Source: Chloroflexota bacterium (GTDB lineage Bacteria; Chloroflexota; Limnocylindria; Limnocylindrales; CSP1-4). From it: a DNA stretch of 59,252 nucleotides. Below the pieces are notes generated by a model, which did not search any database, had not been told where the DNA came from, and was given only the letters and a program-made list of their open reading frames with translations. The translations under genes and the position numbers were made by a program. How positions within the stretch are numbered: the stretch's first letter is position 1; each line of letters begins with the position of its first letter. Shown piece after piece: positions 1-59,252 of this stretch. The DNA lies in the NCBI GenBank assembly GCA_005882635.1, contig VBFG01000045.1, forward strand, positions 1-59,252, in the 5' to 3' direction.

Positions 1-1
1 G

Positions 2-130
2 GCCCTCGCGGTCGGGATCTGCCTCGTGATCACCGCCGCCGTCGCAGCCGCCCTGCGTTTCGTCGGGAATCGACCGTCGAACGCCGCCGCGGTGGCCCGG
101 GTTGCCGCGATGACCGATGGCCGGCGCTAG
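2..130 (+). CDS. C-terminal fragment of a protein (possible membrane protein), truncated by window start
   Basis: Open frame 2 from the window edge ([27 protein letters not shown]...) ending at TAG 128-130; hydrophobic segment. Confidence 0.45.
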
Positions 131-1893
131 ACGAGCAGCGGCTCGCGGTACTCCCCGAATACGCCGCGCAGGACGGCGCACTGCTCGCCGAGCGTGGCGT
201 AGGCGGCGGCACACCGGATGAAGTGGGGCATCAGGTTCGCCTCGCTCGAGCCCGGTCGTGACGCGGCTTCACGCAACCCCGTGAGCGCGCTGTCGACGGC
301 GGCTGCGTCGCGCTCGCGGCGCGTCCGCTCCAGACGGGCGAGGTGTGCCTCGAGCGATCCCGCCGGCACGGCCAGGACCGGGATCGGGGTGTTCTCGGCG
401 TCGTCGACGTAGGCGTTGACGCCGACGATCCGGCGCTCCCTCGCGTCGAACTCGCGCTGGAACCGATACGCGGCGTCCGCGATCTCCTGCTGCGGATAGC
501 CCTCGGCGACCGCGGCAACCATGCCGCCCCGCCGGTCGATCTCGTCGAGATACCGCCAGACCTCCCGCTCGGTCTCGTACGTCAGCGCCTCGACGAACCA
601 GCTGCCGCCGAGCGGGTCGATCGTGTTCGCCACGCCGGTCTCGTCGGCCAGGATCTGCTGCTGGCGGAGGGCGAGCAGCGCCGCCTCTGCGGTCGGAACG
701 GCGAGCGCTTCGTCGTAGGCGTCGGTGTGGAGCGACTGTGTCCCGCCGAGGATCGCGGCGAGGGCCTGCGTCGCGACGCGGGTCAGGTTATTCAAGGGTT
801 GCTGCGGCGTCAGCGACACGCCGGCGGTCTGGGTGTGGAACCGCATCCAGGTCGACCGCTCGTTCTCCGCCCGGTAGCGCTCGGTCATGAGCTTGTACCA
901 GACCCGGCGCGAGGCGCGGAACTTGGCGATCTCCTCGAAGAAGTCGCTGTGGCTGTTGAAGAAGAAGCTGAGGCGCGGGGCGAAGTCGTCGACGCGGAGG
1001 CCGCGGGCGAGGCACGCCTCGACGTAGGCCATCCCGTCGGCGATCGTGAATGCCAGCTCCTGGATCGCGGTCGAGCCCGCCTCGCGGATGTGGTAGCCGC
1101 TGATCGAGACGGTGTTCCACTTCGGCAGCTCGCGCGTCCCGAACTCGATCGTATCGGTCACGAGCCGCATCGACGGCTCGATCGGGAACAGGAACTCCTT
1201 CTGGGCGACGAACTCCTTGAGGATGTCGTTCTGGGTGGTGCCTTCGAGCGCGGCCCGCGGGAAGCCGGCCTTCTCGGCCGCGACGATGTACATCGCCCAG
1301 ATCGGGGCGGCCGGCGAGTTGATCGTCATCGACGTGCTGACCCGGTCCAGCGGCAGCCCGTCGAGGAGGACCTCCATGTCGGCGAGGCTGCTGACGGCCA
1401 CGCCGCAGGTGCCGAATTCGCCCTCGGCCTCGGGGTCGTCGCTGTCGTAGCCGTAGAGCGTCGGCATGTCGTAGGCGATCGACAGGCCGGTCTGGCCGGC
1501 GGCGAGGAGCGATCGGAAGCGGGCGTTCGTGTCCTCGGCCGCGCCGAAGCCAGCAAACATCCGCATCGTCCACAGCCGGCTCCGGTAGCCGGTCGGATGG
1601 ATACCGCGGGTGAACGGCGGCTCGCCCGGCAGCCCGATGTCGCGGAGCGGATCGGCGGCGTCCCAGCGACCCTCCTCGGGGCGGAGATGCTCGCCGTGAT
1701 GATCGACGCGGGTCGGTCCGCCGCCGCCGGCCGGGCCGCCATCCGGGGCGGACTGCCACGACCACGGCCCATACAGGCGGTCGACGGTCGTGTCGCTGAT
1801 CGTCGAAAAGCGCGGCTTCCGCTCGGGAGCCCGGTCCAGGGCCCTGGCGAGCCGGTGCGCCTCCCAGGCGCGCTTCCGGGCGGACCAGGTCAT
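127..1893 (-). CDS. Methylmalonyl-CoA mutase family protein, large (alpha) subunit
   Basis: [91 protein letters not shown] are typical mutase motifs; ATG start at 1893; no C-terminal B12-binding domain. Confidence 0.93.
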
Positions 1894-1937
1894 GCCGCGT
1901 ACGCTAGCACGGGGCCGCGGCGAGACCGGGGCGGCAG

Positions 1938-2150
1938 TCAGGGCGGTGGCGGGCGACGGGCGAGGCCCCCAGCGGGCTCGGGCGGGGCCGACCGCGACGA
2001 TCGCGGGTCGTTGACCGCGACCGGGGCCGGCCGGCGGGAGCGGCGACGGACCGACCTGATCAGGAGGATCGCCTCGGCGACGGTCACGATCGGGATCAGG
2101 CGCCCCGGAAGGATCCGGAGGAGCAGGATCCGCGCGGCGGTCTTGAGCAT
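1938..2150 (-). CDS. Small hypothetical protein with one hydrophobic segment
   Basis: [37 protein letters not shown]; fits co-directionally between neighbours. Confidence 0.45.
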
Positions 2151-2249
2151 GACCCGAGGATGCCCTCGACGGGCCGACGCCTGGGCGCGGCCCGGCCGGC
2201 ACAGCGTGACGATCCCGTTGCGATCGCCCGCGATGGGCTCGCAGCGAGG

Positions 2250-2867
2250 CTACGTTCCGGCGGCATCGACGGTGCGCCATGCATCGACGGCGTCCCGGAC
2301 GACGGCGTCGTGGGCCTCGCGGGTCTGGATCTCGCGGATCGCGTCCGCGATCACGGCAGCCTCGATCCGGCCGCCTCGTTCCCAGACCACGACGGTCTGG
2401 AAGGACTCGCCGTTGAGGACGTCGATCCGGCGGCCGGTGAGCTCGTCGACCCGGTAGTCCGAGGGCTCGACCGATGTGACGTTCTTGCCGGCCCGTGCGC
2501 CGATCTCGTAGAACTCCGCCAGCCAATCCCGCGTGAGGGCCGGTCCGCCGCCGCTCTCGAACAGGGCAAGCGACAGCCCGCTCTCGGAGCCGGTCGTCCA
2601 GCGGGCCCCGGCGAATCGCAGCTCGGTGACGCCGTGGCCGGCCAGCGTGCCCAGCCCGACCGCCGTGCAGGCGCGGCCGGAATCGACCGAAGCCGGCGCA
2701 TTCCCGCGGAAGACCCGCGGCACCTGCGCCTCGAGGTCGGGATACGCGCCGGCGACGCTGCCGTCGGTGGTGCACGGACCCGTGGGGTCGAAGCGGGCGG
2801 CGCAGCCGCTCGCGATCAGCGCGACGCACGCCACACCGACGGAGATGAGCGCAACCCGGCGGCGCAT
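2250..2867 (-). CDS. Putative lipoprotein, unknown function
   Basis: [22 protein letters not shown] lipobox; alternative start at 2906. Confidence 0.75.
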
Positions 2868-2925
2868 CGCGGCCGCGCGATGACCGGGTCGCGATCCGGG
2901 GGACATGGGGCGATGATACGGCGCG

Positions 2926-4209
2926 ATGCCCGCCGAGCCCGTCACGCCCTTCCGGCTCCGGACGACCGACCTGCTCCCATCGACCGCCGACCTCGTCGTG
3001 GTCGGGGCCGGGGTCGTCGGCTGCGCCACCGCCTTCCGCGCAGCCCGGGCAGGATTCCGAACGGTCGTCCTCGACGCGCGACCTCGGCCGGCGACGCTGA
3101 CCACGCCCGCGGCGACGGGCGCGTACCGCCTGCAGTTCGACAACGCCCAGGAGGTCGCGCTCGTGCGCGAGGGGATCGAGCTGTACGAAGACTTCGCTGC
3201 TCTGGCGGGGCTCCCCGGTCACGACCTCGGCCTCCGACCGCAGGGCTACCTGTTCTGCGCCCGCGACGAGGAGATGGCTGCCCGGCAGCGTGAACTGGTC
3301 GAGCGCCAGCACGGCTTCGGACTCGAGGACGTCGAGCTGATCGATGGCGATGAGGCGAGACGGCGATTCCCGTTCGTCTCGGACGATGTCATCAGCGCGC
3401 GCTTCCGGGCCCGGGACGGGTTCATCGACCAGGTCCGGCTCGCCTGGGGCTACGCGTTCGCGGCGTCCGCGGGGCCGGGCGTCGAGCGACCGGCGGAATC
3501 GTCCGAGGCGACGTTCGCGCTCGGCCAGCGGGTGACCGGCCTGCGGACCGTCGGCGGGCGGATCGTCGCCGTCGAGACACACGACGGAGCGGTCGCGGCG
3601 CCGCTCGTGGTGCTGGCAACGGGGCCGTTCCTCGGACGGACGGCCGCGCTGGCTGGGGTCGACGTCCCCATCGCCCCGACGCGCCGCCAGAAGGTCGTGG
3701 TTGCCGACGCACCCGAGGTGCCGGCCGACGCACCGATGACGATCGACGAGGCGACGGGCGCCCATTGGCGGCCGGCCCTCCGCGGCGCCTTCGTCCTGCT
3801 GACCGAGCCCGGGACGCCGGCGACCGACCCGACTTGGAGCGTCCCGACCTCGGCGGACTTCGCGTTCCGGCTCCTGGACCCGGCGTCACCCGACAGCGTC
3901 GCGGCCGTGGCGCCCTTCTGGGCCGACGCCTGGGAGCGCGGCATCAACTGGCTGATCGTGGCCGGCCAGTACGAATACACGCCGGACCATCGCCCGTTCG
4001 TCGGACCGACGCCGGTCGACGGCCTGTGGCTGAACGGCGGGTGGAGCGGTCACGGCGTGATGGGTTCCGGTGGCGGGAGCCGGCTGCTCCTCGATGCGAT
4101 CACCGGCCGCGCGACCGGCCCGTCGTGGGGCATCGCCGCGGACGGTCCGGGCGGGAATCCATTCCGGCTCGATCGCGCGATGGAGGCCGGTCGGCACGAT
4201 GTGCTGTGA
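2926..4209 (+). CDS. FAD-dependent oxidoreductase (DAO / sarcosine oxidase beta-like)
   Basis: N-terminal dinucleotide-binding motif [31 protein letters not shown]-terminal [23 protein letters not shown]. Confidence 0.92.
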
Positions 4210-4306
4210 GCCGGGGCGGTGCCTCCTGGCACCTGGTACGGCCGTCCCGGATTGGTGCGCCTGCGCGCCCGACCATCGCCGCTCCCCCTTCGGGACGAGT
4301 CGGTCA

Positions 4307-4336
4307 TTGAGGTGCGGGAGCAGCGCAGCGTAGATT
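4307..4336 (+). promoter_or_regulatory. Sigma70-like promoter of the structured RNA (TTGAGG-N18-TAGATT)
   Basis: -35 TTGAGG 4307-4312, 18-nt spacer, -10 TAGATT 4331-4336; predicted TSS about G4343, one base before the closing stem. Confidence 0.5.
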
Positions 4337-4342
4337 TACGTC

Positions 4343-4560
4343 GTGCCGTAACGCGACACACCCGGGGACAAACCTGGGGCGTCGGTCACGGGCCAGGGCA
4401 CGGCCTTCGGTTCACTCCATGACGGTTGGAGCGCCGAGGATCCCGGACCCAGGCCACGAGCCGAGTAACCACGGATCATCGGCCAGCAGGCCTGGGACGC
4501 GGTACGGCAGAACTCATCGCTCGAATGTTCGTCGCCCTCCGGCCACCCGGAGGGCGATTT
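4343..4560 (+). ncRNA. Standalone structured small RNA, 6S-RNA-like layout (family not established)
   Basis: Closing stem 4344-4355/4498-4509 (12 positions, one mismatch); 4448-4455/4489-4496 (8 bp) enclosing 4460-4464/4479-4483 (5 bp); 4404-4410/4434-4439; 4415-4419/4427-4431; alternative 4373-4378/4448-4453 plus 4389-4392/4442-4445; promoter before and terminator after; no competing CDS. Confidence 0.6.
4533..4560 (+). terminator. Rho-independent terminator-like hairpin
   Basis: CGCCCTCCGG-CCAC-CCGGAGGGCG (10 bp) followed by ATTT. Confidence 0.7.
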
Positions 4561-5303
4561 CATGTCCGGCGGGGCTCGGCCGGCGGCCGGGCCCGACGGA
4601 CGACGCCACGCCGATTGAGGTCGGCCCGGACGACCCGGGCTGCGGCCTTGAGGTCCCGGTCGCGGGTGATCGTCGTCGCCAGCCAGTCGATGTACGAAGG
4701 CTCGAAGCTCGCGACCTGGCCGAGGGTGTGCCCGTGGAACTTGCCGAAGGGCAGCTCGAGGTCCAGTGCCTTCGCGAGTGGCGGCTCGGCGGGCGGCCGG
4801 AAATTCCGGACCCGCGACCGGGCCGACGGACCGGTCGGCGTGCTCGCACGCGGTGGCTCCCGCTCATCGTCGAAGACGCGGTAGGGCGGCTGCCCTCTGA
4901 GGATGTGGCCGTTTTCGCGGCTGTCGGCCGGGCGAAGGGGCTGGTTCCGCGGACGGAAGGTCCCGGTCGTGTCGACCCGGCCCGTGACGGGTCGGGTGGG
5001 TCGCGGGCGAGGCGGGCCGCCGCGGCGCGACCGGCCGCCGCCGGCGTCTGTCCCGCCCGGCCAACGCGCTCCAGCGCGGTCGTCCGTGCCCGGCCGCCGC
5101 CGTGATGCACCGCCGTCCCGGGTGAGGGCGGCATACGCGTCGTTGATCTCGGCCATGAGGCGCGTCGCGACGCGCGACGCTGCCGGATCGTCGCCCGTCA
5201 GATCGGGATGGTGCCGTCGGGCGAGCCGCCGCCAGGCCGCTTTGATCTGGGTCGGTGTCGCGCCCGGCTCGATGCCGAGGACGTCGTGCGGATCGCGTTT
5301 CAC
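4560..5303 (-). CDS. J-domain (DnaJ-like) protein with C-terminal ExoX-like/DUF3820-like module
   Basis: VKRDPHDVLGIEPGATPTQIKAAWRRLARRHHPDLTGDD (J domain, HPD); C-terminal LPFGKFHGHTLGQVASFEPSYIDWLATTI; GTG start at 5303. Confidence 0.85.
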   Translation of the reverse strand: MKRDPHDVLGIEPGATPTQIKAAWRRLARRHHPDLTGDDPAASRVATRLMAEINDAYAALTRDGGASRRRPGTDDRAGARWPGGTDAGGGRSRRGGPPRPRPTRPVTGRVDTTGTFRPRNQPLRPADSRENGHILRGQPPYRVFDDEREPPRASTPTGPSARSRVRNFRPPAEPPLAKALDLELPFGKFHGHTLGQVASFEPSYIDWLATTITRDRDLKAAARVVRADLNRRGVVRRARPPAEPRRT

Positions 5304-5376
5304 CACGGCCGGATCATATCGGTGGTCCGGACGGGCCCCGCTTGACAGCCCCTCCGCTGGGCCGTCCCATATCGCC

Positions 5377-6525
5377 GTGCCCTCTCTCCGAAGGACCGGC
5401 CTCGTCGCCGCGCTCGTCACCGTCCCCTTCGCCCTCGCCTACCGGTTCGCATTGCTCTACCGGATCCGAGCGGGTTTTCCGATCCCCCGCCCGCCGCAGC
5501 TCAGCCCGGCCGACATGGGCCTGCCGTTCGAGCCGGTCGACGTCCATTCGGGCGACCTGACCCTTCCCGGCTGGTTCATCCCCGCTCGTGACGGCTCGCC
5601 CGGTCCGGGCGTCGCCCTGGTCCACGGCTGGGAATCCGCCCGGGACCGCCTTCTGCCGATGGCGGTCTTCCTCCACGCAGCCGGCTTCCATTGCCTGGCC
5701 ATCGACGTCCGCGGCCACGGCGCCAACGCGGCGGAAACGCTGCCGATCTCCGCGGGGGAGTTCGGCTCCGACGCGCTGGCGGCGTTTCGCGCGCTGGACG
5801 CGCGGCCCGAGGTGACCGTCGGGGCGGTGCTGGGGCACTCGATGGGGGCGATCGGCGCGATCCTCGCCGCGGCCGAGGAGCCGCGGATCGCGGCCGTCGT
5901 CTCGACGTCGGCGCCCGCCGACCCATGGCGGCTCACCCGGCAGACCTTCCGGCTCGCTCGACTCCCCTTCCCCGATGCGATCGCCTGGCCGCTCGCCTGG
6001 CTGACGACCCGTGTCTATCTCCGTCCGCGCGGCCACCGGATGACCCGGATCTCGGCGAGCGAGGCGCTGCGGACGCTCGACCGGCCGATCCTCCTCGTCC
6101 ACGGATCGGCCGACCCGGTCGTGCCGATCGCCCATCTCGAGCGCCTGGCGGCGGTTGCCCGACGCGCCGGGCGGAGCGTCGAGATGCTGACGATCGAGGG
6201 CGGCCAGCATTCCTGGCTCTACGAGTTCCCGGCCTACCGGCGGGCCGTCGCGGAATTCCTGGCGCGAGTCCTCGGTGGGCCGTTCGAGCCGGCGGAGGCG
6301 GGCGCCCTGGCCGCCGCCGCCGAGACCCACCGCCTGCCCGACACGCCCCGGCCGCAGACCGCCGTGCAGCGCGAGCCCGGCGGCCTCCGCTCGCTGGTTG
6401 CCCTGGCGGTGCCGTTCCGGAGGGCCGGTCAGGGCATCGGCGACATCGAGGACCCGGACGGCGACCGCCAGCCGCCGCCCGCTCCGGTTCGGACCGATTC
6501 GGACGCTGCGGGGATCCCGTCGTGA
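5377..6525 (+). CDS. Alpha/beta hydrolase family protein with N-terminal membrane segment
   Basis: VALVHGWESARDRLLPMA, nucleophile elbow GHSMGA, LVHGSADPVVPIAH; GTG start. Confidence 0.88.
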   Translation: MPSLRRTGLVAALVTVPFALAYRFALLYRIRAGFPIPRPPQLSPADMGLPFEPVDVHSGDLTLPGWFIPARDGSPGPGVALVHGWESARDRLLPMAVFLHAAGFHCLAIDVRGHGANAAETLPISAGEFGSDALAAFRALDARPEVTVGAVLGHSMGAIGAILAAAEEPRIAAVVSTSAPADPWRLTRQTFRLARLPFPDAIAWPLAWLTTRVYLRPRGHRMTRISASEALRTLDRPILLVHGSADPVVPIAHLERLAAVARRAGRSVEMLTIEGGQHSWLYEFPAYRRAVAEFLARVLGGPFEPAEAGALAAAAETHRLPDTPRPQTAVQREPGGLRSLVALAVPFRRAGQGIGDIEDPDGDRQPPPAPVRTDSDAAGIPS

Positions 6526-7061
6526 CCGACGATCGACCGATGTCGGTCTGGGATGCCGTCGCCCATAAGCGCGTCGTCCGGCGGTTCGCCGACCGCCCGC
6601 TCGAGCCGGACCATCTCGTCCGGATCCTCAACGCGGGGAGGCGCGCCGCGAGCTCGAAGAATCTCCAGCGCTGGCAGTTCATTGTGTGCCGCGACCGTGA
6701 CCACCTCGCCGAGCTCACCCGGGTCGGTCCGTGGGCCGATCACCTCGCCGGCGCCGCGGTGGCGATCGCCCTCGTCACGCCGGATCCGGCGGCCGCCGAC
6801 AGTCCCGCGTCGGTGATGTTCGACCTCGGAATGGCGGCCGGGAACATGATGCTCGTCGCCTGGGAGCTCGGGATCGGCAGCGTCCCGGCGACCGTGTACG
6901 AGCAGGATCTCGCGAGACAGCTCCTCGGCTACCCCGAGGACCACCACTGCGAGTACCTCTTGTCGTTCGGCTACCCCGCCGATCCCGACATCCTGACCCG
7001 GCCGAACAAGGCCGGCGGGCGCGTCGCCCTCGCCGACATCCTCCACGACGAGCGCTGGTAG
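6522..7061 (+). CDS. Nitroreductase family protein
   Basis: MSVWDAVAHKRVVRRFADRPLEPDHLVRILNAGRRAASSKNLQRWQF; GTGA overlap with the upstream stop. Confidence 0.88.
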   Translation: MTDDRPMSVWDAVAHKRVVRRFADRPLEPDHLVRILNAGRRAASSKNLQRWQFIVCRDRDHLAELTRVGPWADHLAGAAVAIALVTPDPAAADSPASVMFDLGMAAGNMMLVAWELGIGSVPATVYEQDLARQLLGYPEDHHCEYLLSFGYPADPDILTRPNKAGGRVALADILHDERW

Positions 7062-7194
7062 CGCGCATCCGGCGGGCCAGGACGGCGTTGCCGCCTGCGC
7101 GCGTCGCTCACGCACGTCTGAGTGCGCTCGCTTCCGTGCTCGGCGGCGCCTTGCCCTGACCCGTCGCCTGCGCGCTACCCGAATGTGCTGAAGG

Positions 7195-8277
7195 TCACTG
7201 CCACTTGAAGAAGCGGGCGGCGATCCCGAAGCAGGCGACGAGCCACACGGCCAGGACGGCGAAGCAGACCCACAGGGGTGAGAAGGGCGTGCCGTCGACC
7301 ATCACCTGGCGGAGGCCGTCGCCGAGGTAGGTCAGCGGCAGCGCCCGGGCGACGGTCTTCAGGGCGTCCGGCATCGCGTCGATCGGGAAGAACGTGCCCG
7401 ACAGGAACATCAGCGGGAACTGGACGACGCTCGTCATGCCGTTGGCTGCGTCCTCGGTCTTCGCGAATGACGCGATCACGTAGCCGAGGGCGATGAACGC
7501 GAGCGAGCCGAGGAGGATCAGGCCGCCGATCAGCAGCCACGACCCGGCGACCTGGACGTGGTAGAGAGCCGACCCGACGCCGACGATGATCGCCGTCTGG
7601 ACGATCGCGATCAGCAGCCGCATGAGGACGTTGCTGCCGACCAACTGCCAGCGTCGGAGCGGCGTCGCCTGGAGCCGCTTCAGGATGAGCTTCTGGCGAT
7701 CGGCGACGAGCGGGACCGAGGCGAAGATCCCGACCTGCATCAGCGACATCCCGAGAATCGACGGAACGAGGTACGAGATGAACGTGAGGTCGTTCGTCTG
7801 GATCGGCTTGAACGATGGCTCCACGGCCGGCGGGACGCCGGCCACCGCCTGGTTGACCGCCGACAGGACGAAGCCGACAAGCTGGCGCGTCGTCGCATCC
7901 GCGCCGCTCTGGCTCGGGTCCGTGTAGACGGTCAGGTTGGCCGGGCCGGCCTTCGCCGCCACCGTCTGGCTGTAGCCCTCCGGGACGATGATGACGGCGA
8001 CGACATCGCCCTTCTTCATCGAGGCCAGCAGCTCGTCCTCGGTCCCGTCGACGATCTTCAGGTTCCACAGCGCGGCGAAGGCACCCTTCAGCTGGCCCGA
8101 CGCCGGCGTCCCGTCGAGGTCGGCGAATCCGATCGATCGCTCGCTGCTGCCGCCCGTGAAGATCGATCCGAACAGCAACACGAAGATCAGCGGGAAGGCC
8201 AGCGTCCAGAAGAGGGCCGCCCGATCGCGGGTGAAGCTCTTGATGTTGGCGACGGTGAGGAGGAGCAGCGGGCGCAT
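7195..8277 (-). CDS. ABC-2 type transporter permease
   Basis: MRPLLLLTVANIKSFTRDRAALFWTLAFPLIFVLLFGSIF; C-terminal TM cluster with FPLMFLSGTFFPIDAMP. Confidence 0.92.
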   Translation of the reverse strand: MRPLLLLTVANIKSFTRDRAALFWTLAFPLIFVLLFGSIFTGGSSERSIGFADLDGTPASGQLKGAFAALWNLKIVDGTEDELLASMKKGDVVAVIIVPEGYSQTVAAKAGPANLTVYTDPSQSGADATTRQLVGFVLSAVNQAVAGVPPAVEPSFKPIQTNDLTFISYLVPSILGMSLMQVGIFASVPLVADRQKLILKRLQATPLRRWQLVGSNVLMRLLIAIVQTAIIVGVGSALYHVQVAGSWLLIGGLILLGSLAFIALGYVIASFAKTEDAANGMTSVVQFPLMFLSGTFFPIDAMPDALKTVARALPLTYLGDGLRQVMVDGTPFSPLWVCFAVLAVWLVACFGIAARFFKWQ

Positions 8278-8287
8278 CGGTCGGTCG

Positions 8288-9232
8288 TCAGTCCCGCAGC
8301 GCCCGGCCGGTGAGGTCGAGGAAGACGTCCTCGAGGGTGGCCCGCCGCACGCCGAGATTCGCGGGCTCGACGCCGAGGCCCTCGGCCGCGTCGAGGACCG
8401 CCCCGATCGTCCCGGCCACGTCCCGGGTATAGAGCAGCGTGTCGCCGTCCTCGTGCTTGACGGAGGCGACGCCCGGCATCCGGGCGAGCCGCTCCTCGGG
8501 CAGGCCGTCGATCGTGTCGAACCGGACCGCCCGTTCCTTGAACCGACGGCTCACCAGCTCCTCGACCGTGCCCTCCTCGAGGATGTGGCCGTGATCCATG
8601 ATCGCGACGCGGTCGCACAGCACCTCGGCCTCCTCGAGGTAGTGTGTCGTCAGGAGGACCGTCCGGCCGGCCGAGCGGAGGCCGAGGACGACGTCCCAGA
8701 GCGCCCGCCGAGCGGCGGGATCCATGCCCGTGGTCGGCTCGTCCAGGAAGACCAGCTCCGGGTCGTTGACGAGGGCGAGCGCCACGGACAGGCGCTGGCG
8801 CTGCCCGCCGGACAGGTTCTGGGTCCGGGTCGTCCGCTTCTCGCCGAGGTCCATCAGGCTGATGAGCTCGTCGGTCGAGCGGCCGCCGAGGTGGTAGAAG
8901 CCCCGGAACAGGTCCAGGACCTCGACCACGGTCAGCTTCGGGTAGAGCGCCGCGGTCTGGAGCGAGACGCCGATGCGTGGCTTCAGCCGGTCGGGATCCC
9001 GGACCGCATCGACCCCGAGGACGCGGACCTCGCCGCGGTCGGGCTCTCGAAGGCCCTCGAGGACCTCGACGGTCGTGGTCTTGCCGGCGCCGTTGGGCCC
9101 GAGCAGGCCGAAGATCGTCCCGGCCTGGACCTCGAAGCTGACCCCGTCGACGGCACGCGTCTCGCCGTATGCCTTGTGCAGCCCGGCCACGCGGATGACG
9201 GGTTCCGCGGCCGCCGCGGTCGGGATGCTCAC
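8288..9232 (-). CDS. ABC transporter ATP-binding protein
   Basis: Walker A GPNGAGKTT, signature LSGGQRQRL, Walker B LVFLDEP. Confidence 0.96.
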   Translation of the reverse strand: MSIPTAAAAEPVIRVAGLHKAYGETRAVDGVSFEVQAGTIFGLLGPNGAGKTTTVEVLEGLREPDRGEVRVLGVDAVRDPDRLKPRIGVSLQTAALYPKLTVVEVLDLFRGFYHLGGRSTDELISLMDLGEKRTTRTQNLSGGQRQRLSVALALVNDPELVFLDEPTTGMDPAARRALWDVVLGLRSAGRTVLLTTHYLEEAEVLCDRVAIMDHGHILEEGTVEELVSRRFKERAVRFDTIDGLPEERLARMPGVASVKHEDGDTLLYTRDVAGTIGAVLDAAEGLGVEPANLGVRRATLEDVFLDLTGRALRD

Positions 9233-9263
9233 TTGGCCGATGGTGCCATGTCGGCTGCTTCGA

Positions 9264-9704
9264 TCAGAGCCGCTTGCGGAGGTAGGCCGCCACGGTGGCG
9301 TCGTAGCCGAGCTCCTCGTACAGGCGCTTGGCGTCCGGACGGTGATGGCCGGCGGTGACCTCGGAGAACGCCGCGCCGACCTCGCGGCCCAGGCGCTCCG
9401 CCTCCTCCATCAGCAGCCGGCCGACGCCGCGCTCGCGGACGCCGGCGTCGACCACGAGCGCCATGACGCGGATGACCCGGTCCGAATGCTCGAAGCGCGG
9501 GAGGGCATGGACAGCGACGAACCCGAGCACCTCGCCGTCGTGGTCCGCGACCAGGACGCGCGAGTACTCGGAGTCGAAGCGCCCGAGGCGCTCGACGATG
9601 TCGCTCGGCCCCGAGGGGTAGCCCTCATCGGTGAACAGCGCCGCGATCGCCTCGGCGTCGGCGGGCGACGCCGGGCGGACGACGATCGGCGGATGGTCGG
9701 TCAT
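9264..9704 (-). CDS. GNAT family N-acetyltransferase
   Basis: VLGFVAVHALPRFEHSDRVIRVMALVVDAGVRERGVGRLLMEEAERLGRE. Confidence 0.92.
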   Translation of the reverse strand: MTDHPPIVVRPASPADAEAIAALFTDEGYPSGPSDIVERLGRFDSEYSRVLVADHDGEVLGFVAVHALPRFEHSDRVIRVMALVVDAGVRERGVGRLLMEEAERLGREVGAAFSEVTAGHHRPDAKRLYEELGYDATVAAYLRKRL

Positions 9705-10138
9705 CGGCCGGATGGTAGCGAACGGCGTTCGACGACGATCAGGTGCGGCCCGCTGACGGGTCCGTCGAGGACGAGGACCGACGGGCCGAACGGGCCGATC
9801 GCGACGCCGCTGATGCCCACCCCGGCCGCCGCCGCCCGTCGCCGGAAGGCCTCGAGACCGTCTTCCTCGGGGACGCCGACGTACCGACCGGCCGGACCCT
9901 CCCCGTGACGAGCCAGCGAAGCCGCCAGCCGCCCTTCCGTCGTCGGCTCGGCGACGGCGATCGTGGCGCCGTCCGGATCCCTGACGACCGCCACGCGAGC
10001 CCCGAGGAGCGGGTCGTTCGCTGCGGCGCGGGGGTCAGCGTGCTGGCCACGGTCGGTCAGCGATCGCTCCAGGTCGACCGTCGCGAGGATCTCGGCGAGC
10101 GGGACGAGGCCATCCTCGATCGACGGCGCCTCGGTCAC
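9701..10138 (-). CDS. Hypothetical protein, possibly VOC/glyoxalase-like
   Basis: DPLLGARVAVVRDPDGATIAVAEPTTEGRLAASL; overlapping start and stop with both neighbours. Confidence 0.65.
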   Translation of the reverse strand: MTEAPSIEDGLVPLAEILATVDLERSLTDRGQHADPRAAANDPLLGARVAVVRDPDGATIAVAEPTTEGRLAASLARHGEGPAGRYVGVPEEDGLEAFRRRAAAAGVGISGVAIGPFGPSVLVLDGPVSGPHLIVVERRSLPSGR

Positions 10139-11016
10139 GGGCGCAGCAGCAGATCCGGCGCGACCCCACCGATCGCGTCGAACCCGAGAGACGCATAGAG
10201 GCGCTGGGCGACGTCGTTCTCCTGGAAGACGCCGAGGTAGATCCAGCGGCTGCCGGCCCGGAGCGCATCGCCGACCACGATCGAGGTGACGAGCCGGCCG
10301 AGTCCCTGGCCGCGGAACGCCGGATCGGTTCCGATCGACGACAGGTAGCTCGCCCCGGAGAACGTGGTCCGCCGGGCGACCGCCGCCGGTTTGCCGTCGA
10401 TCCGGACCAGAACGGCGTGGTAGGCCTCGGTTGTCAGGCCCTGGAGCGCCTCGAGCTCGATGGCGACCCGCCGCTCGGGCTCGACCCCGAACGCCGTGAC
10501 GAGGACCTCGGCGATGCCCTGCACGGCCGCTTCCGCAGTGGGCCCAGCGATCCGATGGAGCCGCTCGATGGTGACGAGCCCGCCGTCGCCGAGACCCGGG
10601 GCGGCCGCGTCGAGCGCGGCTCGGTCCGGGTCGAAGACCATGAACATGCCGCCGCCGTGATCGTCGAAGCCCTGGGCGAGGAGCCGTTCGGCGAGGTCCG
10701 GTGGTTCGTCGAAACCGGGCATCGGCCAGACGTGCGGGATCCGATCGAGCCCGGCGAACAGGGCCAACACCTCCGTGAGTCGCCGGTCGAACGCCGCCGG
10801 CTCGCTCGGCCAGGCGACCCCCACGAGCCGGTTCCAGAAGGGCTCGCGATCGGTCGGGTCGTACAGGAGGTAGGCGTCGCCGAGATCGCGAACCTCGCGA
10901 CCGATCAGCCCGTGGGAGCGAGCCTCGTGCCACGAGAGCCAGCGGACGTCGGCCGGGGTCAGGTCGGCCGGCCGGGTCGAGCGGCCCGCGGGCAACGGCA
11001 CGTGATCGGCGACCAT
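10135..11016 (-). CDS. GNAT-family acetyltransferase (two-lobed)
   Basis: C-terminal YLSSIGTDPAFRGQGLGRLVTSIVVGDALRAGSRWIYLGVFQENDVAQRLYASLGF; ATG at 11016. Confidence 0.88.
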   Translation of the reverse strand: MVADHVPLPAGRSTRPADLTPADVRWLSWHEARSHGLIGREVRDLGDAYLLYDPTDREPFWNRLVGVAWPSEPAAFDRRLTEVLALFAGLDRIPHVWPMPGFDEPPDLAERLLAQGFDDHGGGMFMVFDPDRAALDAAAPGLGDGGLVTIERLHRIAGPTAEAAVQGIAEVLVTAFGVEPERRVAIELEALQGLTTEAYHAVLVRIDGKPAAVARRTTFSGASYLSSIGTDPAFRGQGLGRLVTSIVVGDALRAGSRWIYLGVFQENDVAQRLYASLGFDAIGGVAPDLLLRP

Positions 11017-11133
11017 CGCCGAACGATACCCGTGGCCGGAGAACCGGACGACCGCGAGCGCGCGTACGATGAAGCATCTGCCCGCCCGACCGGCTATCCC
11101 AGCTTCGCCGGTCCCCTCCGATGGAGGACCCGC

Positions 11134-11601
11134 ATGCGCCGCCTCACCCTGTTGCCCACGCTCGTGGCCGTCCTGACGCTCGCCGCGTGTTCCGGGACCG
11201 CGTCGACGCCGGCGTCGAGCTCGCCCGCGCCCGTACCGGCGGCCGGATCTCCCGCGGCAGGGTCGCCCGCGGCGGGATCGCCCGCGGCCGCGTCGGGAGG
11301 CGCCGCTGGTGGCGCCGCCTGTGCAACCGCGCCAACCGGCTCGACAGCCACCGTGAACGTCACGATCAAGGACTTCAAGTTCGCGCCGCAACCGGTCCAG
11401 GCCAAGGTCGGCGACGTCATCCAGTGGGCCAATCAGGACTCCGCCCCGCACAGCGCGACGCTCGACAATGGCGCCTGCGACACGAAGCCGATCTCCCCCG
11501 GCTCGAACGCGACCCTCGTCTTCACGGCGCCCGGGACGTACACCTACCACTGCTCCGTCCACCCGACGCAGATGAAGGACTACACGATCGCGGTCACGTA
11601 G
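11134..11601 (+). CDS. Cupredoxin (plastocyanin-like) lipoprotein
   Basis: Lipobox LAACS, AAGSP linker repeats, VTIKDFKFAPQPVQAKVGDVIQWANQDSAPHSATLDNG...TYTYHCSVHPTQM copper ligands. Confidence 0.92.
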   Translation: MRRLTLLPTLVAVLTLAACSGTASTPASSSPAPVPAAGSPAAGSPAAGSPAAASGGAAGGAACATAPTGSTATVNVTIKDFKFAPQPVQAKVGDVIQWANQDSAPHSATLDNGACDTKPISPGSNATLVFTAPGTYTYHCSVHPTQMKDYTIAVT

Positions 11602-11607
11602 CTCCGC

Positions 11608-12621
11608 TCAGGTCGGACGGGCGACGACGAGGAGCGTCGCACCCGACAGGAGGTCGATGACCGTCGGGACCGGCACGCCCGCCGAGGCGAACAGTTCGAC
11701 GTACCCGGCGTGGGTCAGCATCCGGGTGCCCTGGTAGAGCTCGTCGATCTGGATGCCCCAGAGCAGCTGGGCCTGGAGCGACTGGCTGTCGGCCGGCTTG
11801 TCGGGCAGGCACCACTCGAGGACGACGAGTCGCCCGCCGCGCGCCACCGCGGCCCACGAGGCCTTGAGCGACGCGACCGGGTCCGGCAGCTCGTGGAGCG
11901 CGTCCTGGATGTAGACCAGGTCGAACTGCTCTCGGAACGGCATATCCGGGATCGCCCGCGGCTCGATCCGGATCCGCTGGCCGAGGCCGGCATCACTCAC
12001 GTGCTTCATCGCGCGGGCGACCGAATCCGGCTCGTACTCGACGCCGACGAGCTCCGTCGCCGGGAAACGTCGGGCGATCGCGATCAGCCACTTGCCCCCG
12101 CCGCACGCCACGTCGAGGACCCGTGCCCCCCGGCTGAGCGCCGCCGTCAGCTCGGGCAGCTGGGCCAGCCCCTCCTGGAAGAAGACCGCGATGTCCTGAA
12201 CGGTGACCGACTCGATCGCCCGGTGGAAGCGTGGCGGCCGCTCGTCGATCGTCCGGCCGGTCCGGAAGAACTCGGCCAGGCCGGCGTAGTCGAGGCTCGA
12301 CACGACGGCGGCGACGAACTGGCCGCCGAGGTACTCGGGATGAGTGTCGTCGAGGAGGACAGAGACGACGTCCTCCTCGAGATGGGCTCGCCCGTCCTCG
12401 AACGCGACGAGATCGGCCGAGTGCGCGGCCCGCAGCCAGGCCCCGACCGGCTCCGGCCGGCAGCCTGCCGTCGCAGCGACATCATTCGGGGCGATCCCGC
12501 CGGACCCGGCGTCGCGGATCGTGGCGAAGAGGCCGAGCTCAAGGCCGAGGTAGATGACCCAGCTCTGGTAGAACCCGGCGACGGAGGCAGCCAGCTCCTC
12601 GAACCGATCCTCCCGTCCCAT
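11608..12621 (-). CDS. SAM-dependent methyltransferase with N-terminal winged-helix dimerisation-like region
   Basis: ARVLDVACGGGKWLIAIARRFPATELVGVEYEPDSV; QDALHELPDPVASL. Confidence 0.9.
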   Translation of the reverse strand: MGREDRFEELAASVAGFYQSWVIYLGLELGLFATIRDAGSGGIAPNDVAATAGCRPEPVGAWLRAAHSADLVAFEDGRAHLEEDVVSVLLDDTHPEYLGGQFVAAVVSSLDYAGLAEFFRTGRTIDERPPRFHRAIESVTVQDIAVFFQEGLAQLPELTAALSRGARVLDVACGGGKWLIAIARRFPATELVGVEYEPDSVARAMKHVSDAGLGQRIRIEPRAIPDMPFREQFDLVYIQDALHELPDPVASLKASWAAVARGGRLVVLEWCLPDKPADSQSLQAQLLWGIQIDELYQGTRMLTHAGYVELFASAGVPVPTVIDLLSGATLLVVARPT

Positions 12622-12719
12622 GGACCGATTGTCGCATGGCGCCTCGCGCCGTCAGCGGCCTCGGCGGCGCGCGCCGCGTCGGGCGCAACCGATCGACCGG
12701 CCCCGGTGTTCAATCTCAC

Positions 12720-13304
12720 ATGATGGTCGAACTCGATCCCGCCACCGACGACGCCCGGCTCGCCGCCCGCCTGGCAAGCGACCTCGACAGCTCGTTCGAG
12801 TCGCTCGTCGTCGCCCACCAGGACCGCCTCTTCACGATCGCGTTCCGGACCGGCGGCGACCGCCACGACGCCGAGGAGCTCGTCCAGGACTGCTTCGTCC
12901 GCGCCTACCGAGCGCTCGCGACGTATCCCCCGACGCGGATCCGCGAGCTGCGGCTGCGGGGCTGGCTGACCACCATCCTGCTGAACGCCGGCCGCAACCG
13001 GGCGCGGGTCAAGCGTGTTCCGACGACCGAGCTGACCTTCGAGCCCGGCGCCGAGCCGGCCGTCGACCCGCTCACCCGGCGAGACGAGCGTGAGACGTGG
13101 GCCCGTCTGCTGGCCGGCCTGACGTCGGCCCAGCGGACCGCCGTCGTCCTGCGCCACGTGGACGGGATGTCGTACGCCGAGATCGCCGAGGCGACCGGCC
13201 GGCCCGAAGGCACCGTCAAGGCCCACGTCCATCGCGGCCTTGCCGCCCTACGCACAGCGCTCCTTGCCGCCGAGCGGCGCGAGCGCGAGGAGATCCCCGC
13301 ATGA
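12720..13304 (+). CDS. ECF-type RNA polymerase sigma factor
   Basis: Region 2 DAEELVQDCFVRAYRAL; region 4 RTAVVLRHVDGMSYAEIAEATGRPEGTVKAHVHRGLAALR. Confidence 0.92.
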   Translation: MMVELDPATDDARLAARLASDLDSSFESLVVAHQDRLFTIAFRTGGDRHDAEELVQDCFVRAYRALATYPPTRIRELRLRGWLTTILLNAGRNRARVKRVPTTELTFEPGAEPAVDPLTRRDERETWARLLAGLTSAQRTAVVLRHVDGMSYAEIAEATGRPEGTVKAHVHRGLAALRTALLAAERREREEIPA

Positions 13305-14098
13305 ACGACCAGATCGATCCCACGACCGAGTCGGCCCTCGCCGGTCTTCGCGAGCCCGCTCCCGTCGGGCTCGCCCACGCCACGCTCGTCGCCGTTGGCC
13401 TCGCCGACGACTACGCGGTCCTGCATTCGCCCGTCGGGCCGCTCCGCGTCGCCTGGAACGGCCGTGGCGTGTCGGCGGTCGAGGAGGCCCCGGATGACGG
13501 CGTGTTCGAGGCGCGCTTCTACGCCCGGACCGGACGCGTGGCCCGTCGCCGCGACGCGCTGCCGGCCGACCTCGCCCGCAAGATCGAGCGACGGCTCGCC
13601 GGCCGCCACAACCGCATCGATCTCGACCTTCGCGGATCGACCGCCTTCGAGCGGGCGGTGTGGATGAAGGCGCTCGAGATCCCCCGCGGCGAGGTCCGGC
13701 CCTATGGCTGGATCGCCCGGGAGATCGGCCGGCCGAAGGCCGTCCGGGCCGTGGGGACGGCGCTCGGTCAGAACCCGGTGCCGCTAATCGTGCCCTGCCA
13801 CCGAGTCGTGCGGAGCGATGGGATGATCGGCCAGTACTCGCTCGGCGGGCCGCGCAACAAGCGGACGATCCTGGCCGGCGAGGGCGCGGACCCGGACGAG
13901 CTCGAGACGCTAGCCCGGGCCGGGATCCGCTACTTCGGGTCGGACACGACCCACATCTACTGCCTGCCGACCTGCCACGACGCGAGGCGTGTGACGGAGC
14001 GGCACCTCGTCCGGTTCTCGTCTGCCGGGGCGGCGTCCGCCGCCGGGTACCGCCCCTGCAAGCACTGCCGCCCCACCGTGGCGACTGCCGTCGCCTAG
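13301..14098 (+). CDS. Methylated-DNA-[protein]-cysteine S-methyltransferase with C-terminal Ada-type zinc-binding domain
   Basis: VPCHRVVRSDGMIGQYSLGGPRNKRTIL active site; C-terminal IRYFGSDTTHIYCLPTCHDARRVTERHLVRFSSAGAASAAGYRPCKHCRP Ada Cys4 motif; ATGA overlap with the sigma gene. Confidence 0.93.
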   Translation: MNDQIDPTTESALAGLREPAPVGLAHATLVAVGLADDYAVLHSPVGPLRVAWNGRGVSAVEEAPDDGVFEARFYARTGRVARRRDALPADLARKIERRLAGRHNRIDLDLRGSTAFERAVWMKALEIPRGEVRPYGWIAREIGRPKAVRAVGTALGQNPVPLIVPCHRVVRSDGMIGQYSLGGPRNKRTILAGEGADPDELETLARAGIRYFGSDTTHIYCLPTCHDARRVTERHLVRFSSAGAASAAGYRPCKHCRPTVATAVA

Positions 14099-14160
14099 GG
14101 CTGTTGCGAACGCAGTCGCTGGCGCTGTCGTACACTTCGGTGACCTTGGACCAGTCGACT

Positions 14161-15147
14161 ATGCCAACTCGCCGCCGGGTCCGTCCGGCTTCCGCCGTGC
14201 TCGTGTGGACGGCGATCCTGATCCTGTACGTGGTCTGGGGCTCGACCTACCTCGGGATCCGGATCGCCGTTTCGACGATCCCGCCGTTCGTCCTCGCCGC
14301 GACCCGTTTCGCGATCGCGGGGATCGTGATGCTCGTCGCCGTGGCCGTCGTGCGGCGAGGCGCCATCCCTCGGCCGACTCTCCGGCAGTGGCGCGACAGC
14401 GCGATCATCGGCGCGCTGCTCATGGGTGGCGGGATGGGCGCCGTGGCATGGGGCGAGCAGACCGTTCCGTCGGGGATCGCCGGCCTGCTGATCGCGATGA
14501 TGCCGGTCTGGGTCGCCGTCCTCGGCAGAGTCTTCTTCGGCGATCGGCTGCCGCGGGTCGCCGTTGCCGGGATCGCCATCGGCATGCTCGGGGTGGCCAT
14601 CCTCGTCGGCCAGGGCGTCGCGATCGACCGGTCGCTCGATCCCGCCGGCGTCGGCGCCCTCATCATCTCGCCGATCGCCTGGTCGGCCGGCTCGCTCTAC
14701 TCGACGCACGGGGCCGATCTCCCGGACGACCCGTTCGTCACGACCGGCATGGAGTTCGTGTCGGGGGCGGCCGTCCTCGCGGCAATGTCGGCGGTCAGCG
14801 GTGAGCTGGCGTCCTTCGAGCCGGCGGCCGTGTCGGCGAACTCCGCGATCGCGTTCGCCTACCTGACGGTGGTCGGGAGCCTGATCGCCTTCACCGCCTT
14901 CGCCTGGGTTCTCCGCCAGGCACCGCTGCCGCTGATCGCGACGTATGCCTTCGTCAATCCGGTGATCGCCGTCTTCCTGGGCTGGCTCATCCTCAGCGAG
15001 CCCGTGGCACCCGTCCAGCTCCTCGCGGGCGCGGTCACCGTCGTCGGCGTCGCGCTGATCATCCTCGCCCGGAGCCGGATGCCCGCGGCGCGCCGGCCCG
15101 AGCCGAGAGCGGTCGACGCGCGCGGCAGCGAGGAGCTCGCTGCCTAG
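14161..15147 (+). CDS. EamA/DMT-family drug/metabolite transporter
   Basis: LYVVWGSTYLGIRIAVSTIPPFVLAATRFAIAG; multiple TM segments. Confidence 0.93.
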   Translation: MPTRRRVRPASAVLVWTAILILYVVWGSTYLGIRIAVSTIPPFVLAATRFAIAGIVMLVAVAVVRRGAIPRPTLRQWRDSAIIGALLMGGGMGAVAWGEQTVPSGIAGLLIAMMPVWVAVLGRVFFGDRLPRVAVAGIAIGMLGVAILVGQGVAIDRSLDPAGVGALIISPIAWSAGSLYSTHGADLPDDPFVTTGMEFVSGAAVLAAMSAVSGELASFEPAAVSANSAIAFAYLTVVGSLIAFTAFAWVLRQAPLPLIATYAFVNPVIAVFLGWLILSEPVAPVQLLAGAVTVVGVALIILARSRMPAARRPEPRAVDARGSEELAA

Positions 15148-15168
15148 GCACGACCTCCGCGCGAGGTC

Positions 15169-17184
15169 CTATCCCGCTGGCACTCCCTCGGCGACGATCG
15201 TCCGCGCGACGCGCCGGCCCAGGGCGAGGATCGTGATCATCGGGTTCACCCCGATGCCGGTCGGGAACAGCGACCCGTCGGCGACATAGAGGCCGGGCAC
15301 CGGTCGGCCGTCACGGGTCCGGAGGCGTCCCCGCGGGTCCACGGGATGGGATCCCGGGTCGGCACCCATCCTGACGGTCCCCATCTGGTGCGCCGAGAAG
15401 ACGCTCCCGCGATTGGGGCTGAAGTCGAACGACCGAAGCGCCTCCTCGAACACGCCGAACGCGCGCGCCTCGTCGGCGGGTTCCGACCCGTTGGTGTCGT
15501 GCCACCGTGGTGGCATTCCGACGGCGACGATCCGGCGGGCACCGCCGGCCCGGCTCAGCTGCGCCATCGACACGAGGGCATGGCGGAGCGTCGCGACGCC
15601 GGCGGCGTCGAGGCGGTAGTCGATCCGGACGTTCCCGGCGCGGGTCGGGCGGACCGTCCCCTCGCCGCCGTCCCGCGTGATCGCGATCAGCGGCGCGACG
15701 TGGCGGATCCGACCCAGTAGCGCGTCGTGGGCCTCCGTCCCCTCCCAGGGCAGGGCGAGCGCGATCAGCCCCGGGTGGCCCGGCGCCGATTCGATGGCGT
15801 ACGAGCGACGGCCGGGCGCCGGAGGGGAAAACTGGAGCGAGCGCGCCGCCTGCATCGTCCCGCGCCACATGTCGATCGGCTCGTCGAAGACGCCCGCGAT
15901 GACCGGCACGGGATGGAGCCGCAGGTGACGGCCGATGGCCGGGTGGTCGAAGTCGGACATGGCCAGGATCGCCGGGCTCCGGAGGGCGCCCGCGGCGACG
16001 ACGACCTGCGGCGCCCGCACCGTCAGGCGCATCGTCCCGGCCGAAGGGTCGCCCGACACCCCGACATCGGCTTCGACGCCGACGGCCCGTCCACCCTCGA
16101 CGAGCACGCGCCGGACCGTCGCCCGCGGGATCACCCGCGCACCGCGTTCCACAGCGGAGGCGAGGTGCACCCGGATCCCCGACTGCTTCGTCCCGCGTGG
16201 ACAGCCGAACGGACAGCTCCCGCAGTCGCCGCAGTCGCGGGCGTTTCGAACGATCGGAGCGGCCTCCCAGCCGAGCGCCGTCGCACCGCGAAGGATCACC
16301 TCGTCCTTCGGTGGGATGACCATCGACGGCGACGCACCAACGTCGGCCATGACGGATTCGAGGTCGGCGTCGAGCTCGGCGCCGTCACCGCCGTCGACAC
16401 CGTCGAGCCCGTGCTCGGCCGCCCACTCCGCGCGGACGTCGTCGGGGACCGCGATCGAGGTCATCCAGTTCACCAGCGTGCCGCCCCCGACCGCGGCACC
16501 GGCCAGCATGGTGATCGAGCCGTCCCAGGTCGTCAGGACGCCGCGGTTCAGGTACAGCCGGTTGTATGCATCGAGCTCGTTCGACGGCAGCGAGGCCTCG
16601 TCGACGAACGGCCCGGCCTCGAGCACGACGACCGATCGCGCCGCCCGCGCGAGGTCGGCAGCGACAACACCGCCGCCGGCACCGGAGCCGACGATGACGA
16701 CGTCGGCGTCGAGGGTCAGGGGGGATGCGTCATGCGCGAGCCGGACCGGCCGGACCGGTGTCGGGTCGGATGTGACCGGCGGGCGATCGGGCTCGTAGCC
16801 GATCGTCTTGAGCCGCGGGTTCGGCGCCTCGGGCGGGCCCGGGTCGGCATAGGCGAGGAATGTCAGGAGCTTCCGGAACGCCTGGAATGCGGACCGACGC
16901 TGCGGAATTCGAGACGTGGCCCAGTCGAGCAGCAACCGCTCGCGCCCGGCAGGCCCGAGGTCGCGGAAGGCCGTCGGCCGGCCCGTCAGCATCAGGTTGG
17001 CGAGACGGGACTCGATCAGGCGCAGCACGAGGCGGAGCTGCCGAACCTGGGCGGGGTCGGCGGCGAGCGCGAGGGCTTCTGCCGCGAGGTTGGCCCGACG
17101 AACCGCCCCGCCCCGAACGAAGGTTTCGGCCAGCTCGGCGAGAGTCGCGAGATCGCGTTCGGACCACGGCGTGGGTGACGGCAT
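15169..17184 (-). CDS. GMC family oxidoreductase (long-chain alcohol oxidase/glucose dehydrogenase-like)
   Basis: DADVVIVGSGAGGGVVAADLARAARSVVVLEAGP; CGDCGSCPFGCPRGTKQS; C-terminal GLYVADGSLFPTGIGVNPMITILALGRRVA. Confidence 0.93.
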   Translation of the reverse strand: MPSPTPWSERDLATLAELAETFVRGGAVRRANLAAEALALAADPAQVRQLRLVLRLIESRLANLMLTGRPTAFRDLGPAGRERLLLDWATSRIPQRRSAFQAFRKLLTFLAYADPGPPEAPNPRLKTIGYEPDRPPVTSDPTPVRPVRLAHDASPLTLDADVVIVGSGAGGGVVAADLARAARSVVVLEAGPFVDEASLPSNELDAYNRLYLNRGVLTTWDGSITMLAGAAVGGGTLVNWMTSIAVPDDVRAEWAAEHGLDGVDGGDGAELDADLESVMADVGASPSMVIPPKDEVILRGATALGWEAAPIVRNARDCGDCGSCPFGCPRGTKQSGIRVHLASAVERGARVIPRATVRRVLVEGGRAVGVEADVGVSGDPSAGTMRLTVRAPQVVVAAGALRSPAILAMSDFDHPAIGRHLRLHPVPVIAGVFDEPIDMWRGTMQAARSLQFSPPAPGRRSYAIESAPGHPGLIALALPWEGTEAHDALLGRIRHVAPLIAITRDGGEGTVRPTRAGNVRIDYRLDAAGVATLRHALVSMAQLSRAGGARRIVAVGMPPRWHDTNGSEPADEARAFGVFEEALRSFDFSPNRGSVFSAHQMGTVRMGADPGSHPVDPRGRLRTRDGRPVPGLYVADGSLFPTGIGVNPMITILALGRRVARTIVAEGVPAG

Positions 17185-17192
17185 CGCCCGGA

Positions 17193-18407
17193 TCAGAGTC
17201 CCGCCATGTGGCGCTCCCAGCCCTGGGCCGGCAACGGCTCGCACCGCAACGGCCGGTCCTCGCGGTAGCCGAGGGCGTACTCGGCCTGGATGATCGTGTG
17301 CAGCTGGCTCGTTCCCTCGTAGATGACCGCGGCCTTCGAGTTCCGCAGGTAGCGCTCGACGGGGAACTCGTTCGAGTACCCGTTCGCGCCGTGGATCTGG
17401 ATGGCATCGAGAGCGGACTGGACGGCGTGCTCGGTGGCATGCCATTTCGCGAGCGACGTCTCGCGCGTGTTGCGCAATCCCTGGTTCTTCAGCCACCCGG
17501 CCCGCCAGACGAGGAGGCGGCCCATCTCCGTCCCGGCCGCCATCTTTGCCAGCATCTGCTGGACGAGCTGGTGCCGGCCGATCTCCTGGCCGAACGTCCG
17601 CCGCTCACGGGCGTACGCGAGCGACGCGTCCAGGCAGGCCTGGGCGAGCCCGACGGCCCCGGCGGCGACGGTGTAGCGGCCCTGGTCGATCGCGCTCATC
17701 GCGATCAGGAACCCCTCGCCCTCGTCGCCGATCCGGTGCTCTTCGGGCACGACGACGTCGTCGAGGTTGATGAGGCCCGTGTTGCCGGCCCGGATCCCGA
17801 GCTTGCCGTGGAGGGACCCCGTCGACAGGCCGGTCATGCCTCGCTCGAGGAGGAAGGCCGTGACGCCGCGCCAGCCCTTCGAGCGGTCGGTCGAAGCGAA
17901 GACCAGGAAGTGGTCGGCGATGTCGGCGAGGCTGATCCACAGCTTCTGGCCGTTGAGTCGATAGGCGTCGCCGTCGCGGCGTGCCGTTGCGCCGAGGTTC
18001 GCCGCGTCGGTGCCGACGCCCGGCTCCGTCAGGCCGAACGTCGCGAGCTTCTCGCCGCGCGCCTGGGGCACGAGCCAGCGTTCCTTCTGCTCGTCGGTCG
18101 CCCACTGAAGGAGCGCCAGGGAGTTCAACCCGACGTGGACGCTCTGGACGACCCGGAAGGCCGTGTCGGCCCGCTCGAGCTCCTCGCAAAGGATCGCGAA
18201 GCTCAGGTAGTCCATCCCCGACCCGCCCCAGCGCTCCGGGATCGGCGCTCCGAGGAAGCCCTGCTCGGCCATCCTCCCGAACAGCTCGCGCGGGAAGCCG
18301 CCGTCCTCGTCCCAGCGTCGGATGTGCGGCAGGATCTCGGCTGCGGCGAAGTCGCGGGCGGCCTGCTGGACGAGGCGGTTCTCGTCGGTCAGCGAGAAGT
18401 CGACCAT
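17193..18407 (-). CDS. Acyl-CoA dehydrogenase (glutaryl-CoA dehydrogenase-like)
   Basis: FGLTEPGVGTDAANL, IQIHGANGYSNEFPVERYLRNSKAAVIYEGTSQLH. Confidence 0.95.
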   Translation of the reverse strand: MVDFSLTDENRLVQQAARDFAAAEILPHIRRWDEDGGFPRELFGRMAEQGFLGAPIPERWGGSGMDYLSFAILCEELERADTAFRVVQSVHVGLNSLALLQWATDEQKERWLVPQARGEKLATFGLTEPGVGTDAANLGATARRDGDAYRLNGQKLWISLADIADHFLVFASTDRSKGWRGVTAFLLERGMTGLSTGSLHGKLGIRAGNTGLINLDDVVVPEEHRIGDEGEGFLIAMSAIDQGRYTVAAGAVGLAQACLDASLAYARERRTFGQEIGRHQLVQQMLAKMAAGTEMGRLLVWRAGWLKNQGLRNTRETSLAKWHATEHAVQSALDAIQIHGANGYSNEFPVERYLRNSKAAVIYEGTSQLHTIIQAEYALGYREDRPLRCEPLPAQGWERHMAGL

Positions 18408-18480
18408 TCGCCGAATGCTAGCGCGCGAGGTGGCCGCGAACGGGGCCCGACCGGCTCGGGCGCTTCCTATACTCCGCCGG

Positions 18481-19776
18481 ATGGATCAGTCGACCGCAAC
18501 CCGCGATCTCGCCGCAGCCGCGACCCACCTCACCCCCGTGCTCGGCCGTTACTTCGAGCGGAGCTGGAGCCACGGCGAGGGCCATCGGCTGTACGACACC
18601 GACGGGCGCGCCTACCTGGATTTCGCGAACTCGATCGCCGTCACGGCGCTCGGCCACCACCATCCCCGCGTCACGGCGGCCATCCATGCCCAGGTCGATC
18701 GCCTGATCGGGCCGACCGGGGGGATCGGCTACGCGGAGCCGGTCGTCCGCCTCGCGTCGATGCTGGCGGCGACCCTGCCCGATCCCATCGACAGCGTCAT
18801 GTTCCTGAACTCGGGCTCGGAGGCGATCGACGGAGCGCTCAAGCTCGCTCGGCGGATCAGCGGTCGGCCGGGGATCATCGCGTTCCGCGGCGGGTTCCAT
18901 GGACGCACGTTCGGAGCCACCAGCGTCACGACGTCGAACCTCAACTACCGGACCGGCTACGAGCCGCTGCTCCCCGGCGTCTTCATCGCCCCGTATCCGG
19001 CGGCCTACCCGGACTTCGACGGCGACCCGGAGCGCGCGTCGGCCGCTGCCCTGGATGCCCTTCGATCCCTCTTCCGGACCGTGATCGCCCCGTCGAAGGT
19101 CGCCTCGATCCTGATCGAGCCGGTGATCGGCGAGGGCGGCTACCAGCCGGCCCCGCCGTCGTTCCTCGTCGCCCTTCGCGAGCTGTGCGACGAGCACGGG
19201 ATCATGCTCATCGCCGACGAGGTCCAGACCGGCTTCGCCCGGACCGGGCGGATGTGGGGCTTCGAGGTGTCCGGCATCGTCCCGGACGTCGTCGTCCTGG
19301 CGAAGGCGATCGCGAACGGCCTGCCGCTGTCGGCGATCGCCACCTCCCGGGCCCGGATGGAGCAGTGGGGCAAGAGCGCCCATGGCTCGACGTTCGGCGG
19401 CAACCCGGTCGCGTGTGCCGCCGGGATCGCCGTCCTCGAGACGATCGCCGATGACCGGCTCGTGGAGAACGCGACCGCTCGTGGTGCGGAGCTCAGGACC
19501 GGGCTCGACCGGATCGCGGCGGAGGAGCCCCGGATCGGTGATGTTCGAGGCCCTGGGCTGATGATCGGCGTCGAGTTCGTGACCGACCGCGAGACGCGTG
19601 AGCCGGATGGTGTGACCGCCAAGGCGGTAATCGCCCGCGCGGCCGACCTCGGGCTCCTGCTCCTGACGTGCGGGATGAGCGGCCAGGTCATCCGCTGGAT
19701 CCCGCCGATCGACGTGAGCCCGGCGGAGGTCAGCGAGGCCGTCGAGATCTTCGGTGAGGCGCTCCGCTCGATGTGA
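18481..19776 (+). CDS. Class III aminotransferase (4-aminobutyrate aminotransferase-like)
   Basis: MFLNSGSEAIDGALKLAR, GFHGRTFGATSVTTS, LIADEVQTGFARTGRMWGFE, DVVVLAKAIANGLPLSA. Confidence 0.95.
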   Translation: MDQSTATRDLAAAATHLTPVLGRYFERSWSHGEGHRLYDTDGRAYLDFANSIAVTALGHHHPRVTAAIHAQVDRLIGPTGGIGYAEPVVRLASMLAATLPDPIDSVMFLNSGSEAIDGALKLARRISGRPGIIAFRGGFHGRTFGATSVTTSNLNYRTGYEPLLPGVFIAPYPAAYPDFDGDPERASAAALDALRSLFRTVIAPSKVASILIEPVIGEGGYQPAPPSFLVALRELCDEHGIMLIADEVQTGFARTGRMWGFEVSGIVPDVVVLAKAIANGLPLSAIATSRARMEQWGKSAHGSTFGGNPVACAAGIAVLETIADDRLVENATARGAELRTGLDRIAAEEPRIGDVRGPGLMIGVEFVTDRETREPDGVTAKAVIARAADLGLLLLTCGMSGQVIRWIPPIDVSPAEVSEAVEIFGEALRSM

Positions 19777-19795
19777 CCGGCGCTCGCATGGCGAA

Positions 19796-19818
19796 GCGCC
19801 CGCTTCGACGGCGGGCGC
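19796..19818. terminator. Bidirectional terminator-like hairpin between convergent genes
   Basis: GCGCCCGC-TTCGACG-GCGGGCGC (8 bp); weak T tract. Confidence 0.5.
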
Positions 19819-19871
19819 CTCGTGACGATATCGATGTCGAGAGCGGCCGAGCCGCCCCCGTCAGTCCGCGA

Positions 19872-20066
19872 TCAGCGGTTCTGCGCGAGGAACTTCATCA
19901 CGTCGTCGAGGCGGAAGCGTCGATCGCCCCGCTTGCAGACGCGATAGAAGGGCAGCTCGCCCCGATCCCCGAGCCGCTTCACCGTGTTGACGTGCAGGTG
20001 GAGCATCTCGGCGACTTCCGTCGCGGTGAGCATCGGCCCGAGCTCGTTGACGGCCATGGACCCCAT
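19872..20066 (-). CDS. Small MerR/excisionase-type (BldC-like) helix-turn-helix protein
   Basis: MLTATEVAEMLHLHVNTVKRLGDRGELPFYRVCKRGDRRFRLDDVMKFLAQ. Confidence 0.85.
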   Translation of the reverse strand: MGSMAVNELGPMLTATEVAEMLHLHVNTVKRLGDRGELPFYRVCKRGDRRFRLDDVMKFLAQNR

Positions 20067-20238
20067 ATGGTCGTTTGCCTTTCTGTGCGCGTGGAGGGTG
20101 TCCGCACCCGAGGGGTGGCCAGTGGTGGAGTGCGGCTCGCTGATGGGCGGAGCGTATGGGTGGCCCGTCAGGGTCGCCAAGCCGTACTTTGGGCTAGCCG
20201 CTCGTACCACAGAGGACCGCTGTGAGCGTGGCGGACGG

Positions 20239-20257
20239 TCTCAGGAGCCTCTCATCG
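20239..20257 (+). promoter_or_regulatory. Putative response-regulator box 1 (upstream of the response regulator gene)
   Basis: TCTCAGGAGCCTCTCATCG; CTCA repeats at 20240 and 20251, 11-bp period. Confidence 0.5.
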
Positions 20258-20409
20258 CTCGGGGCGAGGATCGATCGCGATCCCCGCCGTGGGCCATCTC
20301 CCCTCCTCCTCCCGGCTCACGGCAGGGACACCTCTCCGAACCTTCTGGCACGATCGACGACTCACCGCCGCCGGCGCCGGCGCCGGCCAGCACAAGGACC
20401 ACCGTCCGA

Positions 20410-21087
20410 ATGAAGATCCTCCTCGTCGAGGACGACGCGCGACTGAGTCGCTCGCTCGCGCGTCTGCTCGAACAGGACCGCCACAACGTCGAGGTCGCCG
20501 CCGACGGCGAGACCGGGCTGGACATCGCGCTCGGGGAGAACGGCATCGACGTCGTGATCCTCGACATCGGCCTTCCCGACCTGTCCGGGATCGAGGTCGC
20601 GAAGCGGATCCGTCGCGAGCGACGCGAGCTGGCGATCCTCATGCTGACGGCCCGTGACACCGTGGGCGACCGGGTGACCGGACTGGACTCGGGCGCAGAC
20701 GACTACGTGGTCAAGCCGTTCAGCTACGACGAGCTCGCCGCGCGGCTCCGGGCGCTCGCTCGACGCGTCGAGAGCGCGGCCCGTCGCCCGGAGCCACGGC
20801 TCACGGCCGGTCCGATCAGCCTCGACGAGGCATCGCGGACCGTGACGGTTCATGATCGGCCCGTGGATCTCAGCCCACGCGAGTTCTCGCTCCTCGAATC
20901 GCTCCTGCGCCATCCGGGCCAGGCCCTGAGCCGCGACCAGCTGCTCGACCAGGCCTGGCCGTTCGGAGTCGCCGTCACGCCCAATGCCGTCGACGCCTAC
21001 GTCCACTACCTCCGGACCAAGCTCGGGTCCGAGGGCGAGCGGATCGAGACCGTCCGCGGCATCGGGTATCGCCTGAACGGTGCCTGA
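20410..21087 (+). CDS. OmpR/PhoB-family response regulator
   Basis: MKILLVEDDARLSRSLARLLEQD, VVILDIGLPDLSG, DYVVKPFSYDELAARLRA; C-terminal winged helix LSREFSLLESLLRHPG-like with VDAYVHYLRTKLG. Confidence 0.96.
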   Translation: MKILLVEDDARLSRSLARLLEQDRHNVEVAADGETGLDIALGENGIDVVILDIGLPDLSGIEVAKRIRRERRELAILMLTARDTVGDRVTGLDSGADDYVVKPFSYDELAARLRALARRVESAARRPEPRLTAGPISLDEASRTVTVHDRPVDLSPREFSLLESLLRHPGQALSRDQLLDQAWPFGVAVTPNAVDAYVHYLRTKLGSEGERIETVRGIGYRLNGA

Positions 21088-22465
21088 CGGGGTGGCGACG
21101 TCGGGCCCGGACCCGACGATCGCCGAATCCCTCGCATCGGACGCCGGGCTGATCCGAACGGTCCGCTGGCGGCTGGTCCTGTGGAGCGGCCTCTCCACGC
21201 TGGTCGTGCTGGCCGTCCTCGGCGTGGCCCTCTACCTCGTCGTCGCCAGGAACCTCGAGACGACCGGAATCAACCAGCTGACCTTCAGGTCACAGCAGTT
21301 CGCCCATTTCCAGGACCCACGCAGCGGCCCGGGCCAGGGGTTCAGCTTCGGCGGCGGCGCGTCCGGGACGTTCGCGCTGATCGCGAACGACCAGGGCCAG
21401 GCCGTGGGGCCGGGCAGCTTCTTCATGCCGAGCGAGTTCCCGATCGAGGCCGGCATCGACGCCGCCCGCACGTCGGGCGTCGACATCCGCACGACGGTCG
21501 TCGACGGGACACCCGTCCGGGTGAGGACCGAGAAGGCCGATTCGAACGTCGGGACCGTCTACATCCAGGTCATCCAGGACCGGACGGCCGAGCAGCAGAC
21601 GCTCGACGCGATCGTCCGCGTCCTGTTCCTCGGTGGAGCGGTGGTGGTCGTCGTGGCCGTGGCGTTCGGTGCCGTCTATGCTCGCCGGGCGCTCGTGCCG
21701 ATCCGGGAATCACTGGCGTCCCAGCGCGCGGCGCTCCGTCGCCAGCGCGAGTTCGCCGCCGACGCGAGCCACGAGCTGCGGACGCCGCTGACGGTGATCC
21801 GGAGCTCCGTCGAGCACCTCCGCCGGAGCCGCGGCGCCGATGGATCTGCGACGACGACGGAAGCGCTCGACGACATCGATGCCGAGGTCGGCCACCTGAC
21901 CGCGCTCGTCGAGGATCTCCTGCTCCTGGCCCGTTCCGACTCCGGGGCGATCATGTTGAACCGGCTCCCGGTCGACCTCGGCGACGTCGCCGCAGACGGT
22001 GCGGGCGCGCTCGCGAAGCTCGCCGACGAGCGAGGCGTGCGACTCGGCCTCGACCCGGAGCCGGCGATGGTCAAGGGCGATCACGCCCGGCTCCGCCAGC
22101 TGATCGTGATCCTCGTCGACAATGCAGTCCGGCACACGCCGCGCGGCGGATCGGTCCGCGTCCAGGTCCGGAGCGACCGTCAGCAGGCAGTCCTCGAGGT
22201 TGACGACGAGGGGCCGGGCATCCAGGCGGAGGACATGCCGCGCGTGTTCGAGCGGTTCTGGCGCGCGCCGGGCGCGGCGGCGGGTGGCACCGGCCTGGGC
22301 CTCGCGATCGCCAAGTCGATCGTCGACCTGCACGACGGGCGAATCACGGTCGCCAACCGCGCCGAAGGCGGCGCCCGCTTCACGGTTCGGCTGCCGGCCA
22401 TCGACGGCCCGCCGGCTCCGGCTGCCCAAGCAGGGTCGGTCCTGGCGACGGACGAGTCCCGCTAG
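21080..22465 (+). CDS. Sensor histidine kinase
   Basis: H-box FAADASHELRTPLTVIRSSVEHL, N-box VDNAVRHTPRGG, G1 DEGPGIQAEDMPRVFERFWR, G2 GGTGLGLAIAKSIVDLH. Confidence 0.96.
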   Translation: MPDGVATSGPDPTIAESLASDAGLIRTVRWRLVLWSGLSTLVVLAVLGVALYLVVARNLETTGINQLTFRSQQFAHFQDPRSGPGQGFSFGGGASGTFALIANDQGQAVGPGSFFMPSEFPIEAGIDAARTSGVDIRTTVVDGTPVRVRTEKADSNVGTVYIQVIQDRTAEQQTLDAIVRVLFLGGAVVVVVAVAFGAVYARRALVPIRESLASQRAALRRQREFAADASHELRTPLTVIRSSVEHLRRSRGADGSATTTEALDDIDAEVGHLTALVEDLLLLARSDSGAIMLNRLPVDLGDVAADGAGALAKLADERGVRLGLDPEPAMVKGDHARLRQLIVILVDNAVRHTPRGGSVRVQVRSDRQQAVLEVDDEGPGIQAEDMPRVFERFWRAPGAAAGGTGLGLAIAKSIVDLHDGRITVANRAEGGARFTVRLPAIDGPPAPAAQAGSVLATDESR

Positions 22466-22522
22466 GCCCCTGGACCGAAGGGCGGACCGGATCGGCGCCA
22501 CCGCGCACCGCGACTCGACGGC

Positions 22523-22541
22523 TCTCAGGACAACCTCAGGA
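22523..22541 (+). promoter_or_regulatory. Putative response-regulator box 2 (upstream of the DUF5666-like gene)
   Basis: TCTCAGGACAACCTCAGGA; CTCAGGA at 22524 and 22535, 11-bp period. Confidence 0.55.
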
Positions 22542-22602
22542 ACGGTGGTGGAAGATGCGCGCGCGTGCGTCCGCCCTTCGCCGCACGCCATCCGGAGCGA
22601 CG

Positions 22603-23640
22603 ATGCAAGCTGACACTCCTCCCCCGGCCGATCCCATCGTCCCGTTCAGCGGTCGAACGCCCAGCCGGTCGTCCGCGCTCCGTGCCGGCATCGTCGTCGG
22701 GGGCGCGCTCATCGTCGCCGTCGGCGCGGCGGTCGTGATGGCCGCCTCGCCAGGCCCCTCGACGTCGGGAGCCGGGGCACAACCATCGGCCGCGACCAGC
22801 ACTCCCGGCAATGGCAGCTCGAACGGGAATGGCTTCGGTCACGGCGGGTTCGGCGGGTTCGGCCCCGGCAAGGGAGGTCGACCGGGTTTCGCGTTCCGTC
22901 GGATCACAGTGACGGCGATCTCCGGCTCGAACGTGTCGCTCACGACCGAGGACGGCTGGACGCGGACGATCGCGGTCACGTCGGATACCACGGTCACGAA
23001 GGGCGGCCAGCCCGCGACGCTCGGCGACGTCAAGGTCGGTGACCTCGTCCGCCTCGCCGAGAAGCGGAACAGCGACGGAACGTGGACGATCACGGCGCTC
23101 GCGGTCGTGCTGCCCCAGGCGGCCGGAACCGTGACCGCGGTCGGCGCCGATTCGATCACGATCAGCGGCCCCGACGGAACGACGCAGACGATCAGGACCA
23201 CGGGGTCGACGACCTACCACCGCGGCCGGTCCGACGGGACGCGGGCCGACGTCAAGGTCGGGTCGAGGATCGTGGCGGTCGGAGAGCGAGCCTCGGACGG
23301 CAGTCTGACCGCGACATCGGTCACGGTCGCCCTGCCTCGCGTGGCCGGCATGGTGACCGGCGTCACGTCGAACTCGATCAGCATCACCCGCCGTGACGGC
23401 ACGACCATGACGATCCACGTCGGATCCGACACCTCGATCGGCGTCGCCGGTGTCGACCAGGCAACGATCTCCGACATCAAGACCGGGATGTTCATCGCGG
23501 CCGAGGGCCTCCAGCGAGCGGACGGCTCGCTCGACGCGACCGCGATCCGTGCCGGACCGATCGGCAAGGGCCGCAACCGGGACAAGACGCCGAACGCCGT
23601 GCCGGGCGCATCCGCCGCGCCGAGCCTCTCGCAGGGCTGA
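22603..23640 (+). CDS. Membrane-anchored protein with three DUF5666-like repeats
   Basis: N-terminal TM, Gly-rich linker, then three about 70-aa repeats (SLTTEDG..TRTIAVTSDTTVT, TISGPDGTTQTIRTTGSTTYH, SITRRDGTTMTIHVGSDTSI). Confidence 0.8.
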   Translation: MQADTPPPADPIVPFSGRTPSRSSALRAGIVVGGALIVAVGAAVVMAASPGPSTSGAGAQPSAATSTPGNGSSNGNGFGHGGFGGFGPGKGGRPGFAFRRITVTAISGSNVSLTTEDGWTRTIAVTSDTTVTKGGQPATLGDVKVGDLVRLAEKRNSDGTWTITALAVVLPQAAGTVTAVGADSITISGPDGTTQTIRTTGSTTYHRGRSDGTRADVKVGSRIVAVGERASDGSLTATSVTVALPRVAGMVTGVTSNSISITRRDGTTMTIHVGSDTSIGVAGVDQATISDIKTGMFIAAEGLQRADGSLDATAIRAGPIGKGRNRDKTPNAVPGASAAPSLSQG

Positions 23641-23677
23641 TCTCCGTCGCTTCAACGCCTCTCAGCGCGGGGCCACG

Positions 23678-23697
23678 TCTCAGGCTGTTCTCACTGC
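23678..23697 (+). promoter_or_regulatory. Putative response-regulator box 3 (upstream of the HtrA-like gene)
   Basis: TCTCAGGCTGTTCTCACTGC; CTCA repeats at 23679 and 23690, 11-bp period. Confidence 0.5.
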
Positions 23698-23747
23698 GCG
23701 GGAGTCTCCTGTGACCAGTGCAGACCCGTTCCGGAGACCGCTCCCCC

Positions 23748-24755
23748 ATGAACCCCGACGATCGCCCCGATCAGCCCGTCCAGCGACTCTGGGAAGCGAG
23801 CCCCACTGCCGGACCCTGGCCACCCGCGTCGACCTCACCCACGTGGGGGGCTGCCACATCGGCGGAAACGATCGGCGGCCCGACCGCGAGCGGCCCTGAC
23901 GGAGCCCCCGGCCCCAAGGCCCGCCGGCCACGCCGGCGAGGAGCGGCCGGGACGATCCTCGGTGCGGCCGTCCTGTCGGCGCTCCTCGCATCCGGTTCCA
24001 CGCTCGCGGTCGTCGAGCTCGCCCTGCCGCACAATCCCGCCGCCACGGCGCCGGCCACATCACCGAACGCGAACGCGGCGACCCAGGGCACGACCGGGTC
24101 CACGACCGTCCAGCAGGAGGACATCACCGGCGTCGTCGCCAAGGCCAAGGACTCGGTCGTCACGCTGACCTCGCAGATCGCCACGAACCGCGGCCCGTTC
24201 GGGGACGGGACCGCGACCGGCGTGGGCTCCGGCATCATCCTCACCGCCGACGGGTACGTCCTCACCAACCGCCACGTCGTCGAGGGCTCGCAGTCGCTGA
24301 CGGCGACGCTCGCCGACGGATCGGAGCACTCGGCCCGGGTGGTGACCGTCTCCGACACGCAGGATCTGGCTCTCGTCAAGGTCGACGCGACGGGCTTGAA
24401 GCCCGCGACCATCGGCAACTCGTCGTCGATCCACGTCGGCCAGACCGCGATCGCGATCGGCAGCCCGCTCGGCACCTACACGGAGACCGTGACGAAGGGC
24501 ATCATCTCGGCCCTGGACCGGACCATCACGGTCCGCGACGACCAGACCGGCCGGCCCACCACGCTCAGCGGCCTGATCCAGACCGATGCCGCGATCAACC
24601 AGGGCAACAGCGGCGGGCCGCTCCTGAACTCGGCCGGCGAGGTCGTCGGTGTCAATACGGCGACTGCCTCGAGCGCTGAGGGAATCGGGTTCGCGATCCC
24701 GATCCACGAGGCGCAGAGCCTGATCGAGCAGGCGCGAGCGGCGTCGGTCGCGTAA
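23748..24755 (+). CDS. HtrA/DegP-like trypsin-family serine protease, membrane-anchored, no PDZ domain
   Basis: GSGIILTADGYVLTNRHVV, DLALVKVDATGL, INQGNSGGPLLNSAGEVVGVNT; ends directly after the protease domain. Confidence 0.94.
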   Translation: MNPDDRPDQPVQRLWEASPTAGPWPPASTSPTWGAATSAETIGGPTASGPDGAPGPKARRPRRRGAAGTILGAAVLSALLASGSTLAVVELALPHNPAATAPATSPNANAATQGTTGSTTVQQEDITGVVAKAKDSVVTLTSQIATNRGPFGDGTATGVGSGIILTADGYVLTNRHVVEGSQSLTATLADGSEHSARVVTVSDTQDLALVKVDATGLKPATIGNSSSIHVGQTAIAIGSPLGTYTETVTKGIISALDRTITVRDDQTGRPTTLSGLIQTDAAINQGNSGGPLLNSAGEVVGVNTATASSAEGIGFAIPIHEAQSLIEQARAASVA

Positions 24756-24838
24756 TTCGGGTCCAGGGGTCGCGCCGCGACGTGGCCATCCGGATCGAGT
24801 GACGCGCTGAGCGAGCGGCGCGTACGCTGGGCGCTCCG

Positions 24839-25132
24839 ATGTCCACTTGCCCTCATCTCTGGGAATCCCGCGATGCCATCCCGGCGACGGACGGCTGCGC
24901 CGCGTGCGAGGCAACGGGCGATGCCTGGGTCCACCTTCGGGTGTGCCTCACCTGCGGCAACGTCGGCTGCTGCGACCAGAGCAAGAACCGCCATGCCTCG
25001 GCGCACTTCCACGCGACCGGCCACCCGGTCGCCCGCTCGATCCAGCCCGGTGAAACCTGGCGCTGGTGCTACGCCGACGAGGCCCTCGACGATCCAGATG
25101 AGGTGGAGCTCGAGGGCGCCGACCTGAGCTGA
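24839..25132 (+). CDS. UBP-type zinc finger domain protein
   Basis: CPHLWESRDAIPATDGCAACEATGDAWVHLRVCLTCGNVGCCDQSKNRHASAHFHATGHPVARSIQPGETWRWCYADE. Confidence 0.88.
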   Translation: MSTCPHLWESRDAIPATDGCAACEATGDAWVHLRVCLTCGNVGCCDQSKNRHASAHFHATGHPVARSIQPGETWRWCYADEALDDPDEVELEGADLS

Positions 25133-25140
25133 CGCTTGGC

Positions 25141-25212
25141 GTCCCCGGCAGGATTCGAACCTGCGACCTGCGGTTTAGAAAACCGTTGCTCTGTCCACTG
25201 AGCTACGGGGAC
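25141..25212 (-). tRNA. tRNA-Arg (anticodon TCT)
   Basis: Reverse complement GTCCCCGTAGCTCAGTGGACAGAGCAACGGTTTTCTAAACCGCAGGTCGCAGGTTCGAATCCTGCCGGGGAC; 7-bp acceptor stem, T arm; CCA not encoded. Confidence 0.95.
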
Positions 25213-25365
25213 GTGCGCCGAGTCTAGCGGCGATCGCTGGCCTGGCCAGCACCTCGTACGGGCGCGCGTGGCGCGCGTTCTGCACGCGCGTATGTCGAAC
25301 GGACCAGTGGGGCCGGGACCTCCGTCCCGCAGCCGTGGCCCGCGTGCACCGCTAGCGTGAGCCCG

Positions 25366-27459
25366 ATGACGTCGATCCGCATCTCGACGCCGGCGCGCCG
25401 AATCCCCCGCCGGGCGCGCTGGGCCGAGCGAACCCTGCGTCGGCTGGCACGGGACCCGCACGCCCTCCTCGCGATCGGGCTCGTGCTGACCGCCATGACC
25501 ATTGCCGTCGTCGGCGATCACGACCAGATGGACCGAGTCGTCGCGATCAGCCTCGAATTCCTCGCAGCGCAGGTGATCGTGGCCGTCGCCGCGCCTCACC
25601 TCCGACCGACGGCAGTCCAGCGGCTGCTGATCGACAGCGCCCGCTTCATTTTGGCGATCCTGTACGTGTCGGTCGTCACGGGGCTGCTCCGGTCGGGCGA
25701 CTTCCGGCCGGCCGCGGCGCTGTTCATCCCCGTCGTCGCCCTGGCCGCGGCCCAGGGCAGCCGGCCGGCGTTCCTCGTCGGTTTCGCGGCCGTCTCGCTC
25801 TACTTCCTGCCCGTCCTGTCGGCCACGTCGGACACGCTCGGTCTGGATCTGCAGCGAGCCGTGGCGCTCGGCGGAACGGCCGTCCTGCTGTCCGTGGGCA
25901 CGCGGCGCTCGATCTCCGTCCTGACGGTGACCGTCCGACGGCTGGGCACGTCGCTGGCCCGCGACCGGCGGCGCTCCCGGCAGGTTGCGGCCGTCGAGAG
26001 CGTCGGCCGGCTCCTCGCCGCGAATGGCCCGGACTCGGCGGTCCTGGAGCGGATCGTCGATCTCCTACGCCGAGACCTGGGCTATGACTTCGTGTCGGTC
26101 TACCTCGGCAGCGATGCGCGGATGCGGCTGGCGGCGCAACGGGGCTACGACACCGTGATCGACGAGTTCGACGGGTCCAGTGGCGTGCTTGGCCGGGTCA
26201 TGCGGACGAAGGTGCTCGCCTTCGTCCCGGACGTCACGGCCGATTCCGACTACCGCAGCGCTGCCAGCACGGTCCACTCCGAGATCAGCGCGCCGATGCT
26301 CGTCGACGGCGAGCTCGTCGGAGTCGTCAACGTCGAGGCTCGCGCGACCGCGAACCTGAACCAGGGCGACGTGGAGACGATGGCACTCGTCGCCGACCGG
26401 CTCGCGTCCGCGCTTGCGCTGGCGCGAGAGCGCGAGCGGCTCGCAGCCCGAGCCGAGCTCTTCCGCCGGCTGACCTCGTTCGCGGGGGCGGTGAACGCGA
26501 CGCTGGACGGCAGCCGGCTCAATCAGGCGATCGTCGAAGAGGTGAAATCGATCATCGGCGCGGATTTCGTGGTCCTGACCATCCTGGACCGCGCGACCTC
26601 GACATATCACATCCGGGCACTCACGCCCGGCGACCCGGGATACATTGGCGCGCCGATCGCCCCGGGTGAGGGTCTCGCGGGACGGGCGATCCGCGATCGG
26701 ACCCTCGTTGTCGACGATCGATTCGACACGAGCAGGAGCTCGGTCATGACGCCCGGGACTGCAGCCCCAGATCGGCTGGCCGGTGCCGCCGTCCCGCTCA
26801 TCCGGGACGATGTCGTCGTCGGCGCGCTGACACTCCTGAGAGGAGACCTGGAGCGTCCCTTCGCACCGGACGAGATGGAGGCCTTGCCGATCGTCGCCGG
26901 ACTCGTCGCCCTCGCGATCACGAACACGTTCCTCCACGCGGAGGTCACCGAGCTTTCGGTCCGCGACGCGCTGACGGGCTTGTTCAACCGACGTTACCTG
27001 GACGCCGCGCTGGCGCGGATGGAGGCCGGCCGGACGCGACGGCCGGTCGCCGATCGAGATCGCTCGGCCGCGATCCTGTTCGACCTCGACCACTTCGGCA
27101 ACATCAACAAGAAGCACGGCCACCAGACCGGCGACGCCGTCCTCCGCGCCTTCGCCGACATCCTCCGGGCGCGGTTCCGCGGCAGCGACCTCGTCGCCCG
27201 GTTCGGCGGCGAGGAGTTCCTCGCGGTCCTGGACGGCGCGACGGCCGATCAGGCAGTGGCCGTCGCCGACGAGATCCGCCAGTCCTTTGCCGCCGTTCGG
27301 GTGCCCGGCCTCGACGGCGCGCTCGTGTCGACGACGGTCTCGGCCGGGTGCTCGGCGATGAGCGCCGACGACGATCGATTTGCCGACATCGTCGCGCGCG
27401 CAGATGTCGGCCTGGTGATGGCCAAGCGAGCCGGCCGCAACCGCGTGATCGCGGCGTGA
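25366..27459 (+). CDS. GGDEF diguanylate cyclase with N-terminal TM region and two GAF-like domains
   Basis: DALTGLFNRRYLDAAL ... AILFDLDHFGNINKKHGHQTGDAVL ... RGSDLVARFGGEEFLAVL (intact GGEEF and RxxD I-site). Confidence 0.94.
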   Translation: MTSIRISTPARRIPRRARWAERTLRRLARDPHALLAIGLVLTAMTIAVVGDHDQMDRVVAISLEFLAAQVIVAVAAPHLRPTAVQRLLIDSARFILAILYVSVVTGLLRSGDFRPAAALFIPVVALAAAQGSRPAFLVGFAAVSLYFLPVLSATSDTLGLDLQRAVALGGTAVLLSVGTRRSISVLTVTVRRLGTSLARDRRRSRQVAAVESVGRLLAANGPDSAVLERIVDLLRRDLGYDFVSVYLGSDARMRLAAQRGYDTVIDEFDGSSGVLGRVMRTKVLAFVPDVTADSDYRSAASTVHSEISAPMLVDGELVGVVNVEARATANLNQGDVETMALVADRLASALALARERERLAARAELFRRLTSFAGAVNATLDGSRLNQAIVEEVKSIIGADFVVLTILDRATSTYHIRALTPGDPGYIGAPIAPGEGLAGRAIRDRTLVVDDRFDTSRSSVMTPGTAAPDRLAGAAVPLIRDDVVVGALTLLRGDLERPFAPDEMEALPIVAGLVALAITNTFLHAEVTELSVRDALTGLFNRRYLDAALARMEAGRTRRPVADRDRSAAILFDLDHFGNINKKHGHQTGDAVLRAFADILRARFRGSDLVARFGGEEFLAVLDGATADQAVAVADEIRQSFAAVRVPGLDGALVSTTVSAGCSAMSADDDRFADIVARADVGLVMAKRAGRNRVIAA

Positions 27460-27557
27460 CGCGAGGAGTCGTCGGGGGCGTTGGGACGGCTCCCAGGGCG
27501 CGGAATCTCGCGTGGTATGCTCCGCGACCCGTCACCGTCAGGAGCCATCGACCGAGG

Positions 27558-28970
27558 ATGACGACCGACCGCCGGGCCGCGACCGCGGCCCAGCTCCCGC
27601 TGCCCCTCGAGCGAGAGGGAGGCGCGGCTCCGGTCCTCCCGGAGATCGGCATCGCCCCCGAATGGAAGGATCAGCCACGCCTGTGGGGGCACGCCCTGCA
27701 CCCGATGTGCTCGTATCTCGCGAGCTTCCCGGCAGCCCTCGCCCACGGCTTCATCGGCCGCTACAGCCGGCGCGGTGACGTCATCCTCGACCCGTTCAGC
27801 GGCCGCGGGACGACGCCCCTGCAGGCGTGCGCGGAAGGCCGGATCGGTGTCGGCAACGACCTGAACCCGTTCGCCCATCTCCTGACCGCGGCCAAGGTCG
27901 AGCCGGCGTCACGGGCCGAGACCTCGACGCGCGTCGCCGCCCTCCGCCTCGGCTGGGCGGCGAGCGCACCCGACTGGATCGCCCTGGCGGAGGCCGCGAC
28001 CGCGCCAGACGGCGGCGGGACCCTCGTGCCGGCCGCCGGGAGCGGCGCCGGGGGCCGCCCGACCGAGACCCTCCCCGCCGAGGTCGCCGTCGCCTTCCAC
28101 CCGCGGACCCTCGGCGAGCTCCTGTACGTCCGGGCATCGCTCCGCCTGAACGACCGGACCGATCGGTTCGTTGCCGCCGCCCTGACGGGGATCCTCCATG
28201 GCAAGAGCGCGTCGTACCTGTCTCCACTCATGCCGAACACGTTCAGCATGGCCCCGCGCTACGTCCGCGAGTTCGCCGCCCGGACCGAGTTCTCGGCCCC
28301 CGAGCGCGACGTGTTCGTGGGCCTCGAGCGCAAGCTCGCCCGGCTGCAGCGGGAGCCGCTGCCGACGACGGCCGGGATCGCGCTCCTCGGCGACGCGCGC
28401 GATGTCGCCGATCGGGCCCGGACGGCCCTGCGCGAGCGCGGCCTGCCGGACCGGGCCCGCTTGGTGGTGACCTCGCCGCCCTATCTCCGGGTCGTCAAGT
28501 ACGGCTACTACAACTGGCTGCGGACGTGGCTCCTCGGCTACGACTCGCGGGCGATCGATGCGACGCTCGACGATGCCCACCACCGTGAGCCCTACCTCGC
28601 CTTCCTCGCCGACGTCCTCGCCGACCTGCGCTCAATCCTCGCCGACGACGCCGTGGTCGTCCTCGTGATCGGCGACGTGGAGACCGATCGGGGGCGGCCG
28701 ATCCGCGGCGCGGGCGGCCTCGGGCTCGCCGAGCGTGTCTGGGAGGCGGCCGCCGAGCCGACGGGCTACCGTCTCGCAGGCGTGGCGCGGGACGAGGTCG
28801 CGGCGAACCGCAAGATGACGAAGCTGTGGGGCGCCGAGGCGGGTCGGGCGACGAAGACGGACCGGATCCTCGTCCTGGGCGCGACCGAGAGCGGCCGTCG
28901 CCGGGCGCTGTCCGCCGCCGCCACCCCGATCGATTGGGATTGGCCGCCACGGGGCCTCCGAGCCATCTGA
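27558..28970 (+). CDS. Site-specific DNA methyltransferase (SPPY-type), solitary
   Basis: SAM motif VILDPFSGRGTTPLQACAEGRIGVGNDLNPFA; catalytic VVTSPPYLRVVKYGYYNWLR. Confidence 0.88.
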   Translation: MTTDRRAATAAQLPLPLEREGGAAPVLPEIGIAPEWKDQPRLWGHALHPMCSYLASFPAALAHGFIGRYSRRGDVILDPFSGRGTTPLQACAEGRIGVGNDLNPFAHLLTAAKVEPASRAETSTRVAALRLGWAASAPDWIALAEAATAPDGGGTLVPAAGSGAGGRPTETLPAEVAVAFHPRTLGELLYVRASLRLNDRTDRFVAAALTGILHGKSASYLSPLMPNTFSMAPRYVREFAARTEFSAPERDVFVGLERKLARLQREPLPTTAGIALLGDARDVADRARTALRERGLPDRARLVVTSPPYLRVVKYGYYNWLRTWLLGYDSRAIDATLDDAHHREPYLAFLADVLADLRSILADDAVVVLVIGDVETDRGRPIRGAGGLGLAERVWEAAAEPTGYRLAGVARDEVAANRKMTKLWGAEAGRATKTDRILVLGATESGRRRALSAAATPIDWDWPPRGLRAI

Positions 28971-28980
28971 GTCTCGCGGC

Positions 28981-29364
28981 ATGCGCGGCGCGGTTGTCCC
29001 TACGATCCACGTGATGCTCGCGGCGACGGTCGCGACGATCGCCGTCATCGGGCTGTTCGGGACCGGGGCACGGACGGACGATCCCGGGGTGCGCGTCGTC
29101 GGCGGGTTCGGCTGGGCGTTCTTCATCGTCTTGCCCCTGTCGGGGATCGTTGCGCTCGGGACGTTCGACTGGCAGGTCGGGCGCGGACCGACCGTCCTCC
29201 GCGTGGCGGACGTCGCCGTGTTCGTCCTGGCCATGCTGGAGCTGTCGCTCGGGACGACCGGCCTCGCCCGCTGGCTCGCCGGGGCGATGGCCCTGCTCGC
29301 GGCGGGCGGGCTGGCCGCCAGCCTGCTGGTCCTGCCGCCGCGTCGGGCGGGGTTCCGCCACTGA
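28981..29364 (+). CDS. Small integral membrane protein, unknown function
   Basis: About four hydrophobic segments; co-directional spacing. Confidence 0.6.
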   Translation: MRGAVVPTIHVMLAATVATIAVIGLFGTGARTDDPGVRVVGGFGWAFFIVLPLSGIVALGTFDWQVGRGPTVLRVADVAVFVLAMLELSLGTTGLARWLAGAMALLAAGGLAASLLVLPPRRAGFRH

Positions 29365-29417
29365 AGCTCCCTCGCTCCCTCGCCGGTCGGCCCGCCGGCC
29401 GTCGCTAGAATGCCGCC

Positions 29418-29645
29418 ATGAGGCTGATGTACCACCCGTCGGACCTGGCGGCGATGGACCCGCTCGTCCTGATGAAGAACCTCGACCACGTCCGGATGAC
29501 GAGCCGGCGGCTGTCGTACATCCTCCAGCAGCAGGTCCACCTCTACACCCCGGAGGCGAACCAGATCCGCGAGCAGATCGACACCTACGTCGACGCCGAA
29601 CGCCAGATCGAAGGCGAGATGGCCCGCAGGCGCATTCGCGCTTGA
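29418..29645 (+). CDS. Small hypothetical protein (75 aa)
   Basis: MRLMYHPSDLAAMDPLVLMKNLDHVRMTSRRLSYILQQQVHLYTPEANQIREQ; followed by a strong terminator. Confidence 0.65.
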   Translation: MRLMYHPSDLAAMDPLVLMKNLDHVRMTSRRLSYILQQQVHLYTPEANQIREQIDTYVDAERQIEGEMARRRIRA

Positions 29646-29666
29646 CTGCGTTCATCGCTCGGAATC

Positions 29667-29698
29667 GAAGGGCCCCGTCCTGACCGACGGGGCCCTTC
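29667..29698. terminator. Bidirectional terminator-like hairpin between convergent genes
   Basis: GAAGGGCCCCGTC-CTGACC-GACGGGGCCCTTC, 13-bp perfect stem. Confidence 0.7.
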
Positions 29699-29733
29699 AG
29701 CGTCGATAGCGACGCGAAAATCTCGTGCCTCGT

Positions 29734-30216
29734 TCAGGCTCCGGCAGCCACCGCGATCCTGATCGATCCAAGCTCCGGGGCCCGCTCGGCCGGCTCCGGA
29801 CTCGTCCTCGCCTCGGGCGTCGTGATTCGCGCCGGCGGCGTCGCTGCGTTCGCCGAAACCACCTCCGTGTCAGTCGCCGTGGACTCGCCCGGTCGGCGCG
29901 CTCGCGACGTCAGGACCACGGACGGCTTGACGGCCTCGGCCGCCCTCCGCCGCTCCTGATCCTCGGCGACGACCCGTCCGACGAGATTCGCGAGGGCCGG
30001 CATCTGGAACAGGCCGAACCCGATACCGATCGCTGCGAGCTCCTCCGGTCCGTACCCGAGGTACAGGCCGCGGCCCGCGACCGCGCACATCTCGTCATAC
30101 AGCTCGGGCCAACCGACGCGCTTCCGACGGTGGCAGAACCGGACGAACTCCAGCGCCTCGCCCTGGGGATACGGCGCCGCGACGACGTCTCCTACGTCAC
30201 GGTCCATGTGGTCCAT
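29734..30216 (-). CDS. Hypothetical protein (161 aa)
   Basis: EALEFVRFCHRRKRVGWPELYDEMCAVAGRGLYLGYGPEELAAIGIGFGLFQMPALANLVGRVVAEDQERR; disordered C-terminus. Confidence 0.65.
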   Translation of the reverse strand: MDHMDRDVGDVVAAPYPQGEALEFVRFCHRRKRVGWPELYDEMCAVAGRGLYLGYGPEELAAIGIGFGLFQMPALANLVGRVVAEDQERRRAAEAVKPSVVLTSRARRPGESTATDTEVVSANAATPPARITTPEARTSPEPAERAPELGSIRIAVAAGA

Positions 30217-30406
30217 CGATGGCCGACCCTCCAGTCGATCCCGTCTCGCGGCAACACCAAACCATCCACCCTGCGGTCGGGGGATCGGCCGACCGCGGGA
30301 GGCCCCGTGGAGATCACACCGGCCGTGGGTTCTGTCCCTCCCGGAGAACTCTCGCCGGCCCGGTGGACGGCATGGTAGGACCGTCGGGCCGGGCGATGAA
30401 GGGGGT

Positions 30407-30442
30407 TTGTCCACGAACTCGTCCACGAACTTGTCCACACGA
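30407..30442. repeat. Three 12-bp direct repeats resembling DnaA boxes (TTGTCCACG, TCGTCCACG, TTGTCCACA)
   Basis: Units start at 30407, 30419 and 30431, exact 12-bp period; followed by inverted repeat CGAACG-GA-CGTTCG 30440-30453. Confidence 0.6.
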
Positions 30443-30466
30443 ACGGACGTTCGCGCCGGATTTACG

Positions 30467-31534
30467 TCAAACGAGGGTTGCGCTCCGGACCGCTCGTCTG
30501 GCCACGCCGAGGCCGGGGCGGTCCGACAATCGCCATCGGCAATCCCGGCCGAGCTCGAGCCCCTCGAACGGGTCGTCCGCCAACAGCAGGTTGCCATCGA
30601 GGTCGACCCACTCCGCGAGCGACGCGACGGCCGCCGAGGCGGCGATCCCCACCGACGTCTCCTCCATGCATCCGACGAACGTCCGGAAGCCGAGCTCCCG
30701 CGCCTCCTCGAGCATCGCTCGGGCCGGCCCGATGCCACCACACTTCGCGAGCTTCACGTTGATCCCGGCGACGACACCGACCAGGCCGCGCAGGTCGCGG
30801 ATCGTGACGGCGCTCTCGTCGGCGACGACCGGGAGGGACGACCGCTCCTGGAGCCAGGCGAGCTGGTCGAGACGGTGGGCCGGGAACGGCTGCTCGATCA
30901 GCTCGACGCCGAGCCGCTCCAGGGCAGGCAGGAGCCGGACCGCATCGTCCGGCTGCCAGCCGGTGTTGGCATCGACACGGATCGGACCGTCGTAGACCGC
31001 CCGAACCGCCTCGAGCGTCGGGATGTCCGCCGGGCCGCCGACCTTGATCTTCAGGGCCGGGAAGCTCGCGGCTCGACGGGCACGCTCGGCGACGATGGCC
31101 GGCTCGTCGAGGCCGAGGGTGAAGTCGGTCGGGGGGATCGAGCCGGTCAGCCCGAGCAGGGTGGTGATCGGCTGGTCGAGCACCTTCCCGACGAGATCGT
31201 GGAGGGCGATGTCGAGGGCGCATTTCGCCGCGCCGTTGTGGGCGATCGCCTGATCCATCGCGGCGCCGGCGCTGGCGAGGCCATCCGGCGTCGGCGCGGG
31301 CTCACCGATCGCCGCCAGCAACGCCGGCAGGACCGCCGCCATCGTGTCGACGCTCTCGCCGTAGAACCGGTCCGGGAACCCCTCCCCGACCCCGACGACG
31401 CCCGGGAACCGGTCGTCGCGGAGCTCGACGATCAGCGTGGTCGCGACGTGGCCCGCGCCGTGGTCCGACCGGGCGATCCGGAACGGGTCGCGGAGCGGGA
31501 GCGGCATGACCTCGTGGTCCAGGTGGAGCGCCAA
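30467..31534 (-). CDS. dgcA: Enolase-superfamily dipeptide epimerase / DgcA-like racemase
   Basis: ALKIKVGG, IRVDANTGWQPDDAVRLLPALERLGVELIEQPFPA, LPVVADESAVTIRDL, INVKLAKCGGI; neighbour is a DUF1611 gene. Confidence 0.82.
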   Translation of the reverse strand: MALHLDHEVMPLPLRDPFRIARSDHGAGHVATTLIVELRDDRFPGVVGVGEGFPDRFYGESVDTMAAVLPALLAAIGEPAPTPDGLASAGAAMDQAIAHNGAAKCALDIALHDLVGKVLDQPITTLLGLTGSIPPTDFTLGLDEPAIVAERARRAASFPALKIKVGGPADIPTLEAVRAVYDGPIRVDANTGWQPDDAVRLLPALERLGVELIEQPFPAHRLDQLAWLQERSSLPVVADESAVTIRDLRGLVGVVAGINVKLAKCGGIGPARAMLEEARELGFRTFVGCMEETSVGIAASAAVASLAEWVDLDGNLLLADDPFEGLELGRDCRWRLSDRPGLGVARRAVRSATLV

Positions 31535-31535
31535 A

Positions 31536-32678
31536 TTACGGCCCGCTCGATGTGGCGGGGGTGGCCGACGGCGCAGCCGCAGCGACCCATGGCAAGCCCT
31601 CGACCGCCCGCTGGATATCCGTCCATAGCGGCGCCGGCCCGAACCGGACGGGATCGTCGGTCGGGAGCCCGGTCTCGGCCGCGATCCGCACGATCTCGGC
31701 GCGGGCCGCCGCGTCGTCGTCGATCGCCGACGTGTTCAGGGCCACGGCCACGACCTTCGACGGGGCGACCAGGCCGGCGACCCGCTCGTGGAGGTCGATG
31801 AAGGGCCGCAGCGCGGCGATCGGGAACGACGCCTCGGGCAGGTGGTCGAAGTCGTGCTCGACCTGACCGGCGCGATGGACGAGCACCATCGCATGGGGCG
31901 TGGCGCCATGGATCAGGGCCAACGTGACCGACGAGTAGGCGGGGTGGTCCAACGAGCCCTGACCCTCGACGATCACCCAGTCGCCGCGCGCCTCGCCCTC
32001 CTCGACCATCCACTCGACCGTGCCCTGGGCGAAGTCGCTGATGACACGATCGACCGCGACCCCCCAGCCGTCGATCATCATCCCGGTCTGACCCGTCGGG
32101 ACGAACGACGCCGACAGTCCCGCCGCCGAGGCGGCGGCCCGAAGCTCCAGCGCCACCGACATCTTGCCGATCGCGCAGTCGGTCCCGACCGTCAGGATCA
32201 CCCGCTTGCCTGGCCCGTGGCGCCGGCCGACCGCGGTCTCCATCCGATCCGGAGATCGGCGGTAGTCGACGATCTGGGTGCCGGCGGCCGCCGCCGCGGA
32301 GGCGAGCTCCGGATCGTCCCCGAGGAACGTGTGGAGGCCGGAATGGACGTCGAGACCGGCCCGGATGGCCTCGAGGATCACGGCCCGCCAGCTCGCCGGG
32401 AGCCGGCCGCCGGTCGGCGCGATCCCGATCAGCAGGGTGTCCGGCCGCGGCGTCATGGCGAGCGCCTCGCCGAGCGTCTCGACGATCGGGATGTCGTGGC
32501 CCGGGAGGATCGACGAGACGTTGCCGCCGGCCCGGGTCGAGTCGATGACGGCGACGACCGTGTCCGGGCCGTAGCGGATCACGCCGACCGCCGTCTTGCC
32601 GTGGTGGAAGCCGAAGTTACCCTCGGCGAGGATCACCAGGCGCCGCCGACCGGCCGGACGCTGAGGCAGAGGAGTCAC
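31536..32678 (-). CDS. dgcN: DUF1611 family protein (DgcN-like)
   Basis: P-loop-like RVILTVGTDCAIGKMSVALEL; FVPTGQTGMMIDGWGVAVDRVISDFAQGTVEWMV; VEGQGSLDHPAYSSVTLALIHG. Confidence 0.85.
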   Translation of the reverse strand: MTPLPQRPAGRRRLVILAEGNFGFHHGKTAVGVIRYGPDTVVAVIDSTRAGGNVSSILPGHDIPIVETLGEALAMTPRPDTLLIGIAPTGGRLPASWRAVILEAIRAGLDVHSGLHTFLGDDPELASAAAAAGTQIVDYRRSPDRMETAVGRRHGPGKRVILTVGTDCAIGKMSVALELRAAASAAGLSASFVPTGQTGMMIDGWGVAVDRVISDFAQGTVEWMVEEGEARGDWVIVEGQGSLDHPAYSSVTLALIHGATPHAMVLVHRAGQVEHDFDHLPEASFPIAALRPFIDLHERVAGLVAPSKVVAVALNTSAIDDDAAARAEIVRIAAETGLPTDDPVRFGPAPLWTDIQRAVEGLPWVAAAAPSATPATSSGP

Positions 32679-32732
32679 TCGGCGGAGTCTACGGAAACGG
32701 CGCCGCGGGGTCGTCCGCCCGGGTCGGAGCGC

Positions 32733-33065
32733 CTACCCGGGAGCGAGGCGCTCTCGGCTGTCGGCCTGCGCGACCCGGTCCGGGTCGAGCCCCGCCTGCC
32801 GTGCCGTCGCGACGACGACCTCGGCTGGCGTCGCCTCGAACAGGATCAGGCGCGTCTCGTCATCGGGGATGAAGATCGAGCGCAGGTAGCGAATCGGCTT
32901 GCCGGAGGCGGCCATCTCGGCGACCGCGGCGATCGTTCGAGCGACGGTCCGATCAGGCTCACCTTCGGCGTCTCGGGACAGGGAGCGCCCTCCCAACCCT
33001 CCTGGGCGCTCCAGCCGCGGCGTAGTCTCCTCGATGCGCCTTGTTGAGGACAGCGTCGTGATCAA
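32733..33065 (-). pseudogene. DUF4242 / nickel-binding SCO4226-like protein, N-terminus apparently lost
   Basis: C-terminal IRYLRSIFIPDDETRLILFEATPAEVVVATARQAGLDPDRV matches family style; N-terminal part has no family-like strand and overlaps the SRPBCC relic. Confidence 0.45.
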
Positions 33066-33357
33066 CCGGGCGGCCGAAGAGATCTGGCCGTTTCATGACC
33101 GATTTTTTCAACACGCCATGCGTGCCCGGCAGCAACACGCTTGGAGTGCGTCAAACCTCGCTCGGCCCACTCGGGATCTTGGCTCAACGATGCATGGCCG
33201 TATGGCAATCCTTGGTTTCGAGACCCGGCTCAGCTACGTCATCTCCGGGTGGGACCCGCCGCACTCGTTTGCGTACCCTCTGTCAATCATCCGGCGTCAA
33301 CCGCAGGCGACGCTCAACAACCTGAATCCGTGGATCGAGCGTAGGTGGCCTCGGTAG
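33034..33357 (+). pseudogene. Degenerate tandem copy of the downstream SRPBCC gene with compensating frameshifts
   Basis: VVINRAAEEIWPF (frame A), MTDFFNTPCVPGSNTLGVRQTSLGPLGI (frame B), GRMAILGFETRLSYVISGWDPPH (frame A) align to 33422-33862 MSDPFNMPRLRGSTLGLRQSSPGPVGL...GRVAILGFETRINGAITEWDPPH. Confidence 0.7.
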
Positions 33358-33421
33358 GATCGAGTCCGGCAACAGCACGCCATCCGGCTCGAGCCCGCGG
33401 CTCAGCCATGGAGGGTGAGCG

Positions 33422-33862
33422 ATGCATCACGAGATGACCGCGGAGATCAATCGCCCAATCGATGAAGTCTGGGCGTTCATGAGCGACCCCTTCAACATGC
33501 CGCGCCTTCGCGGCAGCACACTGGGATTGCGTCAGAGCTCACCCGGCCCGGTGGGCCTCGGCTCGACCTTCCAGGGTCGAGTGGCGATTCTTGGATTCGA
33601 GACGCGGATCAACGGTGCGATCACCGAGTGGGATCCACCGCACATATCCGCAGGGACGTTGACGGGCGGACCAGTGCGATCGGGCTACTACCGCGAGACC
33701 TTCGAGAGCATCCCCAGAGGGACCAAACTTGTGAGATCGATGACTCTCGAGCTGGGACCAGCCCTGAACCTTGTATGGCTCTTGTTCGGATGGTTGCTCC
33801 GGCGCCGGTGGGACGCCGCCACGCAGAACATCAAGTCCACGCTCGAAGCCGGACGCGGGTAA
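33422..33862 (+). CDS. SRPBCC family protein (polyketide cyclase/dehydrase-like)
   Basis: MHHEMTAEINRPIDEVWAFMSDPFNMPRL...YYRETFESIPRGTKLVRSMTLELG. Confidence 0.82.
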   Translation: MHHEMTAEINRPIDEVWAFMSDPFNMPRLRGSTLGLRQSSPGPVGLGSTFQGRVAILGFETRINGAITEWDPPHISAGTLTGGPVRSGYYRETFESIPRGTKLVRSMTLELGPALNLVWLLFGWLLRRRWDAATQNIKSTLEAGRG

Positions 33863-33889
33863 ATCGGAATCTGACCAACCGATGAGGAC

Positions 33890-33966
33890 TGGTACCGCAT
33901 ACCGGATTCGAACCGGTGATCTCCGCCTTGAGAGGGCGGTGTCCTGGGCCTCTAGACGAATGCGGC
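33890..33966 (-). tRNA. tRNA-Glu (anticodon CTC)
   Basis: Reverse complement GCCGCATTCGTCTAGAGGCCCAGGACACCGCCCTCTCAAGGCGGAGATCACCGGTTCGAATCCGGTATGCGGTACCA; anticodon loop CTCTCAA; CCA encoded. Confidence 0.95.
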
Positions 33967-34042
33967 GCCGAGGGGTCGCGCCGAGGGGCGACCGGACCGG
34001 GATGATACCAACCGAACCCCGCTCGCCGCCAGCGACGACCGG

Positions 34043-34921
34043 TCAGAGGCGGTTGGCCTCGAGGAACCCGCGGATCGCCTCCGCAACCTGCTGGTGGCTC
34101 TGCTCGCCGACCACCAGGCCGAAATGAGAGTGCGCCCCGAAAGGCTCGTAGTCCGCGCCGAGCCACTCCGCGACCCGCTCGGCGTCGACCTCCGGGATCA
34201 TCCGGTCCAGCCCGCCGCCGATCACGAGGCGCGGGACCCCGGCCAGCGGGCGCGGGTCGACGGGCACCCCCGACAGCACCGCCCGAAGCGCACGACCGCT
34301 CTCGTGCGGCTTCTGGCCGAGTAGGTGCTGGATCCGGAGGACGTCGGCGATCGTGAGGTCGCGATGGTCGCGCTGGAGCTTCTCCGGGAGGGTCGTCCAG
34401 CCGATCCGGCCGCGGCCGTAGACGTCCGGCACCTCGCGCAGCTCGTGAGGCTGGACAGGGTCCCGGAGGGCCGCCGGGAGCTCGGGCGAGAGGAGGACGA
34501 GCCCGCCGATCGGAGCCTGTTCGGCGGCCTTGAGGATCAGCAAGGCGCCCATCCCGTGGCCGATCGCCACGGTCGTCGGTCCGAGGCGGTGGAGGGCCGC
34601 CACGACGTCGTCGACGTACGTCTCGAAGGTCAGCTCCGTCGGATCGGCGGTCCGCGACCAGTGGTGGTTCTGGAGGTTGAGCGCGTGTCCCTCCCAGCCG
34701 CGTGAGGCGAAGTAGCCGAGGAAGCGCTCCCAGACCCACGATCCCGCCAGCTCGCCGTGGACGAAGAGGAGCGGCTTGCGCCGCGACCGCCGTTCGGGCA
34801 GCCACGATTCGATGTACAGCCCGCGGTCGTGGAGCTCGATCTCGTCCTTGCGGACCGGCCGACCGTTGGCGGCCGGGACCTGGGCCCGAGCGAGGATCTG
34901 GTCGGGTGTCGACTCGGTCAC
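34043..34921 (-). CDS. Alpha/beta hydrolase
   Basis: PLLFVHGELAGSWVWERFLGYFASRGWEGHALNLQNHHWS; GHGMGAL; C-terminal GAHSHFGLV. Confidence 0.9.
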   Translation of the reverse strand: MTESTPDQILARAQVPAANGRPVRKDEIELHDRGLYIESWLPERRSRRKPLLFVHGELAGSWVWERFLGYFASRGWEGHALNLQNHHWSRTADPTELTFETYVDDVVAALHRLGPTTVAIGHGMGALLILKAAEQAPIGGLVLLSPELPAALRDPVQPHELREVPDVYGRGRIGWTTLPEKLQRDHRDLTIADVLRIQHLLGQKPHESGRALRAVLSGVPVDPRPLAGVPRLVIGGGLDRMIPEVDAERVAEWLGADYEPFGAHSHFGLVVGEQSHQQVAEAIRGFLEANRL

Positions 34922-34928
34922 GGCGACC

Positions 34929-36251
34929 TCACCATTCGTGGGGGTTGATCACGAGACCCGTCAGGGCCTTCGGGTAGAAATAGGTCGACTTCTGCGGCAT
35001 CACGTCGCCTTCCCGGGCGACCGCGACGATCGACGCGACCGGCGTTGGCTCGAGCAGGAACGCGGCGTCGGCGTCGCCCGTCGCCGAGTCCACGGCAGCG
35101 AGCGCGGCATCGACCGATTTCGTGAACGAGACGCGGCCGCCGGCCGCGAGCGCCTCCGCGTCGATCCCCACGAGATGGTCGAGGGCGACGCCGAGGAGGA
35201 CGACGTCGAGGTGCCGCGCGGCCTCACCCTCCAGCGGCAGCAGCGGCTCGAAGCTCGCTCGGCGTGCGGTGAGAATCGCTCCCCCGTCACGCGTCCACAG
35301 GCCCATCCGACCGGCGCCACCGGCTGCGCCCGCCGACGCGCTGAAGGCGCTTCGGAGCTCCTCGCGACTCGCCTGTCGGACCGCGAAGAGCTCAGCGAGC
35401 CGCTCGCGGAGGCTCGCGACCCCGGCGTCGCCGAGACCTCGCACGACGCGGTGAGTAGATAGAACGGTCAGCGGCTCCGCCGTCGTCTCGAGGAAGAGCA
35501 TCAGGAGGTAGTCGAAGGCGGGATCTTCCTCGCACGAGCGGCTCATCCGCCGCTCGTCGCGGTAACGCAGCGCGGTCTCATAGCGGTGATGGCCGTCGGC
35601 GATCGTGACCGGCTGGGCCGACGCGATCTCGATCAGCTCGGCGACCGACGCCGCCGCCGGACCGTGGGCGTCGACGACCCACAGGCGGTGCCGGACACCA
35701 TCCGCGTCGCGGACGTCGACGGCAGCCGGCCCTGCGGCGAGCTTCGCGAGGATGGCCGTGGCCCGGCCGGTGGGATCCTCGTAGATGCCGATGACCGGGC
35801 TCGTGTTGACGCCGGTCGCCCGAAGCAGGCGGTAGCGATCCTCGCGCGCCGCCTCGAGCGTCCGCTCGTGAGGCAGGACGCCGGATCCGCGCTCGAGCGG
35901 CTCGAGCCGGAGCCGGGCGAAGAACCCGTGCTGGGTGCGCTCGACCGAGGTGCCCGGAACGCGGTAGGTCTGCTCCTGGACGTAGATCGACGGCCGCGGC
36001 TCCTTGTGGAACGTGCCGTCCGACCGCCAGGCCGCGAGCGTCCGGGCCGCCCGCCGGTAGCGCTCGTCCTCGCCGTCACCCGCCTCGTCGTCGGGCGCAT
36101 CGAGACGCACGACGTTGCGCTCATGACGAGCTCGCAGCTGAGCCCGGTCCGTCTTCGACAGGACGTCGTACGGCGGCGCGACGACCGCGCCGAGGTCACC
36201 CACGGTCTCGGGCGCGTACCGGAGGGCACGGAACGGACGGATCAGAGGCAC
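34929..36251 (-). CDS. DUF1015 family protein
   Basis: PLIRPFRALRYAPETVGDLGAVVAPPYDVLSKTDRAQL...ADGHHRYETALRYRDE; GTG start at 36251. Confidence 0.92.
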   Translation of the reverse strand: MPLIRPFRALRYAPETVGDLGAVVAPPYDVLSKTDRAQLRARHERNVVRLDAPDDEAGDGEDERYRRAARTLAAWRSDGTFHKEPRPSIYVQEQTYRVPGTSVERTQHGFFARLRLEPLERGSGVLPHERTLEAAREDRYRLLRATGVNTSPVIGIYEDPTGRATAILAKLAAGPAAVDVRDADGVRHRLWVVDAHGPAAASVAELIEIASAQPVTIADGHHRYETALRYRDERRMSRSCEEDPAFDYLLMLFLETTAEPLTVLSTHRVVRGLGDAGVASLRERLAELFAVRQASREELRSAFSASAGAAGGAGRMGLWTRDGGAILTARRASFEPLLPLEGEAARHLDVVLLGVALDHLVGIDAEALAAGGRVSFTKSVDAALAAVDSATGDADAAFLLEPTPVASIVAVAREGDVMPQKSTYFYPKALTGLVINPHEW

Positions 36252-36398
36252 GGGCTCCTCGGGGGCGGGCTGGGCCGGCCACGTCGCGCCTGAAGTACGG
36301 GGCGGTCGGCTCGGACCGGCATCGTACGATAGCCCGGCTCGATTCGCCGTCGAGCCGTTCCCAGGAACGACGCAACTTTTCGATGGGGCGGGACGTCG

Positions 36399-38921
36399 AT
36401 GCTGGGACCGCAACCGCCCGTGGCACCCGGAGTATTCGTGTCTCCTCGCGCGCCTCGCCGGATCCGTCGCCCGATCGCCGCCGTCGCCGGCGCGTGGCTC
36501 GCCGTCGCCGGGCTGATCGGTACCTCCGCCGGGCCGGCTGCAGCGGCCGATCCTCCGTCCATGACCGCTCGGGTGCTGCTCCAGGGCCATGCCCGGCTGG
36601 GATCGTGGATCGCGATCCAGGTCCACCTCCACAACGACGGGCCGTCGGTGAGCGGCGAGCTCCGTCTCCAGGGCGGAACCCAGGGCGGAACGCGCTACGC
36701 GACGCTCGTCCAGCTCGACAGCCCGTCCGACAAGGACTGGATCCTCTACGCCCAGCCGCCCTCGTTCGGCCAGCAGCTCGAGGTGCTGCTCGCGAGCGGC
36801 GGCAATGTCATCGCGAGACAGAAGGTCGCCGTCACGATCCACGACCCAGGCCAGCTGATCGTCGGCGTCGTCGCCGAGACGACCGCGCCGATCGTCGGGA
36901 CGCTGAGCCTGCCCGCGATCCAGAACCAGCAGCCCGCCGTCGTGGTTCCGCTCGCGGTGGCCGATCTCCCCACGCGGATCGAGGCGTGGTCGGCGCTCGA
37001 CCGCCTGGTCTGGCAGGACACCGACGCGTCGAGCCTGAGCACCGAGCAGCTGGCGGCCCTTCGTGGCTGGCTCGCTCTCGGCGGGCGGCTGATCGTCGTC
37101 GGCGGGACCGCCGGGATCGGCAGCCTCGGCGGGTTCCCCGACGACATCCTTCCTTACCGACCGACGTCGACCGTCGATGTCGCCCCGGACTCCCTCCGGT
37201 CGCTGCTTGGTACGCTGCCGAAGGAGGCAACGGACGTCCCGGCGATGGCCGGCGACCTCGCCCGCGGCCGCGCCCTCGCGACGTCGGGTGACCGGGTCGT
37301 CGCCGCGCAAGTCGCCTACGGCAGTGGCTCGGTCACGATCCTCGGCATCGACCCGACGGTCGGCTGGATCGCGGAGTCGAGCGCGAGCAAGTCGCTCTGG
37401 CCAGCATTGATCCCGCCCCGCTCCGAGGGGACGGTCTCGATGGCCGACGACACCCAGATCGTCAGCGCCGTCAGCAACCTCCCATCCCTGTCGCTGCCGC
37501 CGCTCGGGGGGCTGTTGCTGCTGCTGTTCGGCTACGTGGCCCTGATCGGGCCGCTGAACTACCTGGTCCTGCGGCGGATCGACCGGCGGGAGTGGGCCTG
37601 GGTGACGATGCCGATCCTGATCGCCGCGTTCGCCGTCGGCTCGTACGCCTTCGGGTCGGCCCTGCGCGGCAGCAGCATCATCGTCAACGAGGTCGGGATC
37701 GTCCGCGGCGCGCCGGACGCGACGGAAGGGACCGCGCAGGTCTACCTCGGCGTCTTCTCGCCGGCACGCGGGACCTACCAGGTCGCGGTCCCCGGGGGCG
37801 CCCTCCTGTCCTCGCCGATATCGGGCGACATCTTCGGCGGCCAGGGCTCGAGCCTCGACGTGGTCCAGGGCGACCCGTCCCGTGTCCGTGACCTCGCCGT
37901 CGGGTTCGGCTCCCTTCGGACCATCCGGGCCGAGTCACAGGTCGTCGTGCCGAAGGTCCACGCCGAGCTGGCCCTCGTCGACGGGACGCTCACGGGCACC
38001 ATCCGGAACGACGCCACGACGACCCTCGAGAAGCCGGCCATCGTCCTCGGGACGAACGTCAAGGTCTTCAAGGACCTGGCGCCCGGTGAGCAGGTCCCCG
38101 TCTCGCTCGTGGTCGGGACGAACGGCTTCGGACAGTCCTTGTCCGACCGGATCTTCGGCCAGATCTTCTTCGACGGGTCCGTCTCGTCGAGCGAGGCCAC
38201 TCGCCGCGACCAGACCCGGCACATGATCATCGACCAGCTGACGAACGACCCGCAGTTCGGGAACCTCGGTCGGCTGCAGGCGGATGGCCCCGTCCTCCTG
38301 GGCTGGGGCCGTCAGGCGATCCTCGATGTGGCCGTCGAAGGCCAGGCGGCCAAGCGCGTCAGCAACGTCCTCTACTACGTCCCGCTGTCGATGGGCATCC
38401 GAGGCAAGGTCACCTTCCAGGGCGATCTCCTCAACAGCACGATGGTCGAGACCGACGCGGGCTTCTTCAGCAAGGAGCCGTCGGTCTTCAACTTCGGCCG
38501 CGGCTCGGCGACCGTGTCGTATCGGCCGATCCCGTTCGAGGGCCGGCTGACCGTGAGTCACGTCCGGTTCGGATTCGGCTTCGAAGGGGAGGCACTGCCC
38601 ATCGCGGGCGGCGTGGCGGTCGAGCCCATTCCCGACGCGTGCATGAATCTCAAGCAGGGCGACAAGATCCCGGCCGATTGTCCACAGCCAGTGCCGCAGA
38701 ACCAGTTCGACGGGATGCCCGAAATCGAACTGTTCGATCGGACCGGGGCGGGCACGTGGCATCGCCTGGCGCATCCGACCCAGGGGCAGACCTACGATCT
38801 CGCCGATGCGGCACGCTATGTCGATCCGGCGACCGGAACGCTCCTCGTCCGGTACGTCAACGAGGCTCAGGACCAGGTCGGGTTCGCGGTCGCCGTATCG
38901 ATCGAGGGCGTCGTGAAATGA
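36399..38921 (+). CDS. Large secreted/membrane-anchored protein, first gene of the ABC-MoxR-VWA cluster
   Basis: Signal peptide GAWLAVAGLIGTSAGPAAAADPPS; internal TM pair LGGLLLLLFGYVALIGPLNYLVLRRIDRREWAWVTMPILIAAFAVG; ATGA overlap with next gene. Confidence 0.85.
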   Translation: MLGPQPPVAPGVFVSPRAPRRIRRPIAAVAGAWLAVAGLIGTSAGPAAAADPPSMTARVLLQGHARLGSWIAIQVHLHNDGPSVSGELRLQGGTQGGTRYATLVQLDSPSDKDWILYAQPPSFGQQLEVLLASGGNVIARQKVAVTIHDPGQLIVGVVAETTAPIVGTLSLPAIQNQQPAVVVPLAVADLPTRIEAWSALDRLVWQDTDASSLSTEQLAALRGWLALGGRLIVVGGTAGIGSLGGFPDDILPYRPTSTVDVAPDSLRSLLGTLPKEATDVPAMAGDLARGRALATSGDRVVAAQVAYGSGSVTILGIDPTVGWIAESSASKSLWPALIPPRSEGTVSMADDTQIVSAVSNLPSLSLPPLGGLLLLLFGYVALIGPLNYLVLRRIDRREWAWVTMPILIAAFAVGSYAFGSALRGSSIIVNEVGIVRGAPDATEGTAQVYLGVFSPARGTYQVAVPGGALLSSPISGDIFGGQGSSLDVVQGDPSRVRDLAVGFGSLRTIRAESQVVVPKVHAELALVDGTLTGTIRNDATTTLEKPAIVLGTNVKVFKDLAPGEQVPVSLVVGTNGFGQSLSDRIFGQIFFDGSVSSSEATRRDQTRHMIIDQLTNDPQFGNLGRLQADGPVLLGWGRQAILDVAVEGQAAKRVSNVLYYVPLSMGIRGKVTFQGDLLNSTMVETDAGFFSKEPSVFNFGRGSATVSYRPIPFEGRLTVSHVRFGFGFEGEALPIAGGVAVEPIPDACMNLKQGDKIPADCPQPVPQNQFDGMPEIELFDRTGAGTWHRLAHPTQGQTYDLADAARYVDPATGTLLVRYVNEAQDQVGFAVAVSIEGVVK

Positions 38922-39883
38922 CCGACATCGTCGTCACCCGCGGTCTGGTCAAGCGCTATCCGGGAACGGTCGCCGTCGCCGGGCTGGACCTCGCGGTCGG
39001 CGACGGCGAGATCTTCGGCCTGGTCGGCCCGAACGGCGCCGGGAAGACGACCACGCTCCGAATCCTGGCCACGCTCCTGGGGGCGACGTCCGGCCACGCC
39101 GAAGTGGCCGGCATCGACGTCCGCCGGAACCCCGATGCAGCACGTCGGGTCCTCGGCTTCATGCCGGACGTGTTCGGGGTCTACGACGACATGAAGGTCT
39201 GGGAGTACCTCGACTTCTTCGCCCGCTGCTACGGGATCCCGGGCGCCAGGCGACGCCGAATGATCAGCGACCTGCTCGACCTGGTCGATCTCGGCGACAA
39301 GCGCGATTCCTACGTCCAGAGCCTGTCACGCGGCATGCAGCAGCGTCTCTGCCTCGCTCACACCCTCGTCCACGATCCGCAGGTCCTCCTCCTCGACGAA
39401 CCGGCCTCCGGGCTCGACCCCCGGGCGCGAGTCGAGCTCCGTGAGCTGCTGCGCGAGCTGCGATCGCTCGGCAAGACCATCGTGATCAGCAGCCACATCC
39501 TTCCCGAGCTCGAGGAGCTGTGCACGGCGGTCGCGATCGTCGATCACGGCCAGGTCCTCGCCTACGGCAAGGTCAGCGAGATCGAGCGACGGCTGCGGTA
39601 CGGCGCGGTGATCCGCGTCGGCGTCATCGGTGGAGACGAGGCGATCGCGGCGGCCCGCGATCACTTCGCCGCCGATCCCCGCGTCGCGTCGGCGACGGTC
39701 ACGGCCGGCGGGCAGATCGAGCTCGGGTTCCGCGGCGACGACGAGAACGCGGCCCAGCTGCTGTCGACGGCAATCGCCGCGGGCATCCGCGTCTCGTCCT
39801 TCTCCCGCGCCGCGAGCGACCTCGAGGAGCTGTTCCTCCAGGTGACCGCATCCGGCGGACTGGCCCAGGAGCGGGTGGCCTGA
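38918..39883 (+). CDS. ABC transporter ATP-binding protein
   Basis: Walker A GPNGAGKTT, SLSRGMQQRL, LLLDEPASGLDPRAR. Confidence 0.95.
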   Translation: MTDIVVTRGLVKRYPGTVAVAGLDLAVGDGEIFGLVGPNGAGKTTTLRILATLLGATSGHAEVAGIDVRRNPDAARRVLGFMPDVFGVYDDMKVWEYLDFFARCYGIPGARRRRMISDLLDLVDLGDKRDSYVQSLSRGMQQRLCLAHTLVHDPQVLLLDEPASGLDPRARVELRELLRELRSLGKTIVISSHILPELEELCTAVAIVDHGQVLAYGKVSEIERRLRYGAVIRVGVIGGDEAIAAARDHFAADPRVASATVTAGGQIELGFRGDDENAAQLLSTAIAAGIRVSSFSRAASDLEELFLQVTASGGLAQERVA

Positions 39884-41148
39884 TGGCGGACGACACCCTC
39901 CTCGACGCAGCCGCTCCCGTCGCCGTCGAGCCGCCCTCGATCGAGGAGCTCCCCGATGCCAGCCCGGCGCGGACCGACGCCGTCATCCAGCGAGAGCCTG
40001 GCCCCGGCATCCGACTCGCCCGGCCTCACCCTCTCCGCGCCCTTCGGTCGGGGATCGGCGGCATCGCGGCCGTTGGCGTCAAGGAGCTCCGCGGCCGGGT
40101 CCGTGGCCGACGGGCCTTCGTCGTCCTGACCTTCTACCTGCTGTTCCTCGGCCTGTTCGCCTGGGCCTGGGAGCTCGTCGCAGAGCGAGCCTACGTCCAG
40201 AACGCGTCCCTCCAGGGTGGCTCGGCGGCGTTCGCGTCGGCGCTCGTCGGTCAGGAGGTGTTCGGCGCACTGGTCCTCGTCGAGACCCTCCTCGTCGTGT
40301 TCCTGGCCCCCGCGTTCACCTCCGGTGCGATCAGCCTGGAGCGCGAGAAGCAGACCCTCGACATGCTTGCTGCGACGCCGATCTCGTCACTCGCGATCGT
40401 CGTCGGCAAGCTGTTCAGCGCGCTCGCCTACGTGTTCCTCCTGATCGCGGCGTCGATCCCGCTCACGGCGATCGTCTTCGTCTTCGGTGGCGTCGGGCCG
40501 GACGACGTCCTTCGCGCGTACGCGGTCCTCATCGTGACGGCGCTCGGCCTCGGATCGCTGGGCGTGTTCATCTCGGCGGCCATGCAGCGGACGCAGGGTG
40601 CGACCGTGGTGACGTTCTTCACCGTCCTGTTCCTGACCCTCGGCACCATGTTCGGCGTCCTGTTCTGGAACACGATGGCCGGGGTGAACAGCTCCACGGG
40701 CTTCCTGACCGGCTCGACGGGAGTCGGGCCGATCAAGGGCCGTGCGCCCGAGGCCTTCCTCTGGCTCAACCCGTTCGCTGCGCAATACGACGTGATCTGC
40801 GGCGCGTCCGACGGGTACGGCGGGTGGTGCAGTCGCCTGAACACGATCACGAACGGGGCGATCTCGGTCACCGGGACCGGCCTCGGCAGTGGCATCTTCC
40901 CGACGACACCCCAGCCGATCGGCTTCGGGACCGACAACTCCGGCGCCGGGGCGGCGGTCTTCGGCAACGACCAGAAGATCGCCGCGATCGAGCCGCAGCC
41001 ATTCGGCATCCGTCGGGACACGTTCTGGCCGCGCAGCCTGCGGGCCTGGGCGATCCTGTCGGCGGTCTTCGTCCTGGCCTCGATCCAGCTAGTCTCGCCG
41101 ACCCGTCGGTGGCGCTGGCTGCATCGACCCATGAGAAGGTCGACGTGA
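39883..41148 (+). CDS. ABC-2 family transporter permease
   Basis: AVGVKELRGRVRGRRAFVVLTFYLLFLGLFAWAWELV...SLEREKQTLDMLAATPISSLAIVVGKLFSALAYV. Confidence 0.92.
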   Translation: MADDTLLDAAAPVAVEPPSIEELPDASPARTDAVIQREPGPGIRLARPHPLRALRSGIGGIAAVGVKELRGRVRGRRAFVVLTFYLLFLGLFAWAWELVAERAYVQNASLQGGSAAFASALVGQEVFGALVLVETLLVVFLAPAFTSGAISLEREKQTLDMLAATPISSLAIVVGKLFSALAYVFLLIAASIPLTAIVFVFGGVGPDDVLRAYAVLIVTALGLGSLGVFISAAMQRTQGATVVTFFTVLFLTLGTMFGVLFWNTMAGVNSSTGFLTGSTGVGPIKGRAPEAFLWLNPFAAQYDVICGASDGYGGWCSRLNTITNGAISVTGTGLGSGIFPTTPQPIGFGTDNSGAGAAVFGNDQKIAAIEPQPFGIRRDTFWPRSLRAWAILSAVFVLASIQLVSPTRRWRWLHRPMRRST

Positions 41149-43097
41149 CCCGGATCGGTGCTCGGTTCGACCGGATCGGCTTCTCGCGCCGCGGGCGCGG
41201 CACCGGCGATCCGGTGATCCCGCCCGATCCCCGACTGACGGTGGGCGGGCCACTCGATCCGGGCCTGCAGGCGATCCGATCCGGGCTGCTCGGGCATCGC
41301 CGGAGGCTGTGGCTGCGCCGCATCGTCCGCCGCGCCTGGCTCGGGGGAGCCGGAACGATCGTCGTGGAAGCCGCGCTCCTGGTCGTCGCCCGGCTCGTGC
41401 CGATCGAGGCGCTGCCATCGCTGGTCATTGCCGTCGCGGTCGCCGGATGTGCGGCCTTCCTGTTTGTCGCCGCCCGCTGCCGACCGAGCATCGGCGAGAC
41501 CGCTCTGGCGGTCGACGGGGAAGGTCGCCTCGGCGATCGAGTCTCGAGCGCCCTGTCGCTTGCGGTCGCCTTTCCGACCGTGGCCGGGCCCGCCACCATC
41601 GAGCTGGAGGCCGCCGACGCCGACGCCGGCGACGCGGAGGGATTCATCCGGCGCCAGCGCGCCGATGCGGCGCGATGGCTGTCGCTCGCCCCAGCCGCCC
41701 TGTTCCGCCCTCGCCTTGCCGGCCGGCCGGCCGCCGTCGCCCTCGCCGCATCACTGCTGATCGTCCCGCTCACCATCCTCCCGAATGCGCAGGACCAGGC
41801 GATCGCGGAGACACGGGCAAACCGCGAGGAGGCCCAGAAGCAGGCCACGAAGATCGACGAGATCGCCAGGGAGCTCGAGTCGAAAGGCGCCAAGCAGGAC
41901 GACCCGCGGACCCGGCTCGCGGCCGATCTCCGCGACCTGGCCGCACAGCTGCGGGCCCATCCCGAGGACCTCAAGGTGAACCTCGCCCGGCTCGGCTCGG
42001 TCGAGGCGTCACTCCATTCGCAGCTCGATCCGGGCAACGAACAGCGGGCGTCCGCGCTCACCTCGCTGAACCGATCGCTGTCGCGGACCGCCTCAGGGAA
42101 CGCGAATGCGAACAAGGATGGCGATCCGAAGGTCACCGCCGACGACCTGCAGAAGCTCGGCGAGAAGCTCGACTCGATGACGGAGGAGCAGCGCCGCGAC
42201 ATGGCTGCAGCCCTCTCCGGGCTCCAGTCGGCCGCGTCGCAGGCCGGAGGAGCCGCGAGCCAGGCCCTCCGCGACGCCGCCCAGTCGATCGCCCAGGGCC
42301 AGACGGCGGCGGCCCAGGACGCGCTGCAAAGGCTCGGCGACGCGCTCCAGGATGCCGACAACCAGGTCCAGACGAACCGCGACCTCGCCCAGGCTGCCTC
42401 GCAGCTCCAGGAGACGCGGCGAGCGCTCGCCCAGGCCGGCCAGCAGGGCCAGGCGCAGCAAGGCCAGGGGCAGGGGCAGGGTCAGCAGGGCAACCCGGCG
42501 CCCGGCTCGAGCGGACAGCCCGGACAGGGGCAGGGGCAAGGCAGTCCGGCACCAGGCCAGAGTGGCCAAGCCGGCCAGGGCCAGGGTCAAGGTCAAGGCC
42601 AGGGTCAAGGCCAGGGCCAGGGTCAGGGCCAGGGTCAGGGCCAGGGTCAGGGTCAGGGTCAGGGCCAGGGGCAGGGCCAGGGGCAGGGGCAGGGCCAAGG
42701 CCAGGCGCAAGGCCAGGGCCAAACCGGTCAGATCGGCGGCGGAGGCTCGAGCGCCCGCTCGCTCGGCCAGGCGATGGGCGGCAACCGCATCCCGGGCGCG
42801 CCGACCGGCGCGAACCGGGCCGCGACGCTCGGGCCGGACCTGTCGAGCATCGCCGACTTCAGCCGGCTCGGGAAGCCCGGCGATGCGTCCTACGTGGCGG
42901 GGACCGGGGGAGACGGCCAGATGCAACAGGGCAACCAGAGCGGCCAGGGCCAGAACAACGGCGCGCTGACCCAGTACCAGCAGGTCTTCAGCGACTTCTA
43001 CAGCTACGCCCTGACGAGCCTCGATCGCAACTACGTGCCGCTGTCGGTCAAGGACTACGTTCGCGACTACTTCAGCTCCCTCGACCCGACCCAGTGA
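41145..43097 (+). CDS. DUF4175-like membrane protein with long Gln/Gly-Gln repeat region
   Basis: N-terminal TM helices, LGDRVSSALSLAVAF, coiled-coil/Gln-rich core, (GQ)n tract; GTGA overlap. Confidence 0.75.
   Translation: MTRIGARFDRIGFSRRGRGTGDPVIPPDPRLTVGGPLDPGLQAIRSGLLGHRRRLWLRRIVRRAWLGGAGTIVVEAALLVVARLVPIEALPSLVIAVAVAGCAAFLFVAARCRPSIGETALAVDGEGRLGDRVSSALSLAVAFPTVAGPATIELEAADADAGDAEGFIRRQRADAARWLSLAPAALFRPRLAGRPAAVALAASLLIVPLTILPNAQDQAIAETRANREEAQKQATKIDEIARELESKGAKQDDPRTRLAADLRDLAAQLRAHPEDLKVNLARLGSVEASLHSQLDPGNEQRASALTSLNRSLSRTASGNANANKDGDPKVTADDLQKLGEKLDSMTEEQRRDMAAALSGLQSAASQAGGAASQALRDAAQSIAQGQTAAAQDALQRLGDALQDADNQVQTNRDLAQAASQLQETRRALAQAGQQGQAQQGQGQGQGQQGNPAPGSSGQPGQGQGQGSPAPGQSGQAGQGQGQGQGQGQGQGQGQGQGQGQGQGQGQGQGQGQGQGQGQGQAQGQGQTGQIGGGGSSARSLGQAMGGNRIPGAPTGANRAATLGPDLSSIADFSRLGKPGDASYVAGTGGDGQMQQGNQSGQGQNNGALTQYQQVFSDFYSYALTSLDRNYVPLSVKDYVRDYFSSLDPTQ
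42573..42721 (+). repeat. Hexanucleotide (CAGGGY/CAAGGY) coding repeat array encoding (Gly-Gln)n
   Basis: About 150 bp of near-perfect 6-bp units; in frame with the 41145-43097 CDS. Confidence 0.9.
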
Positions 43098-43140
43098 CCG
43101 TCGCCTCGGCCGTCCGCTGGCCGAAGACCCGGAGGACCCG

Positions 43141-44166
<1,026 letters not shown>

Positions 44167-44189
44167 GCGCCCGTCCGGGCGCCGCGTCC

Positions 44190-45152
44190 ATGGCGATGAT
44201 CGAGGACGGTCCGAACCGCCCGGCGGAGTCGGGCGGTCGGCCGATTCGTCCGGCGTTCCTGCCGTCGGACCTCGATCCGACCGTCTTCGACGAGGGTTTC
44301 CTCCGTCAGCTCGAGCGGCTGCTCCTGCTGATGCGATCTCCCGTCCGCGGCGGCCTCAAGGGCGGTCGCCGGAGCGTCAAGCGCGGCCAATCGGTGGAGT
44401 TCGCCGACTTCCGCGACTACGCCCTTGGCGACGACCTGCGCCAGCTCGACTGGAACGTCCTCGCCCGGCTGGAGAAGCTCTTCGTCAAGCTCTTCGTCGA
44501 GGAGGAGGACGTGACGATCACGATCCTCCTCGACGGCTCGGCCTCGATGGCGACCGGCCGGCCAGACAAGCTCCAGTTCGCGAAGCGTGCCGCGGCCGCC
44601 CTCGGCTACATCGGGCTGGCCTCCGAGGACCGCGTCGCCGTCAGCGTATTGGGCGGCCGGACGGCCCGGCGACGGATCGCCCTGCGGGGCTCGGGCCGAA
44701 TCTTCCGGCTCCTGACCGAGCTGTCCTCCATCCAGCCGGCGGACGGGCCGACGGACCTCGTCGCGGCGGCCCGGCACGCGGCCGCGCAGCTGTCCGGACG
44801 CGGCGTCGTGATCCTCCTGTCGGACCTCCTGGACCCCGCCGCGGACCGCGTCATCCGGGAGCTGGCGTCCACCCGCTCGGAGCTGATCGTCCTCCACGTC
44901 CTGTCACCCGATGAGCTCGACCCACCGCTGGAGGGGGATCTGCGCCTGGTCGATTCGGAGACCGCTGAGGGCATCGATGTGACCGCCGACCTGGCGACCA
45001 TCGACGCCTACAAGGGCCGCCTGGCGGCCTGGAAGGAGGGCTTCGCCCAGCTCGCCGCGCGGCGCCAGGCGACGTACGTGGACCTCTCGACCGAGGTGCC
45101 GCTCAACGAGCTGATCTTCGCCGAGCTCCGCCGGCGCCGGGTCGTGGCCTGA
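44190..45152 (+). CDS. DUF58 domain protein
   Basis: SPVRGGLKGGRRSVKRGQSVEFADFRDYALGDDLRQLDWNVLARLEKLFVKLFVEEEDVTITILLDGSASMA. Confidence 0.95.
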   Translation: MAMIEDGPNRPAESGGRPIRPAFLPSDLDPTVFDEGFLRQLERLLLLMRSPVRGGLKGGRRSVKRGQSVEFADFRDYALGDDLRQLDWNVLARLEKLFVKLFVEEEDVTITILLDGSASMATGRPDKLQFAKRAAAALGYIGLASEDRVAVSVLGGRTARRRIALRGSGRIFRLLTELSSIQPADGPTDLVAAARHAAAQLSGRGVVILLSDLLDPAADRVIRELASTRSELIVLHVLSPDELDPPLEGDLRLVDSETAEGIDVTADLATIDAYKGRLAAWKEGFAQLAARRQATYVDLSTEVPLNELIFAELRRRRVVA

Positions 45153-45167
45153 CCGGGGCCCCCGACG

Positions 45168-47291
45168 ATGCCGTTCAACGCGCCGCTCGCGCTGCTCGGC
45201 CTCCTGTTCGTACCGGCCGTCGTCGCGATGTACCTCCTCCGCCTGCGACGGACGCCGACGGTCGTTCCGTCGACCCTCCTCTGGCAGCGGCTGGCGGCGG
45301 ACGTCGAGGCGAACGCGCCGTGGCAGAAGCTGCGACGGAGCCTGCTCTTCCTCCTCCAGCTCCTGCTCGTCGTGATCCTCGCCCTCCTCGCCGCCCGCCC
45401 GTTCGTGGAGCGGCCGGCCGGGCTGGCCCGTGACCTCGTCGTCATCATCGACACGTCGGCGAGCATGGGCGCGACCGACGTCCCGCCCGATCGGCTGTCG
45501 GCCGCGCGCGAGGCCGCCAAGGAGGCGCTCAAGGACCTGCCCGCGGGCGGCAAGGTCAGCGTCATCGAGGCCGGCCGGACGGCGAGGATCGTCGCGACCG
45601 GGACGAGCGACATCGGGCGCGTCCGGCAGGCGATCGATTCGATCCGGCCCACGGTCGGCCGCGGCGATCTCGGCGACGCGCTGGCCCTCGCCCAGCAGCT
45701 GGCCGTCCAGTCGGGCGACGCCGAGATCCTCGTCGCCACGGACGCCGCGCTGGCCGTGCCGCCCACCACGAAGGTCGACGCACCGATCCGGGTCCTGCGG
45801 GTCGGGGATCCCAAGGGCAGTCGGAACCAGGCGATCGTGGCGCTGGCGGTCCGGACCGCTCCGTCGGCGGTCACCCGGTCGGTCTTCATCAGCGTCGCGA
45901 ACTTCGACCTGGAGTATGCGACCCGCCGCCTCGAGGTCTGGGGCGACGATCACCTGATCGAGACGCGGACGATCCCGATCGACGCCCAGCAGCGCGCCGA
46001 CGTCATCGTCGACGACGTCCCGGCCGAGGCCGCCACGATCGAGGTCCGCCTCGTCGCCGCCGACGACGCCGACCCCGACGCACGACCGGACCTGCTCGCC
46101 GCAGACGATCGGGCGTGGGCGGTCGTCCCACCACAGCGGACACGCAACGTCCTGGTCGTCGGCAAGGGCGACCCGTACCTCGAGACCGCTCTGTCGTACC
46201 TGCCGAACAGCCGACTCTTCGGGCTCACGCCGGCGGAATACCCGGCCGGTGCGGTCCGCAAGGACGGGACGAGCTGGGACCTGATCATCTTCGAGGGGTA
46301 TGTCCCGGCGACGCTGCCCGCGACGCCGATCCTCGCGATCGCGCCGCCGATCAGCAGCGGGCTGGGCGAGGTCGGCGGGGTCGACGCGAACCCGGCCATC
46401 GGCAGCCTGGGCACGGAGGAGCCGATCCTCCGCTTCGTCGACCTGTCGACGACGCACATCGCCGAGGCCCGACACCTGACGCTCCCGGCCTGGGCTCGAG
46501 CCGTCATCCCGGGGACGAAGAGCGCGCCCCTCCTGTACGCGGGCGTCCGGGCCGGTCTCCCGGCGGCGGTCCTGGCCTTCGAGCCGCGCCAGTCGGACCT
46601 GCCGCTCCAGGTCGCCTTCCCGATCCTCGTCGCCAACCTGACCGGTGAGCTGCTCGGCGGCTCGGCGGCCCCGACCGCCGCGGTCCGGCCGGGCGATCCG
46701 GTCACGCTGACCGTCCCGCCCGGTGCGATCGGCCTCCGGGTCGTCCGGCCCGACGGGACGGCGACCGACCTGATCCCGGGCGCGGCCGGCGGCACGTCGG
46801 TCACCTTCACTCAGTCGGACCTGCTCGGCGTCTACACCGCGACGCCGATCGCGGCCCCAGCCGCGTCGCCAGCCGCCTCTGGCCGGCCATCCGAGGCGCC
46901 GTCTGGATCGCCGACCGCGTCCGGCACGAGCTCGGCCCCCTCGCCGGCACCGTCCGGCGCCCAGGGCGTCGACCCGAACCAGCCCATCCGGTTCGCCGTC
47001 GACCTGTTCGACGTCGACGAGTCGGCCATCGCACCCGGCGCGCCCCGAGTCCTCGAGGACCTCGGCAAGCCGCAGCCCTCGCCGGGAGCCTCGGGCGCGC
47101 CCGGAGGCGGCAACAGCGCCGTCGACACGCGACCGAACGCCCGTGACGAGGTCTGGATCCCGATCGTGTTCATCGTGCTGGTCGCGCTCTGCGTCGAGTG
47201 GGCCCTGTACCACCGCGACGCGGTCCTCCGCGGCTGGCGGGGCGTCACGGGCCGGCTCGGACGGCTCCGACGCCCGGCCGGGAACGGCTGA
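45168..47291 (+). CDS. BatA-type (aerotolerance N-terminal) membrane protein with VWA domain
   Basis: MPFNAPLALLGLLFVPAVVAMYLLRLRRTPTVVPSTLLWQRLAADVEANAPWQKLRRSLLFLLQLLLVVILALLAARPF; VVIIDTSASMGATD. Confidence 0.92.
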   Translation: MPFNAPLALLGLLFVPAVVAMYLLRLRRTPTVVPSTLLWQRLAADVEANAPWQKLRRSLLFLLQLLLVVILALLAARPFVERPAGLARDLVVIIDTSASMGATDVPPDRLSAAREAAKEALKDLPAGGKVSVIEAGRTARIVATGTSDIGRVRQAIDSIRPTVGRGDLGDALALAQQLAVQSGDAEILVATDAALAVPPTTKVDAPIRVLRVGDPKGSRNQAIVALAVRTAPSAVTRSVFISVANFDLEYATRRLEVWGDDHLIETRTIPIDAQQRADVIVDDVPAEAATIEVRLVAADDADPDARPDLLAADDRAWAVVPPQRTRNVLVVGKGDPYLETALSYLPNSRLFGLTPAEYPAGAVRKDGTSWDLIIFEGYVPATLPATPILAIAPPISSGLGEVGGVDANPAIGSLGTEEPILRFVDLSTTHIAEARHLTLPAWARAVIPGTKSAPLLYAGVRAGLPAAVLAFEPRQSDLPLQVAFPILVANLTGELLGGSAAPTAAVRPGDPVTLTVPPGAIGLRVVRPDGTATDLIPGAAGGTSVTFTQSDLLGVYTATPIAAPAASPAASGRPSEAPSGSPTASGTSSAPSPAPSGAQGVDPNQPIRFAVDLFDVDESAIAPGAPRVLEDLGKPQPSPGASGAPGGGNSAVDTRPNARDEVWIPIVFIVLVALCVEWALYHRDAVLRGWRGVTGRLGRLRRPAGNG

Positions 47292-50263
47292 TGGGCATCG
47301 GCTTCGACGCGCCGCTGGCGTTGCTCCTGCTGATCCCGGCACTGGCGCTGACGCTCGGGTTGCACGTCGCCTCCCGGCGCCGCGTTGGCATCGGGCGGCG
47401 GCGCCTGGCGGTCATCATCCGGACGCTCCTCCTCGCTGCGCTCGTCCTGGCCCTGGCCGGCTTCCGCCTGGTCCTGCCGGTCGACCGCCTCGCGACCGTC
47501 TACGTCGTCGACCTGTCGGATTCGGTCGGCCAGGCCGGCCGTGAGGATGCGCTCGCCTGGCTCCGCGAGAGCCTCAAGGCAATGCCGGACGGCGACGTGG
47601 CGGGGATCGTGGGCTTCGGGCGCGGCGCGCTCGTCGAGCGGCTGCCCCAGGAGGTCCGCGAGATCGACCGGATCGCTTCGACCCCCGTTCGGTCGGCCAC
47701 CGACATCGGCGCGGCGCTCCGGCTGGCGTCCGCGCTCTTCCCGGACGACGCCCAGAAGCGGATCGTCCTCCTGTCGGACGGGAACGACACGACGGGCGCG
47801 GGCCAGTCGGAGGCCGCCCTCGCGGCGGCGCGCGGCGTCCAGATCGAGACGCGGGCGATCGGCCTCGGGGCGGCGAACGAGGTCCTCGTCGAACGGCTGA
47901 CGACCCCGTCCACCGCCCGGATCGGCGAGGAGCTCGAGGCCGTGGCCGACGTCTCATCGACCGTCGCCCAGCCGGCCACGATCCGCCTCTACGCCGATGG
48001 CGTCCAGGTCGCCGAGAAGACGGTCGATCTCGCGGTCGGCTCGACCCGGGTGACGTTCCTCGTCAAGCCGACGGAAGCCGGCTTCCACACGTTCCGGGCG
48101 ACGGTCGAGGCCGGCCGCGACACCTTCAACCAGAACAACCGCGCGGACTCCGACACGATCGTCAAGGGTAAGCCGCGGGTCCTCGTCCTGGCCGGGGACG
48201 AGAAGGTGGCGAAGGAGCTCGTGTCGGCCCTCGAGGCCGAGCGCCAGAAGGTCGACACGCTGATCCCCGAACAGCTCCCGAGCGGGATCGAGGGACTCCT
48301 GAGCTACGACAGCATCGTTCTCGTCGACGTCTCCCGGCTGCGCTTATCGAACGAGCAGCTGACGGCGCTCCAGCAGTACGTCCGCGACTTCGGCAAGGGT
48401 CTGGTGATGATCGGCGGCCCGAAGAGCTACGGCGCCGGCGGCTATACCGACACGCCGATCGAGGAGACGCTCCCGGTCGACATGGGTGTCAAGGACCAGC
48501 AGAAGCAGCCCGATGTCGCGCTGGTCGTCGTCATCGACAAGTCCGGCTCGATGGACGCCTGCCACTGCAACTCGTTCGACCGGGGCGCCGGCTCGCCACT
48601 CCAGGGCGTCCGCAAGGTCGACATCGGGAAGGAGGCGATCCTGCGCGCCGCGGCGGCGATGACCGCCCGCGACCAGCTCGGCGTGGTCGCCTTCGACGAG
48701 AGCGCTCACTGGGTGGTCCGGACGCAGCCACTGGGCGGGATCAGCGACCTGCGCGGCGCGATCGCCGGGATCCAGCCGCTGGGCCAGACCAACATCTTCG
48801 CCGGGCTCGACCAGGCGGTGAAGGCGCTCGAGGGGACGACGGCGACCCGCCGTCACATCATCCTCCTGACCGACGGCTGGTCGACGTCCGGCCAGTACGA
48901 CGCGATCCTGGCCCAGATGAAGGCTGACGGGATCACCCTGTCAACGGTGGGTGCCGGCGGCGGGGCGAACCCATTCCTCGCGTCGCTGGCCCAGAAGGGC
49001 GGCGGCCGGTTCTATCCGGCGGTGAACCCGGCGACGATCCCCGACATCTTCCTGAAGGAGACGCAGCAGGTCGCCGGCCAGCAGATCGTCGAGGAGTCGT
49101 TCCACCCGATCCTGACCTCCCAGTCGCCGATCCTCCGCGGGATCGACGCATTGCCGCAGCTGCTCGGCTACAACGGGACGACGGCCAAGGCGGCGGCCCA
49201 GACGGTCCTCGTCACCGCCCGCGACGACCCCCTCCTCGCCCAGTGGCAGTACGGGCTCGGTCGGTCCGTGGCCTGGACCTCGGACTCGACGGGTCGCTGG
49301 GCAAAGAGCTGGATCGGCTGGAACGGGTTCTCGAAGTTCTTCAGCCAGCTCGTGTCGTGGACGTTCCCGGGCGAGGAGACGGGCGGCATCGAGGCCAGCT
49401 TCGTGTCCGACGGCAACCGGACGAAGCTCCGCGTGGAGAGCGTGGCCGAGGACGGCTCGCCGCGGGACTTCTACGCGACGGCGGTGGCGATGACGACACC
49501 GGACCTCACGTCGAAGGCGGTCGGCCTGTCGCAGGTCGCGCCCGGAGTCTACGAGGCGCCCCTCGGCGAGATCGACCCGGGTGCCTATGTCATCCGGGTC
49601 TCGCAGACGCGGCCGGGGTCGGCTGCGCTCGGGCGGACGCTGGGCCTCGTGGCGCCGACGCCGGCGGAGTACCGCGTCCTCGGCACGAACGAAGCATTCC
49701 TCGCGACCCTCCGGTCGGCGACCGCCGGACGGGCGATCGAGACGCCCGAGCAGCCGTGGATCCACGACCTCAAGACGAACGCGGCATCGACGGATCTGTG
49801 GCCGACGCTGCTGATCCTGGCCCTGATCCTGTGGCCGCTCGACATCGCCCTGCGCCGGGTGTCGGTGGGCCGGCGGGAGCTGGCGGACGCGCGGCGCTGG
49901 CTGGCCGGTGGCTGGCGCCGGTCGATGGCGCCGCGGACCTCGGAGGTCGCCGGGATGCTCGCCGCGCGGGATCGCGCCGCCGGATCCGAGGCCCGCGCGG
50001 CACTCCTGCGGAGCGACGACGCGACGACGACTGCTGCGGCGTCGACCACACCGGTGCCGGTGAAAGCCACCGCCGGTGCCTCGGCCTCTCAGCCGTCCGC
50101 CCCGTCGGCCTCGGCCCCGCCGGCGACGCGACCCGAGCCGGCAACGCGACCCGAGCCGGCAACGCGACCCGAGCCGGCAACGCGACCCGAGCCTTCGACG
50201 GCCGACGATGGCGACACGCTGTCGCGCCTGCGCGACGCGAAGCGCCGCGCCCGGGACCGCTGA
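47291..50263 (+). CDS. Large membrane protein with two VWA-like domains and an intervening class-I glutamine-amidotransferase-like region
   Basis: VYVVDLSDSVGQ and ALVVVIDKSGSMDA MIDAS motifs; RVLVLAGDEKVAKELVSALEAERQKVDTLIPEQLPSGIEGLLSYDSIVLVDV; C-terminal TM. Confidence 0.9.
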   Translation: MGIGFDAPLALLLLIPALALTLGLHVASRRRVGIGRRRLAVIIRTLLLAALVLALAGFRLVLPVDRLATVYVVDLSDSVGQAGREDALAWLRESLKAMPDGDVAGIVGFGRGALVERLPQEVREIDRIASTPVRSATDIGAALRLASALFPDDAQKRIVLLSDGNDTTGAGQSEAALAAARGVQIETRAIGLGAANEVLVERLTTPSTARIGEELEAVADVSSTVAQPATIRLYADGVQVAEKTVDLAVGSTRVTFLVKPTEAGFHTFRATVEAGRDTFNQNNRADSDTIVKGKPRVLVLAGDEKVAKELVSALEAERQKVDTLIPEQLPSGIEGLLSYDSIVLVDVSRLRLSNEQLTALQQYVRDFGKGLVMIGGPKSYGAGGYTDTPIEETLPVDMGVKDQQKQPDVALVVVIDKSGSMDACHCNSFDRGAGSPLQGVRKVDIGKEAILRAAAAMTARDQLGVVAFDESAHWVVRTQPLGGISDLRGAIAGIQPLGQTNIFAGLDQAVKALEGTTATRRHIILLTDGWSTSGQYDAILAQMKADGITLSTVGAGGGANPFLASLAQKGGGRFYPAVNPATIPDIFLKETQQVAGQQIVEESFHPILTSQSPILRGIDALPQLLGYNGTTAKAAAQTVLVTARDDPLLAQWQYGLGRSVAWTSDSTGRWAKSWIGWNGFSKFFSQLVSWTFPGEETGGIEASFVSDGNRTKLRVESVAEDGSPRDFYATAVAMTTPDLTSKAVGLSQVAPGVYEAPLGEIDPGAYVIRVSQTRPGSAALGRTLGLVAPTPAEYRVLGTNEAFLATLRSATAGRAIETPEQPWIHDLKTNAASTDLWPTLLILALILWPLDIALRRVSVGRRELADARRWLAGGWRRSMAPRTSEVAGMLAARDRAAGSEARAALLRSDDATTTAAASTTPVPVKATAGASASQPSAPSASAPPATRPEPATRPEPATRPEPATRPEPSTADDGDTLSRLRDAKRRARDR
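50123..50194 (+). repeat. Four 18-bp tandem repeats encoding ATRPEP
   Basis: GC(G/A)ACGCGACCCGAGCC(G/T) repeated four times in frame. Confidence 0.9.
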
Positions 50264-50318
50264 CGCTCCTGCGGCCTGCGGCGTCGGTCTCGGACTCGCC
50301 GGTGTACGCTCGCCCTCG

Positions 50319-50801
50319 ATGTCCTCGGTCGCCGGTCCCTTGGTTCGCCATGTCGTTCGCGCCACCGGCTGCCTCGGCGCCGGGCTGCTCCTCGCGGGCT
50401 GCGGGCTGATCTCGACGACGCCGCCAACCCCGACGGCGGCGCCGTTCCCCGGCATCGCGAGCGCCATCACCGAGCGCGGGATCCAGGTCACCCGGATCGT
50501 CTCGGGCGATCCGGGCTGTCCGAACCAGGACCTCGCCAAGACGGCGGTCGCCTTCGATGCGGCGGGGCTCGATCAACCCGCCCCGGTCCACGTCTACATC
50601 TACATCTTCCGGAACCGGGCGACGTACGAGCGCCTCCGCTCGACGGTCGACGACTGCGCCCGAGCCTACGTGACCGACCCCGAGACCTACGAGTCGGTCG
50701 AGACCTCGCCCTACGTCGTCTCCGGCCAGGGACCCTGGGGCGAACAGTTCAAGGCGAATCTCCGGGCCGCCATCGACGAGGCCGCGGGAAGCGGCGACTG
50801 A
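50319..50801 (+). CDS. Putative lipoprotein, unknown function
   Basis: Lipobox LGAGLLLAGCGL; ATG at 50319. Confidence 0.75.
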   Translation: MSSVAGPLVRHVVRATGCLGAGLLLAGCGLISTTPPTPTAAPFPGIASAITERGIQVTRIVSGDPGCPNQDLAKTAVAFDAAGLDQPAPVHVYIYIFRNRATYERLRSTVDDCARAYVTDPETYESVETSPYVVSGQGPWGEQFKANLRAAIDEAAGSGD

Positions 50802-50924
50802 CCTCCTCCCCACCGGACCGGCCCACTCCCGACTGGACCGTTGTGACAGAAGGCACCATCGTCCGGGGCCCGGCCGGACCACCGAGCCAGAGGGCTCGGG
50901 CGCCTCGCTGTCGATCCTCGGGGC

Positions 50925-51698
50925 ATGGTTTCCCGACGCTCCCGGCCTCGCCGGCTGCTGCTTCCGACCGTCCTCGCGGCGGTCCTCGCGGCGGAGATCA
51001 CGGGGCTCGCGATCGCCCGCTCCTTCACCATCCAGGCTCCGTCGGCGACGCTGGCCGACCAGACCGCGACGCTCGCACCGGCCAACGACCGCCGCCTCGA
51101 CGGCCCGCTCGCCTGGGGTGACGACGCCACAGCGACGTCTTCGGCCGCCGGAGCAACCGTCGCCGTCCGGCAATCGACACCGACGGCAGCGAATCTCCAG
51201 CCACCTGCTCCACCGATCCGGGCGACGCTGCGGTCGGCCACGACGAAGACCACCAGCCACACGTCCGCCCAGACCACGCACCACGCGACCGCCCCGTCCT
51301 ATCGCGGTCGGAACCACGTCTGGATCCCGTCGCTCGGGATCAACAAGGCGGTCCAGTCGTTCCCGTGCTCGCGCAGCCGGCCACCGGACGCCGGTGTGTA
51401 CCGCTGGGGCTGCGCCGGCCGCAACAACGTCTACCTCATGTCGCACGCCTGGAGCACCTTCCGGCCGCTCCACGATGCCTACGTCTCGGGCCGACTCCAC
51501 CGCGGGCTGATGGTCTGGTACGCGGACGGCGGCGCGAGGGTCCACGAGTACAGCGTGGTTTGGTGGCGCGTCGTCGCCCCGACGACCGCTGCCTCCTGGG
51601 CTTGGGCCGCCCAGAGCCGACCGAGCATGACCCTCCAGACCTGCGTCGGCGCCAACAGCCAGTACCGCCTGATGGTGAGGCTCGTCCGAGTCGGATAG
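50925..51698 (+). CDS. Sortase family protein
   Basis: N-terminal TM; VWIPSLGINKAVQ, YLMSHAWSTFRPLHDAY (His), MTLQTCVGANSQYRLMVRLVRV (Cys/Arg). Confidence 0.82.
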   Translation: MVSRRSRPRRLLLPTVLAAVLAAEITGLAIARSFTIQAPSATLADQTATLAPANDRRLDGPLAWGDDATATSSAAGATVAVRQSTPTAANLQPPAPPIRATLRSATTKTTSHTSAQTTHHATAPSYRGRNHVWIPSLGINKAVQSFPCSRSRPPDAGVYRWGCAGRNNVYLMSHAWSTFRPLHDAYVSGRLHRGLMVWYADGGARVHEYSVVWWRVVAPTTAASWAWAAQSRPSMTLQTCVGANSQYRLMVRLVRVG

Positions 51699-51786
51699 GA
51701 ATCGCGGCAAATGTGAGTCACCGAGGGAGTGACGGCGCCCGTACCGTGTGAGCGTCCGGATCTGGACGCCCTGCGGCGGAAGAGAC

Positions 51787-52335
51787 GTGGATGCCGATCT
51801 GATCGGACGGGCGCAACACGGTGACGAGGAGGCCTTCGCGAGCCTCGCCGTCGGCGCGGGCGACCGACTCCACGCGGTGGCGCACAGGATCCTGCGCGAC
51901 ACCGACCTCGCCGAGGACGCGACGCAGCAGGCGCTGCTCGCGATCTGGCGGGACCTTCCGCAGCTCCGCGACCCGGCGCGCTTCGACGCCTGGTCGTACC
52001 GGCTCCTCGTGCGCGCCTGCTACGCCGAGGTCAGCCGGACCCGTCGCTGGACGCCGAATATCCGTTTGCTACCGGTCGATGAACGGGAAGTTGCGGATGG
52101 CTTGACCTCGGTCGTCGATCGCGACCAGCTCGAGCGCGGCTTCCAGCGCCTTTCCATCGACCATCGCGCGGTGGTGGTGCTCCACCACTACCTCGACCTG
52201 CCGCTCGCCGAGGTCGCCGACGTGCTCGGCGTCCCCGCCGGGACGGTTCGATCCCGACTGCATCACGCGATGCGCGGCCTGCGCGCGGCCCTCGAGGCCG
52301 ACGCCAGACCGGCGGCGCAGGAGGTTGCCCAATGA
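51787..52335 (+). CDS. ECF-type RNA polymerase sigma factor
   Basis: DTDLAEDATQQALLAIWRDLPQLRDPARFDAWSYRLLVRACY; HRAVVVLHHYLDLPLAEVADVLGVPAGTVRSRLHHAMRGLRAAL; alternative upstream start at 51748. Confidence 0.92.
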   Translation: MDADLIGRAQHGDEEAFASLAVGAGDRLHAVAHRILRDTDLAEDATQQALLAIWRDLPQLRDPARFDAWSYRLLVRACYAEVSRTRRWTPNIRLLPVDEREVADGLTSVVDRDQLERGFQRLSIDHRAVVVLHHYLDLPLAEVADVLGVPAGTVRSRLHHAMRGLRAALEADARPAAQEVAQ

Positions 52336-53261
52336 GCACCGATCGCGACGTCACCCGCATCGTTCGGTCGTGGCTGGAGGAGGGCCGGACGGCGCTCCCG
52401 GACCGCGTCCTGGACACCGTGCTCGACCAGCTCCCCGCGACCCGACAGCGCCGTGCCTGGTGGCCGGCGCGGAGGTTCGGAGAGATGAACACTGCAGCTC
52501 GTTTCCTCAGCGCCGTGGCGGCCGTGGCCGCCGTGGCAATCATCGGAGCGCTCGCCCTGCCGCGCGCCGGCGGGGGCCCGGGCGCGAGCCCGACGCCGGT
52601 CCCGACACCCAGCCCCTCGCCCGTGGCGGTACCACTCGGCAATCTGGCGGCCGGGACGACGTATTTCTGGGACGACCCGTGCTGCGTCGGCGGGAAGCGG
52701 ATCAGCTTCACGATGTCCGCCACGGGCTGGTTTACCTTCGACCCGATCTTCCTCGGAAAGGGCACCCGCAATCCCGATCGATTTGACCTCTACATCAGCC
52801 CACATCTCGTCGCCAACGTCTACACGGGTGGCTGCCGTTGGCTTGGGACAGCGCTCGATCCACCCGTCGGACCGACGGTCGATGACCTCGCGACCGCGCT
52901 GCTCGCGCAAGCCGGACCCGGTTCCTCTCCGCCGATTGCCGTGACGGTGGGCGGTCACCCCGGCAAGAAGGTCGAATTGTCGATACCGCAAGATGTCGAC
53001 GTCACCAAGTGCGATTCCGATGGCAGTTTCGCCATCTTCGGTCGGTGGTTGGGGGCCGGCCAATCGTACGGCGCCGCACCGTGGACATACGGCAACGGGC
53101 AGCACAACACGGTCTACATCATCGACGTCGACGGCACGCGCCAGGTGATCGACTCGATGTACCTGCCCGGCACCTCGACTGCAGATCGAGCCGAACTCGA
53201 CCAGATCGTCGCGTCCATTCGCTTCGAATCGCGGCCAGCCAGCCCGTCCCCATCCCCTTGA
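52332..53261 (+). CDS. Putative membrane-anchored anti-sigma factor with extracytoplasmic domain
   Basis: ATGA overlap with sigma gene; cytoplasmic DVTRIVRSWLEEGRTALPDRVLDTVLDQLP, single TM, Pro-rich linker, secreted domain. Confidence 0.75.
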   Translation: MSTDRDVTRIVRSWLEEGRTALPDRVLDTVLDQLPATRQRRAWWPARRFGEMNTAARFLSAVAAVAAVAIIGALALPRAGGGPGASPTPVPTPSPSPVAVPLGNLAAGTTYFWDDPCCVGGKRISFTMSATGWFTFDPIFLGKGTRNPDRFDLYISPHLVANVYTGGCRWLGTALDPPVGPTVDDLATALLAQAGPGSSPPIAVTVGGHPGKKVELSIPQDVDVTKCDSDGSFAIFGRWLGAGQSYGAAPWTYGNGQHNTVYIIDVDGTRQVIDSMYLPGTSTADRAELDQIVASIRFESRPASPSPSP

Positions 53262-53303
53262 ACGAACGCTCGGCGGGAAGGCAACGCTGAAGTCGTTGCC
53301 CGC

Positions 53304-54470
53304 CTACTGAACGCGCAGGTCCAGCAGCTTGCGAGCGATCACGAGCCGCTGGACCTGGCTCGTCCCCTCCCCGATCTCGGTCAGCTTCGCGTCACGCAGA
53401 TACCGCTCGACCTTGTACTCCTCGACGTAGCCATAGCCGCCGTGGACCTGGATCGCGGCGTTCGTCACCCGGCTCGAGACCTCCGACGCGAACAGCTTCG
53501 CCTGGGCGCCGGCGACAGTGTAGTCGCGGCCCCGGTCCTTGAGCCACGCCGCGCGGTAGACGAGCGCCCGCGCCGCCTCGAGCTCGGTCGCCATGTCAGC
53601 GACCATGAAGGCGACGCCCTGGAAGGTCCCGATCGGCCGGCCGAACTGTTTCCGCTCCTTGCTGTACGCAGCGGCCGCGTCGTAGGCGCCCTGGGCGATC
53701 CCCAGGGCCATCGCGGCGATCGAGATCCGGCCGCCGTCGAGGACCTTCAGGAACATCCGGAAGCCCTGGCCCTGCTCGCCGAGGAGGTTCGCCGCCGGGA
53801 TCCGCGCCCCGTCGAAGATCAGCTCTCCCGTCGCCGAGGCGTGGAGGCCCAGCTTGTCCTCCAGTCGACCGATCGAGAATCCCGGGGTGTCGGCGGGGAC
53901 GATGAATGCGCTGATCTCGGCGTCGCCCTTGTCGGTCGTCCCGGTCCGGGCGGTGACGATGTAGGTCCCCGCCTTGCCGGCGTTCGTGATGAACCGCTTG
54001 CCGCCGTCGAGGACCCAGCTGTCGCCGTCGGGGGTCTCCTCGCGTCGGGCGGTCGTCCGCGTCCCGCCGGCGTCCGAGCCGGCGCCCGGCTCGGTCAGGC
54101 CGTAGGCGCCGATGACCTCCCCCGACGCGAGCGGACGCAGGAAGCGCTCCTTCTGCTCGGGGGAGCCGGCGATCATCAGCGGGCCGCAGCCGAGCGACGT
54201 GTGGGCCGCGACGATGATCCCGAGCGAGCCCCAGACGCGGCTGATCTCCTCGACCGCGATCGCGTAGGCCAGCGTGTCCATTCCGGCACCGCCGTCGGCC
54301 TCCGCGACCGGGATGCCGAGCCAGCCCATCTCGCCGAGGCGGGCCACGACCTCATCCGGGAATCGATGGGCGTGCTCGTGCTCGTCGACGACCGGCGCGA
54401 CCTCGGTCTCCATGAAGTCGCGGACCGTCGAGCGGAGGAGGGCGTGCTCCGGCGACAGGTCGAAATCCAT
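53304..54470 (-). CDS. Acyl-CoA dehydrogenase
   Basis: AYGLTEPGAGSDAGGTRTTA, KERKQFGRPIGTFQ, IQVHGGYGYVEEYKVERYLRDAKLTEIGEGTSQVQRLVIARKL. Confidence 0.96.
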   Translation of the reverse strand: MDFDLSPEHALLRSTVRDFMETEVAPVVDEHEHAHRFPDEVVARLGEMGWLGIPVAEADGGAGMDTLAYAIAVEEISRVWGSLGIIVAAHTSLGCGPLMIAGSPEQKERFLRPLASGEVIGAYGLTEPGAGSDAGGTRTTARREETPDGDSWVLDGGKRFITNAGKAGTYIVTARTGTTDKGDAEISAFIVPADTPGFSIGRLEDKLGLHASATGELIFDGARIPAANLLGEQGQGFRMFLKVLDGGRISIAAMALGIAQGAYDAAAAYSKERKQFGRPIGTFQGVAFMVADMATELEAARALVYRAAWLKDRGRDYTVAGAQAKLFASEVSSRVTNAAIQVHGGYGYVEEYKVERYLRDAKLTEIGEGTSQVQRLVIARKLLDLRVQ

Positions 54471-54531
54471 CGCGGCCGAGGGTAGCACCGGGCCGACCAC
54501 GGCCGTCCGCGACCGGTGCTAGCCTTCGCCG

Positions 54532-55233
54532 ATGGATCAGGCCGGTGCCGACGCCAGCCGCGTCGCTCCTGCTCCGAGCGCCCCGCCGGTCTCCTCGTCA
54601 CCCGGCGCACTTCGCCGCGAGATCCTGATCCGCCTTCGCCGCGACGGCGCCTCGACACCCGATCAGCTCGCGGTCGCGATCGGAGCCAGCCGGACCGGGG
54701 TCCTGCAGCAGCTGCGGGCGCTCGAGGCGACGAACTTCGTGAGCCGCCAGACGATCCGCCACGGGGTCGGCCGCCCGCGGCATCTCTACGACCTGACCGG
54801 CGATGCGCAGGAGCTCTTCCCATCGAACTACGACGGGTTGGCGGCAGGCCTCCTGTCGGCGATCGGCGCGGTCGGTGGGCAGGAGCTCATCGAGCAGGTC
54901 TTCCAGGCGCGCCGGCGCCAGATCGGCGACCGGGTCCGGCGCGAGCTCGAGGAGCGAATCGGCGCCGACGCACCGCTGACGGAGCGGGTTCGGGCCCTGG
55001 CCGTCATCCAGGATGAGCAGGGCTACCTTGCCGACGCGGTCCTCGAGCCGGATGGGACGATCCGTCTCCGCGAGCACAACTGCGCGATCCTCGATGTGGC
55101 GAGCGGGCAACGGAGCGCATGCGACGCCGAGCTCGACCTGTTCCGGGACGTGCTCGGCGTCGACGTGGTGCGCGAGACGCACATCGCCAGCGGCGACCGC
55201 TGCTGCTCCTACCGCATCAGCGAGTCGAACTGA
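54532..55233 (+). CDS. Winged-helix transcriptional regulator, SufR-like with conserved Cys residues
   Basis: REILIRLRRDGASTPDQLAVAIGASRTGVLQQLRALEATNFVSR; C-terminal HNCAILDVASGQRSACDAELDLFRDVLGVDVVRETHIASGDRCCSYRI. Confidence 0.85.
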   Translation: MDQAGADASRVAPAPSAPPVSSSPGALRREILIRLRRDGASTPDQLAVAIGASRTGVLQQLRALEATNFVSRQTIRHGVGRPRHLYDLTGDAQELFPSNYDGLAAGLLSAIGAVGGQELIEQVFQARRRQIGDRVRRELEERIGADAPLTERVRALAVIQDEQGYLADAVLEPDGTIRLREHNCAILDVASGQRSACDAELDLFRDVLGVDVVRETHIASGDRCCSYRISESN

Positions 55234-55237
55234 CGCC

Positions 55238-56293
55238 TCAGGCTTCCTCCCGCTCGACCACGACCCGCGATGCGGGCTCGATGCGCGGCGGCGGCACGTC
55301 CGAGACGTTCGGCACGAACGAGGCCGCCAGCGACGTCGCGGCCACGACCTCCTGATCCTCGACACTGAGGATCGCGAGGCGCCCGAGGGATGCCATCTCG
55401 TCGCGGATGTAGGTCTTGAGCATCTCCGGGCCGTCGGTGTTGATCGTGAACCGGATCTCGTTCCGACGGAACGTGTCGAAGATCCAGCGGAACTCGTCCC
55501 AGCCGGACACCACCCGAGTGTTCAGGTTCGAGCTCGGGCAGATCTCGAGGACGATCCCGCGCTCGCGGATCATCGCCATCGCCCGCGGGTCATAGGCGGC
55601 CTTGACCCCGTGCCCGATCCGGTCCGGCTCCAGGAGCTCGACCACCCGGGCGACCTCGTCGACCGGGCCGGCCTCGCCGGTGTGGACGGTCAGCCCGAGG
55701 CCGAACTGGCGGGCGCGACGGTAGAGCCGGCGATAGTCGGCCACCCGGAAGGTCGCGCTCTCGGGTCCGGCGATGTCGATGCCGACGACGCCCCGATCGC
55801 GCCAGGCGATCGCCTTCTCGACGATGATCTCGTTCAGCTCGTAGGGGAACGCCCGGTCGAGGCAGAAGATCAGGCCGGGCTTGACGGGATATTCGAGGCT
55901 CGCTCGGTCCATGCCGCGGGTCGCGGCGGCGATGATGTGGTCGAGGTCCTGCTCGCCGCCCCGGTTCCGCTTCATCGGGTTGAAGCGGAGCTCGGTCGTC
56001 GTGACGTTGTTCTTGCGGTAGGCGCCGCCGACGACCTCGTACACGGCCCGCTCGACGGCGATCGGCGAGCTCTGGATCAGCTCGGTCCAGTGGAACAGCT
56101 GGAGGTAGCCGTCGAAGCTCCGCGCCCGTTTCTCGGAGACCGTGATGGTGTCGCGGAACTCCCAGTAGTCGCGGGTCGGGAGCTTGATCCCCTGGGAGTG
56201 GGCGATGCTCCACATGATCGCCGGGGTGACGGCCCCGCCGAGATGGCAATGCAACTCCGCGAGGGGGATCTTCCGCGACAAGAGCCGGGCCAT
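55238..56293 (-). CDS. Adenosine deaminase family protein
   Basis: IPLAELHCHLGGAVTPAIMW, LTVHTGEAGPVDEV, DRIGHGVKA, LEICPSSNLNTRVV, FTINTDGPEM. Confidence 0.93.
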   Translation of the reverse strand: MARLLSRKIPLAELHCHLGGAVTPAIMWSIAHSQGIKLPTRDYWEFRDTITVSEKRARSFDGYLQLFHWTELIQSSPIAVERAVYEVVGGAYRKNNVTTTELRFNPMKRNRGGEQDLDHIIAAATRGMDRASLEYPVKPGLIFCLDRAFPYELNEIIVEKAIAWRDRGVVGIDIAGPESATFRVADYRRLYRRARQFGLGLTVHTGEAGPVDEVARVVELLEPDRIGHGVKAAYDPRAMAMIRERGIVLEICPSSNLNTRVVSGWDEFRWIFDTFRRNEIRFTINTDGPEMLKTYIRDEMASLGRLAILSVEDQEVVAATSLAASFVPNVSDVPPPRIEPASRVVVEREEA

Positions 56294-56336
56294 CGAGAGC
56301 AGGATACCGGGGCAACCCGCCGCCAGGGAGCATCCG

Positions 56337-56990
56337 ATGGATCGACGTCTCGCCCTCGCGATCTTCCGCGCGATCACCGCGGCGATCGTGATCGTCGCCA
56401 TCCTCGTCCAGGTCAGGCTGAACCTCGACAGCGGGCTGTTCCGCCCGCTCCGCTTCTTCGCCCTGTTCACGGTCCTCAGCTATGTGTTCGCGGCAGTCGT
56501 CTGGCTGTGGCTCGCGCTTCGCTGGCGGGCGGCACGGACCTGGGGCGACGACCTGCTGCGTGGCGCCTCGGTCCTGTACCTCGTCCTGTCGCTGGTCATC
56601 GTCGTGGTCCTGGTGGTCGGCCCCGAATTCCAGGTGGGCGATCCACGGGTCGACCTGATCGTCCGCAAGGTCTTCCCGGTCCTGGCCGCGGTCGATTGGC
56701 TGATCGATCCGCCGGCGACGGATCTCCGGATGCGCGACGTCGGCCTGTGGCTGATCTTCCCGGTCGTCTGGCTCGCCTTCAGCCTGATCCGCGGCGCTGT
56801 CGATGACTGGTATCCCTACCGGTTCCTCGACCCGGGCCCTGCCGGCTACCGGTCCGTCGCCTACCACGCGGTGGCCCTCCTCGCCGCGCTCCTGGTCATC
56901 GCCGGCGGGATCGTCGCCCTCGGCGACTTCGGCCGCGATCGACGGCTGCGTCGCGGCTCGATGGAACGCGCCCTGACGAGCCACCCCTGA
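56337..56990 (+). CDS. Pr6Pr-like integral membrane protein
   Basis: Multiple TMs; RFFALFTVLSYVFAAVVW, VDWLIDPP, WLIFPVVWLAFSLIRGAVDDWYPYRFLDP. Confidence 0.8.
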   Translation: MDRRLALAIFRAITAAIVIVAILVQVRLNLDSGLFRPLRFFALFTVLSYVFAAVVWLWLALRWRAARTWGDDLLRGASVLYLVLSLVIVVVLVVGPEFQVGDPRVDLIVRKVFPVLAAVDWLIDPPATDLRMRDVGLWLIFPVVWLAFSLIRGAVDDWYPYRFLDPGPAGYRSVAYHAVALLAALLVIAGGIVALGDFGRDRRLRRGSMERALTSHP

Positions 56991-56993
56991 CCC

Positions 56994-57944
56994 TCAGCCG
57001 GCCCGCGCCGCCCTGGTTGGCTCGGCCGGCTGCCGATCCGGCAGCGTGAGCTCGAGCTGTTCGGGATCAGCCGGCGGTGGCAGCGGCAGGATCCGGACGC
57101 GGCGCCGGTCGGCGATCTCGAGCCGCTGGCGAAGGTCGGCGACTTCGCGGCGGACGGGCTCAATCGTCGACTTCGGCAGGTAGGCGCGACCGTCGTACAG
57201 CCGCTCGTAGCGCGGCATGAGCTCCGGCCAGTCGCGGGCCAGGTTCGCCAGGAAGTGCTCCCGCGTGCCCGGCCGGAGGTACAGGACGTTCGTCCAGACG
57301 GCGGTGGCGCCCGCGTCGCGGGCGGCCTTGACGACATCGGCGAGGAGCTCCGGTCGGTCGGACAGGCCGGGCAGGATCGGCGCCATCCCGACGGTCGCCT
57401 CGATGCCGGCGTCGACGAGCGCCGTCAGGGCCCGGAGGCGCTGGCGCGGCGGAGCCGTCCCGGGCTCGGTCCGGCGGACGATCTCGGGATCGAGGGTCGG
57501 GATGGAGAACGTCACCGCCACCGGCGCCCGGCGGGCGGCCTCGACGAGCACGTCCACGTCGCGGACGATCAATGGTCCTCGCGTGATGATCGAGAGCGGA
57601 TTGCGTGCCTCCGTGAGCGCCTCGATCGAACGGCGCGTCAGCCGGTAGCGGCCCTCGGCCGGCTGGTAGGGATCGGTGGCCGTGCCGATCACGACCTGTT
57701 CGTGGGCCCAGCGCGGCCGGGACAGCTCCCGGCGCAGCACCTCGACGAGGTTGGTCTTGACCCGGATGGACGCCCCGTAGCGGTCATCGAAGGGCCGATC
57801 GGCGCGTTTCTCGAACGCCCGCACGAAGCAGAACGTGCAGCGATGGGCGCAGCCGGTGTACGGGTTGAGCGACCACTTGAAGGACATGCCGCTGACCTTG
57901 TTCAGGGCGGAGCGGCAGGGCTCCTCGCGATATTCCGCTCGCAT
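56994..57944 (-). CDS. Radical SAM protein (SplB/Rv2578c-like)
   Basis: SLNPYTGCAHRCTFCFVRAFEKR (CxxxCxxC); VVIGTATDPYQPAEGRYRLTR. Confidence 0.93.
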   Translation of the reverse strand: MRAEYREEPCRSALNKVSGMSFKWSLNPYTGCAHRCTFCFVRAFEKRADRPFDDRYGASIRVKTNLVEVLRRELSRPRWAHEQVVIGTATDPYQPAEGRYRLTRRSIEALTEARNPLSIITRGPLIVRDVDVLVEAARRAPVAVTFSIPTLDPEIVRRTEPGTAPPRQRLRALTALVDAGIEATVGMAPILPGLSDRPELLADVVKAARDAGATAVWTNVLYLRPGTREHFLANLARDWPELMPRYERLYDGRAYLPKSTIEPVRREVADLRQRLEIADRRRVRILPLPPPADPEQLELTLPDRQPAEPTRAARAG

Positions 57945-57987
57945 CGTGAGGTCAGAATAGAACGCCTGTTCGATCCTGTCGAGCCCT

Positions 57988-59025
57988 TCAGCTCGCCGCT
58001 GGCACGACCCGCCCGTCGGCGTCGAGCGTCGCCCGGCGACGCCGGAGCACCCGCAGCTCGGCGCCCGGGACCTGGTCGCGGGCGTGGTACGACGACCGGA
58101 CGAGGGGCGCCGACTCGACGTGCTTGAAGCCGAGCGCGAGGGCCTCGACCTTCATCTCGGCGAACTCGTCGGGGTGGTAATAGCGCTCGAGCGGGAGATG
58201 CTTCTCGGAGGGCCGGAGGTACTGGCCGATCGTCAGGATGTCGACATCGACGGCTCGGAGGGCCTCGAACGCCTCGGTCAGCTCCTCGCGGGTCTCCCCG
58301 AGCCCGACCATCAGCGAGCTCTTGGTGTGCGCCGCGTAGCCGATCTCGACCGACATCTCTTTCGCCCGGCGCAGGACGTACAGCGACCGATCCCAGCGCG
58401 CCCGCTTCCGGACGGGCTTCTGGAGCCGGCGCACGGTCTCGAGGTTGTGGTTCAGGATGTCGGGTCGCGCGTCCATCACGATCCGGAGCCGGCCGTCGGA
58501 GCCGTCGAAGTCCGGGATCAGGACCTCGATCCCCATCCCCGGGCTCGTCGCTCGCATCCGGGTGATCGTCTCGGCGAAGATCCGCGCTCCGCCGTCGGGC
58601 AGGTCGTCACGAGCGACGCTCGTCACGACGACGTGCTCCAGGCCGAGCGCCGAGACCGCCTCCGCGACACGGCGCGGCTCGTCGTCGTCGAACCAGGTGG
58701 GCCGGCCGGTCTTCACCGCGCAGAAGCCGCAGGCCCGGGTGCAGGTGTCGCCGAGGATCATGATCGTCGCGGTCCGCTGATCCCAGCACTCGCCAATGTT
58801 CGGGCAGTGCGCTTCCTCGCAGACCGTGTTGAGGTTCAGGCCGCGGAGCAGGCCCTTCAGGTCGTGATAGTTCTCGCCGGAGGGCAGCCGAGCCTTGATC
58901 CAGTCCGGATGGCGCCGGAGTGGGGTGACAGAGCCGCCCATCGCGATCGTCTCCGGCGCTGCGGAGCCGTGATGCGGCGCGTGCGCCGCGCCAGGCGGTT
59001 CGAACATCGGGAGCTCGCGGGCCAT
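57988..59025 (-). CDS. lipA: Lipoyl synthase
   Basis: [89 protein letters not shown]. Confidence 0.97.
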
Positions 59026-59039
59026 CGGGTCGAGTGTAG

Positions 59040-59252
59040 TCAGGCCGGTCCGAGCGTGTCGCGGATCGCGTTCTCCGCGTCGCGCGCCCGGAACTCGAGC
59101 TCGTCGGTTGCCCGCTGCGAGCTCGCCCAGTAGGTCACCCCCGCAGAGGCAGCCACGATCTCGTGCGCGTTGGCCTGGCCGATGAGGCCGCCGAGCGGAG
59201 TCATCGCCCGAAGGAGGGCATTCGGCACACGGAGCCAGGGCGGCTTGCGGCC
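59040..59252 (-). CDS. NAD-dependent epimerase/dehydratase-like C-terminal fragment, truncated by window end
   Basis: [67 protein letters not shown] open to the window edge. Confidence 0.6.

Follow-up and report, generated by a model that had tools for sequence, protein, structure and literature searches.

What is encoded at positions 4307-4560 of the window, the 59,252-nucleotide stretch of DNA analysed here? The locus is intergenic, and its contig (C145) belongs to a 3.18-Mb genome whose assembly is fragmented. Upstream is a plus-strand gene for an FAD-dependent oxidoreductase (DAO; Pfam PF01266; 2926-4209), and downstream, convergent with the locus, is a minus-strand gene for a protein with a DnaJ domain and an ExoX-like C-terminal region (PF00226 and PF20600; 4560-5420). 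A preliminary description had proposed a freestanding gene for a structured small RNA, either a divergent 6S RNA or a new family, with no co-directional gene adjoining it downstream. This last point is borne out in the window. The freestanding gene and the new family have likewise held: a promoter and a terminal hairpin frame the unit, covariation is heavy, the RNA occurs in one copy, nothing in Rfam matches it, and it is retained amid differing neighbours. Judged on such comparative evidence, the locus is almost certainly a real RNA gene.

Infernal-type comparison of the locus with known Rfam families, proposed at the outset for 6S, SRP and RNase P RNAs, gave no match, and nothing relevant emerged at either gathering or permissive thresholds, SRP RNA, tmRNA and riboswitches included. 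Sixteen member loci compared with all 4227 Rfam families at E-values up to 1 likewise returned nothing relevant. The RNase P RNA of this genome sits on another contig (C15), and a literature search found no paper on the RNA. A riboswitch would stand in the leader at the 5′ end of a gene read in its own direction; most members precede a convergent gene, the exceptions being genus g6 and part of genus g14.

Relatives were sought with positions 4300-4562 as a DNA query over 61 genomes, and 16 of these, the source genome counted, gave matches. The matches share two conserved blocks—one ACCTGGGGCGTCGGTCACGG, the other CACGAGCCGAGTAACCAYGG and then TCGGCCAGCAGG—with a conserved promoter ahead. Two covariance models were built, the first from 14 sequences and the second from 80 members. 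The window's family belongs to Ca. Limnocylindrales (Chloroflexota); of its 107 genomes, 80 carry the RNA by covariance model, as do 29 of the 34 better ones. Copy number is nearly always one per genome. The one genome with two copies (G067) carries one that is like those of its own genus, and the extra copy is probably contamination of the assembly; two loci, L085 (G067:C310) and L083 (G130:C131), have the same neighbours and spacing and equal scores, and come from different genera. A covariance-model search of the class outside the family gave no match, and the second model, run against 400 genomes sampled from the phylum, found none outside the family. Less filtered searching of other families yielded chance-level fragments that lack the core, and added one further member of the family itself. 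The pattern of the two core blocks, searched over GTDB r220, occurs on 54 contigs, all Chloroflexi, Chloroflexota or Candidatus Limnocylindrales by title except one Anaerolinea sp. As far as the sampled genomes show, the RNA appears to be confined to a single family within Ca. Limnocylindrales.

In the supported fold, drawn on the plus strand throughout, a closing stem leads through a long-range helix to a three-way junction, which carries invariant nucleotides and from which a long variable arm and a 3-bp hairpin emerge. The closing stem P1 (4344-4355/4498-4509), whose 12 positions had been recognised in the preliminary description, is confirmed, with a single A.G mismatch at 4351/4502; across 80 relatives 85.7% of it is paired, and compensatory swaps are many. 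Inside it, the long-range helix P2a joins CCGGG at 4362-4366 to 4491-4495 (89.7% paired in the sequence-only alignment). P2b/c follows, pairing CCTG G GGC at 4373-4380 with GCC AG CAGG at 4482-4490, so that 4373-4376 meets 4487-4490. This helix is 99% paired and, read by eye, its P2b part swaps among CCTG/CAGG, CTCG/CGAG, CCCG/CGGG, ATCG/CGAT and ACCG/CGGT. The base of the P3 arm pairs 4382-4398, which includes an invariant TCG and CGG, with 4448-4464, which ends in CACGAGCCGA; 93.5% of it is paired, and double changes occur in 8 of its 14 pairs. Its apical part (4399-4447) varies in length and sequence in alignments A1, A2 and A4. Next to the P3 base is a conserved unpaired junction segment, GTAACCA (4465-4471), whose A-A-C is invariant in the first alignment of 14 sequences and whose GTAAC becomes GTGAC in distant genera. 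The small 3′ hairpin P4 (4472-4481; 4472-4474/4479-4481) has 3 bp, of which the pair 4474/4479 swaps between A-U and G-C from genus to genus. Beyond P1 runs a conserved single-stranded tail, GAACTCATCGC (4510-4520), with the A and T of its CATC invariant in 44 relatives. In many relatives the sequence of this tail, ACTCATCGC, is similar to ATCGCC, the 5′ arm of the next hairpin, and the tail could compete with that arm for the 3′ arm.

Conservation and covariation in homologous intergenic regions, on which the preliminary description had staked its RNA gene, were found across the 80 relatives. Plus-strand folding gives z = -4.2, and none of 200 shuffles folds as well. The 80-sequence model alignment has 88.7% of its cells paired and double-sided changes in 32 of 44 pairs, with a covariation score of 0.385 against 0.134 when shuffled. 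Because that alignment leans to its own model, the count was repeated on a sequence-only alignment of 44 sequences: 91.7% of pair cells are canonical, 20 of the 39 pairs show double compensatory changes, and the covariation score of 0.275 exceeds both the shuffles (0.148, sd 0.006) and the slid controls (0.085 at most).

These alignments do not sustain the two-state switch that had been read into the locus, in which CCTGGG (4373-4378) would pair with either a local partner (4361-4366) or CCCAGG (4448-4453), the second choice competing with an 8-bp helix (4448-4455/4489-4496). The 8-bp helix pairs and covaries no better than shuffles and is 59% paired in the 80-sequence alignment, while the pairing 4373-4378/4448-4453 is 65.5% paired and not conserved. 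A local hairpin between 4361-4366 and 4373-4378 could form at 84% pairing in 44 relatives, but no double change accompanies it; it could be a folding intermediate. Because the conserved partners are instead 4362-4366/4491-4495 and 4373-4376/4487-4490, the switch as drawn is without comparative support, and evidence of a regulated switch was not found.

Folding alone leaves the strand undecided, because the minus strand has a comparable score (z = -4.7). The plus strand is favoured as the RNA strand because G.U cells outnumber A.C cells, by 44 to 19 and, in the 80-sequence alignment, by 211 to 150. The consensus energy is -94 on the plus strand versus -85 on the minus strand.

Just upstream of P1, and in the same direction as the plus-strand RNA, lies a conserved promoter. 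The -35 box TTGAGG (4307-4312; family consensus TTGCCC) and the -10 box TAGATT (4331-4336; family consensus TACGGT), with an N18 spacer between them, are present as the preliminary description had them. TANNNT stands at the -10 position in 64 of 76 loci, as against 1-2 of 75 in shifted control windows; 55 of those 64 also match the -35 box at 4/6 or better, and among shifted controls the figure is 0. The predicted transcript (4343-4560, about 215-220 nt) takes its start from the -10 box and its end from a terminal hairpin (4532-4560). That hairpin had been given as 10 bp plus ATTT at 4533-4560; it does exist, but its stem has 11 bp (4532-4542/4547-4557) and TTT comes after it. By a count without shuffle control, 79 of 80 loci have a strong hairpin downstream, with a dG of -15 or lower. 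The U tract is short, TTT only in the window, so that efficient termination is a prediction. The hairpin likely serves the convergent DnaJ/ExoX-like gene as well.

Further upstream, a conserved block (4244-4296, plus strand) is bounded by an outer dyad, GTCCCG (4244-4249) and CGGGAC (4291-4296). In 30 relatives 93.6% of the dyad's cells pair; just 2 pairs show double changes and slid controls come close, which is weak evidence for pairing as RNA. Because the pairing is not clearly above controls, we treat the block, dyad and motif together, as a candidate activator site. The motif is the 25-bp GGTGCGNNNNCGCNNNCGACCWTCG (4254-4278, plus strand); its start precedes the -35 box by about 53 bp, and most genera have it ahead of the RNA. 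A genome scan found a single perfect copy, with the remaining matches near chance, on which ground the motif was rejected as a regulon-wide site. Over a somewhat wider span, 4212-4300, the elements ACC-GGTAC, the GTCCC dyad and GGTGCG...CGACCWTCG are conserved and move with the RNA when neighbours differ; the span may act as an activator site or belong to another transcript.

The genomic setting varies among relatives. Downstream, the convergent DnaJ/ExoX-like gene (cluster c1) is found most often. Upstream, most relatives carry a gene other than the FAD-dependent oxidoreductase, and in most members it is either a methylmalonyl-CoA mutase gene or a predicted lipoprotein gene (c5), which has no Pfam match and owes its name to a reading of the signal sequence. 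Some members of genus g14 have the RNA flanked by ssb and purA, with purA, so called from its sequence, co-directional and roughly 1 kb downstream; in genus g6 a co-directional gene, read from sequence as an MFS transporter, begins about 120 nt downstream. The RNA may have a cis role in these two settings. The RNA and its upstream block are retained in some relatives where the flanking genes differ, ssb-purA for instance, and by this comparison the RNA is independent of its neighbours. Conversely, c1 and c5 stand adjacent on one strand, with a gap of about 100-140 nt and no RNA, in 4 genomes of f2, the sister family, and in 3 RNA-negative members of f1. Where the RNA lies between c1 and c5, its strand is opposite to that of this co-directional pair. 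Gain of the RNA in the f1 ancestor, followed by some losses, is the simplest account of this pattern; alternatively, the RNA may have been lost in f2. The DnaJ and ExoX-like fusion protein itself (4560-5420, minus strand) is kept across the order, including the small-genome sister family.

How might such an RNA act? The best explanation, to which we incline by a modest degree, is an undescribed family of trans-acting, protein-binding RNAs. A stand-alone sigma70-type transcription unit would produce a transcript of about 215-220 nt whose structured core measures about 166 nt, and this RNA very probably acts in trans. Because the nucleotides of the junction and the P3 base are near-invariant while the P3 apical arm changes freely, a pattern usual for sites that recognise a protein or ligand, the former would constitute a recognition site, for a protein rather than, less likely, a small ligand, and the variable arm would be a spacer. 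In essence, the RNA would be a protein-binding regulator in the general manner of 6S or Ms1, built on a different architecture. Taken by itself, protein binding is putative, and we consider it evenly balanced. Against this reading stand the short terminal U tract and the conserved single-stranded tail GGACTCATCGC, which would also suit a base-pairing regulatory sRNA, with the tail or the junction segment as seed and the folded body only stabilising the molecule. The tail sequence ACTCATCGC is complementary to GCGATGAGT, which holds a start codon; the tail is single-stranded in the model and keeps its core in 44 relatives. The strongest conservation, however, is in the structured junction and not in the tail, which decays in genus g3, and we think a base-pairing sRNA rather unlikely.

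Two further alternatives would dispense with a trans-acting RNA. A cis element of the DnaJ/ExoX-lipoprotein gene pair—a leader, attenuator or 3′ UTR, on either strand—would fit the position of the RNA between those genes in most members, and the good folding of the minus strand. It is improbable when set against a promoter that points the opposite way, G.U counts that favour the plus strand, the persistence of the RNA and its upstream block where the pair has been replaced, and the occurrence of the pair without the RNA in the sister family. A structured or attachment-like DNA element, not made into RNA at all, is scarcely credible: genomic neighbours do change among some members of the family, and the block upstream forms a dyad, but compensatory changes in long-range helices with G.U pairs, together with a promoter and a 3′ hairpin, speak for a transcript.

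The remaining alternatives concern RNA polymerase. 6S RNA is defined by a central unpaired bubble that resembles an open promoter (PMC9130861). A divergent 6S RNA, as the preliminary description had put forward, would bind RNA polymerase holoenzyme and template product RNAs. The RNA is of the right size, 180-200 nt being the range for 6S, with about one copy per genome, a closing stem and a long apical arm (P1 and P3 in all alignments), and a small 3′ hairpin. Moreover, the place of 6S looks vacant in the window's class because Rfam and a tuned model find almost none there. Of 151 Chloroflexota genomes sampled, 34 have 6S by the Rfam model (RF00013), none of these being among the listed members of the class; a Chloroflexota-tuned model (R3), built from 19 Chloroflexota 6S sequences, adds one weak match (G039) among 177 genomes of the class. 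By these two models, 6S is detectable in many other Chloroflexota. Yet RF00013 has no match in the genome of the window at the gathering score and none on the locus at E up to 10, and the tuned model, run unfiltered on 17 member loci, gives fragments of about 15-111 nt and no full-length match among the matches listed. Where 6S has its open bubble, P2b/c and P3 are paired and heavily covarying, double changes being frequent in P2b/c, so the layout with a large central bubble does not apply. Nor does the RNA have a relative outside the family in the sampled genomes. Because the bubble-equivalent region is paired and covarying and no model matches, we do not file the RNA as 6S; orthology was rejected once the tuned model had been applied, and a divergent 6S RNA is very improbable. 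An unrelated RNA would be another matter: a putative RNA-polymerase-binding global regulator, beside 6S and Ms1 and in a class without detectable 6S, is an unlikely possibility.

A RIP-seq study asks whether further RNA-polymerase-binding RNAs exist besides 6S and Ms1 (PMC11077062), and a true RNA polymerase binder at this locus would bear on that question. Whatever its partner, the RNA represents a well-supported new family, with 80 members and, in an unbiased alignment, 20 of 39 pairs compensated; little is known of RNA biology in its lineage, which is uncultured and soil-rich. Because the same site exists in the sister family with no RNA in it, one can date when the RNA was gained or lost and look for its partners.

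Among known systems, 6S shares with the RNA a stand-alone gene in about one copy, a similar length, a closing stem, an apical arm and a 3′-side hairpin, whereas the RNA has no sequence-structure match to 6S and no large open bubble, and possesses, at its core, a three-way junction that is invariant. The actinobacterial Ms1 RNA, which binds the core of RNA polymerase and is represented by an Rfam model, is likewise lineage-restricted, stand-alone and structured. It is related in structure to 6S, is about 300 nt long, opens into a central bubble and carries an additional short hairpin at each end, two in all (PMC9130861). The RNA described here differs from Ms1 in length and architecture, and lacks an Rfam match. 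It also differs from the catalogued orphan motifs, in that no Rfam family matches the RNA of the window or 15 other members. One such motif, Chloroflexi-1 (RF01698), is an orphan structured RNA of unknown function that came from comparative genomics (PMC2864571), and like the present RNA it is known from conservation and covariation. As a kind, the orphan structured bacterial RNA is familiar; this family of it is new.
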